A stretch of 64,000 nt of DNA from Rhodospirillaceae bacterium (GTDB taxonomy: Bacteria; Pseudomonadota; Alphaproteobacteria; MPNO01; UBA2964), in the NCBI GenBank assembly GCA_002709075.1, contig PAPV01000015.1, positions 1 through 64,000 of the forward strand. Reading direction: 5' to 3'. Made by a program: the position numbers and the translations under genes. Under the pieces are notes generated by a model. The model did no database searches and was not told the DNA's origin. It saw nothing but the letters and a program-made list of their open reading frames with translations. Below, piece by piece: positions 1 to 64,000 of this stretch (position 1 is the first letter of the stretch; the number at the start of each line of letters is the position of its first letter).

Positions 1-117
1 GCAGCGGATGGTGACTATCTGGAAAATGGTCGTAGATCCGCGCAATACCGCCGATCCGACGTCAGCCCGAATACTTCCGTACGCGACATGCTAGGCGGAC
101 CGTTTGGAGATAATTAA
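1..117 (+). CDS. C-terminal end of an unidentified protein (5' truncated)
   Basis: An open frame runs from the window edge to a TAA at 115-117 and encodes the last 38 residues, beginning AADGDYLENGRR and ending GGPFGDN. The molybdenum hydroxylase large subunit starts five bases later, so the two are probably co-transcribed. In such operons the preceding gene is usually the [2Fe-2S] small subunit or the FAD subunit. The short Ala-rich start would fit the end of a 2Fe-2S subunit followed by a tail, but no motif proves it. Function is inferred from position only. Confidence 0.5.
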   Translation, partial: AADGDYLENGRRSAQYRRSDVSPNTSVRDMLGGPFGDN

Positions 118-122
118 ATAAG

Positions 123-2462
123 GTGAGCAAGTCAATATTTGGTGAGAAAGTTAAACGACTTGAAGACCCCGCATTATTACGCGGGAAAGGACGTTTTGTG
201 GATGATATACCAATGCATGGTATGCTGCATGCCGTATTTATTCGTAGTCCTTTTGCACATGCTAAAATTAATTCAATCTCCAAACAAAATGCGGAAGAAT
301 TGCCCGGAGTATTGGGTGTTTACACACTGGATGATCTCCTTCCACACTGTATAAGTGGTCGCATGCCAGAAGCTCCGAGAAGCCCCCTTGTAAAAAATTG
401 GCCAACTCCGTTCGTGCTTGCAAAAGACGAAGTTTGCCATGTAGGAGAAGCTATTGCTGTTGTGGTAGCCAAAACTCGGCATATTGCTGAAGACGCGTCC
501 AAGCTTGTTAATATTGATTACACAGCAATGCCAGCAATAAGTGATTGTCGAGATGCATTATCTACTAATGCAGCTATTTTTCGAGAAGAACATCAAAATA
601 ATATTGCGGCAGATTTTAATCTTTCCTACGGAAATGCCAACGAGATTATTAAAACAGCACAATATGTATTTCGGCGTAATATTCATCAATATAAGGGGCT
701 CGGTCAATCCTTGGAATGTCGTGGTGTCTTAGCACAATACCTGCCTTTTGATAATCGAACTACCGTTTGGATGTCTACGCAGGCACCTCACTCCGCAATG
801 CGAAAAATTATTGAATTTACTGGTTGGCAGGAAAATGAACTTCGTCTTATAGCGCCGGATGTCGGTGGTGGTTTTGGGCCAAAATATATATTCTACGCTG
901 AAGAGGTTATTATTCCTTTACTTTCTAGAATTACCCAGTTCCCAATCAAATGGATTGAGGATAGATCCGAACATTTCACTTCCTCAATACAAGAACGTGA
1001 TCAATATTGGAATATGGAAATAGCAGCGGATGAGGATGGTAAAATTCTCGCACTAAAGGGGGATATGATCCACGATCAAGGTGCTTACATCCCAGGGGGG
1101 ATTAATTTACCCTACAATGCTGCAACGTGTGTGCCTGGTCCCTATATAATCCCCCATTTTGATCTAAGAGTCCGGATTGTTCATACTAACAAAGTACCTT
1201 GCAGCCCAGTGCGGGGAGCCGGTCGGCCTCAGGGTGTATTTGTAATGGAGCGCATGGTTGATGCAATAGCACAGGGGCTTAGGCTTGACCGAACGGCTGT
1301 GCGGAAACGTAACCTTATTCCAGTAGAAAAAATGCCCTATACCATACCGCTTAAAAATCGGGATGGGACAGATACAACATATGACACGGGGGACTACCCG
1401 GAAGCACTTAACGCTGCAATGAAGGCTATTGGTTGGAAAAAATTTGAAAATAGACAGAAAGTTGCTCGTCTGGAAGGAAAATATCTAGGCACCGGTATAG
1501 CTAATTTCGTTGAACCAACCGGCCGTGGTCCCTTCGAATCCGCAATTGTTCGTGTAAATACATCTGGCCACGTAACCATAATCACTGGAGCCAGCAATCA
1601 AGGTCAAGGTAACATAACATGCTATGCCCAAATAGCAGCAGAACAGTTTGGTATTGATATTAATGATGTAACGGTTATCACCGGAGAGACCAATTTTATT
1701 TCCTCCGGCCTTGGCGCATTTGCAAGCCGGCAGGCTGTTACTGCAGGCTCTTCAATTCATATTGCGGCAATGGAAGCTCGAAGAAAACTTATCAGAATCG
1801 CATCGACAATGATGGAAACGGCGGAGGAGGATATTGAGTTACGTGATAGCAAAGCATTCGTCAAAGGTACTGATATGGCTTTAACATTTAGCCAGATTGC
1901 CAACGCGGTGGCAGGAACACCCGGTTACAGTCTTCCGCCTGGTACAACACCTGGAATAGAAGCTTCTTCCCATTGGATGCCGGACGCTTTAACATATTGC
2001 AATGGCGCTACAGCTGTCGAGGTTGCAGTGGATATAGAAACCGGCCATGTAACTATAAATAAGCTTGTTGCGGTCCACGACAGTGGCCGGCTGATCAATC
2101 CAATGATTGTTGATGGCCAAATTATCGGTGGTTCTGTGCATGGTATAGGTAATGCCCTGTTTGAATTCATGGCATGGGATGAAGACGCGAATCCCCTAAC
2201 AACCAATCTTGGTGAGTACCTCCTACCGACCGCACCAGAAGTTCCACGTGTAGAATTAATACACAGAGAGTCACCCACTGACAGAAATCCAATAGGCGTA
2301 AAAGGTGCAGGAGAGGGCGGAACTATACCGGTTCCCGCAGCTATTATCGGTGCAGTTGAGGATGCTCTAAAACCGTTTCAGGCAACCTTTGATTACTCAC
2401 CATTAACACCCGAAGGGATTGTAGAGGCAGTGAAGAATGGTATTAAAGACTACAAAAGCTAA
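123..2462 (+). CDS. Xanthine dehydrogenase-family molybdopterin-binding large subunit (CoxL-like, form II)
   Basis: This 779-residue protein has the layout of the molybdenum hydroxylase large subunit, which hydroxylates heteroaromatics, aldehydes or purines using Mo-cytosine dinucleotide. It opens with the typical RLEDPALLRGKGRFVDDI segment. DVGGGFGPK lies near residues 246-254. VRGAGR near 363-368 is in the place of the CO-dehydrogenase active-site loop; true form I CO dehydrogenases carry AYRCSFR there, so CO oxidation is unlikely. GAGEGG near 728-733 supplies the catalytic Glu. Start is GTG. The likely partner subunits lie upstream, outside the window. A hydrolase gene follows after 19 bases, suggesting one operon. 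The substrate cannot be read from the sequence. Confidence 0.9.
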   Translation: MSKSIFGEKVKRLEDPALLRGKGRFVDDIPMHGMLHAVFIRSPFAHAKINSISKQNAEELPGVLGVYTLDDLLPHCISGRMPEAPRSPLVKNWPTPFVLAKDEVCHVGEAIAVVVAKTRHIAEDASKLVNIDYTAMPAISDCRDALSTNAAIFREEHQNNIAADFNLSYGNANEIIKTAQYVFRRNIHQYKGLGQSLECRGVLAQYLPFDNRTTVWMSTQAPHSAMRKIIEFTGWQENELRLIAPDVGGGFGPKYIFYAEEVIIPLLSRITQFPIKWIEDRSEHFTSSIQERDQYWNMEIAADEDGKILALKGDMIHDQGAYIPGGINLPYNAATCVPGPYIIPHFDLRVRIVHTNKVPCSPVRGAGRPQGVFVMERMVDAIAQGLRLDRTAVRKRNLIPVEKMPYTIPLKNRDGTDTTYDTGDYPEALNAAMKAIGWKKFENRQKVARLEGKYLGTGIANFVEPTGRGPFESAIVRVNTSGHVTIITGASNQGQGNITCYAQIAAEQFGIDINDVTVITGETNFISSGLGAFASRQAVTAGSSIHIAAMEARRKLIRIASTMMETAEEDIELRDSKAFVKGTDMALTFSQIANAVAGTPGYSLPPGTTPGIEASSHWMPDALTYCNGATAVEVAVDIETGHVTINKLVAVHDSGRLINPMIVDGQIIGGSVHGIGNALFEFMAWDEDANPLTTNLGEYLLPTAPEVPRVELIHRESPTDRNPIGVKGAGEGGTIPVPAAIIGAVEDALKPFQATFDYSPLTPEGIVEAVKNGIKDYKS

Positions 2463-2481
2463 ACTTTATAGGGAGAAAGAC

Positions 2482-3588
2482 ATGTTTACCTTTTTAACTC
2501 CACATCATCCTTTTGCAAGCCAGACTTTGAGACTAGTAGCAGAGGCGTCACAAGGTGGTGGTGACGTCTTTGAAATAGCAAGGTGTTGCGAAAAAATTGA
2601 ACTTGGGGATAAAGATAATTGGGAAAACGAATGGATCTCTCTTGCACAGAAAACAGAGGGATGGGCACATTCAGCACTGGAAAAAGGGCACGAAATTTCT
2701 GCACGTAATTACTTCTTTCATGCCAATAATTACTGGAGAATGGCTGATGTTTTTCTGCAGGGCTTTGACCCAAGAAGAGCTAAATACTTTTCCAAATCCC
2801 AAAAATGTTTTCGTGCAGCAGTTAAACTTAACGGGCCTCATTCAGAAATTATATCAGTAAAATGCGGTGACGAAGAATATGACGGATACTACTTCCGCCC
2901 CCCAAATAACACCGATGAGAAAATCCCGGTCGTATTTTTAATAGGTGGAGCAGACGCGTATGCGGAAGAAATTTATTTTTCCGGGAGGCAAGTTTTAGAT
3001 CGCGGATGGGGGCTACTGCTAGTAGACACGCCTGGTCGAGGTTCTTCAATCTATCTGAAGGGAATTAAAACCCGCCCAGATTATGAGGTGCCAACTGCAG
3101 CATGCATCGACTGGCTTTTAGAAAGGCCTGAGATAGACAAAAATCGGATTGCATTAATGGGCATAAGCCTTGCTGGATATTATGCACCTAGGGCAGCTTG
3201 TTACGAAAAACGTATAAAAGCTCTTGTCGGATGGTCTGGCTGCCAAAACATCCTTACGGATGTTTATGAGCACTGCCAACACCTCCAACCCACTATTCAA
3301 AGGCTCCTAGGCGGAGTGAGTGATGAAATAGCCAGAAAAGAACTTAGAGAGTTCGTGGTGAAGGATCCGGACCAGATCAAAGTCCCAACTCTTATCTCAC
3401 ATGGAACTAATGATACGCTTATGAGTGTTGAGGGTGCGAAAATGTTATTTAATGGAATAGGATCAGAAGACAAAACACTAGAACTAATCGATGGGCTAGA
3501 CAATGGCGGCGGATCAATGCATTGCAGTCATGACTACTGGGCTCGAAATGTTCCTGAGATGTTAGACTGGTTAGAGGACCGGCTTTAA
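2482..3588 (+). CDS. Alpha/beta hydrolase, FrsA / 2,6-dihydroxypseudooxynicotine hydrolase-like
   Basis: A serine hydrolase of 368 residues with an alpha-helical N-terminal cap (about residues 1-120) followed by an alpha/beta-hydrolase core. The nucleophile elbow reads GISLAG, an acid is probably in the SHGTNDTLM segment, and a His lies in the MHCSHDYW segment. This architecture matches the DUF1100/FrsA group that includes the C-C bond hydrolase of nicotine catabolism. The ATG at 2482 is chosen because GGGAG lies about 8 bases before it; an earlier in-frame start at 2437 would overlap the upstream gene. Its position behind a molybdenum hydroxylase fits a role in heteroaromatic breakdown, which is inference. 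Confidence 0.8.
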   Translation: MFTFLTPHHPFASQTLRLVAEASQGGGDVFEIARCCEKIELGDKDNWENEWISLAQKTEGWAHSALEKGHEISARNYFFHANNYWRMADVFLQGFDPRRAKYFSKSQKCFRAAVKLNGPHSEIISVKCGDEEYDGYYFRPPNNTDEKIPVVFLIGGADAYAEEIYFSGRQVLDRGWGLLLVDTPGRGSSIYLKGIKTRPDYEVPTAACIDWLLERPEIDKNRIALMGISLAGYYAPRAACYEKRIKALVGWSGCQNILTDVYEHCQHLQPTIQRLLGGVSDEIARKELREFVVKDPDQIKVPTLISHGTNDTLMSVEGAKMLFNGIGSEDKTLELIDGLDNGGGSMHCSHDYWARNVPEMLDWLEDRL

Positions 3589-3673
3589 TTTTAATGAAAA
3601 TGTAATTATTCCTTTAGATAGAAAAACACCCGTAGCAGTATAAAGGAAGACCCCAACAACAGGTTCACCATTC

Positions 3674-4132
3674 ATGAATAAGAAAGAATGTATCCGTGTA
3701 GAGAAAATTGATCATGTAGGAATACGAGTCCGCGAAGAAAAACGAGCACTGCTATTTTATTCCGCACTTGGGTTTTCGATTGCAAGTAGAGCAACAAATG
3801 ATCCGGTCGTGATTATAAAAAATCAACTAGGCGTTGAATTAAATATAATAGTGAATGCAAACAATCGAGATAATAAAAATATCTTAATGGATGAAGATAT
3901 TAAATATCCAGGTCACACTCATATTGCCTTATGTGTATCATCAATAACAGACTGTATATCAGCCCTAACGAGTAATGGCATTCAAATAACACAAGGGCCA
4001 GTAAAGTTCGACGAGGAAGGTCATGTCTCGGTTTTTATTCGTGACCCTGACTTAAACGTCATCGAACTGCGAGGTCGAGAAGAAAATTTAGACGATATTG
4101 GTGATCTAAAATTTTATGACCCCAAAAACTAA
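3674..4132 (+). CDS. VOC (glyoxalase/bleomycin-resistance/dioxygenase) family protein
   Basis: This 152-residue protein has the paired beta-alpha-beta-beta-beta modules of the vicinal oxygen chelate fold. Candidate metal ligands are the His in IDHVGIRV, the His in GHTHIALCV and the Glu in the closing DPDLNVIELRG. It resembles methylmalonyl-CoA epimerase/glyoxalase I-type members in length, but no signature separates lyase, epimerase or dioxygenase activity. It sits 85 bases after the hydrolase on the same strand and may end the same catabolic transcription unit. Confidence 0.75.
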   Translation: MNKKECIRVEKIDHVGIRVREEKRALLFYSALGFSIASRATNDPVVIIKNQLGVELNIIVNANNRDNKNILMDEDIKYPGHTHIALCVSSITDCISALTSNGIQITQGPVKFDEEGHVSVFIRDPDLNVIELRGREENLDDIGDLKFYDPKN

Positions 4133-4245
4133 GGAATAAACTTGAGTGTTGTATTAGAGCGGGTTGTTTTTTACAACGAGATTCATCGGCGAAAATAAAA
4201 ACTTTTACAACATACAGGCACACTGTTTTTATTATAAAGCAGAGG

Positions 4246-5907
4246 TTAACTTCCTGAAAATAGTCTCAGCATCATTTTTTGACCGCGCGAATAGTTAAAG
4301 CCCTGTATTTCAGCAAGCTGATGCAGATTAAGTCCTTTTTTGACAACCAACTTGTTAAAATGTTCTAAATCACGATCTCCAATCACTGCAACAGTGCAAT
4401 TTGGTTTCATTTCTAATGCAGCAACTGCACCCTCAGAATTAGTCAAAACCGTGTCGGTGCCTACCTGAAAAATCAAACTAGGTTCATGATAGCCAACAGC
4501 ATGAAGAACCGCATCCTCACAATTTTCCCGACGATACTCTGAAACAACTTCCGCAATACGTGGTGAGATCCAAAGTGACTTTAGAGACGGAAAAAAACCT
4601 GAAAAACAGGACCCCGTAAAAATAATTGTGGCCAGTAAAATCTGCGGAAATAATCGAACAGTCAATGTCCTGTCCATGGTAATACGGCATAACAAGATAA
4701 GCACCCAAACTAGGCCAGCCAGACCGACAATTGACCAAATGGAAAAATTATCTCCAATTAAGCTAGCCCCTATTATCAGGACAACCATCATACCAAGTGT
4801 AACAATCCCGGTTGACACAATACTTATCCACTCAATTACGCCGCGCTTCTCTGTACTCCACATATTCTTGTCCGAGATCATTCCACTGGTCAAAATTGCT
4901 ACTGCTGGGAATAACGGCAGCATGTAGTGCGGTAGCTTTGTAATTATCACTTCGAATATTAGCCAAGTAGGCAAAACCCAAGCGATACAGAAAGCTACTG
5001 AGGTGTTTTCACGCTGATGCCAAATTAGTCTTGCAGAAAAACCTGCCAACAGGGCAAATGGCCAAAAGGTTGCCCAGAATGTAATTATGTAATACCCCGG
5101 AGGTGCCCCATGACTTTCCTGACCAGAGTAAACTTTCTTTAGTAAATCGTGCCCAACAGCTTCTTTAAAGAATGCCCCTTGACTTTCCACACCAATGGCA
5201 AGGAACCAAGGTAATATAATAGCTAGAGTTATAAACACTCCGGAAATCGGACGTAAAGTTTTTAACCAGCACCAACTTCGTTTCCAAACCCCTAAAAATA
5301 TTACAGCACCGCCACAAATTATTAAAATTATGGGCCCTTTTACAAGGGCAGACAAACCAACCGACATCCAGAACAAATATGCCATCCAAGATGGCAATTT
5401 TTCTTTTTTCTGCCAAGAAACCCAAGCTATAGCGAGTATAGTTTGAGCGGCCATTATCGATGCTAGTAACACAGCATCGGTTTTAGCCTGCCGCGCCTCA
5501 TAACCAACCATCAAACATCCGGCCACCATCAATCCAGATAGCATTCCTGCACGGCTGTTAAACAGATATGTACCAGCCACCCATGTTAATAAAACCGCAA
5601 CAATAGCTCCGATAAGCGAAGGAATTCTATAAGCCCAGACGCGCGGCTTGTTTTTGTCATCAAACAAATTGGCTGCTATCGATTGCATCCAATAAATTCC
5701 AACGGGTTTTTTGTGACGTGGTTCGTCCTGAAAACGAATGTCTATAAAATTGCTACTTTCTATCATTTGTTTTGATGCTTGAGCGTAACGCGACTCATCT
5801 CTGTCAACCGCCGGAAGCGTAAAAAAACCCGGTATAAAAAGAAAAAGGCTCAATAGGATCAGAAATATAGCAGCTTTTTTTCCAGTAAAATCTATAAAAT
5901 TATTCAT
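4246..5907 (-). CDS. ArnT-like GT-C glycosyltransferase (GT83/PMT family)
   Basis: An integral membrane protein of 553 residues that begins with a transmembrane helix followed by the periplasmic loop VDRDESRYAQASKQM, whose Asp/Glu residues are typical of ArnT/PMT enzymes. About a dozen hydrophobic segments follow, then a soluble tail of about 100 residues. The family transfers a sugar (4-amino-arabinose, galacturonate or mannose) from an undecaprenyl or dodecaprenyl phosphate carrier to lipid A or core at the periplasmic face. It overlaps the LABN gene by four bases, forming an operon GT2-LABN-ArnT that supplies both donor and transferase. The sugar cannot be assigned. Confidence 0.88.
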   Translation of the reverse strand: MNNFIDFTGKKAAIFLILLSLFLFIPGFFTLPAVDRDESRYAQASKQMIESSNFIDIRFQDEPRHKKPVGIYWMQSIAANLFDDKNKPRVWAYRIPSLIGAIVAVLLTWVAGTYLFNSRAGMLSGLMVAGCLMVGYEARQAKTDAVLLASIMAAQTILAIAWVSWQKKEKLPSWMAYLFWMSVGLSALVKGPIILIICGGAVIFLGVWKRSWCWLKTLRPISGVFITLAIILPWFLAIGVESQGAFFKEAVGHDLLKKVYSGQESHGAPPGYYIITFWATFWPFALLAGFSARLIWHQRENTSVAFCIAWVLPTWLIFEVIITKLPHYMLPLFPAVAILTSGMISDKNMWSTEKRGVIEWISIVSTGIVTLGMMVVLIIGASLIGDNFSIWSIVGLAGLVWVLILLCRITMDRTLTVRLFPQILLATIIFTGSCFSGFFPSLKSLWISPRIAEVVSEYRRENCEDAVLHAVGYHEPSLIFQVGTDTVLTNSEGAVAALEMKPNCTVAVIGDRDLEHFNKLVVKKGLNLHQLAEIQGFNYSRGQKMMLRLFSGS

Positions 5908-6257
5908 CCTTTTTTTTCACCCAGAGGGGGCAAATACTCCTGTCTTTTCTCGCGACGGATGAAGTATATATTCCTTAAATAAACCACTAGACCTACTGTC
6001 TGGCCAAGTATTAAAACTGGATCAGTTCGGTGTACACCATATGCAAAAACAGTGATTGCACCCAAACAACTCAAATACCAAAATATTTGTGGAACCGTCG
6101 ATCTTTGAGCTCGTTCTGTTGAGATCCACTGGATTAAGAATCGTAGAAAAAACATACTTTGGCCAGCCAAACCAATACCCAACCATGTTAAATCCAATGC
6201 GGATAGGCTAAACCACCATTGAGCCAACCCATTCAACCAATCCGTTAAGAATGACAC
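5904..6257 (-). CDS. LABN (lipid-A-disaccharide synthase N-terminal-like) small membrane protein
   Basis: A 117-residue protein with three hydrophobic helices and the conserved stretch GLAGQSMFFLRFLIQWISTE, typical of the lipid-A-disaccharide synthase N-terminal domain family (PF07578). These stand-alone proteins are found with GT2 and ArnT/PMT genes and are thought to help in lipid-linked sugar handling; their exact role is unknown. Start is GTG with GGAG seven bases upstream. It overlaps the ArnT-like start by four bases, indicating translational coupling. Confidence 0.85.
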   Translation of the reverse strand: MSFLTDWLNGLAQWWFSLSALDLTWLGIGLAGQSMFFLRFLIQWISTERAQRSTVPQIFWYLSCLGAITVFAYGVHRTDPVLILGQTVGLVVYLRNIYFIRREKRQEYLPPLGEKKG

Positions 6258-6359
6258 TATAGAGCTCCATGAGCAATTAAGATTAACAAGACTAGAATTA
6301 CTCTCTTAACCCAGTTTTAAAGATAAAAATACATTCGGCAACTGTATATAAAAAAACAT

Positions 6360-7115
6360 TCAAAAGATTGGAGGCTTAGTACGTTTTCGTAACCACAATA
6401 CTCCTAATAAATCAAAAAAACCAACTAAAGCGCGACCCATGTTAGTGTATTTGGATTGACCAGCCATACGTTCCCGATCCGATACGTTTATATTAGAAAT
6501 ATCATGTCCGTAAAGTTTCACTAAGGCCGGATAAAATCGATGTTGTCCGTCGAATAAAGGTAATTCCATAAATACATCACGGCGAATATACTTCACACCA
6601 CAAGCTGTATCCGGACAATCATCATCCAATACAATCCGTCTTAAAAAATTAGCGGACCTTGAAGCAATGCGCCTAGCACCGGTAGCTTTGCGATTAGTTC
6701 TGATTCCACACACAAGGGCTGGGGGATTATCCAAATATGTCTTTGTACGCAGCATTTTAAAATCACGAGGATCGTTCTGCCCATCGGCATCCATAGTTAG
6801 CAACCATTCTCCTCGCGCATGGCGGGCAGCGGTTCGCAATGCTGTGGATTTACCAAACGAACGTGGATGGCGAACAACATGTAAGCGTTTTAGAAAAGGC
6901 TGTGTCGTAATAAGTCTACTTAGAATATCTTTGGTTTTATCGGTGCTACCGTCATCAACGACCACAACTTCATATTCTGGGCCTGTTCCGAGGACCTCCA
7001 ATAGCTCAGTCAACACTTCTTCAATTGAACCTTCTTCGTTGTACGCAGGAATTACTACACTAAATTCCAAGTGTATATTTTTATGGAAATTTTTTTTTAT
7101 CACTTCTTTATCCAA
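6360..7115 (-). CDS. Glycosyltransferase family 2 (polyprenyl-phosphate sugar synthase-like)
   Basis: This 251-residue GT-A enzyme resembles DPM1/ArnC-type transferases that load a sugar from a nucleotide donor onto undecaprenyl phosphate. The nucleotide-binding start is SVVIPAYNEEGSIEEV, followed by VVVDDGSTD, and the metal-binding motif is MDADGQNDP. The C terminus has a weakly hydrophobic stretch but not the two clear transmembrane helices seen in ArnC. The frame opens with TTG and no ATG lies before the catalytic domain. It is the first gene of the lipid-modification operon and would make the donor used by the ArnT-like enzyme. Confidence 0.85.
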   Translation of the reverse strand: MDKEVIKKNFHKNIHLEFSVVIPAYNEEGSIEEVLTELLEVLGTGPEYEVVVVDDGSTDKTKDILSRLITTQPFLKRLHVVRHPRSFGKSTALRTAARHARGEWLLTMDADGQNDPRDFKMLRTKTYLDNPPALVCGIRTNRKATGARRIASRSANFLRRIVLDDDCPDTACGVKYIRRDVFMELPLFDGQHRFYPALVKLYGHDISNINVSDRERMAGQSKYTNMGRALVGFFDLLGVLWLRKRTKPPIF

Positions 7116-7234
7116 CTACTGGCGCAACACTATCAATTAATAGTAAATCTCTGAATTCGAACAGGATCAGAAATAAATCAATTCAAAAAACAAACTTTAG
7201 ATATATACTCAGTCTCTGTTACACTCGGTGTATA

Positions 7235-8050
7235 ATGGCAAAACTAAGAATTAAAAACCAAAATCGTCTAAGCCGTACACGACAATTCCCGAACTATCTC
7301 TGGAATCTATTCCCATTGCAAGAGCGTAAGAATTGGACTCTTTTGTTCTGGCTCACTATTTTTGTAACTGCAATTGTTGTCGTCTTAATTGACTTACCTC
7401 TAGCAAAAGCGATGCAGAAAAAAGATGATACAGTGCACATGGTGTTTGCGGCTGTCACAGATATTGGAAAATCAACAATCTGGTTATTGGGACTTGCATT
7501 TGGCACGCTCGTTTCATGGGTTCTTGCCCAATCAAGTAGTGTAATAGGTATTGTCCGCTTATACAGATGGGTGGCAGGCTACCTATTATTTTCTATCGGT
7601 GCAATTATCATATCTGGCTTATTTGTAAACATTATAAAAATTTTGATTGGGCGGGCACGTCCAAGAATGTATTTCGGCGAGGGCATAACAGGCATTTATC
7701 CACCTGGCTTGAATTCAGATTTTCAATCTTTTCCATCAGGCCACGCAAGCACAGTGGTCGCTCTTGCTACTGCATTGGCCTTATTCTTCCCTCGCTGGAA
7801 AATACCTATTTTTACAATCGGTGTTATACTTGCTTTAACGAGAGTAGTTGTTAATGCACACTATCTTTCAGACGTAATTGTGAGCTCAGTCATTACGCTT
7901 TTCATCACGTCACTTCTTGCAGCATATTGTGCAAGCAGAACATGGGTATTTGAACACTCAAAAAAAAATGTCCTGGTTTGTCAAGGAGAAGGACGATACA
8001 TCGCAAGACGCCTCCGATCATTTTTAAATTCACGCCCACGGTCCCGATAA
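7235..8050 (+). CDS. PAP2-family lipid phosphatase
   Basis: A membrane phosphatase of 271 residues with about five or six transmembrane helices. All three PAP2 signature motifs are visible: KILIGRARPR, FPSGHAS, and TRVVVNAHYLSDV (the SRxxxxxHxxxD motif with Thr in the first position). The family removes phosphate from undecaprenyl pyrophosphate, phosphatidylglycerol phosphate or lipid A (LpxE, LpxF). It is divergent from the GT2-LABN-ArnT operon across a 119-base intergenic region, so a lipid A or carrier-lipid phosphatase role is likely, though not proven. Confidence 0.87.
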   Translation: MAKLRIKNQNRLSRTRQFPNYLWNLFPLQERKNWTLLFWLTIFVTAIVVVLIDLPLAKAMQKKDDTVHMVFAAVTDIGKSTIWLLGLAFGTLVSWVLAQSSSVIGIVRLYRWVAGYLLFSIGAIIISGLFVNIIKILIGRARPRMYFGEGITGIYPPGLNSDFQSFPSGHASTVVALATALALFFPRWKIPIFTIGVILALTRVVVNAHYLSDVIVSSVITLFITSLLAAYCASRTWVFEHSKKNVLVCQGEGRYIARRLRSFLNSRPRSR

Positions 8051-8233
8051 CTGCAGGGGATTTATATTTGTTATTTAATGACCAAACTCACAGATAAGCG
8101 TCGAACTTACAAATTGCTTTGTCGTAGCCTCATGGAGTCTTCTACTATCGCGTATCGCCACCAAATATTCGCTAAAGGTTTAAAATAGCCTGACACTGAA
8201 TTATTGTTGGAACTTGCGTGGCAAAAATAAATG

Positions 8234-9436
8234 TCAGCCCAAAGCATCGGCTTTTTCCAACGCCCGTATCATTGATGAGTTCATCAAGTATTCTCGTGCA
8301 GCATCGGGGTCTGCGGCAGTACGACGAAGATTCTCATGTCGTTTTTTGCGCGCATCACCATCTTGTTCTTCAAGCATTTGCTTATTTTGTATGGTCGCCT
8401 GCTGAACATACTCATGAGCAATAGGTCGCCGTTGGGCATCATATTTGGAAAATTCTGCACGACCGTCTCCTGCCTGACCACTCCAAACATGCACAATCTT
8501 CTGACAGAGATTGACAGCGTCATGAATGCCACCGTTCATACCCATTCCACCGAGTGGATTATTGATGTGGGCGGCATCGCCGGCCAGAAAAATTCGACCA
8601 TGTACGTAAGTTTCCGCCACCCTTTGATGCACCGTATAAGCTGTCTTATGCGCTATTTCATATTGCCTGCCAGTTGGGCAGATCCGCTGCAGTCTCGCCT
8701 GCAAATATTTTTCATCCAAGATTTTTTCTGGGGTGTCACCAGATTTCGTTGGAACTAAAACTCTCCATAGCCCCGATACGTACACAAACACAAACCAATC
8801 GTCCGGCTCCGATACATAAGCTATTGGGGTGAGTTCTTCAAAAAACTGTGAAAAGTCGAAAGGAGTAGAGACAATTAACCACATTTCAGGAAATGTTAGT
8901 CCATCAAATGCTATACCCTGAGTTTTTCTTATAGGGCTAGAACCGCCCTCAGCTGCAATCAAATATGTTCCACGCACACTATCTGATCCGAGTGCGGTTT
9001 GACAATCAACCGTAACGCCATTTCCATCTTGTTTGGCTCCGGATACTCGACAACCAAATCTGACATCAGCACCGGGCATTTTCTCTAGTCGTCGCATTAT
9101 TATCTGTGTCAGACGAAATTGTTCAGCCTGCAACCTATATGGGTGTCGAGTATAATTGCTCAACAAACCAAGATTCCAGTCGGCTATAATACCTTCCTCG
9201 GTGTCACGATATTGCCAACGGGGACAGACCAATCCCTGTTCTATTAATTCATTAGCTACACCTAGTTCATCTAACATATCTAGTGTCGGGGGATGGAATG
9301 TCGAAGCACGTAAGTCTAACTCAAGATCATCACCCGCCTCCAAAAGGGTTACTGGTATTCCCGCCCTCGCAAGATATAGGGCGGACACGCAACCAACTGG
9401 CCCTGCCCCCGCAATAACGACCCTATTCTGCGCCAT
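8234..9436 (-). CDS. FAD-dependent aromatic-ring monooxygenase (MhpA/PHBH-like)
   Basis: A group A flavoprotein monooxygenase of 400 residues. The FAD-binding GAGPVG lies near residue 10 and GDAAHINNPLGGMGMNGG near residue 280, the second FAD motif of this family. Members hydroxylate phenolic or pyridine rings using NAD(P)H and oxygen; 3-(3-hydroxyphenyl)propionate and 6-hydroxynicotinate hydroxylases are relatives. The ATG at 9436 is preferred to the TTG nine bases upstream. It is divergent from the maleate isomerase-like gene, a pairing that suggests ring hydroxylation and later handling of maleate or a maleate-like acid. Confidence 0.86.
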   Translation of the reverse strand: MAQNRVVIAGAGPVGCVSALYLARAGIPVTLLEAGDDLELDLRASTFHPPTLDMLDELGVANELIEQGLVCPRWQYRDTEEGIIADWNLGLLSNYTRHPYRLQAEQFRLTQIIMRRLEKMPGADVRFGCRVSGAKQDGNGVTVDCQTALGSDSVRGTYLIAAEGGSSPIRKTQGIAFDGLTFPEMWLIVSTPFDFSQFFEELTPIAYVSEPDDWFVFVYVSGLWRVLVPTKSGDTPEKILDEKYLQARLQRICPTGRQYEIAHKTAYTVHQRVAETYVHGRIFLAGDAAHINNPLGGMGMNGGIHDAVNLCQKIVHVWSGQAGDGRAEFSKYDAQRRPIAHEYVQQATIQNKQMLEEQDGDARKKRHENLRRTAADPDAAREYLMNSSMIRALEKADALG

Positions 9437-9717
9437 ATGTCTCAAACCTTACTGCAAAACCCAATAATAGCTCGCTCAGCGATTACGTCTAGTACCTTTA
9501 GCATTAACTAGCTAGCTAATTTTCAAAAATCACGCATCTCGCGCGTTTTATTTTTCGTTTACCCAAAAAAACACTTTGAATCCTCGTTTTTAAGTTCAAT
9601 AATCATTCTGACCGCAACCATTCCTTGTTATGCAAAAGTTTTAGCTTTCATAAGTAGAATCATATAGATTGGGTTTTAAGTGCAGAAATTTTGATTTTGG
9701 AGAAAGAATAAAAAATA

Positions 9718-10449
9718 ATGGATTTACACGAATTAAAGTCCTCCGGATGGAGAGCAAGGATAGGCGTTATAGTTCCGAGCAGCAATACAACAAACGAAGT
9801 TGAATTTAATCGTTTGGCCCCTGATGGTGTAAGTTTTCACTTTACACGATCCCATATTCATCGCAATCCCTCTGCAGACGGCTTCAAATCAATGTTATCA
9901 GATCTAGAATCTTCTGCTCGGCAATTAGCGGACTGCAATGTTGATATGATGGTTTACGGCTGCACCTCTGGGTCCATGGCCTGCCCAGCTAATTTATTAA
10001 TCAAAACAATGGAGGAGTCAGGAAAGTCCAAAGCAATTTCCACTGCTGAAGCAATACTTAAAGCGTTAGACGTTCTCAATGCAAAAAGACTTTCCATGGC
10101 TACGCCCTACTCAGACTCCATTAACACACATGAAAAAGCGTATCTTGAAAGCCGTGGGCTGCAAATTGTAAAAATGGCTGGGATGCAATTGAGCGGACAA
10201 ATATCAAAAGTTAGCCGCGTGCCACCCTCAAAGGTCTATGATCATGCACTCTCTGTAAACTGCAAAACTAATGAGGCAATACTTATCTGTTGTACTGACT
10301 TTGGAACGCTTGATGTTATCGAGCCTTTAGAAAACACCACCGGAAAACCGGTAATAACGTCTAATACAGCGAGTTTTTGGCATGCGCTTCGTACCGCTGG
10401 AATAAACGATAGAATTAAAGGCTATGGACAATTACTACGAAACTTTTAA
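9718..10449 (+). CDS. Maleate isomerase / Asp-Glu racemase superfamily protein
   Basis: This 243-residue protein begins with the maleate isomerase/arylmalonate decarboxylase pattern ARIGVIVPSSNTTNE. The two catalytic cysteines of the superfamily are present, C82 in VYGCTSGS and C192 in ICCTDFG. Having both favours isomerase or racemase chemistry, because arylmalonate decarboxylase keeps only one. Maleate isomerase converts maleate to fumarate at the end of nicotinate and gentisate pathways. The family includes other substrates, so the exact reaction is uncertain. Confidence 0.85.
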   Translation: MDLHELKSSGWRARIGVIVPSSNTTNEVEFNRLAPDGVSFHFTRSHIHRNPSADGFKSMLSDLESSARQLADCNVDMMVYGCTSGSMACPANLLIKTMEESGKSKAISTAEAILKALDVLNAKRLSMATPYSDSINTHEKAYLESRGLQIVKMAGMQLSGQISKVSRVPPSKVYDHALSVNCKTNEAILICCTDFGTLDVIEPLENTTGKPVITSNTASFWHALRTAGINDRIKGYGQLLRNF

Positions 10450-10697
10450 GAAATTAAATATCGTTCTTTTTTAAAATGGGTAAACTAGTGATTTCCAATT
10501 TTTATGCTACTCAAACCGGAAACTGACAGGTGTGTTTCTGGGATGAAAAACCGTAATCAAATTACTTGTAATATACAAGAGCCCTATGGGAGGGAATTTA
10601 ATTTTCTATTTATTCAAAGTTGAAAAAATCTGAATTTCTATTGAGCATGTTCGCCTTACATGCAGACAATTTAAAGCGTTTAGATCTTTATGTCTTT

Positions 10698-11558
10698 TTA
10701 TATTGGTTCCGGTGTCTTACCCTCAAAATCATTTGCAGAATGTCGTTCGTGGACTGTGTATTTTTCAGGTCCGCGTGAACGATTTACCATTCTCCCGCGT
10801 TTTACTGGTTCACGTTCATAAAGCTGTTTAGCCCAACGGGTTAGGTTTTGATAACTCTCACATTCTAGGAAGTGTTTTGCACCATACTGCCACCCCAAAA
10901 CAGTGCCTCCGTACCAAGGCCAAATTGCGATGTCGGCAATCGTATATTCATGCCCGCAAATAAATTCACTTCTAGCAAATTTTTTGTCTAAAACATCTAG
11001 TTGGCGTTTAACTTCCATTGTAAATCTATCAATAGCATATTCTATTTTTACTGGTGCATAATTATAAAAATGACCAAATCCGCCACCAAGATACGGAGCT
11101 GAACCCATCTGCCACATTAGCCAGGAAAGCATCTCTGGCCTACCGGAGGGATCGGCGGGCATAAAGGCGTTATGTTTTTCTGCAAGGTATAAAAGAATAG
11201 CTCCGGACTCAAAAATACGAGTTGGCTTAGAAGTCGTATAGTCCACCAACGCTGGTATTTTAGAGTTTGGGTTTACATCAACAAATCCAGAACTAAATTG
11301 TTCTTGATTGTTAATATCAATTGACCAGGCATCATACTCCGCGTCACTATGCCCTGCTGCAAGTAATTCCTCAAGTAACACAGTAACCTTTATGCCGTTA
11401 GGCGTTCCCTTCGAGTACAACTGCAGTGGGTGCTTGCCGATAGGCAATTCTGCTTCAAATAGAGAACCGGCTGTAGGCCTGTTTGTCTTTGAAAATGGTC
11501 CCCCGTGATCAGTCTCCCATTTCCAAATTTTTGGTGGAATATATTCCTTTGGTTTCAT
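10698..11558 (-). CDS. yghU: Glutathione S-transferase, YghU/GSH-disulfide reductase type
   Basis: A 286-residue GST with the long N-terminal extension of E. coli YghU (KIWKWETDHGGPFSKTNRPT). The thioredoxin-like domain contains LYSKGTPNGIKVTVLLEEL and NPNSKIPAL with the cis-Pro; the helical domain has GHEYTIADIAIWPWYG. YghU binds two glutathiones and reduces organic disulfides and hydroperoxides in the cytoplasm. Sequence features match well over the full length, including the C-terminal RSRGPEKYTVHERH tail. It is monocistronic, with intergenic gaps on both sides. Confidence 0.85.
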   Translation of the reverse strand: MKPKEYIPPKIWKWETDHGGPFSKTNRPTAGSLFEAELPIGKHPLQLYSKGTPNGIKVTVLLEELLAAGHSDAEYDAWSIDINNQEQFSSGFVDVNPNSKIPALVDYTTSKPTRIFESGAILLYLAEKHNAFMPADPSGRPEMLSWLMWQMGSAPYLGGGFGHFYNYAPVKIEYAIDRFTMEVKRQLDVLDKKFARSEFICGHEYTIADIAIWPWYGGTVLGWQYGAKHFLECESYQNLTRWAKQLYEREPVKRGRMVNRSRGPEKYTVHERHSANDFEGKTPEPI

Positions 11559-11790
11559 TCGCTGTATTACTTCCTTATGATTATTAGATAAAAAAGGGTT
11601 TCTATATTTCGATCCTATATGGCCAAGACAGAATATATTTGGTGTTTAATCCTCTAGGCTCAAAAAAATCAATAAATGCGCAAGTGATTTTATAGATCAA
11701 TAGTCAAAATGAGATAAAAAGCACTTTAATCCTACATTTATATTTTATAATTATGTAGATAATTTATTTGAAATCAATAAAAATACATCT

Positions 11791-12840
11791 TCAAGCCACC
11801 CTGCTAATTATCCTCGCTAAAATTGGACCTAGTGCAATGACTGCCAACAGTCGTACTGTCTGCAGTGCAAGGATGAATGAAATATCCGCACTACTGCTTA
11901 CAGCTATTATCGTTACAGCCTCTAGAGCTCCGGGGCTTGTTGCTAAATAAGCGGTTAACGGATCAATATCAACAAGCCAAACCAAAATAACAGCTGATAT
12001 TCCGCAAAGCATAATGAGAGAAAAAACACCAACGAGCATTGTGGGCAGAACTCTGATGGAATAACGGACGGTTTCACGCTCAAATTTCAACCCTACCCAA
12101 AGTCCAATCAGCAGAAACGCACAATAAAGCATCCACGACGGCAATACTATGGAAAACAACCCACTAGTTTGAAGAAGAAATGCAATAGTAAGAGGTATAA
12201 AAACCCCACCAGATGGCAAAGAAATTATGTGTGCTATTAAAGCACCTAAGATAATTATTACAAAGGTAGCAATAATACCTACAACCTCAGTATTTCCCAT
12301 AAGATCAAACTCATTAGTTTTTATATGCTCGATATTTACGCCGAAAAATAGTTTTGAATTTAGTGTGGCGATAAACACAACCATCGTTACCCTCAAGAAT
12401 TGCATTAATGCAACCATTCTTGGGTCTGCTCCATACTCTTCTGATAAGGTTACCATTCCAGTCGCTGCTCCGGGGGCGCATCCCCAAGCAGCAGTGTTTC
12501 CGGGCAATAACTTAAAACGGGTCATAAGGAAACCAGTAAATAGGCTAAACAAAATCGTTGTGGCTACCACAAAACCAATTGCAGGTGCATTTTTTATAAT
12601 TACAGTCAATATATTCGGATCGAGCAGGCTTGCTATTAAAACACCAACCGTAGATTGCGCACATAACAAAAACTTTCGAGGAACAACCAACTGCAAACCG
12701 CGTGCGGCAAAAAAAATGGCTGCCAACATTGGTCCAATCAAGAATGCCGCCGGAAAACCGGAAAAATGAAGGATAATTGAGATTCCCAGAGAAAAAATTA
12801 TCAATTTTATCCAATTTTTTAATGAATGTATCAATTTCAT
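11791..12840 (-). CDS. AbrB-family integral membrane protein
   Basis: A very hydrophobic protein of 349 residues with about ten transmembrane segments in two similar halves, as in the membrane AbrB duplication family (PF05145). FPAAFLIGPMLAAI in the first half and LPSGGVFIPLTIAFLL in the second mark the repeated unit, and GCAPGAATGMVTLSEEYGAD is characteristic. Members are often mis-named transcriptional regulators or ammonia monooxygenases; topology suggests a transporter of unknown substrate. GAGGA lies just upstream of the ATG. Confidence 0.85.
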   Translation of the reverse strand: MKLIHSLKNWIKLIIFSLGISIILHFSGFPAAFLIGPMLAAIFFAARGLQLVVPRKFLLCAQSTVGVLIASLLDPNILTVIIKNAPAIGFVVATTILFSLFTGFLMTRFKLLPGNTAAWGCAPGAATGMVTLSEEYGADPRMVALMQFLRVTMVVFIATLNSKLFFGVNIEHIKTNEFDLMGNTEVVGIIATFVIIILGALIAHIISLPSGGVFIPLTIAFLLQTSGLFSIVLPSWMLYCAFLLIGLWVGLKFERETVRYSIRVLPTMLVGVFSLIMLCGISAVILVWLVDIDPLTAYLATSPGALEAVTIIAVSSSADISFILALQTVRLLAVIALGPILARIISRVA

Positions 12841-12962
12841 GCATTCCTCAAAATAAATGCTAATATCTCAATTTATTTATGAACAACATAGCAAATCAAC
12901 AACACCATCTTTTTGTAATCTCTTGCCTCCCTCGTCGGTCATAAATGTTAGGATACTAACCC

Positions 12963-13373
12963 ATGAATGAAAACAAACCTCAAGATAAATGGTTCAATCG
13001 TATTATTAAAATGGTCAGCAAACAAAATGCCGTCACTGTTTATGAAGTGGAGGATGGTGAATTCTTAATTAAGTTTTTCCATAAAGGAACTTGCCATAAA
13101 CATACTTTAATTAGACAAAAGATCAATTACGCTTATCAAAAGAATCAATACAGTGATCTTAGAAAAATGCTAATGTCCATTGGAATTAAGGAAGGAGCCG
13201 TTTATATCCCGCCGCCGCCCAAGAAACGTAGATCGACGCCAGAAATTCGGAAAGCTCGTTCTAAACATCGTAAAGAATTTGAGGGATGGCAAGAGATCTT
13301 AAAAAACATTAGGGCTGCTGAGAAGGACCTTGAAGTAAACTTCGAGCTCAAACAGATGATAGACTATTATTAA
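12963..13373 (+). CDS. Hypothetical basic protein
   Basis: I do not recognise this 136-residue protein. It has no signal peptide or membrane helix. The first half looks folded (VTVYEVEDGEFLIKFFHKG), followed by a proline/basic linker PPPPKKRRSTPEIRKARSKH and a charged, probably helical C terminus. AGGA lies eight bases before the ATG. It is divergent from the AbrB-like gene and convergent with the aap operon, and appears to be transcribed alone. The basic linker could bind nucleic acid, but that is a guess. Confidence 0.65.
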   Translation: MNENKPQDKWFNRIIKMVSKQNAVTVYEVEDGEFLIKFFHKGTCHKHTLIRQKINYAYQKNQYSDLRKMLMSIGIKEGAVYIPPPPKKRRSTPEIRKARSKHRKEFEGWQEILKNIRAAEKDLEVNFELKQMIDYY

Positions 13374-13506
13374 TTTAAAAAACACATATCTGGCGTGTTG
13401 ATATTAAGAAAATAAATAACACTCAGAAAAAAGAGACCCACTATTTTTCATGTTGTTCCTAATAACAAGCTAATTGACCAAATTAGGTTTATCGAGAAAA
13501 CGTAAT

Positions 13507-13537
13507 GTAACACCCCCGCAGGGGGCTCCAGTGTTAC
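13507..13537 (-). terminator. Terminator-like hairpin after aapP
   Basis: The arms GTAACAC and GTGTTAC close an inner CCCCC/GGGGG stem with a three-base loop. On the minus strand the hairpin starts 28 bases after the aapP stop and is followed by ATTACGTTTTC. The strong GC stem in an AT-rich setting supports a terminator for the aapJQMP operon, although the U tract is weak. Confidence 0.65.
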
Positions 13538-13564
13538 TGAAATCCCACTTTTTTAGAAACGCAT

Positions 13565-14341
13565 CTAATGGCTGAGTATCTGACTTAAAAATAATCTTGT
13601 TCTTTCCGATTTAGGATTCTCAAAAAAAACATTCGGTGTGTTTTGTTCTATTATCCGCCCTTCATCCATGAAGATAATGCGATCCGCTACCTGAGATGCA
13701 AATCCCATCTCATGCGTTACTACTAACATTGTCATTCCCGAGTCGGCCAAATCAACCATTACATCCAGCACTTCCTTAATCATTTCTGGATCAAGCGCGG
13801 ATGTCGGTTCATCAAACAGCATTATTTTTGGTTGCATACACAATGAACGAGCAATTGCCACCCTTTGCTGTTGGCCTCCGGATAATTGACCTGGATACTT
13901 TTCTGCTTGTTCAGGAATTTTGACTTTCTCAAGATATTGCATTGCGATCTCTTTGGCCTCTGCATGGGATGTTTTACGAACCCAAATTGGCGCCAAAGTA
14001 CAATTTTCAAGAACAGTAAGATGAGGGAATAAGTTAAAAGATTGAAAAACCATTCCAACTTCACGCCGGACGGAGTCAATATTTTTTAAATCACCTTTTA
14101 ACTCGATCCCATCCACACAAATTTCACCTGTTTGATGTTCCTCTATATAATTTATACACCTTATTAACGTTGATTTACCGCTGCCAGATGGACCACAAAT
14201 TACAATTTTTTCCCCTTGTTTTACAGATAGCGATATATCCTTCAACACGTGGAAATCCTGGAACCATTTGTTAAGATTGGTTATCTCAATAAAGGCTTTT
14301 TTTTGAAAAGTATGTTTATCTTCAATGTTTCCGCTTACCAT
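13565..14341 (-). CDS. aapP: General L-amino acid ABC transporter, ATP-binding subunit
   Basis: An ABC ATPase of 258 residues of the polar amino acid class. Walker A is GPSGSGKST, the signature is [15 protein letters not shown], Walker B is [11 protein letters not shown], and the switch His is in VVTHEMGFA. It energises uptake through the two permeases encoded upstream. Its start overlaps the end of aapM by seven bases. The assignment as AapP rests on the complete J-Q-M-P gene order. Confidence 0.93.
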
Positions 14342-15450
14342 TCGTGAGGACCCTTTTTTTCTAATCGGCGCTCAAGCCATAATGAATACCTAGACATAGA
14401 AAAACACACCACAAAGAAAAATAACGCCACAAAAACATAGGTTTCAGTTGATAACCCCATCCAATCTGGGTTGGAAACCATTGCGTTGGCTATTCCTAAA
14501 ATATCAAAAAGTCCGATCACTATAACTAGTGTTGTATCTTTAAAGAGGCCTATGAATGTATTAACAATCCCAGGAATTGAAATTCTTAATGCTTGGGGAA
14601 GAATCACCAAACGCATTGAATTAAAATAAGTTAAACCCATAGCCTGAGCAGCTTCATATTGACCCGATGGGATAGCTTGTAAACCACCTCTAATGACTTC
14701 TGCAATGTATGCGGCCGCAAAAGCTGTTACCATAATTATAACTCGAACAACTGAGTCCAAAGTCACATCGGTCGGTAAAAAAATTGGCAAAAGTATATTT
14801 GAAACAAATAATAAGGCGATTAATGGTAGCCCACGGACGGTCTCAATAAATCCAATACAAAGATACCTTATTAATGGGAGTTTAGACCTGCGGCCCAAAG
14901 CTAGCATTACACCTATAGGCAAGGATAAAACTATACCTGATAAGCCAACTATTAAGTTCAGCATGAAACCGCCAAATTTATCAGTAGGTATTTCTGGCAA
15001 CCCAGCCCCCCCTACCAATAAAATCGTTGCTACAACTGGATAAGCAATAGAGAAAACCCTCAGATAACGCTGCCAAAAAAAATCCTCTATTAACCATGGA
15101 AGAATCGCTGGAATCAATAGGATGAATGCGACTGCTGGTCGCCACCGTTCAGATTCCGGATAAAATCCAAAAAGAAATTGACCCCACCTCTGATCTATCC
15201 AAGCCCAACAAGCTCCCGATGAACTACAAGAAAATCTATTTTCACCGCTTGCTTGCGAACTAATAAATGCCCAATCAAATGCAACGGGAATAATTGTTGC
15301 TAAAAAATAAACGGAAATGACAGTCAAAATTGTGTTTGGGATGCTCGAAAACAAATTTTTTCTAATCCAACCTATAGAACCAGTAGAGGCTATAGGGGGA
15401 GTTTTCCTTATAGTCTTAGAATTGCGAATATTTGTTTTTGCGCTACCCAT
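14335..15450 (-). CDS. aapM: General L-amino acid ABC transporter, permease subunit AapM
   Basis: A 371-residue permease with a long N-terminal extension, a periplasmic loop rich in Ser/Cys (residues about 60-85), and a C-terminal binding-protein-dependent transport domain. The coupling (EAA) loop is visible as [24 protein letters not shown]. Forms the inner-membrane channel with AapQ. The start ATG shares one base with the aapQ stop codon. Confidence 0.92.
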
Positions 15451-16637
15451 CAGCGTTCAACTAACGCCATTTTCTTATTGTACCAGTTCATAAATGCTGA
15501 AGTACCCAAACTTAAGGATAAGTAGACTACCATCCAAATTGCGACAACTTCTAATGCATGACCACTTTGGTTTAAGATTGTTCCTCCGATAGAGACTAAA
15601 TCTTGATAACCAATAGCAATTGCCAAAGAAGAATTTTTTGTAAGGTTAAGATATTGACTGGTTAGAGGTGGAATTATAACGCGAAATGCTTGCGGGATGA
15701 CAATCAATCTCATTATTTGACTGCTTCTTAGTCCTAATGATTTCGCTGCTTCAGTTTGACCTGTGCTGACAGATAAAATTCCCGCCCTCACTATTTCTGA
15801 AATAAATGCACCGGTATAGGTTGCAAGCGCAAACCAAAGCGCAAGTAATTCAGGAGTGATGTTAAAACCACCGCGAAAGTTAAAGCGCGTCGCCTGAGGC
15901 GTGTCCCATACAACGGGTTGTTCTAACAGCTGAAACACCATTGTCGGTATAAGTATCACCAGAGTAAGCCCAACAGATACTGAGGGAAATGTTTTCCCGG
16001 ATCTATGTTGGCGCCGGCGTGCCCACACCACCAAAAAAATGCAAAGAGAAATTCCGAAAATAATTGAAAGTGCAAGCCATAAAAATGAGGTTTCAAATAT
16101 CGGAGATGGAGCACGAAGACCACGATTATTAAAGTAAAACAGATTATAAAAGTTTATACTTTCCCTTACTTTAGGAAGTGAGGTTAAAGTGGCCCACCAA
16201 AAAATAATTTGTAACAATAGGGGTACGTTACGGGTTACCTCTACGTAAACCGTTATTATTTTGCTTGCGATCCAGTTGTTTGACAATCTTAAAATACCTG
16301 CCATAAAACCTATGACTGTAGCAGCAATTATGCCTAAACTTGATACTAAAATGGTATTTAAAAGGCCTACAACTAGAGCCCTACCAAATGAAGATTGAGA
16401 TGAAAACTCTATTAGACGCTGATTGATATCGAAAAATGCTTGATCTGCTAGAAACCCGAAACCAGAGCTCAAACCAGCTCTCTGCAAGTTCGTAATCGCA
16501 TTTATGCTGATTGTTGCTAAAAAACCAGCTACACATAACAAAACCAAAAATTGGAGGAGCAGCCCACGACCATACTTATCGAACCAAAAATTTCGTAGAC
16601 TAATTGGTTTCAATTTGGCGGCCAATTTGCCGAACAT
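15450..16637 (-). CDS. aapQ: General L-amino acid ABC transporter, permease subunit AapQ
   Basis: A 395-residue permease typical of AapQ, whose N-terminal half carries a large periplasmic insertion (about residues 45-100) and whose C-terminal half has the transport domain. The EAA loop reads TEAAKSLGLRSSQIMRLIVIPQA. AAGGAATT precedes the ATG. It is separated from aapJ by 64 bases that contain a hairpin, and is overlapped by aapM at its end. Confidence 0.92.
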   Translation of the reverse strand: MFGKLAAKLKPISLRNFWFDKYGRGLLLQFLVLLCVAGFLATISINAITNLQRAGLSSGFGFLADQAFFDINQRLIEFSSQSSFGRALVVGLLNTILVSSLGIIAATVIGFMAGILRLSNNWIASKIITVYVEVTRNVPLLLQIIFWWATLTSLPKVRESINFYNLFYFNNRGLRAPSPIFETSFLWLALSIIFGISLCIFLVVWARRRQHRSGKTFPSVSVGLTLVILIPTMVFQLLEQPVVWDTPQATRFNFRGGFNITPELLALWFALATYTGAFISEIVRAGILSVSTGQTEAAKSLGLRSSQIMRLIVIPQAFRVIIPPLTSQYLNLTKNSSLAIAIGYQDLVSIGGTILNQSGHALEVVAIWMVVYLSLSLGTSAFMNWYNKKMALVER

Positions 16638-16669
16638 AATTCCTTGATCCAGCTCTCAATGAACTTAGT

Positions 16670-16695
16670 GGGACCACTGTCGTAACAGTGATCCC
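16670..16695 (-). promoter_or_regulatory. Intercistronic hairpin between aapJ and aapQ
   Basis: The arms GGGACCACTGT and ACAGTGATCCC pair except for one C/A mismatch, around a four-base loop. It begins seven bases beyond the aapJ stop and has no following T run on the minus strand. Such hairpins in binding-protein operons commonly protect the upstream message or cause partial termination, giving more binding protein than permease. Confidence 0.6.
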
Positions 16696-16701
16696 ATTAT
16701 A

Positions 16702-17781
16702 TCATCGCATTGGTGGTGCATATAAAATCCCACCATTTCCCCAGCTAGCATTCAATCCTCTGGCCAAACCCAAAGGTGTATTTTTGCCCAAATATCGATC
16801 GAATATTTCTCCATAGTTGCCACCAGCCTTTATAGCATTAACTGCCCACCTTTTATCCAACCCTAGCATTTGACCGAGGGTTCCTTCAGAGCCAAGCATA
16901 CGATTTATCTCAGGATTTTTTGTTCCTTCTGCGAGCTTTTCAACATTTGAACTATTAATACCATATTCCTCAGCATTTATTAATGCATTAAGTGTCCATC
17001 GAGCAATGTCGGCCCAAGCATCATCCCCTTGGCGTACCAGAGGACCAAGCGGCTCTTTGGAGATGATTTCCGGAAAAACCATATGTTGATTTGCATCGGC
17101 AAATGTTGATTTTGTTGCAGCCAAACCAGAAGCATCAGTAGTATAAACATCACACCGCTCAGCAAGGTATGCTTTTCGGGCTTCCTCATTAGTCTCTATG
17201 GGGACTGGTTCATATTTGATTTTATTCGAACGGAAAAAATCGGCCAAATTTAACTCGGTTGTGGTTCCGGTTTGAATACAAACAGATGCTCCATCCAACT
17301 CCTTGGCACTTTTCACGCCGAGTTTTTTCCGCCCAATAAATCCCTGCCCGTCGTAGTAACTTACGCCAATAAAAGTGAAACCAAGCTTTACATCTCTAGA
17401 AAAAGTCCAAGTGGTATTGCGTGACAAGACATCAATTTCTCCCGACGCAAGAGCAGGGAATCGATTCTTCCCAGTGAGGTTTACGTATTTAACTTTGTCT
17501 GGATCTCCAAATACAGCAGCTGCCAATGCTCTGCAGTAAGCTACATCAAAACCAGCCCAGTTACCCTTATCATCAGTGTATGCAAACCCCGGAAGACCGG
17601 TATTTATTCCACACTGCAAATTTCCGCGCTTTTGTATTTTTTTGAGCGTGCTTTCAGCAGCAACCTTGGTAGTAACTTTTGCCGACTTGGAAGAATCTTT
17701 GAGATCCAAATACCCCCCATCAACGATAACATAACCTATCACCGCTACCAGCAAAGCCCCAATTAAAAATCCTTTAAACAT
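16702..17781 (-). CDS. aapJ: General L-amino acid ABC transporter, periplasmic binding protein
   Basis: A solute-binding protein of 359 residues that opens with an N-terminal hydrophobic signal (FKGFLIGALLVAVIGYVIV). The mature domain has LKKIQKRGNLQCGINTGLPGFA, the typical start of the family 3 binding fold, and ends in APPMR as AapJ proteins usually do. The ATG at 17781 is chosen because AAGGGG precedes it; a GTG 42 bases upstream would place charged residues before the signal. First gene of the aap operon; the promoter should lie in 17782-17954. Confidence 0.92.
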   Translation of the reverse strand: MFKGFLIGALLVAVIGYVIVDGGYLDLKDSSKSAKVTTKVAAESTLKKIQKRGNLQCGINTGLPGFAYTDDKGNWAGFDVAYCRALAAAVFGDPDKVKYVNLTGKNRFPALASGEIDVLSRNTTWTFSRDVKLGFTFIGVSYYDGQGFIGRKKLGVKSAKELDGASVCIQTGTTTELNLADFFRSNKIKYEPVPIETNEEARKAYLAERCDVYTTDASGLAATKSTFADANQHMVFPEIISKEPLGPLVRQGDDAWADIARWTLNALINAEEYGINSSNVEKLAEGTKNPEINRMLGSEGTLGQMLGLDKRWAVNAIKAGGNYGEIFDRYLGKNTPLGLARGLNASWGNGGILYAPPMR

Positions 17782-17954
17782 AAATGTATCCCCTTTTTTA
17801 GATTGATTAGTAAGCTTTAACACAGAAATAAGATAAACAAATTACGCGTTTCCCCAATTAATTTTTTTAATTGAATTTTTTGTAGAAATATGTGCTCACA
17901 AATGGTCAAGTATAAAAACTAACGATGTTAAACAAATCATAAAAACTTAGCTTT

Positions 17955-18212
17955 CTAACAGCAACTACAACTCTTACCTCGCTTAATTTTCCGATCCATT
18001 CTTTTTTGCTTCAGCATTTGTTTTTTTGTTTCTAGGTTCCCTAAATCATTTCTTTTTTTCCTTTCGGCCAGTTCTTGCTTTCCAAGCTTATCCTCAAGGT
18101 ATTCATACAGTGAATCGAAACCCAGCTTAGCTGCTTTCTTTTCTTCGTACTTCCTTCGACCCTTCAAATTAGCTACATGTTCAGTTATCAGTTGATTTTG
18201 CATTATTCTCAC
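17955..18212 (-). CDS. Small basic hypothetical protein with a C-terminal Cys cluster
   Basis: An 85-residue protein, strongly charged and probably a single long helix (KGRRKYEEKKAAKLGFDSLYEYLEDKLGKQELAERKK is split here only as a description of residues 17-52), ending in KSCSCC. I do not recognise it. The start is GTG at 18212 or ATG at 18203. It lies between the aap operon and the duplicated cassette and may be the first gene of the mobile region. The Cys-rich end could bind metal. Confidence 0.5.
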   Translation of the reverse strand: MRIMQNQLITEHVANLKGRRKYEEKKAAKLGFDSLYEYLEDKLGKQELAERKKRNDLGNLETKKQMLKQKRMDRKIKRGKSCSCC

Positions 18213-18461
18213 GAACCGAAAAGTTAAATGTAAATAAAAAACAAATGTTTAATAACAAATATTTGACATCTTTCCTAATGAAAAATAACTATATAAACAT
18301 AATACTAGGTAGTTCTTACGTTGAAAAAATTGTATAAGCTCACTTATTTTTGTTGACGAGTCAAACAGGGGAAAAAATGATCAAAATAATGCTATAAAAA
18401 CAATAAAATTAATGTTCAAGGAACAACTTACTGAAAAACTAATTAAACAATCGGTGTAAGA

Positions 18462-18770
18462 ATGGTAAAAATATTAATGAAGCTCATTTTCATGGTGTTT
18501 TTTGTCACCGCCGTAACTAATTCTGTTTCTGCACAAGGAAAGATGACTGACCAGTACCGTCAAATGGGAGGCATAGCTGCCCTAGCGGAAATGTGTTTGA
18601 ATCAAAAAAGATTGGAAAATCAATTATTCAAATCTGTTGGGATAACAGTCGCCAACAATCCAAAGATGGGAAGAATGCTCTTTCAGTTGATGGCACTTTA
18701 TTTCGAGAGTTATGAGGTGGCCAAAAAAAAGAGTTGTATGGAGTGGATCCGCACAGAACTACAACAATAA
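18462..18770 (+). pseudogene. Secreted small protein, copy 1 (frameshifted and truncated paralog)
   Basis: The 102-residue frame begins with a signal peptide ending ...SVSAQG and then the conserved GKMTDQYRQMGGIAAL. It is nearly identical to the gene at 20680-21078 up to residue about 87. There, an A run is two bases shorter than in copy 2, the frame shifts, and the product ends in KSCMEWIRTELQQ. If copy 2's frame is followed further, a TAA also replaces an AAA codon, while homology continues at DNA level to about 18860. Copy 1 is therefore probably decaying, though a short secreted product could still be made. Confidence 0.65.
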
Positions 18771-18870
18771 ACAATTTAACTGTAAATCAATATCAGATCT
18801 TACTTTAATTTAAAGATTTGAAGCTCAGATGTTTAAGCAATTAGCATCGACAAAATAAAAATGTTTTAAG

Positions 18871-19185
18871 ATGAAGAAAAATATAATTATTGGTTTTCTG
18901 ATACTGGTCCCTATCATTGTTGCTCCTGTTGTGTATTTCCAACACGACAGGATTGAAAATTTATTTAGTTCACAGACTGCAGATTGGAACTCTCTGGTTA
19001 AAAGGAATGGTTTGTATTACCAGAAATTCACTGAAGAACCCTTTACTGGTAAGGTTACTGGTGAACAACGTGGAAAAATAGCTAATGGTAAGACAGACGG
19101 AACATTCGTCGTTTACCGTGCTGATGGCTCAAAGCATGTCCGTGAGTCGGGTGTCTATCGTAAGAATAAGAAAGTCTCAGATTAG
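18871..19185 (+). CDS. Short YwqK/MORN-like exported protein, copy 1
   Basis: A 104-residue protein with an N-terminal membrane segment (NIIIGFLILVPIIVAPVVYF), then NGLYYQKFTEEPFTGKVTGE, the entry segment of YwqK-type repeat proteins, and only about two repeat units. Copy 2 at 21091-21576 has the same entry and end but more repeats. The stop is followed two bases later by the ATG of the 65-residue membrane protein. Function unknown; repeats of this type are usually surface or periplasmic. Confidence 0.7.
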   Translation: MKKNIIIGFLILVPIIVAPVVYFQHDRIENLFSSQTADWNSLVKRNGLYYQKFTEEPFTGKVTGEQRGKIANGKTDGTFVVYRADGSKHVRESGVYRKNKKVSD

Positions 19186-19187
19186 AA

Positions 19188-19385
19188 ATGGTTTCTTTCT
19201 CTCTACTTGAGTCACTTATGCTTGAAATCATTGGAGCAATCGTCGTGTGGATTATATCTTATTTTTCATTACCCCAAATCATGAAGCTCTATTCCTCTGA
19301 AGTAGATAAGAAGGCTGTTAATCCTGTTCAGAAAATTAACTTCGGAACCATCAATGCAATCTTATTCCTTGTATTAATTAAGTAG
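19188..19385 (+). CDS. Small membrane protein of the duplicated cassette, copy 1
   Basis: A 65-residue protein with an N-terminal hydrophobic helix (LEIIGAIVVWIISYFSLPQI), a polar middle and a short hydrophobic end (INAILFLVLIK). It differs from the copy at 21579-21776 at only a handful of residues, so purifying selection or very recent duplication is likely. Two bases separate it from the preceding stop, which indicates translational coupling. No recognised family. Confidence 0.65.
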   Translation: MVSFSLLESLMLEIIGAIVVWIISYFSLPQIMKLYSSEVDKKAVNPVQKINFGTINAILFLVLIK

Positions 19386-19394
19386 TGAGACACA

Positions 19395-19422
19395 AATTTC
19401 TCTAAATTTAATGGTAGAAATT
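19395..19422 (+). terminator. Hairpin after cassette copy 1
   Basis: The arms AATTTCT and AGAAATT are perfect complements around a 14-base loop, and the hairpin is followed by TCTTTCATAC. The same structure follows copy 2 at 21787-21811, where the loop sequence has changed but the arms are kept. Conservation of the arms supports a real end-of-transcript structure; the stem is short and AT-rich. Confidence 0.4.
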
Positions 19423-19446
19423 CTTTCATACTGTGGGAAGTGAAAT

Positions 19447-19463
19447 CTCATCAGTAATGCGAG
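19447..19463. repeat. Short palindromic repeat, copy 1 of 3
   Basis: CTCATCAGTAATGCGAG followed by TTGTTATTGTTG. The element recurs at 21836 and 23651, where the arms CTCAT and ATGAG are perfect. Here the right arm region has one extra change. It could be an operator, a recombination site or a trace of duplication. Confidence 0.5.
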
Positions 19464-19525
19464 TTGTTATTGTTGTTGACTATTATACAACGTGAAAACT
19501 GCAGTAATAAGTTTCTAAACTGTTT

Positions 19526-19801
19526 TTATCCAGTCTGCTTCGCTAAATATTTTTCATCTGCACCGTTGTAATTAAAGGCTATAGCCTTCTCAATTTTACG
19601 ACCAAAATGCGAATAAGCTCATGCTCCAGTTGCACAAACGCCAGTTATTAAGTAATTCAAATCAAGCCCTTGTGTTGAGATTTCCTGTCCTTTCTCAAAA
19701 ACCCGAGCTTCACAAGCTTTACGTTTTTCATAGAGAAAAGAGCCAGTGTGTCGAATTTTTTCTTTTAATACTTGATTAGGAGTTGGATCTTTGGATGACA
19801 A
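19526..19801 (-). pseudogene. Possible gene remnant with an internal stop
   Basis: On the minus strand a frame begins with TTG at 19801 and runs for 60 codons, with protein-like composition (SFLYEKRKACEARVFEKGQE), to a TGA at 19619-19621. The same frame then continues for about 30 codons (AYSHFGRKIEKAIAFNYNG) to a TAA at 19526-19528. No ribosome-binding site or ATG is seen, and the start overlaps the promoter side of the lipoprotein gene. It may be a fragment of an older gene of the element. The rest of 19386-19806 holds only the hairpin and palindrome listed separately. Confidence 0.35.
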
Positions 19802-19806
19802 TTATT

Positions 19807-20163
19807 ATGAAAAAATTTAATAAAACATTTTTGACTATTTTAATCTCGATCCTGATTGTTTCTTGTGATGACACTGACGTAATTGTACAAATATTTGGTG
19901 CATATGAATATAACTGCACGACAGATGAATATAGAGTTTTAAACAAAAACATTATCTTACCATTCATGGAGAAAAATAAGTGGTATAACAAAGAAGAATT
20001 TCATGAAGCTCATATTGAGCATGCATTAAAACCCTTTAAAGACCTTCCTATGAACGATAGTTCTCTTGCTAAGATTACACCTACTCGTGAGTTAAGTGAG
20101 GCAATGTTAGGAGAAATAGTTATGAAAGTGGATTGTGCAAATCCACGAGATATAAAGTTTTAG
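19807..20163 (+). CDS. Predicted small lipoprotein
   Basis: A 118-residue protein starting MKKFNKTFLTILISILIVSC, a signal with a lipobox-like end (IVSC) that would be lipidated at the Cys. The mature part contains two further Cys (EYNCTTDEY and KVDCANP) that could form a disulfide. The ATG at 19807 is preferred over an upstream in-frame ATG because it places the charged n-region correctly. It lies between the two cassette copies. No known family recognised. Confidence 0.65.
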   Translation: MKKFNKTFLTILISILIVSCDDTDVIVQIFGAYEYNCTTDEYRVLNKNIILPFMEKNKWYNKEEFHEAHIEHALKPFKDLPMNDSSLAKITPTRELSEAMLGEIVMKVDCANPRDIKF

Positions 20164-20324
20164 ATGGTAAAAATGCTCCCACTTTTTAATATAATAAATG
20201 AAGCTGTAGAATTGATGAGCTTAAGTTTCGGGTTTCTCATCAAAATCTAAGAACAGGTTGTCCCGTGAGGAAATAATTTTAACATTGAGCAATATGATCA
20301 AATTATCTGAAAGGAATTATCAAA

Positions 20325-20624
20325 ATGATTTTTTACGTTGAGTATCAATGTGATCGTGACAAGCAGTCAGAAGCTCAAACTTTTTTTGCTAACATGACAG
20401 AAGAGCAAATCGTTGGAGAAACACCAAATGGGCTCCGTTTAATCTGCCGATATCACGATCTTCCAAATGGTTCTGGGTTTGCTGTTGTTGAAACAAATTC
20501 TCAAGATGCAATAACGGCTTGGGCACTGACATGGTCTGGGCTCTGTACATTTCCCGTTATTAAGCCGGTAGTCGATGATGATACGGGAAGAAAAATGATC
20601 AAAGAAATGTTGCAAAACCAATAG
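20325..20624 (+). CDS. Small DUF3303-like (dimeric alpha-beta barrel) protein
   Basis: A 99-residue cytoplasmic protein. The pattern MIFYVEYQCDRDKQSEAQTFF, then ETPNGLRLICRYHDLPNGSGFAVVETNS, then AITAWALTWSGLCTFPVIKPV, resembles the DUF3303/ferredoxin-like barrel group, which is usually dimeric. AAAGGA lies nine bases before the ATG. Family assignment is by general pattern only, and the function is unknown. It is transcribed in the same direction as the cassettes on either side. Confidence 0.6.
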   Translation: MIFYVEYQCDRDKQSEAQTFFANMTEEQIVGETPNGLRLICRYHDLPNGSGFAVVETNSQDAITAWALTWSGLCTFPVIKPVVDDDTGRKMIKEMLQNQ

Positions 20625-20679
20625 AGTCGTTATTTGAAGAAGAGCTTACTGAAGAGGTTATTAGATGATAGGTGACAGA

Positions 20680-21078
20680 ATGATTAAAATTATAATGCAA
20701 TCTATTTTTATTGTATTTTTTGCCACTACCTTATCCAGTTCAGTTTTTGCACAGGGAAAGATGACTGACCAGTACCGTCAAATGGGAGGTATAGCTGCTC
20801 TATCAGAGATGTGTTTGAATCAAAAAAGGTTGGAAAATCAATTATTCAAATCTGTTGGGATGACAGTTGCCAACAATCCAAAGATAGGAAGAGTGCTCTT
20901 TCAGCTGATGGCACTTTATTTCGAGAGTTATGAGGTGGCCAAAACAAAAAGAGTTGTATGGAGTGGATCGGCACAGAACTACAACAAAAAACAATTTAAC
21001 TGTAAATCAAAATCAGATCTAACTTTAATTAAAAGATTTGAAGCTCAAATGTTTAAGCAATTAGCATCGACAAAATAA
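20680..21078 (+). CDS. Secreted small protein, copy 2 (intact)
   Basis: A 132-residue exported protein: signal peptide ending SSSVFAQG, then the conserved GKMTDQYRQMGGIAALSEMC, and a C-terminal part YNKKQFNCKSKSDLTLIKRFE that is missing from copy 1. Two Cys (MCLNQ and FNCKS) could pair in the periplasm. The ATG at 20680 is chosen because AGGTGA lies five bases before it, and it aligns with the start of copy 1; an upstream ATG at 20665 lacks such a site. It heads the second three-gene cassette. No family name recognised. Confidence 0.7.
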   Translation: MIKIIMQSIFIVFFATTLSSSVFAQGKMTDQYRQMGGIAALSEMCLNQKRLENQLFKSVGMTVANNPKIGRVLFQLMALYFESYEVAKTKRVVWSGSAQNYNKKQFNCKSKSDLTLIKRFEAQMFKQLASTK

Positions 21079-21090
21079 AAATGTTTTAAG

Positions 21091-21576
21091 ATGACGAAAA
21101 ATATCATCATACCTCTGGTTCTAATGTGCCTTATGTCATTCCCTAGTTGGGGTGAGACCAAAGACGACTTGGTTCAACGAGAAGGTCTGTATTACCAGAA
21201 ATTCACTGATGTTCCGTTTACGGGTGAAGTTGAAGGTGAATGGAAAGGTTCAATCAAAAACGGTCTGAAAGAAGGACCGTGGGTCACTTACTACGACAAC
21301 GGTCAGTTACGTTACAAGGGTGACTACAAGAACGGTTACCAAGAAGGAACGTGGGTTCATTACCTCCTCAACGGTCAGTTACGTTACAAGGGTAACTACA
21401 AGAACGTTAAGAAAGAAGGAACGTGGGTTTATTATTCCCTCCTCAACGGTCAGTTAATAAGACAGGGTAACTACAAGAACGGTAAGAAAGAAGGAAGGTG
21501 GGAGTCCTACGACTTTAACGGAAAGTCAGACGAAGATGCAGGAACCTATCGTGACGGTAAGAAAGTATCGGATTAG
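21091..21576 (+). CDS. YwqK/MORN-like exported repeat protein, copy 2
   Basis: A 161-residue protein with signal peptide MTKNIIIPLVLMCLMSFPSW, the NGLYYQKFTDVPFTGEVEGE entry segment, and about four repeats of the form GxxKxGxWxxYxxNGQLRYKGxYKNG. Such repeats form a beta-sheet ladder; the family includes YwqK-type antitoxin-like proteins and many uncharacterised secreted proteins. Copy 1 keeps the ends but has lost, or never gained, the middle repeats. Stop and next ATG are two bases apart. Confidence 0.75.
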   Translation: MTKNIIIPLVLMCLMSFPSWGETKDDLVQREGLYYQKFTDVPFTGEVEGEWKGSIKNGLKEGPWVTYYDNGQLRYKGDYKNGYQEGTWVHYLLNGQLRYKGNYKNVKKEGTWVYYSLLNGQLIRQGNYKNGKKEGRWESYDFNGKSDEDAGTYRDGKKVSD

Positions 21577-21578
21577 AA

Positions 21579-21776
21579 ATGGTTTCTTTCTCTCTACTTG
21601 AGTCACTTATGCTTGAAATAATTGGAGCAATCTTCGTATGGGTTATATCTTATTTTTTATTACCCCAAATCATGAAGCTTTATTCCTCTGAAGTAGATAA
21701 GAAGACTGTTAATCCTGTTCAGAAAATTAACTTTGGAACCATCAATGCCATCTTATTCCTTGTATTAATTAAGTAG
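21579..21776 (+). CDS. Small membrane protein of the duplicated cassette, copy 2
   Basis: A 65-residue protein almost identical to the one at 19188-19385, with an N-terminal hydrophobic helix and a C-terminal hydrophobic tail. The substitutions are conservative (for example IVVWIISYFSL to IFVWVISYFLL), which suggests selection for a membrane segment. Same two-base spacing from the YwqK-like stop. Function unknown; it might anchor or help export its upstream partner. Confidence 0.65.
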   Translation: MVSFSLLESLMLEIIGAIFVWVISYFLLPQIMKLYSSEVDKKTVNPVQKINFGTINAILFLVLIK

Positions 21777-21786
21777 TGAGACACAT

Positions 21787-21811
21787 ATTTCTCTAACTTA
21801 GAGGTAGAAAT
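21787..21811 (+). terminator. Hairpin after cassette copy 2
   Basis: The arms ATTTCT and AGAAAT flank a 13-base loop and are followed by TCTTTCATAC. Counterpart of the hairpin at 19395-19422. Confidence 0.4.
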
Positions 21812-21835
21812 TCTTTCATACTTGGTCTGTAAAAA

Positions 21836-21850
21836 CTCATCAGTAATGAG
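21836..21850. repeat. Short palindromic repeat, copy 2 of 3
   Basis: CTCATCAGTAATGAG, a perfect 5-base inverted repeat with a 5-base spacer, followed by AGTGGTG. It lies between the cassette hairpin and the end of the convergent polymerase-like gene. Confidence 0.5.
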
Positions 21851-21876
21851 AGTGGTGTTTATATTGGTTATTATTA

Positions 21877-23454
21877 TTATTGATAATTGAAGGTTCTCTC
21901 CTTCCACTCTTCAAAGGACTTAAGATCATCAAGATATCTTTGACTTACATATTCATTATCTTTCATCGACATAATTTCTCTGTGCCTTTCCCCCCCTCCT
22001 TCTTCTTCATAATCAATTTCTTCATCAAAATATCCTATCTGTTTAGTCTTCACCGAATTGGGTATGCTAGCCCCAAACACGTCCTCTACTAATTTATTAT
22101 TAGAAAGACCACTAAGCTCTCTCCATGCCTCATTCATAACCTCCCGAAGATCATCAGCATGTTCTTCCCATATTATGTAAGAGTCATGAACAGCCAATAC
22201 AGGAATACCATCAGCCATAAACTCAGTAATAATAACTTCTATAATTTGACTATCGAGATATTGAAGCTCTATTCCTTTTCCTGTTCCAATTAAATCAGCA
22301 ATAGGCTCATGCTTGGCTCTCAGTGCATCCAAAGCCTCACCCAATACTTGGTGTGTAAAGACACTTTTAAGATCTTTGTTACCTAAAACATGGTCACTAA
22401 TAAATGCCCGAAAGGCTGCCTCATCACTCTCAGCATTAATGGCAATTAAGAGTAGATCTTTCAGATAATTCCTTTGCCATATGATGTGATTATCATCTGT
22501 TTTTATTTCATAAGGATCAGATGCTATTTCCTGCCAGTAGTTAATTCCCTTTTTTGCATAGAGCAGTGCCGGATGATGGGAAGAGTAATCCACCTCAATC
22601 GTTCTTCTGCCACTAACACGAATGAAAGGTCTATAGATGGAAGGTATGGCTTGCCAAAAGCCCCCGTAGAACCTTCCTCCGTGATCCCATCTGTTATTGT
22701 TGAAGACACGATGGGTAAATTTATCATGCTGATTGATGTACGTTCTCTTCAGTCTTCCTGTTCGTTTATCTTTTTCTTTGTGTTTAACCCATGGATTATC
22801 TGTGTTGCTTAGATCAATATGATGTTGCCCTAGCAGTAAATTGTAATTTAACAACACCCCTCTCATTCTGTCTGTCTCAGGAGTGTCTTCGTACTCGATA
22901 TTTTCTTGTAATGTATTTCCCCTGATATCCTCAGTCTTGATCCTCATAATGATGGGTTCATAGCTTCTTAATCTTTTGTCGGCTGGTTTCCTGAGAGCAT
23001 AGCTAATATCAAACTTATTGATCTTTGCATCTTTAAAGTACTGGATAAGTTTTGATGTGGTTTTCATTCGTGAGTTACGAGAAGCTCTGCCCTTGTCATG
23101 GAACCCCTTAACCATATCAACCAGATCAACATCAGAGAGGTGCTTTACGATGAGCCCTGTCTTGTCACTAATTCTAAGTGTGTTGTATCGGGAGTTTGCC
23201 TTGTAATAGCCACTACCCATGTAAAACCCGATACACATCTCAGGATCAGTCATCCATGCTACATAAAGATCGATTAGGACCTTTTTCAGAGCATGTTTTT
23301 CAATGCCTGTGAGTGAAGAAAATCCTTCAAAATAAGAGGTGTAAATAATATCTACAAATTTATTTACCTCGGGATGGTCTGACCAAGTGTGGACATCTAA
23401 TTGACGAGAATGGTTCAAAGACCACGGTGCATCTTTTGCTTTGTATAGTGCCAT
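21877..23454 (-). CDS. Polymerase-like protein of a mobile element (family A / single-subunit palm motifs)
   Basis: A 525-residue protein not assignable to a named family with certainty. The C-terminal half carries, in order, a conserved GGRFYGGFWQAIP segment (about 259-271), IEVDYSSHHPALLYA (D289, like motif A), RNYLKDLLLIAINA (R328, K332, like the O-helix motif B) and VLAVHDSYII (H423, D424, like motif C). This is the order and spacing style of family A DNA polymerases and T7-like RNA polymerases. No exonuclease domain is evident; the N-terminal ~250 residues are of unknown role. The tail is acidic (EEIDYEEEGGG). ATG at 23454 is preferred to the TTG 15 bases upstream. It shares the strand with the integrase; both belong to the tRNA-Val element. 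Priming or element replication is inferred. Confidence 0.7.
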   Translation of the reverse strand: MALYKAKDAPWSLNHSRQLDVHTWSDHPEVNKFVDIIYTSYFEGFSSLTGIEKHALKKVLIDLYVAWMTDPEMCIGFYMGSGYYKANSRYNTLRISDKTGLIVKHLSDVDLVDMVKGFHDKGRASRNSRMKTTSKLIQYFKDAKINKFDISYALRKPADKRLRSYEPIIMRIKTEDIRGNTLQENIEYEDTPETDRMRGVLLNYNLLLGQHHIDLSNTDNPWVKHKEKDKRTGRLKRTYINQHDKFTHRVFNNNRWDHGGRFYGGFWQAIPSIYRPFIRVSGRRTIEVDYSSHHPALLYAKKGINYWQEIASDPYEIKTDDNHIIWQRNYLKDLLLIAINAESDEAAFRAFISDHVLGNKDLKSVFTHQVLGEALDALRAKHEPIADLIGTGKGIELQYLDSQIIEVIITEFMADGIPVLAVHDSYIIWEEHADDLREVMNEAWRELSGLSNNKLVEDVFGASIPNSVKTKQIGYFDEEIDYEEEGGGERHREIMSMKDNEYVSQRYLDDLKSFEEWKERTFNYQ

Positions 23455-23650
23455 GCCGTTATTTCTCAATAGCTTTTAATCAAACTAACCAAGGGACTAT
23501 TCTAAACCAAATCACGGTGATTCGTGTAGCTTATCGAATAATTTTTATCTGTTTAATTGGAAAAGTAGACCCAATGACGACGACCTCATCAAGCCTCATC
23601 ATCACTTATTCAAAGTAATAATTAAGAAATATTTCTTGGGATTAAAAAAA

Positions 23651-23665
23651 CTCATCAGTAATGAG
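23651..23665. repeat. Short palindromic repeat, copy 3 of 3
   Basis: CTCATCAGTAATGAG followed by AGTTGTTGTTG. It lies in the divergent region between the polymerase-like gene and the MORN-protease gene, where an operator would be expected. Confidence 0.5.
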
Positions 23666-23762
23666 AGTTGTTGTTGTCTCTTCCACAGTAAAGGTTATTC
23701 TTAATATAGTTCTAATAGCACCTTCATTGAATTATAGTTTGATTTGATACATACTCATCACC

Positions 23763-25139
23763 ATGAAAAATAGAACCATCCTAATCTTTTTGAGTTTTTC
23801 TTTTCTCTTGAGCAATGAGTTAAGAGCATCAGAGTTGCCTCCGTGCCCAAATGATAAAACTTCATACCGTCATAACTGCTTCGGGACCGAAACCTTTGCC
23901 AATGGAGAAAAATACGTTGGTGAATTTAAGAATGGCAGAAGACATGGAAGAGGCACCTATACCTTTGTCAGGGGAAATAAATACGTTGGTGAATTTAAGA
24001 ATAACAAAATGCATGGAAAAGGCACCCATACCTTTGCCAGTGGAAATAAATACGTCGGTGAATGGAGGGATAACAAAAGACATGGAAAAGGCACCACTAC
24101 CTTTGTCAGTGGAAATAAATACGTTGGTGAATTTAAGAATGACACAAGACATGGAAGAGGCACCTATACCTATGCCAGTGGAAGTAAATACGTTGGTGGA
24201 TTTAAGAATGGCAGAAGACATGGAAGAGGCACCTATACCTCTGCCAATGGAGATAAATACGTAGGGGAATTTAAGAATAGCAAAATGCATGGAAGAGGCA
24301 TTGCCAGCTCTGCCGATGGAAGAAAAAAAGAAGGTATTTGGAAAGATGGTAAGTTCCTATATGCCCAGAAAATAAACCCAAATCTTACAGCACAAAAACC
24401 CCGACCTAAAAGACGGAAACGTCAATCTTTTAAAAAATCTGTAGATCCCAACAAAATTGTCTCGGCAGCTTCCGGAACAGGCTTTGCCGTGTCATCCAAA
24501 GGACATGTGATTACCAACCATCATGTTATTAAGGGATGTCAAAAAGTAAAAATTCATCAAGATGGTAAAGCTATTCCTGCCACTGTCGTGACGTATGATC
24601 CCCAAAATGATCTGGCTCTTCTAAAAGGTGACTTCCGTCCCTCAGTTGTACTTAGTCTCAGTCCAAGAAACTCTGGACTGCTTGAGGAGATTTACGTAGC
24701 TGGATTTCCTTTTGGACAGAAAGTCAGTACCGGGGTTAAAGTCACAAAAGGTATTGTCAGTTCACTGACAGGTATTGGAAATAACTTCTCCCAAATCCAA
24801 ATCGATGCAGCCCTGCAACCCGGCAATAGTGGTGGTCCTATAATAAATGGTAAAGGTAATGTCGTTGGAGTTGCTGTAGCCAAGTTGGACTTTAAAAATA
24901 TCTTAAAGAGATTTGGTACACTGCCTGAGGATACGAACTTTGGTGTAAAAACAAGCATCGTAAAAACCATATTGGAGAGTAAAAACATCTCCACACCGAG
25001 AGCTAATAAATCATTAATCTCAACAGCCAAGCTTGGTGAAATGATTACAAAGGGGACGTACTATCTCTCTTGTTGGATGACGATAGCACAAATCCAAAGC
25101 ATAAAATCTCAGAAAGTTATTTTTCAAAATTTAAATTAA
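23763..25139 (+). CDS. MORN-repeat / trypsin-like serine protease fusion, exported
   Basis: A 458-residue protein: signal peptide (residues 1 to about 23), a short Cys-containing segment, six full 23-residue MORN repeats plus one degenerate repeat (about 48-200), a basic linker (PRPKRRKRQSFKK), and a trypsin/HtrA-like protease domain (about 235-430). The catalytic triad is visible as H254 (ITNHHVI), D283 (DPQNDLALL) and S356 (QPGNSGGP). No PDZ domain follows. The C terminus YYLSCWMTIAQIQS is a tail I associate with MORN-proteases of marine Alphaproteobacteria. MORN repeats may bind lipid or target protein and place the protease at the envelope. It is cargo of the tRNA-Val element. Confidence 0.85.
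   Translation: MKNRTILIFLSFSFLLSNELRASELPPCPNDKTSYRHNCFGTETFANGEKYVGEFKNGRRHGRGTYTFVRGNKYVGEFKNNKMHGKGTHTFASGNKYVGEWRDNKRHGKGTTTFVSGNKYVGEFKNDTRHGRGTYTYASGSKYVGGFKNGRRHGRGTYTSANGDKYVGEFKNSKMHGRGIASSADGRKKEGIWKDGKFLYAQKINPNLTAQKPRPKRRKRQSFKKSVDPNKIVSAASGTGFAVSSKGHVITNHHVIKGCQKVKIHQDGKAIPATVVTYDPQNDLALLKGDFRPSVVLSLSPRNSGLLEEIYVAGFPFGQKVSTGVKVTKGIVSSLTGIGNNFSQIQIDAALQPGNSGGPIINGKGNVVGVAVAKLDFKNILKRFGTLPEDTNFGVKTSIVKTILESKNISTPRANKSLISTAKLGEMITKGTYYLSCWMTIAQIQSIKSQKVIFQNLN
23904..24317 (+). repeat. Six tandem 69-bp repeats encoding MORN units
   Basis: Each unit encodes GxKYVGEFKNxxxHGxGTxTxxx. The units are very similar at DNA level, including silent positions (AAATACGTTGGTGAATTTAA recurs), so they arose by recent tandem duplication and may vary in number between strains. 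A seventh, degenerate unit follows. Confidence 0.85.
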
Positions 25140-25141
25140 AT

Positions 25142-25158
25142 AATTACTTAAGGTAATT
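25142..25158. terminator. Small hairpin between protease and integrase genes
   Basis: AATTAC and GTAATT pair around TTAAG, immediately after the protease stop, followed on the plus strand by AAAAG and on the minus strand by more AT-rich DNA. The two neighbouring genes are convergent, so a bidirectional terminator is possible, but the stem is weak. Confidence 0.3.
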
Positions 25159-25259
25159 AAAAGAGTCCTATAATGATATAACCTCCTTCCTAAGGAGAAA
25201 CTGTCTACCATCCACATACCAACAGTATTTTTTTTAAGTATTAATCCTTTTTTATTTCT

Positions 25260-26228
25260 TTACCCTAACTTCAAGGCCAAATCTTCTGCTCTAAGATGGG
25301 TGTATCTTTTCAACATCCGTAAATCCTTGTGACCTGTAATCGTTGATACCTCCATCACATTAAGACCTCGTTCAAAGAACCTGCTCGTGGCCTCATGCCT
25401 CAAATCATGAAAACGTAAATCATCTATCCCTGCCCTCTTACAGGCTCTTTTCCACAAACCTCTTAATGCCGTTGTTGATAAAGGAAATACTCTTCCAGAA
25501 ATATTAGCTGGTAACTCTTCTAATGTCTTTATGGCTTTGGAGGACAAAGGAACCGTCCTCCTCTCTCCATTTTTTGTGAGAGGTAAATAAGCTGTTCGAG
25601 ACTGATAATAAATATGGTTTCGTTGCAGTGTGAGCAACTCACCACGTCTCATGGCTGTCTCTAAAGCAACAATGACCAACGGAAAAAGATATGAGTTGTG
25701 GCTCCGGCTACAGGCTAGCAAAAGGCCTTCAGCTTCATCCCTCCCCAACCGTCTATCTCTTGGTCTGTTCGAGGGAGGCTTTGTAACCAAACTAACGGGA
25801 TTTTCCGTCAATCGAATATTCCATTCCCTCATAGCTGTATTAATGGCATCAGAGATTAAACTCAAGTCTCTGGCTGCAGCATTGCCTTGGACAACTTTTA
25901 ATCTCTCATCTCTATATTGAGCAATGTGAAAAGATCTTAAATCAGTTAAAGGAATTTTTCCTAACCACGATCGGTTTATTTTTTTTATCCTAAGGATTTC
26001 TATCTCAAAAGAACGTTTATTGGGTGTAATTTCTTTCCCATATCTCTTAAGTAACTCCCCAAGGGTTCCTTCAGCAAAAGAGAATTGACCAGTAGCCATG
26101 GCCCTCTCTGTCGTCTCTGCCCATTTCTTTGCATCGGATTTATACTGGAAATTTTTCACCTTAGTGGGGTAATTCTTTCGTCTGACACGAGCTTGATAGC
26201 CCCCTTTTATCTTCATAATGGAAGACAT
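25260..26228 (-). CDS. Tyrosine recombinase / phage-type integrase
   Basis: A 322-residue site-specific recombinase. The N-terminal part has an Arm-DNA-binding-like start (KIKGGYQARVRRKNYPTKVK) and a SAM-like core-binding domain. The catalytic domain has all the expected residues: R194 (TAMRRGEL), K219 (LTKNGERR), H274 and R277 (FHDLRHEA), H300 (TGHKD) and Y309 (LKRYTHL). It lies 100 bases from the 3' end of the tRNA-Val gene on the same strand, the usual place for an integrase that uses the tRNA end as its attachment site. It is intact and probably active. Confidence 0.93.
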   Translation of the reverse strand: MSSIMKIKGGYQARVRRKNYPTKVKNFQYKSDAKKWAETTERAMATGQFSFAEGTLGELLKRYGKEITPNKRSFEIEILRIKKINRSWLGKIPLTDLRSFHIAQYRDERLKVVQGNAAARDLSLISDAINTAMREWNIRLTENPVSLVTKPPSNRPRDRRLGRDEAEGLLLACSRSHNSYLFPLVIVALETAMRRGELLTLQRNHIYYQSRTAYLPLTKNGERRTVPLSSKAIKTLEELPANISGRVFPLSTTALRGLWKRACKRAGIDDLRFHDLRHEATSRFFERGLNVMEVSTITGHKDLRMLKRYTHLRAEDLALKLG

Positions 26229-26290
26229 TTTTTGACTCCTATTGGAGCTATAGTGGAGTAATTAATATGGGAAATAAAAGATTATCATTC

Positions 26291-26322
26291 CTAAGATATA
26301 CTAACCTATTGATATATCTTAG
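26291..26322. repeat. Inverted repeat between integrase and tRNA-Val
   Basis: CTAAGATATA and TATATCTTAG are perfect 10-base complements with a 12-base spacer, ending six bases before the tRNA CCA. It may be a terminator for the tRNA, an integrase arm site or part of the attachment site. Confidence 0.6.
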
Positions 26323-26328
26323 AAAAAG

Positions 26329-26403
26329 TGGTGGGCACGACTGGGATTGAACCAGTGACCCCTACGATGTCAACGTAGTGCTCTCCCGCTGAGCTACGCG
26401 CCC
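26329..26403 (-). tRNA. tRNA-Val (GAC)
   Basis: On the minus strand the gene starts GGGCGCGTAGCTCAGCGGG and folds into a full cloverleaf: the 7-bp acceptor GGGCGCG pairs with CGTGCCC (one G-U), the anticodon stem CTACG/CGTAG encloses the loop TTGACAT with anticodon GAC, and the T-arm is CACTGGTTCAATCCCAGT. The 3' CCA is encoded. The 3' end faces the integrase, so this gene is the likely attachment site of the neighbouring element and has been kept functional. Confidence 0.95.
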
Positions 26404-26583
26404 ACTCGATATTGCCGTTTTCTTGTCTACACGTAATTCAGGGGTATTTGCAAGACCTGCAAATATCAGGCACAACTTTAAAAATGCAACTAGATAAGAT
26501 TTAGGGTGCGTATATTAGTTTTAGATCTGTTGTAGTTATTTTTGATACATCCTTAAGTATTGGGGAAAAAAAGAAAATTATGT

Positions 26584-27504
26584 ATGATAGTTTTTTCAAA
26601 TTCTATAACCATGCCAGTTTCTCTCAAAAACAAAAGTTTTAAAAAACCTACTCATCAAGTTTTTGAACCTAAAATTCGCCTTGCACCTGTGATTTTTGCT
26701 TCGCCACATAGCGGACGTGAATATCCGAATGACTTTATCTCAATTTCTAAGCTAGGCGCTTTAGCACTCCGCAGTACAGAGGATAGTTTTGTTGACCAAC
26801 TATTTTCTGATGCGCCAACCTTCGGAATGCCAATTCTTCAAGCAAATTTTCCACGGGCTTACGTTGATCCCAATAGAGAACCATTCGAACTAGATCCGTC
26901 CATGTTTTCAGATGATTTGCCAAAATATGTAAATACCTCCTCCCGCAGAGTGGCTGCTGGAATTGGAACAATTGCAAAGGTGGTTTCATCGGGTCAAAAC
27001 ATTTATGTTGGAAAAATTAAATTTTCAGAAGCGGTTAAAAGAATAAATCTTTACTATCGCCCGTACCACAAATCACTTCGCAAACTTCTTACTGAGACTC
27101 GCAAAGCATCCGGCGGCTATTTGCTAGTCGATTGCCACTCAATGCCATCGATTGGAGGACCGAATGATGCTGACAATGGGAAACGACGAGCAGACTTTGT
27201 TTTAGGTAATAGGTTCGGAAATGCATGTGGATCAAATCTTACAATGCGCGTTGCTGAATGTATTTCCTCACTTGGTTATAGTGTAAGTCATAATAACCCG
27301 TTTTCTGGCGGGTTCACCACTCAGCATTATGGCCGTCCCTCGGATAGGTTACATACACTTCAAATTGAAATTAATCGGGGGCTATACATGGATGAAAAAA
27401 CCATAAAACCTTCGCCAAATTTACAAATCCTCAAAAGGGACATTAACCACCTTATAGAGATGTTTAGGAGTATTAAACCTAAGGACTTAGCAAGTGATTG
27501 CTAA
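26584..27504 (+). CDS. N-formylglutamate amidohydrolase family protein
   Basis: A 306-residue zinc hydrolase of the N-formylglutamate amidohydrolase family (PF05013), which frees glutamate from formylglutamate at the end of histidine degradation or acts on related N-acyl amino acids. ASPHSGREYP near the start and LVDCHSMPS in the middle supply the metal-binding region, and LQIEINRGLYMDE is the typical late motif. The start is uncertain: TTG at 26560, ATG at 26584 and ATG at 26611 are all in frame. No other hut genes are seen nearby. It marks the chromosomal side of the tRNA-Val junction. Confidence 0.85.
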   Translation: MIVFSNSITMPVSLKNKSFKKPTHQVFEPKIRLAPVIFASPHSGREYPNDFISISKLGALALRSTEDSFVDQLFSDAPTFGMPILQANFPRAYVDPNREPFELDPSMFSDDLPKYVNTSSRRVAAGIGTIAKVVSSGQNIYVGKIKFSEAVKRINLYYRPYHKSLRKLLTETRKASGGYLLVDCHSMPSIGGPNDADNGKRRADFVLGNRFGNACGSNLTMRVAECISSLGYSVSHNNPFSGGFTTQHYGRPSDRLHTLQIEINRGLYMDEKTIKPSPNLQILKRDINHLIEMFRSIKPKDLASDC

Positions 27505-27929
27505 TATTTTGTTACTTATCAAATTTTGGCTACACTTAGTATTCAAACCGCAGGGCAACCAGGAGCTCATAAACTTTTACAACAAAAATATTGTGCCATG
27601 TGTTAAAACGTAGGTATTCTAAAAAAATGTTCATTAGTGCTTAATTTTGATGGGCATCCAAAATTAACCCTTGCTGTGATTTTAAATGTCGGACTTATTG
27701 ATTTTTTTAAGTTCACTCAAACACCAGCGACCTAAATAAAAGAGCTCCGATCAAATCAACTGTAAGAAATATCGTCCAAGACGTCAGCCTATGTATTTGT
27801 TTATAAATAGCTTCCTATTATATACCTCTGGTGGCCAACTCAGTACTGCCTCTCCAGTATCTATCATTTTATATCGATTAATATTAAAACGAGATCCGGC
27901 TAGGATGAAAAGAAATTTTTGTAAAAAAA
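27505..27929. other. Intergenic region, 425 bases, with a possible decayed small ORF
   Basis: No intact gene, tRNA or clear terminator is seen. On the minus strand 27867-27784 reads MIDTGEAVLSWPPEVYNRK to a stop, and a second frame (about 27815-27713) reads YKQIHRLTSWTIFLTVDLIG then LLFRSLVFE. Joined by a frameshift they would make a small membrane protein of about 55 residues, so this may be a pseudogene, but chance cannot be excluded. Confidence 0.35.
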
Positions 27930-28778
27930 TCAGAAGGAGGCCTTAAGAGTCATTGCAAGTTTATCATTATGGTTAAGTGCCCATAGGTTAGCAGACTTTC
28001 CGTCATTGTCTGCGCAACCTTGAATCTTAAATACATGCGTATCATAAAGCGGGGAAACTGCACGCACGGAAATATCTTTCAGCAGTTTATTTGATAACTG
28101 GTGTCGAAATAAATCCATTAACAATATCTGGGTTAATGGTCCATGCACTAAGAGCCCTGGATAATTCTCAACCTCCATTACATACTTTCTATCGTAATGA
28201 ATACGGTGACTATTCATGGTTAAAGCAGAAAAACGAAATAAAAGCACAGGTGTGGGTTCTACGTCTCTTGACCAAACTGCAGGAAAAGGTGCAGACGGCA
28301 AAATATCATAAGTCAAAGAGGTCTTCGCTTCCTCACGATACACCACATCCTGAATTTCAGTCACAGCAATGCCGTTGTTTCCTTCTATTTCATGCTTTAA
28401 CTTTAAAAATACTAAATCACCGGTTTTGCCAACTTTTGGCGTAACGGCCTCAATTGTTGTAGTTTTTTTGATCCATTCTCCAACATAAATCGGTTTGTGA
28501 TAAGTTGCTTTGGTACCTGCCCACATTCTGCGCGGTAAATCGATTGGCGGCAAAAACTCTCCACGTTTGGGGTGTCCATCAGATCCAGTTTCGCATAGCT
28601 TAACGATTTCGTGAAAATAAATTACATGCCACCCCTGGGGAATTGTATCACCCTCTTTCAAAGGAGGATCATCACGATTGAGAGTGGCTGAAAGTGCATC
28701 AGCATGATTGGAAGTAACCAAAGCATTGCTGCTCTCTTTTTTACCGACCCAATCAATATATCGGTCTTTCGTAATCAT
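27930..28778 (-). CDS. HTD2/MaoC-type enoyl-CoA hydratase (mesaconyl-C4-CoA hydratase-like)
   Basis: A 282-residue double hot-dog protein. The N-terminal half has the FAS1-type dehydratase pattern (LPRRMWAGTKATYHKPIYVGE) and the C-terminal half the second hot-dog with RFSALTMNSHRIHYDRKYV followed by VHGPLTQILL. This arrangement is found in HTD2-like enzymes such as mesaconyl-C4-CoA hydratase and itaconyl-CoA hydratase. It overlaps the CoA-transferase gene by four bases and is the third gene of an acyl-CoA operon, where it would hydrate the unsaturated CoA ester. Substrate inferred only. Confidence 0.8.
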   Translation of the reverse strand: MITKDRYIDWVGKKESSNALVTSNHADALSATLNRDDPPLKEGDTIPQGWHVIYFHEIVKLCETGSDGHPKRGEFLPPIDLPRRMWAGTKATYHKPIYVGEWIKKTTTIEAVTPKVGKTGDLVFLKLKHEIEGNNGIAVTEIQDVVYREEAKTSLTYDILPSAPFPAVWSRDVEPTPVLLFRFSALTMNSHRIHYDRKYVMEVENYPGLLVHGPLTQILLMDLFRHQLSNKLLKDISVRAVSPLYDTHVFKIQGCADNDGKSANLWALNHNDKLAMTLKASF

Positions 28779-29902
28779 ACTGAAAATTCTCTCCTTATTT
28801 CCTCTGAATGTTGACCAATTGCTGGAATAGGACCGAGGACCCTTGGTGTTTCATCCATAGTTACAGGGGGGGCCACCATAGAAACCTTACCAGTCGGACT
28901 ATCAACTTCTACCCTACGTAATGCCGAATGGTGCGACAAACCCTCAACATCATTAACTTCGCCAAACGCAATTCCTGCACAACGCAATTTTTCTAGCAGC
29001 ACAGTTCTCGAAGTCGAACCGAATACCTTATTCAAAATTTTATTAAGGGCTTTACGATTTTTGCACCTTAATTCATTGTTACAAAAACGTTGATCCTCGA
29101 TCATGTCGGATCTCTCTAAAACTTCAAGGCAGAATCGAGTCCACTCGCGTTCATTTTGAATAGAAATCAGAACTTCACTTTTATCTGCTGTTGGATAAGC
29201 ACCATACGGCGCAATAGATGGATGATTAAGCCCCACACGGTTAGGAATTTTACCGGCATAATCATAAGTTAATAACGGAACGTTCATCCAGTCGGCCATT
29301 CCCTCAAATAAAGAAGTCTTTATCGATGTCCCTTTTCCAGTATGCTCTCGATCTATAATAGCTTCCAAAACCGCCATATATGCGTACATTCCACATGCGA
29401 TATCACAAGCAGATACTCCAACACGCCCGGGTCCTTCTGGACGACCAGTAACGGAACACAGTCCAGTTTCTGCCTGAATCAACAAATCATATGCTTTCAT
29501 TTCTGCATATTCATCTGATTGACCGTAGCCTGAAATATCGACAGTAATCAAACGCGGATAGCGGGAACGCAATACGCGAGAGTCCAATCCGGACCGGGCA
29601 GCAGCGCCCGGAGCAAGATTTTGTATAAATACATCCGATTTTGATATAATAGTTTGCAACAAGGATGCATCGTCTTTATTTTTTATATTCAAAACCAGCG
29701 ACTCTTTACCTCGGTTGAGCCATACAAAGTAGGCACTTTCGCCATGCACTGCACTATCATAGCCTCTCGCGAAATCACCTTCGGCACGCTCTATTTTAAT
29801 TACCCGCGCCCCGGCATCAGCCAGTCTTGACGAACAATAAGGTGCTGCGACTGCTTGTTCAAGCGAGACAACAAGTTTTCCTTTTAGTGGTAAACTCGCC
29901 AT
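28775..29902 (-). CDS. CaiB/BaiF family CoA-transferase (class III)
   Basis: A 375-residue class III CoA-transferase. Signature regions are ADAGARVIKIERAEGDFARG, VWLNRGKESLVLNIK and VSACDIACGMYAYMAVLEAI, where the Asp is the residue that forms the covalent aspartyl-CoA intermediate. The enzyme moves CoA between an acyl-CoA and a free acid. GGGGG lies five bases before the ATG at 29902; a GTG six bases upstream is less likely. It sits between the acyl-CoA dehydrogenase (9-base gap) and the hydratase (4-base overlap), so it probably activates the acid that those enzymes process. Confidence 0.88.
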   Translation of the reverse strand: MASLPLKGKLVVSLEQAVAAPYCSSRLADAGARVIKIERAEGDFARGYDSAVHGESAYFVWLNRGKESLVLNIKNKDDASLLQTIISKSDVFIQNLAPGAAARSGLDSRVLRSRYPRLITVDISGYGQSDEYAEMKAYDLLIQAETGLCSVTGRPEGPGRVGVSACDIACGMYAYMAVLEAIIDREHTGKGTSIKTSLFEGMADWMNVPLLTYDYAGKIPNRVGLNHPSIAPYGAYPTADKSEVLISIQNEREWTRFCLEVLERSDMIEDQRFCNNELRCKNRKALNKILNKVFGSTSRTVLLEKLRCAGIAFGEVNDVEGLSHHSALRRVEVDSPTGKVSMVAPPVTMDETPRVLGPIPAIGQHSEEIRREFSV

Positions 29903-29911
29903 TTTCACCCC

Positions 29912-31066
29912 CTAAAAAGATCTCGGCAATCCGAGAACGTGCTCAGCAAGATACGAAAGTACCAAGTTGGTTGAAATAGGAGCTATGCGGTAGAGACGCG
30001 TCTCGCGAAACTTTCTTTCAACATCATACTCTTCAGCGAAAGCAAAACCTCCGTGCGTCTGCATGCAGGTGTCAGCCGCCTTCCAACTAGCCTCCGCCGC
30101 CAAGTACTTGGCCATATTTGCCTCAGCAGCACAATTTCCACTACTTTCGTACAGCATTGCAGCTCGCTTAACCATAAGATCTGCCGATTCGGTTTGCGCA
30201 TAAACCTCAGCAATTGGGAATTGAATACCTTGATTTTGCCCTATTGGTCTTCCAAAAACGGTTCTCTCGTTAGCATACCCTGTTGCTTTTTCTATAAACC
30301 AGCGTGCGTCTCCTATACACTCCGCAGCGATTAAAATTCGTTCTGCATTCATTCCGGATAAAATATATCTAAATCCTTTTCCTTCTTCACCTACAAGAGA
30401 ATCTGCCGGAATACGCAAATTATCGAAAAAAACCTCAGTTGTAGCATGATTAATCATTGTACGAATTGGCCGAATAGTAAGGCCGTTCCCAAGAGCTTTA
30501 CGCATATCTATCAAGAATACTGATAACCCATCAGTACGTTTTTCTACTTCATTGCGCGGTGTTGTTCGCGCGAGCAGCAACATTAGGTCTGAGTGCTCCG
30601 CACGCGATGTCCAAATTTTTTGGCCACTCACTATATAAGTATTGTCGCCATCCTTAGTCGCTGTGGTTTGCAGGCTTAGCGTATCGGTGCCACTGGTGGG
30701 TTCAGTTACACCAAATGCCTGCAAGCGTAATTCTCCTGTCGCGATTTTAGGTAAATATGTCTGCTTTTGATGAATTGTTCCATGTCTAAGAACGGTACCC
30801 ATGGTATACATTTGAGCATGACAAGCACCCCCATTGCCCCCAGATTTCTGGATCTCTTCCATAATTGCGCAGGCCGCAGAAATATCTAGACCACTGCCTC
30901 CAAATTCCTCGGGTATCAAAACGGAGAGATAACCCCCTTCCGTTAATTCCTTGACGAACTCCGTTGGGTAAGCCCTGTCACGATCTAATTTTTGCCAATA
31001 TTCACCTGTGAATTTCTTACACAAACGAGAAACTGCTTCCCGAATTTCATTGTAATCTTGTGTCAT
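29912..31066 (-). CDS. Acyl-CoA dehydrogenase
   Basis: A 384-residue flavoprotein. FAD/substrate motifs include QAFGVTEPTSGTDTLSLQ and KIWTSRAEHSDLMLLLART, and the C-terminal motif is THGGFAFAEEYDVERKFRETRLYRI. The usual catalytic Glu of short/medium-chain enzymes in YEGT is replaced by APIST. A Glu in GMNAERILIAAE matches the helix position used by isovaleryl- and long-chain acyl-CoA dehydrogenases, so that residue is the likely base. First gene of the acyl-CoA operon, with AAGGAAG before the ATG; electrons would go to ETF. Confidence 0.9.
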   Translation of the reverse strand: MTQDYNEIREAVSRLCKKFTGEYWQKLDRDRAYPTEFVKELTEGGYLSVLIPEEFGGSGLDISAACAIMEEIQKSGGNGGACHAQMYTMGTVLRHGTIHQKQTYLPKIATGELRLQAFGVTEPTSGTDTLSLQTTATKDGDNTYIVSGQKIWTSRAEHSDLMLLLARTTPRNEVEKRTDGLSVFLIDMRKALGNGLTIRPIRTMINHATTEVFFDNLRIPADSLVGEEGKGFRYILSGMNAERILIAAECIGDARWFIEKATGYANERTVFGRPIGQNQGIQFPIAEVYAQTESADLMVKRAAMLYESSGNCAAEANMAKYLAAEASWKAADTCMQTHGGFAFAEEYDVERKFRETRLYRIAPISTNLVLSYLAEHVLGLPRSF

Positions 31067-31193
31067 AAGTCTTCCTTAGAATGTGCATTTTGGGTTTTTA
31101 ACGGTTGAAAAGCTTTCAGCCAAGGTTTTTGAGTATTAAGATCCTCTATTATGTAATAAAAACTAATTCTTTTTCCACATTATGGAGATAAAA

Positions 31194-32366
31194 ATGCCTG
31201 TGATTAATCGCATAGCAGAATTTGCAAACGAAATGACAGAATGGCGTCACCGTATTCACGCCAACCCAGAAACCGCCTTTGAGGAATATAATACAGCTGA
31301 TTTTGTCTCCGAAAAACTAAAAAGTTTTGGAATAACGGTTAATAGAGGACTAGCACGGACCGGTGTAGTTGGAACACTTATAGGAAATCAAGGTAAGGGG
31401 CCAGGTATTGGACTGAGAGCCGATATGGATGCGCTTAATATAGAAGAACGAAGTTCCCATGAATATGCCTCAAAAGTTTCAGGCAAAATGCATGCTTGCG
31501 GACATGATGGACACACATCTATGTTACTGGGCGCCGCAAAGTACTTGTCTGAAACGCGCAATTTTTCCGGCCGGGTACAATTTATTTTTCAACCAGCAGA
31601 GGAATTCGCTGGCGGAGGAAGAGAAATGGTTCAAGATGGGTTATTCGACAAATTTCCTGTAGATACTGTCTGGGGTATGCACAATTTTCCAGGGCAAAAA
31701 CTAGGTACTTTTGCTGTCTGCCAAGGCCCTGCAATGGCGGCAGCAGACACTTTTGACATTTCATTACGCGGGTCAGGCACCCACGCTGGTTTTCCCAATA
31801 CGGGAACTGACGTAGTAGTAGCTGCTGCCCATGTAATTTCAATGCTGCAAACAATAGTAAGTCGGCGAGTTGATCCTGTAGAATCGGTCGTGTGTTCAGT
31901 GACGCAAGTAAACGCAGGTGACACCTACAATGTAATTCCTGATAATGTTTCATTGCGCGGTACAGTTAGAACTTTAAAGTCTGGACTTCAGGACGATGTT
32001 GAGAAGGCTATTAAACAAATAATTCTCGGTACAAAAACAAGCTTCCATCTTGATGAGGTGAAACTAAAATACACACGTGGATACCCACCCACAGTCAATG
32101 ATGTAACGGAGAGTGTTTTTGCAGCCGAGGTTGCTGCAGATGTTGTAGGGCGGAATAACGTCGATATTACCCAGTCGCCAAAAATGGCAGCAGAAGATTT
32201 TTCATTCATGCTTAACGAACGGCCAGGTTGTTATATTTGGCTTGGGAATGGAACAGGGGAAAATATTGCTCATTTGCACAACCCTTATTACGATTTCAAT
32301 GATGAAGCACTTGCAATAGGAGCAAGTTACTGGGCAAGGCTCGTCGAAATGAGACTCTCAAAATAA
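31194..32366 (+). CDS. M20 family amidohydrolase (hippurate hydrolase / IAA-amino acid hydrolase-like)
   Basis: A 390-residue metallo-amidase. Metal ligands are in HACGHDGHTSMLLGAAK, FQPAEEFAGGG and WGMHNFPG, with a late His in IAHLHNPYYDFND; the dimerisation lid domain lies between about 185 and 300. Members cleave N-acyl amino acids. The ATG at 31194 is chosen because GGAG lies six bases upstream; the ATG at 31182 overlaps that site. A small membrane protein gene begins three bases after its stop. Divergent from the acyl-CoA operon. Confidence 0.9.
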   Translation: MPVINRIAEFANEMTEWRHRIHANPETAFEEYNTADFVSEKLKSFGITVNRGLARTGVVGTLIGNQGKGPGIGLRADMDALNIEERSSHEYASKVSGKMHACGHDGHTSMLLGAAKYLSETRNFSGRVQFIFQPAEEFAGGGREMVQDGLFDKFPVDTVWGMHNFPGQKLGTFAVCQGPAMAAADTFDISLRGSGTHAGFPNTGTDVVVAAAHVISMLQTIVSRRVDPVESVVCSVTQVNAGDTYNVIPDNVSLRGTVRTLKSGLQDDVEKAIKQIILGTKTSFHLDEVKLKYTRGYPPTVNDVTESVFAAEVAADVVGRNNVDITQSPKMAAEDFSFMLNERPGCYIWLGNGTGENIAHLHNPYYDFNDEALAIGASYWARLVEMRLSK

Positions 32367-32368
32367 AA

Positions 32369-32647
32369 TTGTTTAAACGCCAATTCATGACCGAAGAAGA
32401 AGATAACATTCAACCCCGCCAGCAAAAAGTTTTGGAACGACCAATGCAAATTCCAATTGATCATGCGCTATACCGTAATGCGCCAAAAATTTCAATAATC
32501 GCCGGAGTTGTCTGTGCTGCCTCAATTTATATATTTGGCGATACGCCAGGGTGGATGCCACCATTTCTAGGCGTGGTGATTGCGGTAGTGATAAATAGAA
32601 TATTGAGACCCAAAACACGGGGTTTTAATATTGAGGATGAAATATAA
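32369..32647 (+). CDS. Small membrane protein, unknown function
   Basis: A 92-residue protein with a charged N terminus and two adjacent hydrophobic segments (ISIIAGVVCAASIYIFG and PPFLGVVIAVVINRIL), ending in an acidic tail. The first codon is TTG; an ATG 18 bases later (32387) is equally plausible. It follows the M20 amidase by three bases and is probably co-transcribed. No family recognised. Confidence 0.6.
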   Translation: MFKRQFMTEEEDNIQPRQQKVLERPMQIPIDHALYRNAPKISIIAGVVCAASIYIFGDTPGWMPPFLGVVIAVVINRILRPKTRGFNIEDEI

Positions 32648-32767
32648 TCATCAATCCATAAATTTCAGTAATTTAAATAACCGAAATTTTACTGCAAACT
32701 TACCGAAAAACCAGAATAAGTTTTTTCCAAGCGAGTCAAAAACTGAAAATTATAGTTGCAAAACAGT

Positions 32768-33598
32768 TCATCCTCCGATTAATGCTTGTTCGGACGCCTT
32801 TAAGTGATGGTGCAATAAATCAATAAAAATTTCCGGTTTCTCAAATGCTATTTGATGGCCAATGCCGTCTATTATCTCATACCGAATACCTGGATATGCG
32901 AGCGCAATCTGACGCACAAACTCCTCTGGTGCAGATTTATCGTCTGATCCCGCTACAATCATTGCCGGCACTTTTAAATGTTCAACATAATCAAAAATAT
33001 TTGTTCTCACTAATGCACCAAATAGCTTTAGATATCCAGGTATTTGTATCCCTCGAGCAAACTCGATCGCTCGGCTCACAACCACTGGATCTGCATCAGG
33101 AGAGAGTGAATTAGGTGTACGCTTTTCTGCAAAACCATCGGCACCTAACTCTCTTAATTCGTTCGTCCTCTCAGCAAGAAGCGTTCTCTGTTCTTGCACA
33201 GACAATTTACCATTCCCGATTACAGCCTCCGCCAGAGTCAATGACAACAAACGGTCCGAATAGCTTTGGTGAAATTTTGCCGCAATACAAGTTCCAACAG
33301 AATGACCCATCAAGTGGCAATGTTTTATTTCCAACGCATCAATAAATCGTAATGCAACTTCTGTGTAATCTGCAATTTCTGGCGATTCAATCTGCATCGC
33401 TGTCGACTCACCGTAACCGGGTGCATCCCAACCAATCACCCTATATGCCTTCGCGAGACTATTATAATGAGGCAACCAACTTTCTGACCGGCCTCCAAGA
33501 CCATGCAAAATAATAAGAGGAGTACCCGAGCCAGCCTCACGATATGAGATTTTCTGGCTTTTTCCTACATCAATAGTTTTAAGAACCGGAAGGGACAT
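32768..33598 (-). CDS. Alpha/beta-fold hydrolase
   Basis: A 276-residue serine hydrolase with the oxyanion segment ILHGLGGRSESW, the nucleophile elbow GHSVGT, the acid in IVAGSDDKSAPEEF and the His in IDGIGHQIAFE. It resembles 3-oxoadipate enol-lactonase, meta-cleavage hydrolase and haloperoxidase-like members; the sequence does not discriminate. AAGGAG precedes the ATG. Divergent from the gamma-glutamyltransferase operon. Confidence 0.85.
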   Translation of the reverse strand: MSLPVLKTIDVGKSQKISYREAGSGTPLIILHGLGGRSESWLPHYNSLAKAYRVIGWDAPGYGESTAMQIESPEIADYTEVALRFIDALEIKHCHLMGHSVGTCIAAKFHQSYSDRLLSLTLAEAVIGNGKLSVQEQRTLLAERTNELRELGADGFAEKRTPNSLSPDADPVVVSRAIEFARGIQIPGYLKLFGALVRTNIFDYVEHLKVPAMIVAGSDDKSAPEEFVRQIALAYPGIRYEIIDGIGHQIAFEKPEIFIDLLHHHLKASEQALIGG

Positions 33599-33724
33599 AA
33601 TCTAATCTCCTTAAAAGAAAATAGGCTTATCTTACCCTTACTTACGATAAGGTCTACCGGAATGTACATTGACAACACGTACAGCCACGCCATGATAGAT
33701 AATCATCAAGTCTAGGAATATTAA

Positions 33725-35311
33725 ATGACAAATATAGATGAATTTGCGGGAGAAAAAATGCCACGATCTCCAGTGTACGGAACTAAGCATATGGTGGTCT
33801 CGGGGCACTCACTTGCTTCCACCGCGGGGGTAAGAACACTAGAGGCGGGAGGGTCTTTGATTGATGCAATGATTGTAACCTCTTCGGTATTATGTACTGT
33901 TTTGCCACATGCTACGAGTTTGGGTGGAGACGCTTTTTTGATCTACTACGATGCTGAGTCGGAAAAATTAATAGGACTTAACGCTTCAGGATATTCACCC
34001 GCGGGGGCAACAGCAGATTTTTTTAAAGATGGGATGATATTACGGGGACCTCTCTCCGTCTCTACTCCCGGCATTGTTCGCGCATGGGAAGTACTGCATC
34101 AACGTTATGGAAAAATGGATTGGGCTGACCTGTTTATTCCGTCTTTGGACCTAGCTGCAAATGGACATCCATTGTCACGCGTTCTCGCATCAGCTTTAAA
34201 CATTTTTAAAAAAGATATTTCAGCAGACAAAGGATGTTCAGATTTGTATCTGCGTGACGGCGTACCAATGAAAGCCGGCGAACTTATAAAACAACCGGCT
34301 TTGGCTAACACAATACAAAAGATTGCTACAGATGGGAGCCCTGCCTTTTACGAAGGTGATATTGCGCAATCGATAGGTAATTACAGCAAAAAATGTGGTG
34401 GCCTGCTCTCTGCTGAAGACTTTAGGGGTTATCAGCCAGAATGGGTGGATGTTTTGAGCACAAACTACAGGGATCATAATGTTTGTGTTATGCCTCCAAA
34501 TTCATACGGCTTTTTAATGCTCATGCAACTCAATGCTATTTCTAGTCTAAGCTCCGAAGATTTGTCAGGCTCTGATGAAGACCGACTGGGCTACCTTATG
34601 ACAGCAGCACGAGTGGCTTTTGACGAAGGAAAATCTTTTATTTGTGACCCAGCAGTCCATCCAGCACCCCTTTCCGATCTTCTCGGAGAAAAAATAACAT
34701 CTAAAATGCGTGATGCTGTAGCTGCTTCTGCGCCTGGTAAACATCAGAATTCCAGTGCTGGCGGCACAAGTTGTATTACGATGATTGACAACAAAGGTAA
34801 CGCTTGTGCAGTTGTACAATCAGTCTTCCATGTTTTTGGATCATCATGGTTAGACCCTGGGACAGGTATTTTAATGAATAATCGAATGACCGGGTTTGAA
34901 ACTGATAAAAACCATCGAAACGTAGTCGAACCCCATAAACGGCCAGCTCACACACTAAATCCTGTCATGGTATTCAAAAATGGCCGGGTAAAGTACTTAA
35001 TGACGACGCCAGGTGGACCAGCACAAACAATTTCCAATGTCCAAATGCTAACTAATGTGGTGGATCGAGGTATGGAACTCTCCGCTGCATTAGAGGCTCC
35101 ACGATGGTCAATTGATGGCGAAGGAAACCCATTGATAGACGATGAATATCCTCAAACTACGATAGATATGTTGGAAAAACGCGGCTTTAAACTTCAAAGG
35201 GCATCAGGTGCATCATATTTTGGGTCTAGCAAATGCATTGAAGTCTTAGAGGGAGGTGTGCTGGCTGGCGCCGCGGATCACAGAAGAGAAGCCTATGCCT
35301 GCGGGCGTTAA
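33725..35311 (+). CDS. Gamma-glutamyltransferase family protein
   Basis: An Ntn-hydrolase of 528 residues. LEAGGSLIDAMIVTSSVL and ATSLGGDAFLIYYDA mark the large-subunit part. SAGGTSCITMIDNKGNA contains the autoprocessing Thr, which becomes the N terminus of the small subunit; GGPAQTISNVQML and EAPRWSIDG follow as usual. No signal peptide is seen, so the enzyme is probably cytoplasmic, unlike E. coli Ggt. The classical THFSVVD is altered to TSCITMID, which suggests a non-glutathione substrate. It overlaps the next gene, an amidohydrolase, by 17 bases. Confidence 0.87.
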   Translation: MTNIDEFAGEKMPRSPVYGTKHMVVSGHSLASTAGVRTLEAGGSLIDAMIVTSSVLCTVLPHATSLGGDAFLIYYDAESEKLIGLNASGYSPAGATADFFKDGMILRGPLSVSTPGIVRAWEVLHQRYGKMDWADLFIPSLDLAANGHPLSRVLASALNIFKKDISADKGCSDLYLRDGVPMKAGELIKQPALANTIQKIATDGSPAFYEGDIAQSIGNYSKKCGGLLSAEDFRGYQPEWVDVLSTNYRDHNVCVMPPNSYGFLMLMQLNAISSLSSEDLSGSDEDRLGYLMTAARVAFDEGKSFICDPAVHPAPLSDLLGEKITSKMRDAVAASAPGKHQNSSAGGTSCITMIDNKGNACAVVQSVFHVFGSSWLDPGTGILMNNRMTGFETDKNHRNVVEPHKRPAHTLNPVMVFKNGRVKYLMTTPGGPAQTISNVQMLTNVVDRGMELSAALEAPRWSIDGEGNPLIDDEYPQTTIDMLEKRGFKLQRASGASYFGSSKCIEVLEGGVLAGAADHRREAYACGR

Positions 35312-37013
35312 CAACTCGTTTGCTAATGGCCAGAGTGCAGATTTGATTATCAAAAATGCGAAGATTATAACTTGCGACGTACATGCCTCGATTCACCAGG
35401 CCATATCTGTTAAAAATGGTCGTATTCTTGCGATTGGGAATGAATGCAAAGTATCTGAAACCACAAACACGAGAAGCCGAGTAATTGATGCTCGAGGAGC
35501 TGCAGTAATTCCTGGAATGATTGATGGACATGCGCACTTAGATCGAGAGGGGTTGAAACGCATATTTCCCTCATTAGCTGGATCTCAGTCAATAGATGAT
35601 ATTCTGCAAAGAATAGAGGCACTCGTAAAAGACGCGGATCCTGGGGATTGGATAGTAACAATGCCAATTGGAGAACCACCTTTCTACTTTGACGTGCCTG
35701 GCAATCTAAGAGAAAAACGACTTCCAACCCGGTGGGAATTAGATAAGGTCTCGCCCAATAATCCTGTATATATTCGCCCGATTTGGGGTTTTTGGAGCCA
35801 TATACAACCACTCGATTCTATAGCTAATTCAAGAGCGCTTGAAGAAGCGGGACTTAATCGTATTCCAAAAAATTGTCCAAATAACATAAAGTTCGAAATT
35901 AATCACACCACAGGAGAACCTAATGGAATAATTCATGAGATGACCTTTATGCCTATTGCAGAACTTCTGTGGTTCCAAACAATGAAGCGCTTCTCGCATG
36001 ATAACAGGGTAAAAGGAATTAAAGATGCTATGCGTGCCTATAATGCGAGTGGAACAACATCAGTGTTTGAGGAACACGGTTGCGCTCAAGAAGTAATAGA
36101 TGCATGGAAAGCGGTAAATAATAGTGGTGATGCAACTGTGCGAGCACATCTAATTTATAGCCCGTCATGGCAATTCGCTGAGAAAAATGATTTTGCTGGT
36201 GCAATTAAACGTTGGTCCAATGATTTAAGCGGAATGAAGGGGAGCGGCGATGATTACCTAAGGATTGGTGGCATATTCGGAGACTTGGGTATAGATCCGG
36301 ACGCCGCGGCTCGGCTCACTGCTGCACCGTACACAGGATGGTCAGGCTTTAATTATGACAGTGGTATCCCTGCTGAAAACATGCACGAATTTTTAATAGC
36401 GGCAGCGCAACATAATGTACGTGTCAGTGCGATATGGATGACAATGCTGCCTTTCTTCGAAGCTGTAAATGCGGAATTTTCAATAAAAGAACAAAGATGG
36501 GTGATTGGACATCTCGGCTACGCAACCCCACAGGAAATAAAGAGATTGGCAGATATTGGTGTCACTATGACCGCCCACACCAACCGCTATATATTTAAAA
36601 ATGGGCATGCGATTATAGAGGACATGGGCCCTGAAAATGAAAATAATTTATGCCCGATGAAATCTGTATTGGAGCAAGGAATACATATTGGATTAGCAAG
36701 TGACAATGTGCCAACCACCCTCTGGTATCCAGTTTGGGAAGCGGTTACACGGCATAATCTATACATTGATGGACCAGTTGCTCGAGAACAGGCTTTAACC
36801 CGACAGCAGGCTCTCAATTGCGCTACCATAGAGGGCGCCTACTTAACCGGTGAAGAAAATGAAAAAGGATCTTTGGAGGTTGGTAAATTAGCTGACATAG
36901 TAATCTTAACCGACGATCCGTTAACCTGCGCTGAAAATAAAATTAAAGAAATAATGGCGACTATTACGATAGTAAATGGCGAAATTGTCTATGATTCTGA
37001 GGGTGTTACATGA
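35295..37013 (+). CDS. YtcJ-like metal-dependent amidohydrolase
   Basis: A 572-residue amidohydrolase-superfamily enzyme. ADLIIKNAKIITCD opens the small beta-sandwich; VIPGMIDGHAHLDREG has the HxH pair; later metal/catalytic residues are in WVIGHLGYA and GLASDNVPTT; GSLEVGKLADIVILTDDPL is the standard closing motif. The family hydrolyses exocyclic or N-acyl amides of unknown identity. The ATG at 35295 is chosen with AGAAGAG upstream; a more distal in-frame start lies inside the upstream gene. ATGA overlap with the next gene shows tight coupling. Confidence 0.86.
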   Translation: MPAGVNNSFANGQSADLIIKNAKIITCDVHASIHQAISVKNGRILAIGNECKVSETTNTRSRVIDARGAAVIPGMIDGHAHLDREGLKRIFPSLAGSQSIDDILQRIEALVKDADPGDWIVTMPIGEPPFYFDVPGNLREKRLPTRWELDKVSPNNPVYIRPIWGFWSHIQPLDSIANSRALEEAGLNRIPKNCPNNIKFEINHTTGEPNGIIHEMTFMPIAELLWFQTMKRFSHDNRVKGIKDAMRAYNASGTTSVFEEHGCAQEVIDAWKAVNNSGDATVRAHLIYSPSWQFAEKNDFAGAIKRWSNDLSGMKGSGDDYLRIGGIFGDLGIDPDAAARLTAAPYTGWSGFNYDSGIPAENMHEFLIAAAQHNVRVSAIWMTMLPFFEAVNAEFSIKEQRWVIGHLGYATPQEIKRLADIGVTMTAHTNRYIFKNGHAIIEDMGPENENNLCPMKSVLEQGIHIGLASDNVPTTLWYPVWEAVTRHNLYIDGPVAREQALTRQQALNCATIEGAYLTGEENEKGSLEVGKLADIVILTDDPLTCAENKIKEIMATITIVNGEIVYDSEGVT

Positions 37014-38101
37014 ATCTTGAAGAATTGGATACACCAGTATTACTGATAGAACAAGATGCTCTGAAACGCAACCTTGAAAGAATGCAAGAGATAATTTTAA
37101 GAGCGGGAATCACTTATAGACCTCATGCCAAAGCACACAAATCTCCAGACATTGCTAGGATGCAACTGGACTACGGCGCGAGCGGAATTTGTTGTGCGAA
37201 ATTAAGTGAAGCAGAAGTATTTGCCGAAGAAGGTATACAAAATATATTAATCACTAGCCCAGTAATTGGGGCGTCAAAAATTGCACGTTTGATTGAACTA
37301 TCATCGAAAGCCACCGTTATGGTTGTAGTAGACAATGAAGAGAATCTTCACGACTTGTCTATATTTAGTGCGGCCGCAGGCATTAATTTAAAAATTATTA
37401 TTGAAATAAATATCGGACAAAATCGATGTGGAGTGGAACCAGAACAACCCGCATTATCACTGGCAAATGTTGTGAAAAAAACAAAAAATCTCACTTTGGT
37501 CGGATTACAAGGGTATAATGGTTCTATTCAAATGCTAAAAAACTTCAAAAAAAGAAGTATGGAAGTACAAAAGGCTATGCTTCCTCTAATTAAGTCCGCC
37601 AATCTAGTCCGCAACTCAGGTCAGGATTTTTCTATATTGACCGGGGGTGGGACGGGCACATCAACCATTGATGCAGATGCCGGGATTCTTACTGAAATAC
37701 AACCAGGCGGTTATATTTTTATGGACTCTTGCTACCAAAATGTCGGTTGGGGAAACAATAACAAAATTCCATTCGAGCAATCGCTTACCGTTATGTCTAC
37801 TGTTATATCCTCTCCTTCATCAAACCGATTGATCCTAGATATGGGGCTGAAGTCAATAAGCTCAGACCAAGGACCGCCTATAGTACTGGACTTACCGGAC
37901 GCAAAATTTAAATTTGCCGGTGAGGAACATAGCGAACTTTTTTGGGAAACTGAAAATTCTTCTCTTAAGATAGGTGATAAAGTACGGTTTGTTCCTACTC
38001 ACTGCGATACAACAGTAAATCTTTATGATAATTTTTTTGTATATTCTGGAAATTCCGTGAATGATATTTGGCCAATTTCTGCCCGTGGCAAGTCTCAGTA
38101 A
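37010..38101 (+). CDS. DSD1-family PLP enzyme (D-threonine aldolase / D-serine dehydratase-like)
   Basis: A 363-residue fold type III PLP enzyme. LDTPVLLIEQDALKRN and TYRPHAKAHKSP give the PLP-Lys region, ILTGGGTGTSTID binds phosphate, and VPTHCDTTVNLYDNFFV near the C terminus contains the His/Cys metal site typical of D-threonine aldolase, D-serine dehydratase and 3-hydroxy-D-aspartate aldolase. It is the third gene of the overlapping operon, suggesting that the D-amino acid or hydroxy-amino acid released by the upstream hydrolases is cleaved here. Confidence 0.86.
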   Translation: MNLEELDTPVLLIEQDALKRNLERMQEIILRAGITYRPHAKAHKSPDIARMQLDYGASGICCAKLSEAEVFAEEGIQNILITSPVIGASKIARLIELSSKATVMVVVDNEENLHDLSIFSAAAGINLKIIIEINIGQNRCGVEPEQPALSLANVVKKTKNLTLVGLQGYNGSIQMLKNFKKRSMEVQKAMLPLIKSANLVRNSGQDFSILTGGGTGTSTIDADAGILTEIQPGGYIFMDSCYQNVGWGNNNKIPFEQSLTVMSTVISSPSSNRLILDMGLKSISSDQGPPIVLDLPDAKFKFAGEEHSELFWETENSSLKIGDKVRFVPTHCDTTVNLYDNFFVYSGNSVNDIWPISARGKSQ

Positions 38102-38151
38102 TTCAGAACTATGCAAAATACCATTCCTGATAAAAAAATTCATTTAGAATT

Positions 38152-38177
38152 GGCTTGATATAACTTTAAAGCCTTTT
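38152..38177 (+). terminator. Possible terminator after the D-threonine aldolase-like gene
   Basis: GGCTT pairs with AAGCC around a loop of about 12 bases, followed directly by TTTT. It lies 50 bases past the stop of the three-gene operon. The stem is only five pairs. Confidence 0.4.
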
Positions 38178-38377
38178 AGAATGCGAGATCTTATGTTTAG
38201 ACACACACTGTCTCCAGAAATGTATATCCTTCCGTTTGTATTTTATAATTCATGGCTTTTTTCATTCAAAAGATATTAACGCATCGGTCTAATTATTCGC
38301 CAAACACTATAAACAACTTTTTAGGCTCATCGACCAATTAACTACAATTATTTCCACTTCTTACTTAGGTCTTAAGT

Positions 38378-39691
38378 TTGTTTTTGAAGTTAAAAATTTC
38401 GTTTTTTTTATTTGGTTTATTGGCTTGCCTTATACTTGTTATACTTGCAGTCCCCTATCTTTCCCAAAACTATTCTAATTATCGAAACAAATTAGCACCT
38501 TTAAATCAAACACACCAAACATTACTTTCGCTCTATATTGGAGACGAAAAACTTCTATATTTGCCGCCATCAGCGAAAACTCATAAAATGCGCATAAAGG
38601 AGGGCCAAACCCTCATGCAGATATTGCTCAAAGCCGGTGCAGATAGAACAAATGCCTTTAATGCAATCAAAGCAATGCGAAAACTTTTCAACCCGCGCGA
38701 CATTTTGAAAAACACCGAAATAATTATCTATCAAAAAACCACAGTACTTGGCGAGAGTGTTTTCGACGGTTTTGAGTTTTCTCCAAATTCTTCAGCAACT
38801 ATCCTAGTGCGTTTTAAAAATGATTCATTGCCGATTGCGAGTCGAATAAACCGAATTCTTAAAAAAGAAGAAATTCGGGTTAAAGGCTATATAGATACGA
38901 GTCTTTATTTCGACGCCACAAAAACAGGTCTTCCGGCTGAAATTGTTTTAGAGTTCATTCGCCTTTTTAGCTGGGATGTTGATTTTCAGCGCGAAATTCG
39001 TCGAGGGGATGAATTTGATATATTAGTAAACCGCTTACTTCTGCCAGACGGTTCTGTCGCCAGATGGACATCCATAAATTACGCATCTCTCACTTTGCGC
39101 AAAAAGAAAATGCCGCTTTACCGTTATGAAAGCGTAGGAGACGGAACGGAATATTTTAACAGAAAAGGAAGGAGTGCTCGAAAAGCACTCATGAAAACAC
39201 CAATAAACGGTGCACGTCTTTCCTCTCGATTTGGGAAACGCCGGCATCCAATTCTTGGTTACACAAAGTTCCATCGTGGTGTGGACTTTGCGGCCCCAAT
39301 TGGTACTCCAATATACGCAGCCGGAGACGGCATAGTAATATTCGCCGGACGCAAGGGCGGTTATGGTAACTATATAAAAATTCGTCACAATAGCCGGTAT
39401 TACACTGCATATGCGCACTTGCAAGGGTTCAAGCGAAATATAAAAAGAGGAAAAAAGGTAAAGCAGGGTCAGGTCATCGGTTTTGTTGGCTCAACCGGCC
39501 GTTCCACAGGACCACATCTTCATTATGAAATTTTAGTTAATGAAGAACAAATAAATCCTCTTCGTATTAAATTGCCCTCCGGAAAAAATCTTCTAGGATC
39601 AGAGTTGAAGCGCTTCCAGAGAACACGCGACCAGATTGATCTCACTCTTCGTAATATTAAGACGGGAAATATAAGTACCATAAGTAAATAA
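38378..39691 (+). CDS. M23 family peptidoglycan DD-metalloendopeptidase
   Basis: A 437-residue membrane-anchored or exported endopeptidase: N-terminal hydrophobic segment (FFLFGLLACLILVILAVPYL), a LysM/OapA-like region (KEGQTLMQILLKAGADRT), a middle domain, and the M23 domain with HRGVDFAAPIGTPIYAAGDG and GPHLHYE as zinc ligands. It cuts peptidoglycan cross-links during growth or division. The initiation codon appears to be TTG at 38378 (or 38384), as no ATG precedes the membrane segment. Convergent with clpB. Confidence 0.88.
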   Translation: MFLKLKISFFLFGLLACLILVILAVPYLSQNYSNYRNKLAPLNQTHQTLLSLYIGDEKLLYLPPSAKTHKMRIKEGQTLMQILLKAGADRTNAFNAIKAMRKLFNPRDILKNTEIIIYQKTTVLGESVFDGFEFSPNSSATILVRFKNDSLPIASRINRILKKEEIRVKGYIDTSLYFDATKTGLPAEIVLEFIRLFSWDVDFQREIRRGDEFDILVNRLLLPDGSVARWTSINYASLTLRKKKMPLYRYESVGDGTEYFNRKGRSARKALMKTPINGARLSSRFGKRRHPILGYTKFHRGVDFAAPIGTPIYAAGDGIVIFAGRKGGYGNYIKIRHNSRYYTAYAHLQGFKRNIKRGKKVKQGQVIGFVGSTGRSTGPHLHYEILVNEEQINPLRIKLPSGKNLLGSELKRFQRTRDQIDLTLRNIKTGNISTISK

Positions 39692-39713
39692 AATATTTAA
39701 TTATTAAAAAAAT

Positions 39714-42308
39714 TTAAGCCGCTTCGACCACCTGATTATTAATAACCAAACCATCGTTATTGGCACTTATCAGGACGGCCTTCGTGCAATTGACGGTTCC
39801 CTCCAATATCATAGTTGCAAGCGGATTTTGAAGATGTTTTTGTATTGCCCGTCTTAGTGGTCTTGCTCCGTAAACCGTGTCATAACCTACCTTAGCCAGC
39901 CACTCGTGTGCAAATTCATCGAACACAATATCAATATTTTGATCAGCCAAACGTTTTCGTAGACCATTGAGCTGTATTTTAACAATATCTTCCATGTGGC
40001 ATCTTTCGAGCCTATGAAAGAGTAAAATCTCATCCAAACGATTGAGAAATTCCGGTCTAAATTCTGCCCTTACCATATCCATAACGGACCTTTTAACGTG
40101 TTTAAAAGTTTCTTTTTCATCCTGAGCAGAAAGAATTTCACTTCCAACATTGGAGGTTAGTATTATCATTGTGTTTCGAAAATCAATTGTACGACCGTGT
40201 CCGTCAGTAAGTCGGCCTTCATCTAAAACCTGCAGTAAAATATTCAGAATATCGGGATGTGCTTTTTCAATTTCATCAAAAAGCACCACTTGATATGGAC
40301 GTCTTCGAACTTGTTCTGACAGACATCCTCCTTCCTCGTAACCTATATATCCTGGTGGAGCACCTATCATCCGAGATACTGAGTGTTTTTCCATGTACTC
40401 TGACATATCAAGACGCAACATAGCCCCTTCATCGTCAAACAAGAAATCAGCAAGGGCTTTTGTTAACTCGGTTTTACCGACTCCAGTTGGTCCCAGAAAC
40501 ATAAATGAGCCCATCGGACGGTTGGGATCCTGCAAACCAGCACGTGAACGACGCACCGCATCGCTAACCGCAGCAACAGCATCATTTTGCCCAATCACTC
40601 TGGTTCCTAGAGTGGTTTCCATCGACAACAGCTTGTCCCGTTCACCCTCTAACATTTTATCCACTGGTATACCTGTCCACCGAGATACCACAGAGGCAAT
40701 ATCATTCTCTGTTACTTCTTCCTGCAGAAGTAAGGATTTGTGATCCTTTTTATTCTCATCTGCTATCCTTGCCTCTAATTTTGGAATAACGCCGTACATC
40801 AATTCCCCAGCTTTTGCCAAGTCTCCAGCTCGTTGCGCACGTTCCAAGGCCAGTTTTGCGACATCAAGTTCTTCTTTTAGCTTTTGAGAAGATGTTAACC
40901 TGTTTTTTTCAGACTGCCACAAAGTATTTAGTCTTTGGTAGTTTTCCTCTAAATCTAATAGATCAGCACTGAGTTTTGTTAAACGGCTTTGCGAGGCTTC
41001 ATCCAATTCGTGTTTGAGAGCCTCCCTCTCGATCTTTAGTTGAACAATCCGCCGATCAAGCTCATCGACCTCTTCGGGCTTCGAGTCTGCTTCAATCCTC
41101 AGCCGTGAAGCTGCCTCATCTATCAAATCGATTGCTTTATCCGGAAGAAAACGATCAGTAATATAACGATTTGACATAGAAGCTGCGGAGACAATTGCAT
41201 TGTCAGTAATTCTTATTCCATGGTGTAATTCGTATTTTTCTTTTAAGCCGCGTAAAATTGAAACAGTATCTTCTATGGTCGGCTCAATCGCATAAATTGT
41301 TTGGAAACGTCGCGCAAGGGCAGCATCTTTCTCAATATGCTGACGATACTCATCAAGCGTTGTTGCTCCTATACAGTGCAAAATTCCTCGTGCTAACGCT
41401 GGTTTTAACATATTAGAAGCATCCATAGTTCCAGTAGAAGCTCCAGCACCGATAAGCGTATGCAACTCATCTATAAATAAAATAATTTCACCATCATAGT
41501 GTTTGATTTCATCAAGTACTGCTTTCATCCTTTGTTCGAATTCGCCACGGAACTTTGTTCCTGCTAACAGTGCTCCTAAATCAAGCGACATTAGTCTTTT
41601 ATTTTTTAGCCCTTCTGGTACATCACCTTTGACAATACGTATCGAGAGCCCTTCGACAATCGCAGTTTTTCCGACACCAGGCTCTCCGATAAGGATGGGG
41701 TTATTTTTAGTTCGCCTCGCTAATACCTGCATTGTACGACGAATTTCTTCGTCTCGTCCTATAACCGGATCCAATGCCCCGAGACGAGCCTGCTCTGTCA
41801 TATCTATCGCGTACTTGGACAATGCATCATAGGAATCCTCAGCATTAACGCTGCCAGCAACCATACCTTTTCTTCGCGTGTCGATTATTGACGTGAGTGA
41901 CTGGGTTGACATTCCAGAAGACTTCATAACTTTCGCGGCGTCACTATCTTCCAATAAGGCGAGCGCTAAAAACAACCGATCCAACGCAACAAAATCATCG
42001 CCTATATTTGAAGCTAAGGTTTGTGCCTCAACAAGTAAACGGTTTGTCAAAATATCAAAATAAATTTGTTCCGCACCAGGTCCGTCAACAACAGGCAACT
42101 TTTGTAAGGCCAGTTCATTTTCATGAATTGCACGATTAGGTTCTCCTCCTGCATCACGTAACAAGTTAACAGCTAACCCCTCTTCATCATCAAGAAAAGC
42201 TTTCAAAATATGATCAGGTGTTATACGCTGATGTTTATATTGAACAGCAAGTGATTGCGCCTTCTCAAAAATTTTTCGTGATTTCTCAGTAAACTTTTCT
42301 AATTCCAT
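39714..42308 (-). CDS. clpB: ATP-dependent chaperone ClpB
   Basis: An 864-residue AAA+ disaggregase with an N domain ([17 protein letters not shown]), a first ATPase domain (Walker A GEPGVGKT near 207), the coiled-coil M domain (about 405-520) and a second ATPase domain (GPTGVGKT near 605). It works with DnaK to rescue aggregated proteins. Length and domain order are normal. Heat-shock regulation is expected, but no clear sigma-32 promoter was identified by eye. Next upstream gene is the DUF4167 protein, a common alphaproteobacterial arrangement. Confidence 0.95.
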
Positions 42309-42424
42309 TACCCTAAAACTCCAAACACCCTATCAAAATGTTCAACATATTGATGTTGGTTGACATCGCAAATTCTAGATATGGAAACTTAAAAATGTAT
42401 TACAAGCCTTCCAACGAGGACTGG

Positions 42425-43015
42425 TCAAACAATACTCTGCTGTTCTGGTGATGAAGCCTCAGCAGTTTCGCTATCAACATCTGGATCTTCGTTGATTTTT
42501 TCTTCTTGCCGAGTTTCAACTTCTTTCCTAGGGCGTCTACGCCTACGAGGCCTCTGCTTATCTTTTGACGGATCAGGTGTTTCTTCAACTGCCGGACCTG
42601 TACAGATTCCAACCGGCAATGCCGGAGAGCTTGCAACTACCTCTTTACCGTCTGCGGTCTGAGTATCAGAACTGATTATCGGATTTGCATCTACGACTTG
42701 TTTCTTTAATTCAGTATTATTTTCATTTGGCTTGGTATGTTGTTGATCTGGAAAATTATTTCCAGCAGATGATGCCTGAGCAGTTAAAACCCTCAGGTAA
42801 TGTTCGGCATGTTGATAGTAACCTTCTGCTTTAATCGGATCACCTGCAGTTGAAGCCTCTCTTGCAAGGGCTTGGTATTTGTCCACAACCTGTTGCACCG
42901 AGCCACGGACTCTTACATCTGGCCCATTGCTCTCAAAATTACTACGAGGTTGACTACCTCGTCTTCCCCCATTGCCACGTCCTCTAGACCGCCGGTTATT
43001 AGGACCAGATCTCAT
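42425..43015 (-). CDS. DUF4167 domain protein
   Basis: A 196-residue basic, low-complexity protein. The N-terminal DUF4167 domain is clear: NRRSRGRGNGGRRG, then VRVRGSVQQVVDKYQALARE and GYYQHAEHYLRVL. The rest is disordered with a basic KQRPRRRRRPRKE patch and an acidic end. The family is characteristic of Alphaproteobacteria and lies between prmC and clpB in many genomes; an RNA- or ribosome-linked role has been suggested by its context only. Confidence 0.88.
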   Translation of the reverse strand: MRSGPNNRRSRGRGNGGRRGSQPRSNFESNGPDVRVRGSVQQVVDKYQALAREASTAGDPIKAEGYYQHAEHYLRVLTAQASSAGNNFPDQQHTKPNENNTELKKQVVDANPIISSDTQTADGKEVVASSPALPVGICTGPAVEETPDPSKDKQRPRRRRRPRKEVETRQEEKINEDPDVDSETAEASSPEQQSIV

Positions 43016-43248
43016 TTTTCTATTTCCGATTTTGCTTCCAATTTATTACGTCCCTTAAAACCTACCAATAAGTCGCCTAAAAAGGACCTCCGATAACAAA
43101 CGTCGTAACAACTCGCTTCGCAACTTAAGGGAGTGGTTTTTTAACATCTTAATTGGGACTGAAAGGTATACAACCAATGCACACCGCTCATTTCGTGTGT
43201 TAGTTTAGATTGCTTTCAAACTAATTCAACCTTTTTTTTAATAAACAT

Positions 43249-44115
43249 TCAGTGTTTTTTTATGGCTAGACAACGGGGGATTCCCGATATGTCAGCAAAT
43301 TGGCCTCGAACAATCAGTCCGTTGGCCTCGGATATTTCAGACACCCGCTGTGCCTGATTAATCCCAACTTCAAAAAACGCTTCACCGTCTTTTGAGAGGA
43401 ATTTAGATATATGCGGCAAAATATTTTTATATGCCTCCAGCCCATCCACTCCTGCTAAAAGAGCTTCTCGAGGCTCAAACTTCCGAACATCATCGTGCAA
43501 CAACTTAAACTCTTCAGAGGAAACATAAGGCGGATTACAAAATATGACATCATATTCACCGGCAACACCGTCTAACCAATTGGATTGCTGAAATACTGCT
43601 CTGTTTGATAATTCGAAGCTTACTGCATTTTGATACGCAATTTTGAGGGCAGAAAGTGATATATCAACACCAATACCTACAGCATTTGGACGCTCCGAAA
43701 GAAATGAAAGAAGCAAACAACCCGATCCAACACCAATATCTAAAACACGAAGTGGTAGTTTCCTTTCAGGAAAGCTTTTAAGTGCTTCGAAAACTAATGT
43801 TTCACTATCGGGTCGGGGGTCAAGAACAGAACTTGTTATTTGATAATTGAGACTCCAAAACTCTCTAAACCCAGTTAAATGTGAAACAGGCTCATATTGT
43901 TTTCGTCTTTCAACAAGCGCTATATATTTTAACTTTTCTTCATCCGAACATTTTATCTCCGGACTCACAATAAATTGCGACGGGGGGATTTGCATTACAG
44001 AACCAAGCAAAATGCGCGCTTCTAATTGTGGCAGTTCTATCCCCACTGCAGTAAGCTTGCTAACCGCAGTGGAAATTAGCTCACCCGCTTCAGTACAAAC
44101 GGATTGATCAGTCAT
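43249..44115 (-). CDS. prmC: Peptide chain release factor N5-glutamine methyltransferase PrmC
   Basis: A 288-residue SAM-dependent methyltransferase that methylates the Gln of the GGQ motif in release factors. [16 protein letters not shown] is motif I and CNPPYVS near residue 194 is the amide-binding NPPY motif. It overlaps prfA, which encodes its substrate, by four bases. Confidence 0.95.
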
Positions 44116-45194
44116 TTCAAAGAAGCGAGCTTATTCGCCTGATCGTCAATGATCAGAGCACCTATAATTTCCTCAAGCGATTCACCGTTAAGAACTTTTT
44201 CTAATTTATGCAATGTAAGATTGATACGATGATCAGTTACACGGCCCTGTGGAAAATTGTATGTGCGAATTCTTTCAGATCTATCTCCAGTACCGATCTG
44301 TGTTTTTCGATCGTCAGCTCGTTCCCGCTCTAATGCTGTTCGCTGCGCATCGTAGATTCGAGCTCGCAGTACTTTCATGGCCTTTGCACGATTCTTATGC
44401 TGAGATTTTTCATCTTGCTGGCTTACCACAATACCAGATGGAATATGTGTGATTCGAACAGCACTATCAGTTTTATTTACATGTTGCCCGCCTGCACCTT
44501 GTGCTCGGAAGGTGTCAATCCGCAGGTCTTTATCGTTGATATCTACGTCAACTTCTTTGGCTTCAGGTAAGACCGCAACCGTAGCCGCCGAAGTATGTAT
44601 TCTTCCGCCTGACTCGGTTTCCGGCACTCTCTGCACACGATGAACACCAGATTCATATTTTAATTGGGAAAAAACCCCAAATCCAGCAACACCCACCACT
44701 GCCTCGCGAATACCACCAACTTCGGTCTCCGCTACTTCTATAGGATCAAATTTCCAACCCTGGTGGTCAGCAAAACGCTGATACATCCTGTATAGGTCTG
44801 ATACAAACAGGGAAGCCTCTCCACCACCTGTGCCCGCCCTGATTTCGATAATAGCATTTCGTTCGTCCGCTGCATCACGCGGAATGAGCAATAGCTGTAA
44901 CTGATTTTCGAGCTCTGCCAGTTTCTCTTTTGCAGATCGAAATTCATCCTCGGCCATTACGCGAACATCCGTATCCTCTGACTGATCTGACAACAAACTA
45001 GCTAATTCAATCATTTCACCTTGAATAGACCGTCGTGCTTCAATGCAATCACAAATTGGTAATATCTCTGAATACTCGCGCGACAAATCAACAAAGGCAT
45101 CAGTCCCGCATACGTTTGGATCATTTAGAAGTTGCTCTAGCTCAGACTTCCGAGCATCAAGTTGATTAAGCCTTTCTTCAGAGGTACGCATCAT
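44112..45194 (-). CDS. prfA: Peptide chain release factor 1
   Basis: A 360-residue class I release factor that reads UAA and UAG. The codon-recognition PxT motif is [16 protein letters not shown] and the peptidyl-tRNA hydrolysis motif is [15 protein letters not shown] near residues 232-244. The start overlaps the end of the glutamyl-tRNA-reductase-like gene by 17 bases, and the end overlaps prmC by four, so hemA-like, prfA and prmC form one unit. Confidence 0.96.
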
Positions 45195-46317
45195 TATCTC
45201 GTTTCTTTTTATCGCGTTCCACTTTCTGGTTGGAACTATTACCGAAAAGCAACGTTATTGCGTCTCGAACCGCCAATGGCAAAATTCCATCTGCATTTGA
45301 TAGTTCTGTAAGTCTCTCTTTAATCCATTCCGGAGATTTCTCAGTCATTTTTATAAATGCATCACTAACTTGATTACTAGATAGAACCTCTTGCAGCACT
45401 GAAGACTCAGTTTTTACCAAATCTGTGCGTTTTTTCTCTGTAACACTACCACCAAGTTTCTCCATTGCCATGCGCTCTAAATCATCAATTGAAAACACAT
45501 AGGCATCCTCAATGCGATCAACTGATGGTGCTACATCACTTGGAATTCCACCATCAATAATCAACAACGGTTTGTGGCGACGACGACGCAATGCCCGCTT
45601 AACATCATCAGCAAGTATCCAAACCCTTCCGTCCCCAACATCAGTAACTACCACATCTGCATCTGGAAGTAATAGCTCAATTCTCTCAAGTTCCGAAAAA
45701 TGACCACCGTTAGACAACGCAAAATTTTTCGCTTCTGCTTCACTTTTGGATGCAACTGTGAAATGCCTTAAACCCAAACCTATAAAACGCTTAATAATAT
45801 TTTGCGAAAAAATTCCTCCACCCACCCCAAGCACTTCAAGTTCTTTTACCGGACCATGAATATTTTTTACAAGTTCATCAATAATTGAAGCTGCATCAAT
45901 ATCTTGCAATGACCAAGACAAACATTCAATGTTGGACGCTACACGCGCAGCTGACCGAAGAAGTGCGGAGATCTCATTACAAAGGGCCTGCCCTTTTTTG
46001 GTAACCTCCTTTTCAGCATTTTGATAAAGACGTAAAGTATCCGGAGTTGCTAGTTCAAGCAAATCATGCACAGCAGCCTCTCCCTCTAGAATTTTGTCAA
46101 TGGTACACGAATTCCTCAATACCTTTTTTATCAGTTGTTGTATCGACTGGATACCGGGTTTGAATGCAACCAATCTTGGTTGATCAACAAATTGTACATA
46201 AATAAAGGTACCGTCAGGATCAAAACCCATCGGCCATTGATAACAATTTCCACTTGTAGTTGGCCTTACCCAGACAGAAAATAGTCTAGACTGCTTCTCT
46301 TTTTTTTCTGACATCAT
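45178..46317 (-). CDS. Divergent glutamyl-tRNA reductase-like protein
   Basis: A 379-residue protein whose middle and C-terminal parts resemble HemA of the C5 pathway: [13 protein letters not shown] (78-90), the Rossmann segment [17 protein letters not shown] (162-178), [12 protein letters not shown] (219-230), and [31 protein letters not shown] (in two parts, 253-284), equal to the HemA pattern of IDxAVPRDVDP...DLxxIDDL. The N-terminal catalytic domain is short and divergent and the STCNR catalytic Cys motif is not found. It overlaps hisS by four bases and prfA by 17. Probably not an active reductase; a structural or regulatory role is possible. Confidence 0.75.
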
Positions 46318-47561
46318 AATCTATAACGACCTAAATGATCTACAAGTGATACAAGTGGTACTTCCATTTGGGTACCGCTATCTAGATCTCTAACACATGC
46401 AAATCCACGTTCCATTTCATCACCACCAAGAAATATTGCAGCACAGGCTGATAATCGATTAGCACGTTTTAGACGCTTACTCATGTTACCTCGATAGGCT
46501 AATTCAATTTGCAATCCACTACGCCTCAATTTATAAGCGGTCAAAATTGCTAATTCATTATGCACGTGAGTAACCGGAATGATAGCTATCGGCCTTGGCA
46601 CTTCAGGTTTCTTTTCAACTAACATTCCAAGTCTCTCTATTCCTGCAGCCCACCCTACACCGGAAACCTTAGCTCCTCCCATTTGTTCAACCAAGCCGTC
46701 ATAACGTCCACCAGCAAGCACAGTACCCTGAGCACCTAGTTCATCAGTAGTAAATTCAAATGCAGTGTGGGAATAATAGTCTAGCCCACGCACCAGCCGC
46801 TGATTTACAGAGTATTCAATCGACAATAATTCAAGACCCTCACAAACTATCTCAAAAAATTTTTGAGATTCGCGGTCTAAGTACAGACTGAACTCCGGCG
46901 CATTCTCAATCAGACTGCGATCCTCTTTCTCCTTGGAGTCAAGAATCCTCAGTGGGTTTCTATCAAGACGCATTTGACTTTCTACAGAGAGGGAACTTCG
47001 GTAAGTGGAAAAATATTTTATGAGCGCCTCGCGATATGCTGCTCGACTCTCCATATTCCCTAGAGTGTTAATTTGAAGCTTGAGATTAGCCGTAATGGCT
47101 AGCGCCTCTAGTACTAATGCACCCAGTGCAATCATTTCTATGTCAGCCTGAGGTTCAGATACACCTAGTAATTCAGCTCCAAGTTGATGAAACTGGCGAT
47201 AGCGTCCCTTTTGTGGTCTTTCATAACGAAACATCGGCCCTCGATAAAAGTATTTTAACGGTAATTTTTGAGCCAAACCGCCAGAAATTAACATCCTAGC
47301 CACTCCAGCTGTGCCCTCAGGACGAAGCGTAATCTTATCTCCACCCTTATCCTCAAAGCTGTACATTTCTTTTGTGACAATATCAGATGAGTCCCCTAAT
47401 GTACGTTTAAACACTTCGGAAAATTCAAAAATCGGCGTAGAAATTTCTTCGAAGCCAAAACGGGAAGCGACCATTGCGCCTGTGTCACCAATAAGTCGAT
47501 GAAGTCGAAATTCTTCGGGTAAAATATCATGTGTGCCGCGTACGGGTTGTAGCACTCTCAT
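46314..47561 (-). CDS. hisS: Histidyl-tRNA synthetase
   Basis: A 415-residue class II synthetase. Motif 1 region PVRGTHDILPEEF, motif 2 FRYERPQKGRYRQFHQLG, the histidine-specific motifs LVRGLDYYSHTAFEF and AAGIERL are all present, followed by the anticodon-binding domain. Normal length for the short bacterial form. It is upstream of, and overlaps, the HemA-like gene. Confidence 0.95.
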   Translation of the reverse strand: MRVLQPVRGTHDILPEEFRLHRLIGDTGAMVASRFGFEEISTPIFEFSEVFKRTLGDSSDIVTKEMYSFEDKGGDKITLRPEGTAGVARMLISGGLAQKLPLKYFYRGPMFRYERPQKGRYRQFHQLGAELLGVSEPQADIEMIALGALVLEALAITANLKLQINTLGNMESRAAYREALIKYFSTYRSSLSVESQMRLDRNPLRILDSKEKEDRSLIENAPEFSLYLDRESQKFFEIVCEGLELLSIEYSVNQRLVRGLDYYSHTAFEFTTDELGAQGTVLAGGRYDGLVEQMGGAKVSGVGWAAGIERLGMLVEKKPEVPRPIAIIPVTHVHNELAILTAYKLRRSGLQIELAYRGNMSKRLKRANRLSACAAIFLGGDEMERGFACVRDLDSGTQMEVPLVSLVDHLGRYRL

Positions 47562-47657
47562 AATTAAATATTTTTTCCTAAAATGTTGCGTTTCATTTAG
47601 CTTTATTACTCTGCTTTGGCGTATTTATAGAGACAAATCAATTTAGTTTTAGTTTTT

Positions 47658-48689
47658 TCAAGGGCGATCGAGCCGTTTCCTTAAACGATCAGGATCAAGA
47701 ACTACATCTCGACGAACAGCACCAAGCGGGCCTAATGGTGAGAGTAATTGACCATCGACAAGAATATCTATTCCTCCTGCATTACCGGTAGTCAAGCGAA
47801 TTCCTCTTTCTCGAGGAACATTAAATGTTTCCCCAATAGTTAATATTTGTGAAATAAGCCTGTCGCCATTAGACCTACGCAATTCAACCCAAGTTGCAGC
47901 ATTTGCGCGCAAAGTTACTCGCATAGACACCTGTCCGATTGATCCCGTCGCCATTCCAGACTTTCTGATCGCCAATGCTTTTCTTTTTTCAGGCGTCGCA
48001 ATTTGCTTGTTTGATGATTCAAACACATTTTTTCTGTCCAAACCATCATGTGACGGGCTTGATGGAACACCATTGAGACTATTTTTCACTTTTATCTGAG
48101 ATTTGTTCTGAAGAGAAAGTTTTTTATCATTAGTATTCCCTTTTGATAAATTTACATTCGCTTCCTTTCGATTTTCAAGTGCATTGGACTCAGTAATTTC
48201 GGTTTGGCCTCTCTTTTTGTGTAATTCTTTAGATATGTCTTTTGGAACCCCAACTCTCGCGAAATTTGCATCACCCGCACGCAGTGTTAAATAATACCAA
48301 CCACCATACGCCAAGACCGCTACAAATCCAGATATGAGCAAAATAAAACCTGTAGGTAATCTTCCTTCAACCACAGGCATTGGAGGGGCAACAGTATTCA
48401 TGCTCGGTCGATTAAGCATACTTTCCCGATACCTCTGCATAACCTCTTCTGTATCAAGACCTAGATAATCCGAATAGGCCTTAACAAATCCTGCAGCGTA
48501 CGTTGGTCCTGGTAAATCCTCAAATCTACCATCTTCCATTGCGGCCAAATAAGCCTGGCGGATCCGTAGAATAGCTGAGACGTTCTCCAAAGACTTCCCG
48601 TGAGCTTCACGCGCGCTTCGGATTGCAGCACCGAATTCTGTCAACTTTTCTAGGTTATAAGTTTCTGACTCGTTTTTATCCGTGACCAC
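47658..48689 (-). CDS. RodZ-like protein: N-terminal HTH, one TM helix, C-terminal DUF4115
   Basis: A 343-residue protein with a Cro-type HTH_25 domain (FGAAIRSAREAHGKSLENVS then PGPTYAAGFVKAYSDYLGLD), a transmembrane helix (GFILLISGFVAVLAYGGWYY), a low-complexity Lys/Asn linker, and a DUF4115 beta domain (ATWVELRRSNGDRLISQILT). RodZ links MreB to the cell envelope. The GTG at 48689 is preferred because GGAG lies seven bases upstream; the longer frame to 48755 has no supporting signal. It is 33 or more bases from ptsP and on the same strand. Confidence 0.85.
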   Translation of the reverse strand: MVTDKNESETYNLEKLTEFGAAIRSAREAHGKSLENVSAILRIRQAYLAAMEDGRFEDLPGPTYAAGFVKAYSDYLGLDTEEVMQRYRESMLNRPSMNTVAPPMPVVEGRLPTGFILLISGFVAVLAYGGWYYLTLRAGDANFARVGVPKDISKELHKKRGQTEITESNALENRKEANVNLSKGNTNDKKLSLQNKSQIKVKNSLNGVPSSPSHDGLDRKNVFESSNKQIATPEKRKALAIRKSGMATGSIGQVSMRVTLRANAATWVELRRSNGDRLISQILTIGETFNVPRERGIRLTTGNAGGIDILVDGQLLSPLGPLGAVRRDVVLDPDRLRKRLDRP

Positions 48690-48801
48690 GTTTGTCTCCA
48701 CTAAAAAGTGAAAAGAAGGATTTGACAGACACCTTTCTATAACAGTAAGTAGCAATTATAAAAATATTTTAATCAATGTATTTTTGCAGAGTATAATATT
48801 C

Positions 48802-51069
48802 CTATATCATCACACCATGATCTCGAGCATAAAATTCTAATTTGCTACGCAGGCTATGTTCAGGACTTCCTGTAAGAGTGTTCATGTAACTAGCCAAGTT
48901 GCCTATATCAAGTGAGCAAACCATTGCCCGAACTTTTCCCACTTGAGTTGGTGACATCGAAATTGTTCGAAAGCCCAATCCTATCAAAGCCATAGCCTCT
49001 AGGGGATCACCAGCCATTTCACCACAAAGGGACAATGGCACCTGCTCTTTATAGCAATCTTCCACAATTTTTCGAAGCAATTCCAGCATTCCAGGCGAGA
49101 GAACATCATAGCGTTCAGCTACCAAGGGATTACCCCGGTCAGCGGCAAATAAAAACTGGAACAAATCATTACTTCCAACGGATAAAAAATCAACTCGCTT
49201 CAGTAAAGCTGGCAACTGCCAAACCAGACCAGGCACCTCCAGCATTGCTCCAATACTTAATGCTGCCGGCAAACGGCCACCCCGATTGCGTTCACGTTCT
49301 AATTCTTTATCTAAAATAGCGCGAGCTGCCTCCAATTCTGCAACCTCGGCTACCATCGGGAACATTATTGCTAAGCTACGACCATCGGCCGCTTGGATGA
49401 GGGCCCGCAATTGATGGCGAAGCATTAAAGGACGATCCAACGCCATACGAATTGCCCTCCATCCCATATTAGGATTTTGATCTGTCGTACCATGAAGGTA
49501 TGGCAATTGCTTGTCTCCACCAATATCGAGTGTACGAAAATTAACTGGTCTGCCCTTAGCCTGCTCTAATATACTGGAATATAGCGCCCTTTGTGCTGCT
49601 ACACTTGGCAGCTCAGACCGAACCATAAAAGGTATTTCAGTTCGAAAAAGACCTATCCCGTCAACGCCGGTTTCCTCTACCTGACTGACCTCAATCATGA
49701 GACCCGCATTAAGATTCAGTGATACCCTTTTGTCATCAAGCGTCACGGGGGGTTGTGTCCGCATTGCCGCATGAACTCTGCGCTGCTTTTCCCTGTCTGT
49801 AATAGTCCTAAGAACGACTTGTTGAATATCTTCTGTCGGGCGAACAAAAACTTGGGAATTCTCTGCATCTACGATTACTGGATCGTGTGGATCAATTCTA
49901 CTTAAAAGATTTTCAATCCGCCCAATTACCGGAATATCCAATGCTCTTGCCACAATTGCGACGTGTGAATTAGCACTAGCCTCCTCTAGTAAAAGCGCCC
50001 GAATACGATGAGCTTCATAATCTAACAATTCTGCAGGGCCCATATTTCGAGCCAACAACACTACGTTATCCGGCAACTCTTCGAATGCTGAAGTTGCATG
50101 TTCACCTGAAAGATGCGCCATTAAACGATTTGCAAGATCAGTAAAATCATGCAGCCGTTCTCGTAGGTAAGGATTAGCCGCACCGGTTAATCGACTATGC
50201 ATGTCATCATGAACATTCTGCACAGCTGCTTCAGCAGTAAGACCAGAAGCAGTAGCCTCATGCAAACGTTTTATCCATCCAGCATCACGGGCAACCAGAC
50301 GATAAGTCTCTAAAACATCATGGTGCTCACCTTTTCCTGAGAGCTCATCGGCGGCAAAAAGAGCATCCAAAGACTCATGCATTGCTGAGAGCGCAGTAGA
50401 TAAACGTTTCTTTTCTGCCTCAGGATCGTCGCCGAACAACTGTCTTATAGAAACACGATTCTGGTGGAGAACTGCCTCACCCATTGCAATTCCTGAGTTA
50501 ATTCGAACGCCAGTAAGTCGAGTGGGCAAAATAGCATTACCCTCCGCTCTAGTCTGTTCTCCAGCCCCAATCAATTCTCCGCTGGCTATTAGCTCCGCTA
50601 ATACTAAAACTATCATTTCCAAAGCTTCTTGTTCTTCTTCCGTGTATTGGCGTGGTACTTTGTTTTGAACTGCTAAAACACCACGGACCCGACCAGTTCG
50701 AATGATTGGGACGCCGAGAAAAGAACGAAATGCTTCTTCTCCGGTTTCCGGTCGATATGCAAAATCGCTATGGCATTGAGCTTCTTGAAGATTTAGCGGC
50801 CGTGCATTTGCTGCAATGTTACCCACCAAACCTTCGCCTACACGAAGACGGGTCTTATGAACAGCATCTCGATTGAGCCCCTGTGTTGCGAACAATTCTA
50901 GAACTTCTCCGGCTCGCAGAACATAAACAGTGCAAACTTCACATAAGAGTTCATTAGCTATTGCCTCAACGAGCGCGTCGAGGCGCTGGGCTGCGGTTCC
51001 CTCTCCTGACATTACAAGTTTTACTCGCCTGAGAAGCCGTCTTGATCCGGGTGCTGTTACATCAGACAT
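48802..51069 (-). CDS. ptsP: Phosphoenolpyruvate-protein phosphotransferase PtsP (EI-Ntr)
   Basis: A 755-residue protein with an N-terminal GAF domain (about 20-165), the EI N-terminal HPr-binding and phospho-His domains, with the phosphorylated His near residue 368 in EEASANSHVAIVAR, and the PEP-binding TIM barrel (GIGLFRTEIPFM, SVGSNDLFQFLFAADR, LCGEMAGDP). It starts the nitrogen-related PTS cascade to NPr and EIIA-Ntr. Next to lysC as in many Alphaproteobacteria. Confidence 0.94.
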   Translation of the reverse strand: MSDVTAPGSRRLLRRVKLVMSGEGTAAQRLDALVEAIANELLCEVCTVYVLRAGEVLELFATQGLNRDAVHKTRLRVGEGLVGNIAANARPLNLQEAQCHSDFAYRPETGEEAFRSFLGVPIIRTGRVRGVLAVQNKVPRQYTEEEQEALEMIVLVLAELIASGELIGAGEQTRAEGNAILPTRLTGVRINSGIAMGEAVLHQNRVSIRQLFGDDPEAEKKRLSTALSAMHESLDALFAADELSGKGEHHDVLETYRLVARDAGWIKRLHEATASGLTAEAAVQNVHDDMHSRLTGAANPYLRERLHDFTDLANRLMAHLSGEHATSAFEELPDNVVLLARNMGPAELLDYEAHRIRALLLEEASANSHVAIVARALDIPVIGRIENLLSRIDPHDPVIVDAENSQVFVRPTEDIQQVVLRTITDREKQRRVHAAMRTQPPVTLDDKRVSLNLNAGLMIEVSQVEETGVDGIGLFRTEIPFMVRSELPSVAAQRALYSSILEQAKGRPVNFRTLDIGGDKQLPYLHGTTDQNPNMGWRAIRMALDRPLMLRHQLRALIQAADGRSLAIMFPMVAEVAELEAARAILDKELERERNRGGRLPAALSIGAMLEVPGLVWQLPALLKRVDFLSVGSNDLFQFLFAADRGNPLVAERYDVLSPGMLELLRKIVEDCYKEQVPLSLCGEMAGDPLEAMALIGLGFRTISMSPTQVGKVRAMVCSLDIGNLASYMNTLTGSPEHSLRSKLEFYARDHGVMI

Positions 51070-51102
51070 GTTTTTCTCACCACTACTGTTTTGGATGTTT
51101 GA

Positions 51103-52323
51103 CTAAGATGCGTCCAGCCCATATGCGGTGTGAAGAGCACGCAAAGCTAATTCTGTATATTCACTTGATATTAAAACACTGACTTTGATTTCAGAGGTAG
51201 AAATGACTTGAATATTAATTCCCCTTTCAGCTAACGCAGTAAACATCTTCTGTGCAACACCCGCATGACTTCGCATTCCAACCCCAACTATGGATATTTT
51301 AGTAACATCAGGGTCCCCGATCAGCCTCTGAAACTTCAACTCTTCTTTACTTTTACCGAGCACATCTAACGCACGATCAAAGTCTGAACGGCTTACAGTA
51401 AATGTTAAATCAGTCGCCTTACCATCTTCGGAAACGTTTTGTACTATCATATCGACATTGATATTAGAATCCGTTAACGGCCCAAAAATTGCTGCTGCAA
51501 TTCCTGGACGATCATCTACGCGAATCAAAGTAATTTTTGCATCATCATTGCTATGCGCAATGCCACGAACTAGTTCTTGTTCCACTGTCTTATCCTCATC
51601 AACAACAAGTGTTCCATCCGCATCTGAAAAGGACGAACGGACCTGAAGTGGCACCTGGTATTTCAATGCCAACTCGACTGAGCGTGTCTGCAGCACTTTG
51701 GCACCAAGCGACGCCAGCTCAAGCATTTCTTCATAAGTGATCTTTTCAAGTTTCTTAGCTTTTCCTACTATTCTCGGATCTGATGTGAAAACACCCTCAA
51801 CATCAGTAAAAATATCGCAACGGTCAACATCAAGCGCGGCAGCAAGCGCTACAGCCGAAGTATCAGAACCACCGCGTCCCAATGTTGTAATCCTATCATC
51901 GGAACTAATACCCTGGAAACCAGAAATCACTGCAACTTGTTTCTCAGAAAGTTTTTTTGATAAGACCTCCGTATTGATTTCCAAAATACGCGCTTTACCA
52001 TGAATATTGTCCGTCAAAATTGGAATTTGCCAACCAAGCCAAGAACGTGCATCTATGCCAATATGTTGCAGTGCTATGGCCATCAAGCCGGCCGTGACCT
52101 GCTCTCCCGATGCTACAACTGCATCATACTCAGAAGTGTCATAACCAGATGAGATTTGGGTTGCATTATTAACAAGACGATTTGTTTCACCCGCCATTGC
52201 GGATACGACTACAGCCACTTCATTCCCAACATCAACTTCCTGCTTTACTCTTTTGGCTGCTGCTTGTATTCGGTCTAGATCAGCAACTGACGTACCTCCA
52301 AATTTTTGTAAAATGCGCAACAT
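51103..52323 (-). CDS. lysC: Aspartate kinase
   Basis: A 406-residue aspartokinase that phosphorylates aspartate at the start of Lys/Thr/Met synthesis. KFGGTSVADLDRI is the kinase N-terminal motif, FTDVEGVFTSDPRIV the aspartate region, and the C-terminal third has two ACT domains (ITLIRVDDRPGIAAAIF and ISIVGVGMRSHAGVAQKMF) for feedback control. GAGG precedes the ATG. Confidence 0.95.
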   Translation of the reverse strand: MLRILQKFGGTSVADLDRIQAAAKRVKQEVDVGNEVAVVVSAMAGETNRLVNNATQISSGYDTSEYDAVVASGEQVTAGLMAIALQHIGIDARSWLGWQIPILTDNIHGKARILEINTEVLSKKLSEKQVAVISGFQGISSDDRITTLGRGGSDTSAVALAAALDVDRCDIFTDVEGVFTSDPRIVGKAKKLEKITYEEMLELASLGAKVLQTRSVELALKYQVPLQVRSSFSDADGTLVVDEDKTVEQELVRGIAHSNDDAKITLIRVDDRPGIAAAIFGPLTDSNINVDMIVQNVSEDGKATDLTFTVSRSDFDRALDVLGKSKEELKFQRLIGDPDVTKISIVGVGMRSHAGVAQKMFTALAERGINIQVISTSEIKVSVLISSEYTELALRALHTAYGLDAS

Positions 52324-52474
52324 ATATACCTCAATATTTTACTGTAGTCATTTATGCACGTACTCTTGATGTATTTTATAGATTAAACGTGAAGAATAAG
52401 TTTAATGTGCTAATATGAAATACATACTTCATATCCTTAGAAGAACACAAATATCAATTTTAAGATTGAAAATC

Positions 52475-53230
52475 ATGAGCCAAAATAAATTTAGTTCAAC
52501 AATTGATCCATTGGAGATAGCTAATTTCAATGAAATCGCTGATGAATGGTGGAACCCTGAGGGTAAGTTTAAACCATTACACCAATTAAATTATACTAGA
52601 TTGAAATGGATCCGTTCCAAACTCATTAAACATTTCAGCCTTCGTGAAGAAAATATTACGGGATTAAATGGAATCTCGGTTTTGGACGTCGGATGTGGAG
52701 GTGGTTTAATTTCAGAACCCATTTCACGGATGGGTTGCAAAGTCCTTGCAATAGACGCAGGTAATGAAAACATTCATGTTGCAAAAAAACACGCTGAAGA
52801 CTCAAATATTCAAATAAATTATCAATGTACTTCCGCTGAGACACTTGCACTTAGCGGGCAAACTTTTGATGTAGTTCTTGCACTCGAAATTGTAGAGCAT
52901 GTCTTGGATTTGAAGCAGTTTCTTTTGTCACTTACAAAACTAACGAAACGGGAAGGAATATTAATCATTTCCACCTTAAACCGAACTACAAAATCTTTTA
53001 TTTATGGTATCCTAGGAGCGGAATATGTAATGAGATGGTTGCCACGTGGTACCCACAGGTGGGACAGATTTGTTAAACCTTCCGAATTAAATTCTCTGCT
53101 AGCGCTTCAAGGATTTTACGCTGAGGACATGATCGGACTTAAATTTAATACTTTTAAATTTGACTGGGAATTAAGCAGTGAGGTTTCCGTGAACTATATG
53201 TTTGCAGCAGTGGGAAAAGTTAATTTATAG
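52475..53230 (+). CDS. ubiG: Ubiquinone biosynthesis O-methyltransferase UbiG
   Basis: A 251-residue SAM methyltransferase that carries out both O-methylations in ubiquinone synthesis. FNEIADEWWNPEGKFKPLHQLN is diagnostic for UbiG, VLDVGCGGGLISEP is motif I, and GTHRWDRFVKPSEL is a late UbiG pattern. The ATG at 52475 matches the family's normal N terminus; the frame is open from another ATG at 52415, which would add 20 residues. Divergent from lysC. Confidence 0.93.
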   Translation: MSQNKFSSTIDPLEIANFNEIADEWWNPEGKFKPLHQLNYTRLKWIRSKLIKHFSLREENITGLNGISVLDVGCGGGLISEPISRMGCKVLAIDAGNENIHVAKKHAEDSNIQINYQCTSAETLALSGQTFDVVLALEIVEHVLDLKQFLLSLTKLTKREGILIISTLNRTTKSFIYGILGAEYVMRWLPRGTHRWDRFVKPSELNSLLALQGFYAEDMIGLKFNTFKFDWELSSEVSVNYMFAAVGKVNL

Positions 53231-53265
53231 AAAAAAATTACCCTACTTTTTTAATTCCGATTCTG

Positions 53266-53691
53266 TCACGCGTCATGGTCTGGAACCCACGGTATTCGTT
53301 CACATTCTATTCCTTCATCCTTTAAGGCCTCAGCTTCTTCTTTTGTTGCTTCACCAAAAATATTTCTCTCGTCTGTTTCTCCGTAATGGATTTTGCGAGC
53401 CTCCTCAGCAAATTGGCTTCCTACGTAGTCACTGTTCTCTTCAACCTGTCGACGAATAGTTCTCATAGCGTTCATGTAATCAAGTGCGTTGGTTGCAATT
53501 GACGAATTTTTATTATTATTCTTTTTTGTTCTGCTAACAGCCGGAGCCATAAGAGCTTTTGTAATTTTGTTATTTCCACAAATCGGACAAATCACTTGCT
53601 TGGCCTTAACCAATCGATCGAAAGCATCACCGCTTTGAAACCACGACTCGAATTTGTGGTCATTTTCGCATTTAAGATCAAATGAAATCAT
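53266..53691 (-). CDS. DUF1178 family protein
   Basis: A 141-residue protein with a zinc-ribbon-like N terminus: CENDHKFESWFQSGDAFD, then VICPICGNNKITKALMAP, typical of DUF1178. The C-terminal part (GSQFAEEARKIHYGETDERNIFGEA and GIECERIPWVPD) is also family-typical. Function unknown; usually near ubiG and grxC in Alphaproteobacteria, as here. Confidence 0.92.
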   Translation of the reverse strand: MISFDLKCENDHKFESWFQSGDAFDRLVKAKQVICPICGNNKITKALMAPAVSRTKKNNNKNSSIATNALDYMNAMRTIRRQVEENSDYVGSQFAEEARKIHYGETDERNIFGEATKEEAEALKDEGIECERIPWVPDHDA

Positions 53692-53912
53692 AACTTTAAC
53701 CCAATTGCCTATGTATAAATACTATCATATACGGCATAACGATACCAACTTGTTTTATTTACTTTTTTAGCCATTTGTTGGATCTGCGTGGTTTATTTTT
53801 TTAGTTTCATTTACTTGAAAAAGTAAATTTAATAATTTGTTAAAAAATACTTTTGTCCTTTAATCCACTGTTTATCGGAAATTTGATATGATATTTTTGT
53901 AAAAATACACAC

Positions 53913-54176
53913 CTACTTTTTACTTAACAGAATTTCATCTAACTCCCCATTTTTATCTAGTGCAAGTAGATCATCTGATCCACCAATTGGATCACCATTT
54001 ATGAATATTTGCGGCACCGTCACCCCTCCCAATGAACGTTGTGTCATTTCACTTCGTAATGCTGGAGAATGATCGACTGGTATTTCGGTGAAAGAAATCG
54101 ATTTTAGCTTTAGCAGCTGCTTCGCCCGTGAGCAATAGGGGCAAAATTTCGTTGTGTATATTTCAACATCCGTCAA
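53913..54176 (-). CDS. grxC: Glutaredoxin 3 (GrxC)
   Basis: An 87-residue dithiol glutaredoxin. The active site is KFCPYCSRAKQLL, the cis-Pro segment is GGVTVPQIFIN and the GSH-binding region is IGGSDDLLAL. It reduces protein and small-molecule disulfides with glutathione. TTG at 54176, with AGGAG about 8 bases upstream, gives the expected short N terminus; a GTG at 54185 is the alternative. Confidence 0.9.
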   Translation of the reverse strand: MTDVEIYTTKFCPYCSRAKQLLKLKSISFTEIPVDHSPALRSEMTQRSLGGVTVPQIFINGDPIGGSDDLLALDKNGELDEILLSKK

Positions 54177-54361
54177 AATTTTCACTCCTATGAACTTTTC
54201 GGTCGAACGAATTATCGTGCCTGGGACGCAAGTTTAGTGATATTTGGTATGTATACAAACAAAACACTTGTTTTGAAAATTTTTTGTCAACTTTATTTCA
54301 TATTATGGTGATTAACATTTTCATCCAATGAATTTTGGAATAATTTTGAGAAGAAAAGTTA

Positions 54362-55954
54362 TCATTCTGAGAAATGACGGAATTGCGCAGTACCGTCTTT
54401 TTTTACCAAATCAAACAAACCGACTTCCCAGCTAATGTACTCCTTCATGTGGAATTCTATGTCTTTATCATAATCGTAAGCCTTGTACTGTATATCATTG
54501 TTTTCCGTGGTTAGATTTTCAAATCCGCTAGAAATTGGGAAACCAGCCTCTATCCATGCCTCTGTTCCACCCTCCAAAAATAAAACTGTACGGTTTAGAA
54601 TTGCCGAAAGGTCACTTGCAGAATACGTTGCTAAGTGTCCATCAGGAGATGTGCAAATTATCACTCCTTTGTGACGAAATTTAGAGAGTGCCTCTGCGAG
54701 GCGCGACCGTACAACCCAAAAAGACCCCTCAATATGACCCGCCTTATATTCAAGGCTGGTGGAGAAGTCTAAAAACACTGCCCCATGTTTCATAGCTCGT
54801 TTAGCATCAATTAACGAAATTGACTGAACTTTTTCTTTCGGGGGGACGAATTTCTTCGACGGATGCCCAATTTTGAGACCTTTTACCTCATCGACGTTGG
54901 CCAATACATGGACATCTTTCCACCCCATTTGGATTAGCCATGAAGCGGTCATCGTTGCGCGCAGTCCAGTATCATCGATCAGAACCAAACGTGCCCCCTG
55001 CACTCCAACCCACCGATCAATCGCTTGAACCAACTGGCCTCCAGGAGCGTGGACCGACCCCAAAATGTGCCCAGAAAGATACTCTTCATAAGTGCGTACA
55101 TCTAACAAAAACAACGAGTGCGACTGATCTGACGCATTCCAGCTATCAATTTCTTCAATTTTAGTTTTACTAATACCAAATCGTTCAACTAAACTTTTAA
55201 CAATCCCCTGCATATTAGTTCGCTCGTTGTCATTTTTTTCCGAGATTGATCTGTCAGCACCATGTTCCAGATCATAACCGGCTAGGGACCATCCCATGGT
55301 GCCATTTTGAAGGGCTACGACATTATTTTTTACACCTGCATTTATCAAAGATTGAGCGCCAATAATGCTCCGAGTGCGTCCTGCACAATTTACTACCACA
55401 GTAGTTTCCGGCCTCTTGATAAAATCATAAATACGGTAAGGCAATTCTACCCCAGGACAATTAACTGCAGTCGGGATATTCATTCTTTTAAACTCAGAGA
55501 AAGGGCGACTATCCAATACCAATATGTCATCTCCACTATCGATCATCGACTTTAAGTTCTCGGGAGAAATTGATGGTGTCCCTGAGTCATGTTCTACAAA
55601 TTCGCCAAATGCCTTACTTGGTACATTGACCCCCCTGAACAACACATTGCCAGCCTTCAACCAGCCTTCGGCTCCTCCGTCCAGTATGGATACATCATTG
55701 TAGCCCCAGCTGAGTAAACGTTTAGCTGCAATTTCGGAAAACCCATTATCGCCATCACACAACACTACACGCACTGATTTCCGGGGCACTAAACTGAAAA
55801 TCTTCAACTCCAGATGACTTAAAGGCAGACAGACCGCAAACAACAAATGACCATCGGTGCTGAATTGACCTTCTTCACGAACATCAATTAAAGCTAGTTC
55901 TTTATCATCAAGAATCCATTCGCGCAGTTTCTCCGGGGCAATTTTAATGCTCAT
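54362..55954 (-). CDS. Four-domain rhodanese-like protein
   Basis: A 530-residue protein with four rhodanese-like domains, about 1-115, 125-235, 265-365 and 375-475, and an extra C-terminal segment of about 55 residues. Active-loop positions are C66 (VVLCDGDNGFSE), C190 (VVNCAGRTRSI), D327 (LVLIDDTGLRAT) and C434 (VIICTSPDGHLA). Three domains could carry a persulfide; the third has Asp in place of Cys and is presumably structural. Cytoplasmic, no signal. The family handles sulfane sulfur; physiological substrate unknown. Confidence 0.88.
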   Translation of the reverse strand: MSIKIAPEKLREWILDDKELALIDVREEGQFSTDGHLLFAVCLPLSHLELKIFSLVPRKSVRVVLCDGDNGFSEIAAKRLLSWGYNDVSILDGGAEGWLKAGNVLFRGVNVPSKAFGEFVEHDSGTPSISPENLKSMIDSGDDILVLDSRPFSEFKRMNIPTAVNCPGVELPYRIYDFIKRPETTVVVNCAGRTRSIIGAQSLINAGVKNNVVALQNGTMGWSLAGYDLEHGADRSISEKNDNERTNMQGIVKSLVERFGISKTKIEEIDSWNASDQSHSLFLLDVRTYEEYLSGHILGSVHAPGGQLVQAIDRWVGVQGARLVLIDDTGLRATMTASWLIQMGWKDVHVLANVDEVKGLKIGHPSKKFVPPKEKVQSISLIDAKRAMKHGAVFLDFSTSLEYKAGHIEGSFWVVRSRLAEALSKFRHKGVIICTSPDGHLATYSASDLSAILNRTVLFLEGGTEAWIEAGFPISSGFENLTTENNDIQYKAYDYDKDIEFHMKEYISWEVGLFDLVKKDGTAQFRHFSE

Positions 55955-56064
55955 TTAACTAGCCTTTTTATAAATCTGCATATCCACACGTTTCAAATTA
56001 CACACAAACAATTTAATAAAATTTCTTTGAAAAAGATACTATCATGTAATATGTACAACCTATT

Positions 56065-56844
56065 GTGAAGAAAGTTCCGAAAATATTTGATAGTCAAGCT
56101 ATTGCTGCACATCGGAAACGGGCAGAAAAAAATTTCTCATCTTATAATTTTTTATATACTGAAATAAATAAAAGACTAAAAGACCGCAAGACAGATATTA
56201 AGCGAAGTTTTACCAAAGTTATTGAGCTCTCCGCTTGGGGTAATAATCAACTTGACAAATTAGCCCAATTACAACCGGCGACCATAGATTTAGTTGAGAG
56301 TAATTTTCTTCTGCATTGGATTAACGATCTACCAGGACTTTTATTGCAAATACGAGCTGTGTTGGAACCGGATGGCCTCTTTCTTGCTGCTTTTCCGGGC
56401 GGAGATACACTTCACGAATTACGTGAGGCGCTTAATACTGCAGAGACTATTACAACTGGGGGCGTATCGCCTAGAGTTTCCCCTTTTGTTGGACTATCGG
56501 ATGCAGCTGCACTTTTGCAAAAAAGCGGTTTTGCCCTTCCAGTTGCAGATTTGGATCGTATCACCGTTACCTACAAAAATATTTTCACCCTGATGCGAGA
56601 TTTACGAGGAATGGGCGAGACAAGTGCACTTCTTGAACGAATTAAACATTTTACCAAAGCAGAAATCTTTTATGAAGCGGAAAAATTTTATAAAAAAAAA
56701 TTTTCTGACTCAAATGGTAACCTTTTGGTCACTTTCGATATTGTGTTTATGACCGGATGGGCACCTCATCATTCTCAACCCTTGCCTCGAAAACCCGGAA
56801 GCGCAAAAGTGAGTTTGGAGAGAGCCATAGGCAAGAAACTCTAA
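56065..56844 (+). CDS. NDUFAF5/BioC-like methyltransferase-fold protein with shortened SAM-binding core
   Basis: A 259-residue protein matching the alphaproteobacterial NDUFAF5-like family in its start (IFDSQAIAAHRKRAEKNF) and from about residue 73 on (IDLVESNFLLHWINDLPG, LEPDGLFLAAFPGGDTLHELREAL, GGVSPRVSPFVGLSDAAALL, LMRDLRGMGE). Between them the Rossmann core is reduced to VIELSAWGNNQLDKLAQ; about 45 residues normally holding motifs I-III are missing. The usual GxGxG is absent. In mitochondria NDUFAF5 modifies an Arg of complex I. The protein may be inactive, or the deletion may be an assembly artefact. TTG or GTG start near 56065. Confidence 0.8.
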   Translation: MKKVPKIFDSQAIAAHRKRAEKNFSSYNFLYTEINKRLKDRKTDIKRSFTKVIELSAWGNNQLDKLAQLQPATIDLVESNFLLHWINDLPGLLLQIRAVLEPDGLFLAAFPGGDTLHELREALNTAETITTGGVSPRVSPFVGLSDAAALLQKSGFALPVADLDRITVTYKNIFTLMRDLRGMGETSALLERIKHFTKAEIFYEAEKFYKKKFSDSNGNLLVTFDIVFMTGWAPHHSQPLPRKPGSAKVSLERAIGKKL

Positions 56845-56872
56845 ACCCAACCCATCGGAACAAAAACTTATT

Positions 56873-58093
56873 TCATTTATCTCCATAACGCGTACTTTCT
56901 GGAACCGACCAGGCCAAAAATGCAGCAACAAATGCAAAAGCCAAACCAGTTATCCACACCCAGTCGTAAGATGCCATATAATCATATACAACCCCCCCTA
57001 AAAAAGATCCAAGCGCACCACCAATCGAGTGCCCTGCAAACAGCAACCCCATTGTTAACCCCATTGAATGTAAACCCAAATGATCGGCAACAAGACCCGC
57101 GTTTAAAGGAACGGTCGCGAAATCTAAGGTGCCAAAAAATATTGCGAATAAAAGCAAAATCCAATATTCGGTTGAAACAAAAAATAACATCAAAAACGTC
57201 AATGCACGCAAAAAATAAACAGTACCAAGCAGAAAGGGACGGTGCACACGATCAGAAAGTGCACCAGCGACAATCAAACCGACCGCATCAAATAGAGCCA
57301 TAATTCCATAAGCCATAGCACTATCATTCAAAGAAAATCCACAAACTACATTTAAAAAAGGTACAAAATGCACTTTGACAATTCCAGCTGTGGTAAATCC
57401 ACATATGATGTAAGCGGAGCCTAATAGCCAAAAAATTTTGCTTCTAAATACATTTAGGAGTTTATCACTCACACGCTTCGCTTTATTTTTTTTGTCTCCG
57501 CTCGTTTCCGACACCTGGAGAGTATTATCCATACAAAATATTGAAAGTAGCCCAGTAATGATTAGTCCACAGCCAAACATCATTAAAGCTGCCCGCCATC
57601 CGTGAATCATTATTGACCAAGCAATAATAGGTAAAAAAAACGCCTGTCCTCCGCCTACACCAGCCATTCCCAGTGAACTAGCAAAGCCTCGATTCTTTTC
57701 GAATTTTCTGGCAATTGTTGCTGCGGCTATTGGAATACTAACCACCCCATATCCCACCGCAGCGGTGATACAGAAAATTATTAAAAACTCCCCTTTTGTT
57801 GTCATGAAACTAGTTGAGGAGATAGCTAAGCCACTTAAAATAAGCCCATTAGAGACAATGTAACGTGGGCCAAATCGATCAAGCAAATACCCAACCATGG
57901 GTGCGCTTATGGCCATAACAAGCATAATTACAGATCCACCAGATGCCAGGAAAGTAACGCTCCAACCAAAATCAGTACTCCACGAATTTATTAAAACCGG
58001 GAGAGATGCCCGCCCAGTAAATGCTAAACCGAGGGCAATGAACATTACCGCAACCAAAAGCCAGGCTCGAAAATTATAACGCAACTCAAGCAT
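56873..58093 (-). CDS. MFS transporter (oxalate/formate- or monocarboxylate-type)
   Basis: A 406-residue protein with 12 predicted membrane helices. WSVTFLASGGSVIMLVMAISAP then GYLLDRFGPRYIVSNG contains the MFS loop 2-3 motif, repeated in the second half as GALSDRVHRPFLLG. The best general match is the OFA/MCT-like branch. Substrate unknown. The ATG at 58093 starts a normal MFS N terminus; an extension of 10 residues to 58123 is possible. Confidence 0.87.
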   Translation of the reverse strand: MLELRYNFRAWLLVAVMFIALGLAFTGRASLPVLINSWSTDFGWSVTFLASGGSVIMLVMAISAPMVGYLLDRFGPRYIVSNGLILSGLAISSTSFMTTKGEFLIIFCITAAVGYGVVSIPIAAATIARKFEKNRGFASSLGMAGVGGGQAFFLPIIAWSIMIHGWRAALMMFGCGLIITGLLSIFCMDNTLQVSETSGDKKNKAKRVSDKLLNVFRSKIFWLLGSAYIICGFTTAGIVKVHFVPFLNVVCGFSLNDSAMAYGIMALFDAVGLIVAGALSDRVHRPFLLGTVYFLRALTFLMLFFVSTEYWILLLFAIFFGTLDFATVPLNAGLVADHLGLHSMGLTMGLLFAGHSIGGALGSFLGGVVYDYMASYDWVWITGLAFAFVAAFLAWSVPESTRYGDK

Positions 58094-58215
58094 GAATGGA
58101 CTTTCGCACGACGTAGCCCACACCGCAACGCATCTGAATATTCTAAAACTACATTTTATTTTGTTTGGTTATTTTCACGACTCAAACTATTTGCTCACAG
58201 CTAATTTAATCGATT

Positions 58216-58620
58216 TTATAGAAGGTCACGCAACATCGGGACGAGTGGTGCGTCTGCGGGCAACATAGGGTATTTAGCAAGATCAAGAGGAAAAACCCAT
58301 TCTAAACTTTGACCTTCCCGCGCTTTTATTTGACCTGACCATACCCGACAGACATACAGAGGCATCAGTAAATGAAAATCATCATAGCAGTATGAAGCAA
58401 AAGTAAAGGGAGCAAGACAACTCGCGCTCACATCAATGTTAATTTCCTCCTTTAATTCCCGAATAAGAGCGCCCTCTGGACTTTCCTCGGGCTCGACTTT
58501 TCCTCCAGGAAACTCCCATAGTCCTCCCATATTCTTGTCTTCCGGTCTCCTTGAAATTAGAATGCGTCCATCAATATCAATGAGGGCAACCGCAACAACC
58601 AAAACAATTGGAAAATTCAT
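58216..58620 (-). CDS. mutT: 8-oxo-dGTP diphosphatase MutT
   Basis: A 134-residue Nudix hydrolase with the Nudix box GGKVEPEESPEGALIRELKEEINI and the preceding GGLWEFPGG; ISRRPEDKNM is typical of MutT, which removes oxidised guanine nucleotides. The ATG at 58620 lies one base after the argJ stop, so the genes are coupled; a longer frame to 58701 would overlap argJ. argJ-mutT is a common alphaproteobacterial pair. Confidence 0.9.
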   Translation of the reverse strand: MNFPIVLVVAVALIDIDGRILISRRPEDKNMGGLWEFPGGKVEPEESPEGALIRELKEEINIDVSASCLAPFTFASYCYDDFHLLMPLYVCRVWSGQIKAREGQSLEWVFPLDLAKYPMLPADAPLVPMLRDLL

Positions 58621-58621
58621 A

Positions 58622-59851
58622 TTATGAACGATAGTCTGAATTGATCCGGATGTAATCATGTGTAAGATCACAGGTCCAAACGGTTTTTTTACTATAACCA
58701 ATACCTACATCAACACTAATATTCACCTCAGTTCCTTTTAAATGATTATTGACCGATTTTTCGTCATATTCGCTGACAGCAAATCCATTTTCAGCAACCT
58801 TAATTCCACCAATCATGATCGTCATCTTATCCCGGTTGGCTCTTTCCCCTGCTTTGCCCACTGCCATTACAATACGACCCCAGTTTGCATCAGCTCCAGC
58901 GATAGCAGTTTTTACCAGTGGTGAGTTGGCAATAGATAATGCAATAGCTTTTGCAGCAGTTTTAGTATCCGCACCAGTTACAGTCACAGAAATGAATTTC
59001 GAAGCCCCTTCCCCATCTTTTACAACCTGATGAGCGAGATCAAGCGTTAGCGCATCTAAAGCCTTCCTAAAATCTCTCAGTTTTGGGTCAGTTGCAGATT
59101 TGCATGAGAAGTTTTTAATCATCCCTGTCGCAAAAAGTAAAACTGTGTCACTTGTTGATGTATCACCATCAACAGTTATAGCATTGAATGATTTGTCCAC
59201 GGCAGATTTTAGGCATGTCTGCAGAACTCTGCTCTCAATTTTTGCATCAGTAAATATAAAAGAGAGCATTGTCGCCATATCCGGAGCTATCATTCCTGAT
59301 CCCTTCGAAATGCCGCATAGTGTTACTTGCTTAAAACCAATCTTTGCCTTTGCAACAGACACTTTTGGGAATGTGTCAGTAGTCATAATTGCTCTTGCAG
59401 AATTAGCCCATCCAGTTGGCTTTAATTTCCTAGCAAGACTCGGCAGAAATGATGTAAGACGTTCTACCGGCAATGGTTCACCTATAACCCCAGTTGAGGA
59501 CACAAAAACTTCATCAAGATTACATCCTATCAACTCAGCTACCACACATGCTGTTTTTCTTACTGCCAGGTCACCGCGTCGTCCAGTAAAGGCATTAGCA
59601 TTTCCGGAATTTACAACCAGAGCCCTAGCTGAACCACTTTTAAGAGATTTTTTACACCAATTTACTGGCGCAGCTGCGGTTCGTGACTTTGTAAATGTCC
59701 CAGCAACGGTAGTACCCATATCAAATACCGCGAGCATAACATCACGCCGGTTAATGTAACGCAAACCACAAATACCGCTTGCTATATTGACCCCGCCAAC
59801 TGACGGTGCCTTGGGTAATTTTTTTGGAGCCAATGGCGATTTTGTTGTCAT
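58622..59851 (-). CDS. argJ: Bifunctional ornithine acetyltransferase / N-acetylglutamate synthase
   Basis: A 409-residue Ntn-fold enzyme of arginine synthesis. Autocleavage is expected before the Thr of PDMATMLSFIF; ITVDGDTSTSDTVLL and GADANWGRIVMAVG are family motifs. The ATG at 59851 (AGG seven bases upstream) gives the standard N terminus; the frame is open for 68 more codons towards secA, but that part does not resemble ArgJ. The 190 bases up to secA should hold divergent promoters. Confidence 0.94.
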   Translation of the reverse strand: MTTKSPLAPKKLPKAPSVGGVNIASGICGLRYINRRDVMLAVFDMGTTVAGTFTKSRTAAAPVNWCKKSLKSGSARALVVNSGNANAFTGRRGDLAVRKTACVVAELIGCNLDEVFVSSTGVIGEPLPVERLTSFLPSLARKLKPTGWANSARAIMTTDTFPKVSVAKAKIGFKQVTLCGISKGSGMIAPDMATMLSFIFTDAKIESRVLQTCLKSAVDKSFNAITVDGDTSTSDTVLLFATGMIKNFSCKSATDPKLRDFRKALDALTLDLAHQVVKDGEGASKFISVTVTGADTKTAAKAIALSIANSPLVKTAIAGADANWGRIVMAVGKAGERANRDKMTIMIGGIKVAENGFAVSEYDEKSVNNHLKGTEVNISVDVGIGYSKKTVWTCDLTHDYIRINSDYRS

Positions 59852-60041
59852 ATCTTTACCTGTAAAATAGACCGAAACAGAAATTATACGCCTAACGCTA
59901 GATATTTTAGAACAATAAACCGACTTCATCACTATACAGAGTGTATTGACAGACTGACATGGTATGCCTATGTGTCGATGCTCATTTATATGGTAAATAG
60001 TCCTTCGGCAAGGACCCGCCCACATAGGAAGAGTATGGGTC

Positions 60042-62849
60042 ATGTTAATTAACAAGTTTGTTCAGCGCATATTTGGATCTGCTAACGCCAGATATTTAAG
60101 AAATCTTCACAGTAGTATTGAGGCAATCAACCTGCTGGAACCGGAACTTCAATCACTTAATGACAATGCATTACGCGACCGAACAGATATGCTTCGCGGA
60201 CGGCTTCATGCCGGCGAAACTTTGGATCAAATTTTACCAGATGCCTTCGCTACAGTTCGCGAAGCGGCACAACGAACGCTTGGACAACGCCATTATGATG
60301 TTCAACTGATGGGTGGAATTGTGCTTCATAGAGGCGCCATCGCAGAAATGAAAACGGGAGAAGGTAAAACTTTGGTTGCAACGTTGGCATGCTATCTTAA
60401 TGCACTCGAAGGTAAAGGAGTCCATGTGGTCACCGTAAATGATTACTTAGCGAACCGGGACTCAAAGTGGATGGGGCAGATCTATGAATTTCTTGGCTTG
60501 ACTGTTGATTGTATCAAAAATGATTTGACCGATGAAGAGCGCACCAAAGCCTATGCAGCAGATATCACTTACGGAACTAATAACGAATTTGGCTTCGATT
60601 ATTTGCGTGACAATATGAAATTCTCTTTGGATGAGATGGTGCAACGGGATTTTAATTATGCGATTGTAGACGAAGTCGACTCCATTTTAATTGATGAAGC
60701 ACGTACCCCGTTAATAATTTCTGGACCGACCGAGGACTCATCAGAACTTTATCGTAAAATAGATGTCTTAATACCCGATTTAAATGCGGATGATTACGAA
60801 AAAGATGAGAAACAACGAACTGTTGCACTCACAGAAGTCGGTACAGAAAAAATTGAAAGTTTATTATCCCAAGCTGACTTGATTGAGGGTAACAGCTTGT
60901 ATGATATCCAAAATATTTCACTAGTCCATCATGTTAATTCTGCACTCCGCGCACACACATTGTTTGTTAAAGACAAAGACTACATCGTTAAAGATGACCA
61001 AGTTGTAATAATTGATGAATTTACCGGTCGAATGATGGAAGGAAGACGATTTTCTGAAGGACTTCATCAAGCTCTTGAGGCCAAAGAAAAAGTGTCTGTT
61101 CAGAATGAAAATCAAACCTTAGCCTCGATCACATTTCAAAATTATTTTAGGCTATATCCTAAACTTGCCGGCATGACTGGAACCGCGATGACCGAAGCGG
61201 GGGAGTTTGGAGATATTTACAAATTGGAAGTTGTTGAAATAGATACAAACCAACCCATCATTCGTTCGGATGAAGATGACGAAGTATATCGAACAGCAGA
61301 TGAAAAATACGAAGCAATTGTACAATTGATCGAGGATAGTAGAGAAAAAAATCAACCTACCCTTGTTGGAACCGTTTCGATTGAAAAATCAGAAGAACTT
61401 TCAGCTTACTTAAAGAGAAAACAAATACCCCATAACGTGTTAAACGCTCGTTACCACAAACAGGAGGCATTTATCATCGCTCAAGCCGGAATGCCAGGTC
61501 AGGTTACAATAGCTACTAATATGGCGGGTCGAGGAACGGACATTCAATTAGGTGGAAATGTCGAAATGCAGTTAGCTGAGGCAATGGAGAAAATCAAAGA
61601 AGAAAAATGGTCCTCAGAGAAACACTCAGAAATAAAAAAACAAATCGAGTCTGAAACTACGATCAATCGCGATAATGTTTTAAAAGCTGGAGGACTATAT
61701 ATAATAGGCACGGAGCGACATGAAGCAAGACGTATTGACAATCAACTGCGGGGACGCTCCGGGCGTCAAGGTGATCCAGGAGCATCTAAGTTCTTTCTCT
61801 CCTTGGAAGATGATTTAATGCGCATTTTTGGGTCTGAACGTCTCGACAGTATGCTGCGTAAATTTGGCTTGGAGAAAGGTGAAGCTATTGTTCACCCATG
61901 GATTAACAAGGCGCTCGAAAAAGCTCAGAGGAAAGTCGAAGAACGAAATTTTGAAATTCGTAAAAATTTATTAAAGTTCGATGATGTCATGAACGACCAA
62001 CGTAAAGTTATTTATGAGCAACGTAAGGAACTTATGAAGAGTGAGGATGTTTCGCAAACTGTAAGTGATATGAGGTACGAAGTAATTGATACAATGGTTG
62101 CTAGATGCATTCCAGAGAAAGCATACGCAGAGCAATGGGATACTGATACACTCCACGAGGAGGTTCTTAGGGTAACAGGATTAGATCTACCAATAAGGGA
62201 CTGGGCGTCTGAGGAAGGGATAGCGGATGAAGAAATTCAAACCCGTCTCATTGATGCAACCGACCGAAATATGGCTGAGAAAGTCGCCAACTATGGTCTA
62301 GAACTAATGAGACTGGCGGAAAAAAGTGTTTTACTCCAAGTATTAGATCAAAGTTGGAAAGAACACCTGCTAGCACTAGATCATTTGCGTCAGGGAATCG
62401 GGCTTAGAGCATATGCGCAAAAAGATCCATTAAATGAGTATAAACATGAGGCCTTTAATCTTTTCGAACAAATGACAGAGTCCCTTCGCGAGACAGTAAC
62501 CTCTGTTCTCAGTCGAATGGAAATTTCGGATACTGACCTAGTTGATATTCTTCCCAATAATAATGGAGTTACCTTTGAAGGGCGTGAAGATCCGAGACTG
62601 GCAATCGACTCCGCCGTTCTCGACGATATGCACCCAGCTGCTCAGCTGCAGGCACTAGATAATTCACCAAAGGGATTTGGCATAAATGCTGATCCAACAC
62701 AAATGCCCCCCGGTTGGCAACTAAATGAACCTCTTGGACGGTGGATTGACCCGCAGAATCCTGATACCTGGGGTAAAGTGCCGCGAAATGCACCTTGTCC
62801 TTGTGGGTCTGGAGATAAGTTTAAAAGATGCTGTGGTCGGGTTAAATAA
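60042..62849 (+). CDS. secA: Preprotein translocase ATPase SecA
   Basis: A 935-residue motor of the Sec translocon. Start [19 protein letters not shown], Walker [14 protein letters not shown] (about 102-114), [31 protein letters not shown] and [13 protein letters not shown] are all standard; the C terminus [16 protein letters not shown] is the SecB/zinc-binding tail. AGGAAGAG precedes the ATG. Convergent with accA. Confidence 0.97.
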
Positions 62850-63007
62850 GAAAAATGAAATTCTCTATATTTATAATATCATTACCCGTTTGGTAACTTG
62901 TAAAGGACTGTGGATAAATCCGAAAAAATTTCAATCTGCCCAAAGCATTGTAAATGATAAATACGCATAAAATACGCCCAAAATTAATACGATCAAAATA
63001 ATGCACC

Positions 63008-63967
63008 TTAAGTTGTAAGCGCATCATCTCCGATTGTTAAAAATCTTTCGCGGCGTAGGCGCTTTACCACTGATTCGTCCTGAGCTTGTAATTCATTCAG
63101 AGCTTCAGAAATTGAGTTCCCAACCATATTTATTGCTTCCTTAGGGGCCCGATGCGCTGCACCTAAGGGCTCTGGAATTATTGAGTTTATTACTCCTAGT
63201 TTCAGTAAGTTTTGAGATGTCAATTTTAGTGCTTCTGCCGCTTCCTCGGCATGTTCCGCACTACGCCATAGAATTGAAGCACAACCTTCCGGTGATATTA
63301 CTGAGTAAACTGCATGCTCCATCATCATCACATTATTAGCGGCAGCAAGAGCAATCGCCCCTCCTGATCCACCCTCTCCAATAACAACCGAGACAATTGG
63401 TTGACTCAAAGAAAGACAAGTTTCAATTGATCTCGCAATTGCCTCTGCCTGTCCTCTTTCCTCTGCACCAATCCCTGGATACGCCCCAGGTGTGTCCACC
63501 AAAGTTACCACAGGTAGTTTAAACCGATCAGCCAGTTTCATTAAGCGAATGGCTTTTCTGTAACCCTCCGGCCTTGGCATACCAAAATTATGTTTAACAC
63601 GTGTATCGGTATCATGGCCCTTTTCTTGTCCGATAATTACTATAGATCTACCGCGAAATCTTCCTAGGCCACCAACAATGGCAGCATCATCTGAAAAGGT
63701 ACGGTCCCCAGATAAAGGAGTGAAATCCTCTATCAACGTATCGATAAAGTCTACACAATGTGGTCTCTCAGGGTGCCGAGCTACTTGAACCTTCTGCCAA
63801 GCTGAGAGTTTTCCGTATGTTGTTTTAAGGGCGCGCTCAATCTGAACTTGCAATCTGGAAACCTCATCCGCAATTTTGATATCACCAATATCAGACAGAT
63901 GTTTTAGTTCTTGCAATTTACCCTCAAGCTCGGCAATATTCTTTTCAAAATCAAGAAAACTCAGCAT
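63008..63967 (-). CDS. accA: Acetyl-CoA carboxylase carboxyltransferase subunit alpha
   Basis: A 319-residue subunit of acetyl-CoA carboxylase that, with AccD, transfers carboxyl from biotin to acetyl-CoA. LDFEKNIAELEGKLQELKHL at the start, GHDTDTRVKHNFGMPRPEGYRKA and GEGGSGGAIALAAANNVMMME are typical. Full length; the remaining 33 bases of the window lie upstream of its start. Confidence 0.96.
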   Translation of the reverse strand: MLSFLDFEKNIAELEGKLQELKHLSDIGDIKIADEVSRLQVQIERALKTTYGKLSAWQKVQVARHPERPHCVDFIDTLIEDFTPLSGDRTFSDDAAIVGGLGRFRGRSIVIIGQEKGHDTDTRVKHNFGMPRPEGYRKAIRLMKLADRFKLPVVTLVDTPGAYPGIGAEERGQAEAIARSIETCLSLSQPIVSVVIGEGGSGGAIALAAANNVMMMEHAVYSVISPEGCASILWRSAEHAEEAAEALKLTSQNLLKLGVINSIIPEPLGAAHRAPKEAINMVGNSISEALNELQAQDESVVKRLRRERFLTIGDDALTT

Positions 63968-64000
63968 TTATTTCATTCCCTTCGTTGTGCCAATGGGTGG

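What the first reader, a model, noticed from the sequence alone, without database searches (positions are those of the whole stretch)
21877..26403. tRNA-Val element with a family A-like polymerase protein and a tyrosine integrase
The sequence shows an intact integrase beside the 3' end of tRNA-Val and, on the same strand, a 525-residue protein with motif A-like DYSSHHPALLYA, motif B-like RNYLKDLLLIAINA and motif C-like VHDSYI. The order A-B-C, with an Asp in A, Arg/Lys in B and HD in C, is that of family A DNA polymerases and T7-like RNA polymerases. Pipolins are known elements with a tRNA site, a tyrosine recombinase and a primer-independent family B polymerase; this would be an analogous element with a different polymerase fold. 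Self-replication or priming is inference. The His in motif A and the HDS form of motif C lean towards the RNA-polymerase side.
Basis: partly seen in the sequence, partly recalled or inferred. Interest (0 to 1): 0.75.

Follow-up and report, generated by a model that had tools for sequence, protein, structure and literature searches.

The report
tRNA-integrated element with TV-Pol polymerase
A bacterial mobile DNA segment sits next to a tRNA-Val gene and carries its own integrase and its own small DNA polymerase, of a type (TV-Pol) predicted in 2008 but hardly studied; hundreds of relatives in marine bacteria and phages, including the cholera phage ICP1, show that this integrase-polymerase pairing is a widespread way for small elements to move and probably copy themselves.

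Summary
The 525-530 aa protein (21877-23469, minus) keeps its family-A catalytic residues across 100 diverse relatives: D294, K337, H428-D429, R266 and R280 in all, R333 in 98. A confident AlphaFold model (pLDDT 89, pTM 0.89) matches only family A DNA polymerases among its best 50 PDB hits. An intact tyrosine integrase lies between it and the 3' end of tRNA-Val.

Relatives confirm the pairing: 31 of 34 genome loci with more than 9 kb on both sides hold a tyrosine integrase (about 1 expected), many between direct repeats of a tRNA end.

The kind is not new. It fits TV-Pol (Iyer et al. 2008), predicted primase-polymerases of integrase- or resolvase-bearing elements. The RNA-polymerase leaning is not supported. 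Most likely the protein primes and/or copies the excised element; activity is inferred, and the window element's far end was not found.

Two features in relatives seem undescribed: (i) a ~3.4 kb integrase+polymerase unit in three near-identical copies on one contig; (ii) in one Rhodobacteraceae clade, the polymerase gene bracketed by 245-492 bp inverted repeats, mostly starting at the 17-nt tRNA-Gln 3' end. These are the parts worth pursuing.

The parts
26329..26403 (-). tRNA-Val (GAC), integration site; the element lies on its 3' side
   Evidence: ARAGORN; the 5' side (N-formylglutamate amidohydrolase and following genes) is syntenic in G003, G004, G007, G010 and G011, the 3' side differs in each
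25260..26228 (-). tyrosine integrase, 322 aa, intact catalytic domain
   Evidence: PF00589 E=1.5e-27, phrog_1 E=9.5e-57
21877..23469 (-). TV-Pol-like family A polymerase gene (530 aa from TTG; probable ATG start at 23454, 525 aa)
   Evidence: phrog_4756 E=7.5e-50; AF2 model and Foldseek; invariant catalytic residues
22663..22680 (-). GGRFYG (residues 264-269), beta-strand with the invariant Arg266 expected to contact the template
   Evidence: 100/100 conserved; strand in the model
22555..22590 (-). motif A DYSSHHPALLYA (residues 294-305), Asp294 at strand end, His299 at D+5
   Evidence: D294 100/100, H299 90/100
22435..22473 (-). motif B R333xxxK337xxxxxxxN345 (fingers helix)
   Evidence: R 98/100, K 100/100, N 95/100; helix 333-345 in the model
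22174..22191 (-). motif C VHDSYI (residues 427-432), beta-hairpin with Asp429
   Evidence: H428 and D429 100/100; strands 425-427 and 430-434
22861..23424 (-). N-terminal domain (residues about 16-203), alpha/beta, tentatively winged-helix-like
   Evidence: AF2 pLDDT 85; Foldseek only non-significant hits (E>=0.12), several of them HTH regulators and one Rep-DNA complex
23763..25139 (+). cargo: MORN repeats fused to a trypsin-like protease
   Evidence: PF02493 E=7.8e-45, PF13365 E=4.5e-29
18373..21877 (+). probable cargo region with a partly duplicated gene group (18373-19486 and 20591-21877, MORN_2 and small secreted proteins); the element's far end lies in or before it, unresolved
   Evidence: repeats D2-D4, self-BLAST, PF07661
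21832..21862 (.). repeated palindromic motif (CTCATTACTGATGAGTTTT on the minus strand), terminator-like, at the polymerase 3' end; further copies at 19443-19473 and 23647-23677
   Evidence: family D6; same motif at the 3' ends of POL and INT in the closest relative L181

Best explanation
The stretch is an integrative element inserted at the 3' end of tRNA-Val. Its core is a tyrosine integrase (excision/insertion at the tRNA end; inferred from family and position) and a TV-Pol: a small, exonuclease-less family A polymerase with palm, fingers, thumb and an extra N-terminal domain. Most likely the integrase excises the element as a circle and the TV-Pol primes and/or extends DNA synthesis on it, giving the element its own replication or priming function; other genes between tRNA and polymerase are cargo. 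Shown: sequence, fold, conservation, context. Inferred: catalytic activity, primer independence, dNTP use, replication of the element.
For: 100/100 conservation of the two metal-binding Asp, the motif B Lys and the template Arg. AF2 model pLDDT 89.4, pTM 0.89; all of the 50 best PDB matches are family A DNA polymerases, best E=1.1e-4, and viral matches include a protein annotated 'DNA polymerase' in a Rheinheimera phage. Integrase within 10 kb in 31 of 34 well-flanked genome loci, against about 0.035 per 20 kb from 315 PF00589 hits in 177.7 Mb (p about 3e-42). Direct repeats of a tRNA end enclose INT+POL in many relatives, e.g. L043, L046, L048, L051, L089, L107, L115. L107 is a 3.25 kb element with INT, one more gene and an N-terminally shortened POL. 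L151 carries three 99.5-99.97% identical copies of a ~3.4 kb INT+POL unit. The closest relative (82% identity) has a 59-nt copy of the tRNA-Val 3' end about 300 bp beyond its POL. Family precedent: TV-Pol prediction (PMC2579912) and primer-independent synthesis by the proposed TV-Pol member CcPol with MP (PMC7581432, PMC10061031).
Against: No copy of the tRNA-Val end was found at the far side in the window and no clean empty site could be set up, so the window's own element is not delimited. No helicase, SSB or relaxase family appears among the 25 families shown for 109 proteins of the window region and bounded elements (59 families matched in all), unlike D5-linked TV-Pols and CcPol-MP. Glu710 and Tyr766 of PolA are replaced by His299 and Asn345. 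Profile links to PolA are weak (hhalign E 0.003-0.3) and HMMER does not connect the family with the putative TV-Pol of phage Ma-LMM01. No activity was measured.
Confidence: 0.72

Rival explanations
1. The protein is a single-subunit (T7-like) RNA polymerase that transcribes the element or makes RNA primers.
For: Motif C reads HDS as in T7 RNAP; weak PHROG hits to RNA polymerases (phrog_2051 in 6 of 20 members, best E=0.006); one weak Pfam RNA_pol hit (E=0.13); hhalign aligns only the HDSF stretch.
Against: His299 where T7 RNAP needs Gly542, Asn345 where it has Tyr639 (residue roles from established knowledge); GR motif to motif A spacing is PolA-like; all of the 50 best PDB fold matches are DNA polymerases.
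Confidence: 0.08
2. The protein is a defence or stress enzyme carried as cargo (for example an untemplated or abortive-infection polymerase, as Abi reverse transcriptases are), not a replication protein.
For: Occurs in islands at integration hot spots and in lytic phages, without replication partners nearby; cargo of such islands includes restriction genes.
Against: Near-constant partner of the integrase (31/34) and present with it in minimal units (L107, L151), while cargo changes from element to element; no PADLOC model matches the window protein.
Confidence: 0.13
3. The protein serves the integration step itself: it repairs or copies the att junctions (gap filling, fold-back copying of ends) rather than replicating the whole element.
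For: Constant pairing with the integrase and lack of an evident helicase; in the Rhodobacteraceae clade near-perfect inverted repeats mostly start at the att core and copy 245-492 bp, in places including part of the polymerase gene itself.
Against: Long inverted repeats are limited to one clade (12 of 28 loci, 1 of 102 elsewhere) and absent from the window; phage relatives mostly lack an integrase nearby (6 of 51).
Confidence: 0.15
4. The element in the window is a dead remnant and the gene a relic.
For: Far att repeat missing; duplicated and rearranged flanking genes; the relative G010 holds only a pol fragment and an integrase remnant.
Against: Both window ORFs are full length with all catalytic residues, and POL is 82% identical to an intact relative.
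Confidence: 0.15

Closest known systems
TV-Pol family (Iyer, Abhiman and Aravind 2008, PMC2579912)
   Same: Minimal family A core without exonuclease: beta-hairpin Arg, two Asp, fingers Asp plus RxxxK, helical thumb; found in mobile elements of alphaproteobacteria with lambda-type integrases. The putative TV-Pol of phage Ma-LMM01, gp030 (my assignment), shares His at D+5 and Asn at K+8.
   Different: No D5 helicase family was seen in the searched elements; the N-terminal domain is predicted alpha/beta rather than all-helical; direct sequence linkage to gp030 is only at motif level.
CcPol-MP primase of SCCmec (PMC7581432, PMC10061031)
   Same: Family A polymerase encoded by an integrative element, without proofreading.
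   Different: CcPol is close to Pol I (keeps E710 and F762 equivalents), works with an OB-fold SSB and a helicase, and its elements mostly use serine recombinases.
Pipolins (PMC7385651, PMC9710591)
   Same: Integrative elements encoding their own polymerase; tRNA site and tyrosine recombinase.
   Different: Pipolins use a family B polymerase (piPolB).
DNA polymerase I (Pfam PF00476)
   Same: Fold and order of motifs; GR motif to motif A spacing.
   Different: No exonuclease domains; His299 and Asn345 replace Glu710 and Tyr766; not recognised by the Pfam model.
PHROG 4756 (phage proteins of unknown function; ICP1 gp100 is a relative)
   Same: Homologous over residues 102-458; relatives of the protein in 127 phage records, mostly Vibrio and Aeromonas phages.
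   Different: Phage relatives are mostly shorter (about 370-470 aa in IMG/VR) and mostly lack an integrase nearby.

Membership tests
TV-Pol | two catalytic Asp in a family A palm | tested here: met
   D294 and D429, 100/100; fold
TV-Pol | beta-hairpin with an absolutely conserved Arg | tested here: met
   R266 100/100, strand 264-268
TV-Pol | fingers with a conserved Asp and RxxxK | tested here: met
   D318 97/100, R333 98/100, K337 100/100
TV-Pol | coiled-coil thumb before the palm | tested here: inconclusive
   long helix 197-214 in the model, geometry not measured
TV-Pol | no nuclease domain | tested here: met
   no exonuclease family in any of 20 members
TV-Pol | located in mobile elements with integrase/resolvase or a D5 helicase | tested here: met
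   integrase in 31/34 loci; no helicase among the 25 families shown of 59 for 109 cargo proteins
TV-Pol | profile-level similarity to founding members | tested here: inconclusive
   Ma-LMM01 gp030 is the top-ranked ORF of that phage in hhalign, aligning with the region of the Arg hairpin and motif A, but not significant; HMMER negative
TV-Pol | primase and polymerase activity | not testable with these tools
   prediction in the 2008 paper; biochemical data in the papers read only for CcPol
Family A DNA polymerase (PolA) | fold of palm/fingers/thumb | tested here: met
   Foldseek best E=1.1e-4, all of the 50 best PDB matches
Family A DNA polymerase (PolA) | Glu at D+5 and Tyr at K+8 | tested here: not met
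   His299 90/100, Asn345 95/100
T7-like RNA polymerase | Gly at D+5 and Tyr at K+8 | tested here: not met
T7-like RNA polymerase | HDS motif C | tested here: met
   S430 in 95/100
Pipolin | primer-independent family B polymerase | tested here: not met
   family A fold
PolA-SSB primase (CcPol-MP) | adjacent OB-fold SSB and helicase genes | tested here: inconclusive
   no SSB or helicase family among those shown; OB folds of divergent small proteins were not modelled

The most novel reading that the evidence does not exclude
In tRNA-Gln elements of one Rhodobacteraceae clade the TV-Pol gene forms a module bracketed by 245-492 bp near-perfect inverted repeats, whose outer ends in most cases coincide with the 17-nt tRNA 3' end (att core). 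In L074, L079 and L106 a second inverted-repeat module holds the integrase, and the modules share the core in alternating orientation. The arms can include part of the pol coding sequence, so one end was copied onto the other. The most novel reading is that the element-encoded polymerase, primed at the tRNA-derived core (by fold-back of a processed end, or even by the host tRNA 3' end), copies and keeps identical the ends of an invertible module: a replication/recombination cycle not described for tyrosine-integrase elements.
Probability: 0.15. Interest if true: 0.85.

Novelty: new member of a known kind. Interest (0 to 1): 0.5.

Why it matters
TV-Pols were predicted in 2008 to be combined primase-polymerases of small mobile elements, yet in the papers found only the outlying member CcPol-MP has been assayed. 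The loci collected here give compact objects for a direct test: a ~3.4 kb unit holding essentially INT and POL (L151), a 3.25 kb element (L107, POL N-terminally shortened), and well-bounded 7-15 kb elements in cultivable roseobacters. They also give an identity to a family that Pfam does not recognise and PHROGs lists as unknown, including ICP1 gp100. If the polymerase primes de novo, it would be a further solution to the priming problem, with His/Asn at the positions that decide sugar choice in PolA and T7 RNAP.

Tried and rejected
tRNA-end repeat as far att site in the window: none beyond chance matches. Empty-site reconstruction from relatives: the 3' side of tRNA-Val differs in every relative, so no clean comparison. 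Sequence search of PDB with the protein and with the alignment: no hits. Direct HMM link to Ma-LMM01, T7 and PolA: not significant. First integrase detection by regex found none because the pattern was too strict; replaced by a profile. First peptide scan of viral contigs with the single protein: nothing. N-terminal domain as a known Rep or winged helix: only insignificant fold hits. Defence-system models: nothing for the window protein. Reading the palindromic repeats (D6) as integron-like attC sites: they look more like terminators (hairpin plus T run at the 3' end of POL in the window and of POL and INT in L181), although the copy at 23647 does not fit that.
Full report
What is there. tRNA-Val(GAC) is at 26329-26403 on the minus strand. 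On its 3' side follow, on the same strand, a tyrosine integrase (25260-26228; PF00589 E=1.5e-27) and a 525-530 aa protein (21877-23469); between them, on the plus strand, lies a MORN-repeat/trypsin-like protease gene.

The motifs are real. Relatives were collected from genomes of the family and class, 339 matches in the GTDB contigs, of which 79 distinct loci were kept, 51 viral contigs and 127 phage records. In a 100-sequence alignment the invariant columns are G265, R266, R280, D294, K337, L425, H428 and D429. R333 is 98/100, D318 97/100, N345 95/100, H299 90/100. An AlphaFold2 model on that alignment has pLDDT 89.4 and pTM 0.89. All of its 50 best PDB matches are family A DNA polymerases (Klenow, Bst, KlenTaq, apicoplast, pol nu and theta; best E=1.1e-4), and the best viral matches are unnamed phage proteins (E down to 4e-24) plus a Rheinheimera phage 'DNA polymerase'. 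TM-scores over the full length are low (0.2-0.3); in the tighter alignments about 270-300 columns are matched. Pfam, NCBIfam and sequence search of the PDB do not recognise the family.

Which polymerase. The spacing of the GR motif to motif A (28 residues) resembles PolA. At the two positions that control ribose selection in PolA and T7 RNAP (E710/G542 and Y766/Y639, established knowledge) the family has His299 and Asn345. The same pair, His at D+5 and Asn at K+8, is readable in gp030 of cyanophage Ma-LMM01 (YDVVKCHATI, KTAVLAVIN). That phage was reported to carry a TV-Pol element; gp030 lies next to two transposase genes and was the phage's best ORF against the family profile, aligned in the region of the Arg hairpin and motif A. 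The score was not significant, so gp030 as the TV-Pol is my assignment. CcPol, another proposed TV-Pol, keeps E710 and F762 (PMC7581432). The published TV-Pol features (hairpin Arg, two Asp, fingers Asp, RxxxK, no nuclease; PMC2579912) are met, so I file the protein as TV-Pol-like, with profile-level linkage open.

Mobile element. Of 34 genome loci with more than 9 kb on both sides of the polymerase, 31 hold a full-length tyrosine integrase. The background is 315 PF00589 matches in 177.7 Mb of 57 genomes of the class, 0.035 per 20 kb (p about 3e-42). Many loci show a tRNA gene whose end is repeated on the other side of INT+POL: tRNA-Val (L039, L041, L043, L045, L090, L107), tRNA-Thr (L046, L049, L081), tRNA-Leu (L048, L051, L089, L115), tRNA-Gln (L074, L078, L079, L085, L103, L106) and others. 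Cargo differs (proteases, cyclases, Sel1 repeats, restriction-modification); no helicase or relaxase is among the 25 commonest Pfam families shown for 109 proteins from the window region and these elements (59 families matched, so a rare one could be missed). L107 is only 3.25 kb (INT, one gene, a POL lacking its N-terminal part). Viral contig L151 has three copies, 99.5-99.97% identical, of a ~3.4 kb unit containing POL and a 215-aa integrase, two of them adjacent.

The window's own copy. The closest relative (82%, L037/L181) ends with a 59-nt copy of the tRNA-Val 3' end some 300 bp beyond POL. In the window no such copy exists; POL is instead followed by a duplicated gene group (18373-21877) with MORN_2 cargo like that in the bounded element L045. 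The 5' side of tRNA-Val is syntenic in five relatives and the 3' side is different in each, as expected of an insertion hot spot; G003 has another 8 kb island between two tRNA-Val copies. So the near end is secure and the far end unresolved. The same genome has a second, longer copy of the gene on contig C2.

Mechanism. The best-supported account is integrase-mediated excision plus TV-Pol-mediated priming and/or synthesis on the excised element. The fold, residues and pairing are shown; activity, primer independence and replication are inferred from the family, chiefly from CcPol-MP, which makes DNA de novo but only with its SSB partner. The lack of an evident helicase or SSB is the main reason for keeping the junction-repair rival.

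A second layer in relatives. In a Rhodobacteraceae clade of 28 sequences (support 0.96), 12 loci have inverted repeats of at least 200 bp and 90% identity, against 1 of 102 other loci. In most tRNA-Gln cases with POL inside, the outer ends coincide with nt 59-75 of tRNA-Gln, TCCTACCACCCCAGCCA or a one-base variant; L087, L088, L092 and L080 deviate or lack a tRNA in reach. The arms contain pairs of GCCCC-like repeats about 55-75 nt from the core, possibly integrase arm sites (inference). POL points away from the tRNA in L076, L079, L091, L103 and L106 and towards it in L072, L074 and L094. In L074, L079 and L106 a further inverted repeat encloses the integrase, the modules sharing the core in alternating orientation; L113 shows two such modules, one with an integrase, at another core. 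The arms overlap coding sequence in several loci, so they arose by copying one end. Inversion by the integrase is the simple reading of the orientations; the identity of the arms needs gene conversion or fold-back synthesis. I found no description in the held literature, which lacks most subscription papers. The window element has no such repeats.

Verdict. Interest rests on an untested enzyme family made directly testable and on the inverted-repeat modules.

Noticed in passing
L072, L074, L076, L079, L080, L087, L088, L091, L092, L094, L103, L106 (also L086 at 85%, L065): Polymerase gene bracketed by long, mostly 92-100% identical inverted repeats, in most tRNA-Gln loci starting at the 17-nt tRNA 3' end; polymerase orientation relative to the tRNA differs between loci.
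   Followed up: partly
L074, L079, L106, L113: Arrays of inverted-repeat modules (one holding the integrase) sharing a 16-17 nt tRNA-derived core in alternating orientation.
   Followed up: partly
L151:1-11746: Three 99.5-99.97% identical copies of a ~3.4 kb unit with POL and a 215-aa integrase on one viral contig, two of them adjacent.
   Followed up: yes
L294:4286-5953 (ICP1 MW794146 58285-59952): ICP1 gp100, annotated hypothetical, is a relative of this polymerase (tblastn match 59071-59913).
   Followed up: partly
L183:7989-9935 (G000 contig C2): Second, 648-aa copy of the polymerase gene in the same genome, with no integrase seen in the 12.9 kb fetched.
   Followed up: partly
L181:6340-14789: In relative G003 one integrase is flanked by two polymerase genes; the first is interrupted.
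   Followed up: no
L182:3926-11951: An 8 kb island with its own integrase and three large ORFs lies between two tRNA-Val copies in relative G003: the same hot spot with other cargo.
   Followed up: no
window 19443-19473, 21832-21862, 23647-23677: Palindromic 26-31 bp repeat, terminator-like at gene 3' ends, but one copy sits between divergent genes.
   Followed up: partly
window 18373-19486 and 20591-21877: Direct duplication of a small gene group (77-94% identity in pieces) beside the polymerase gene.
   Followed up: no
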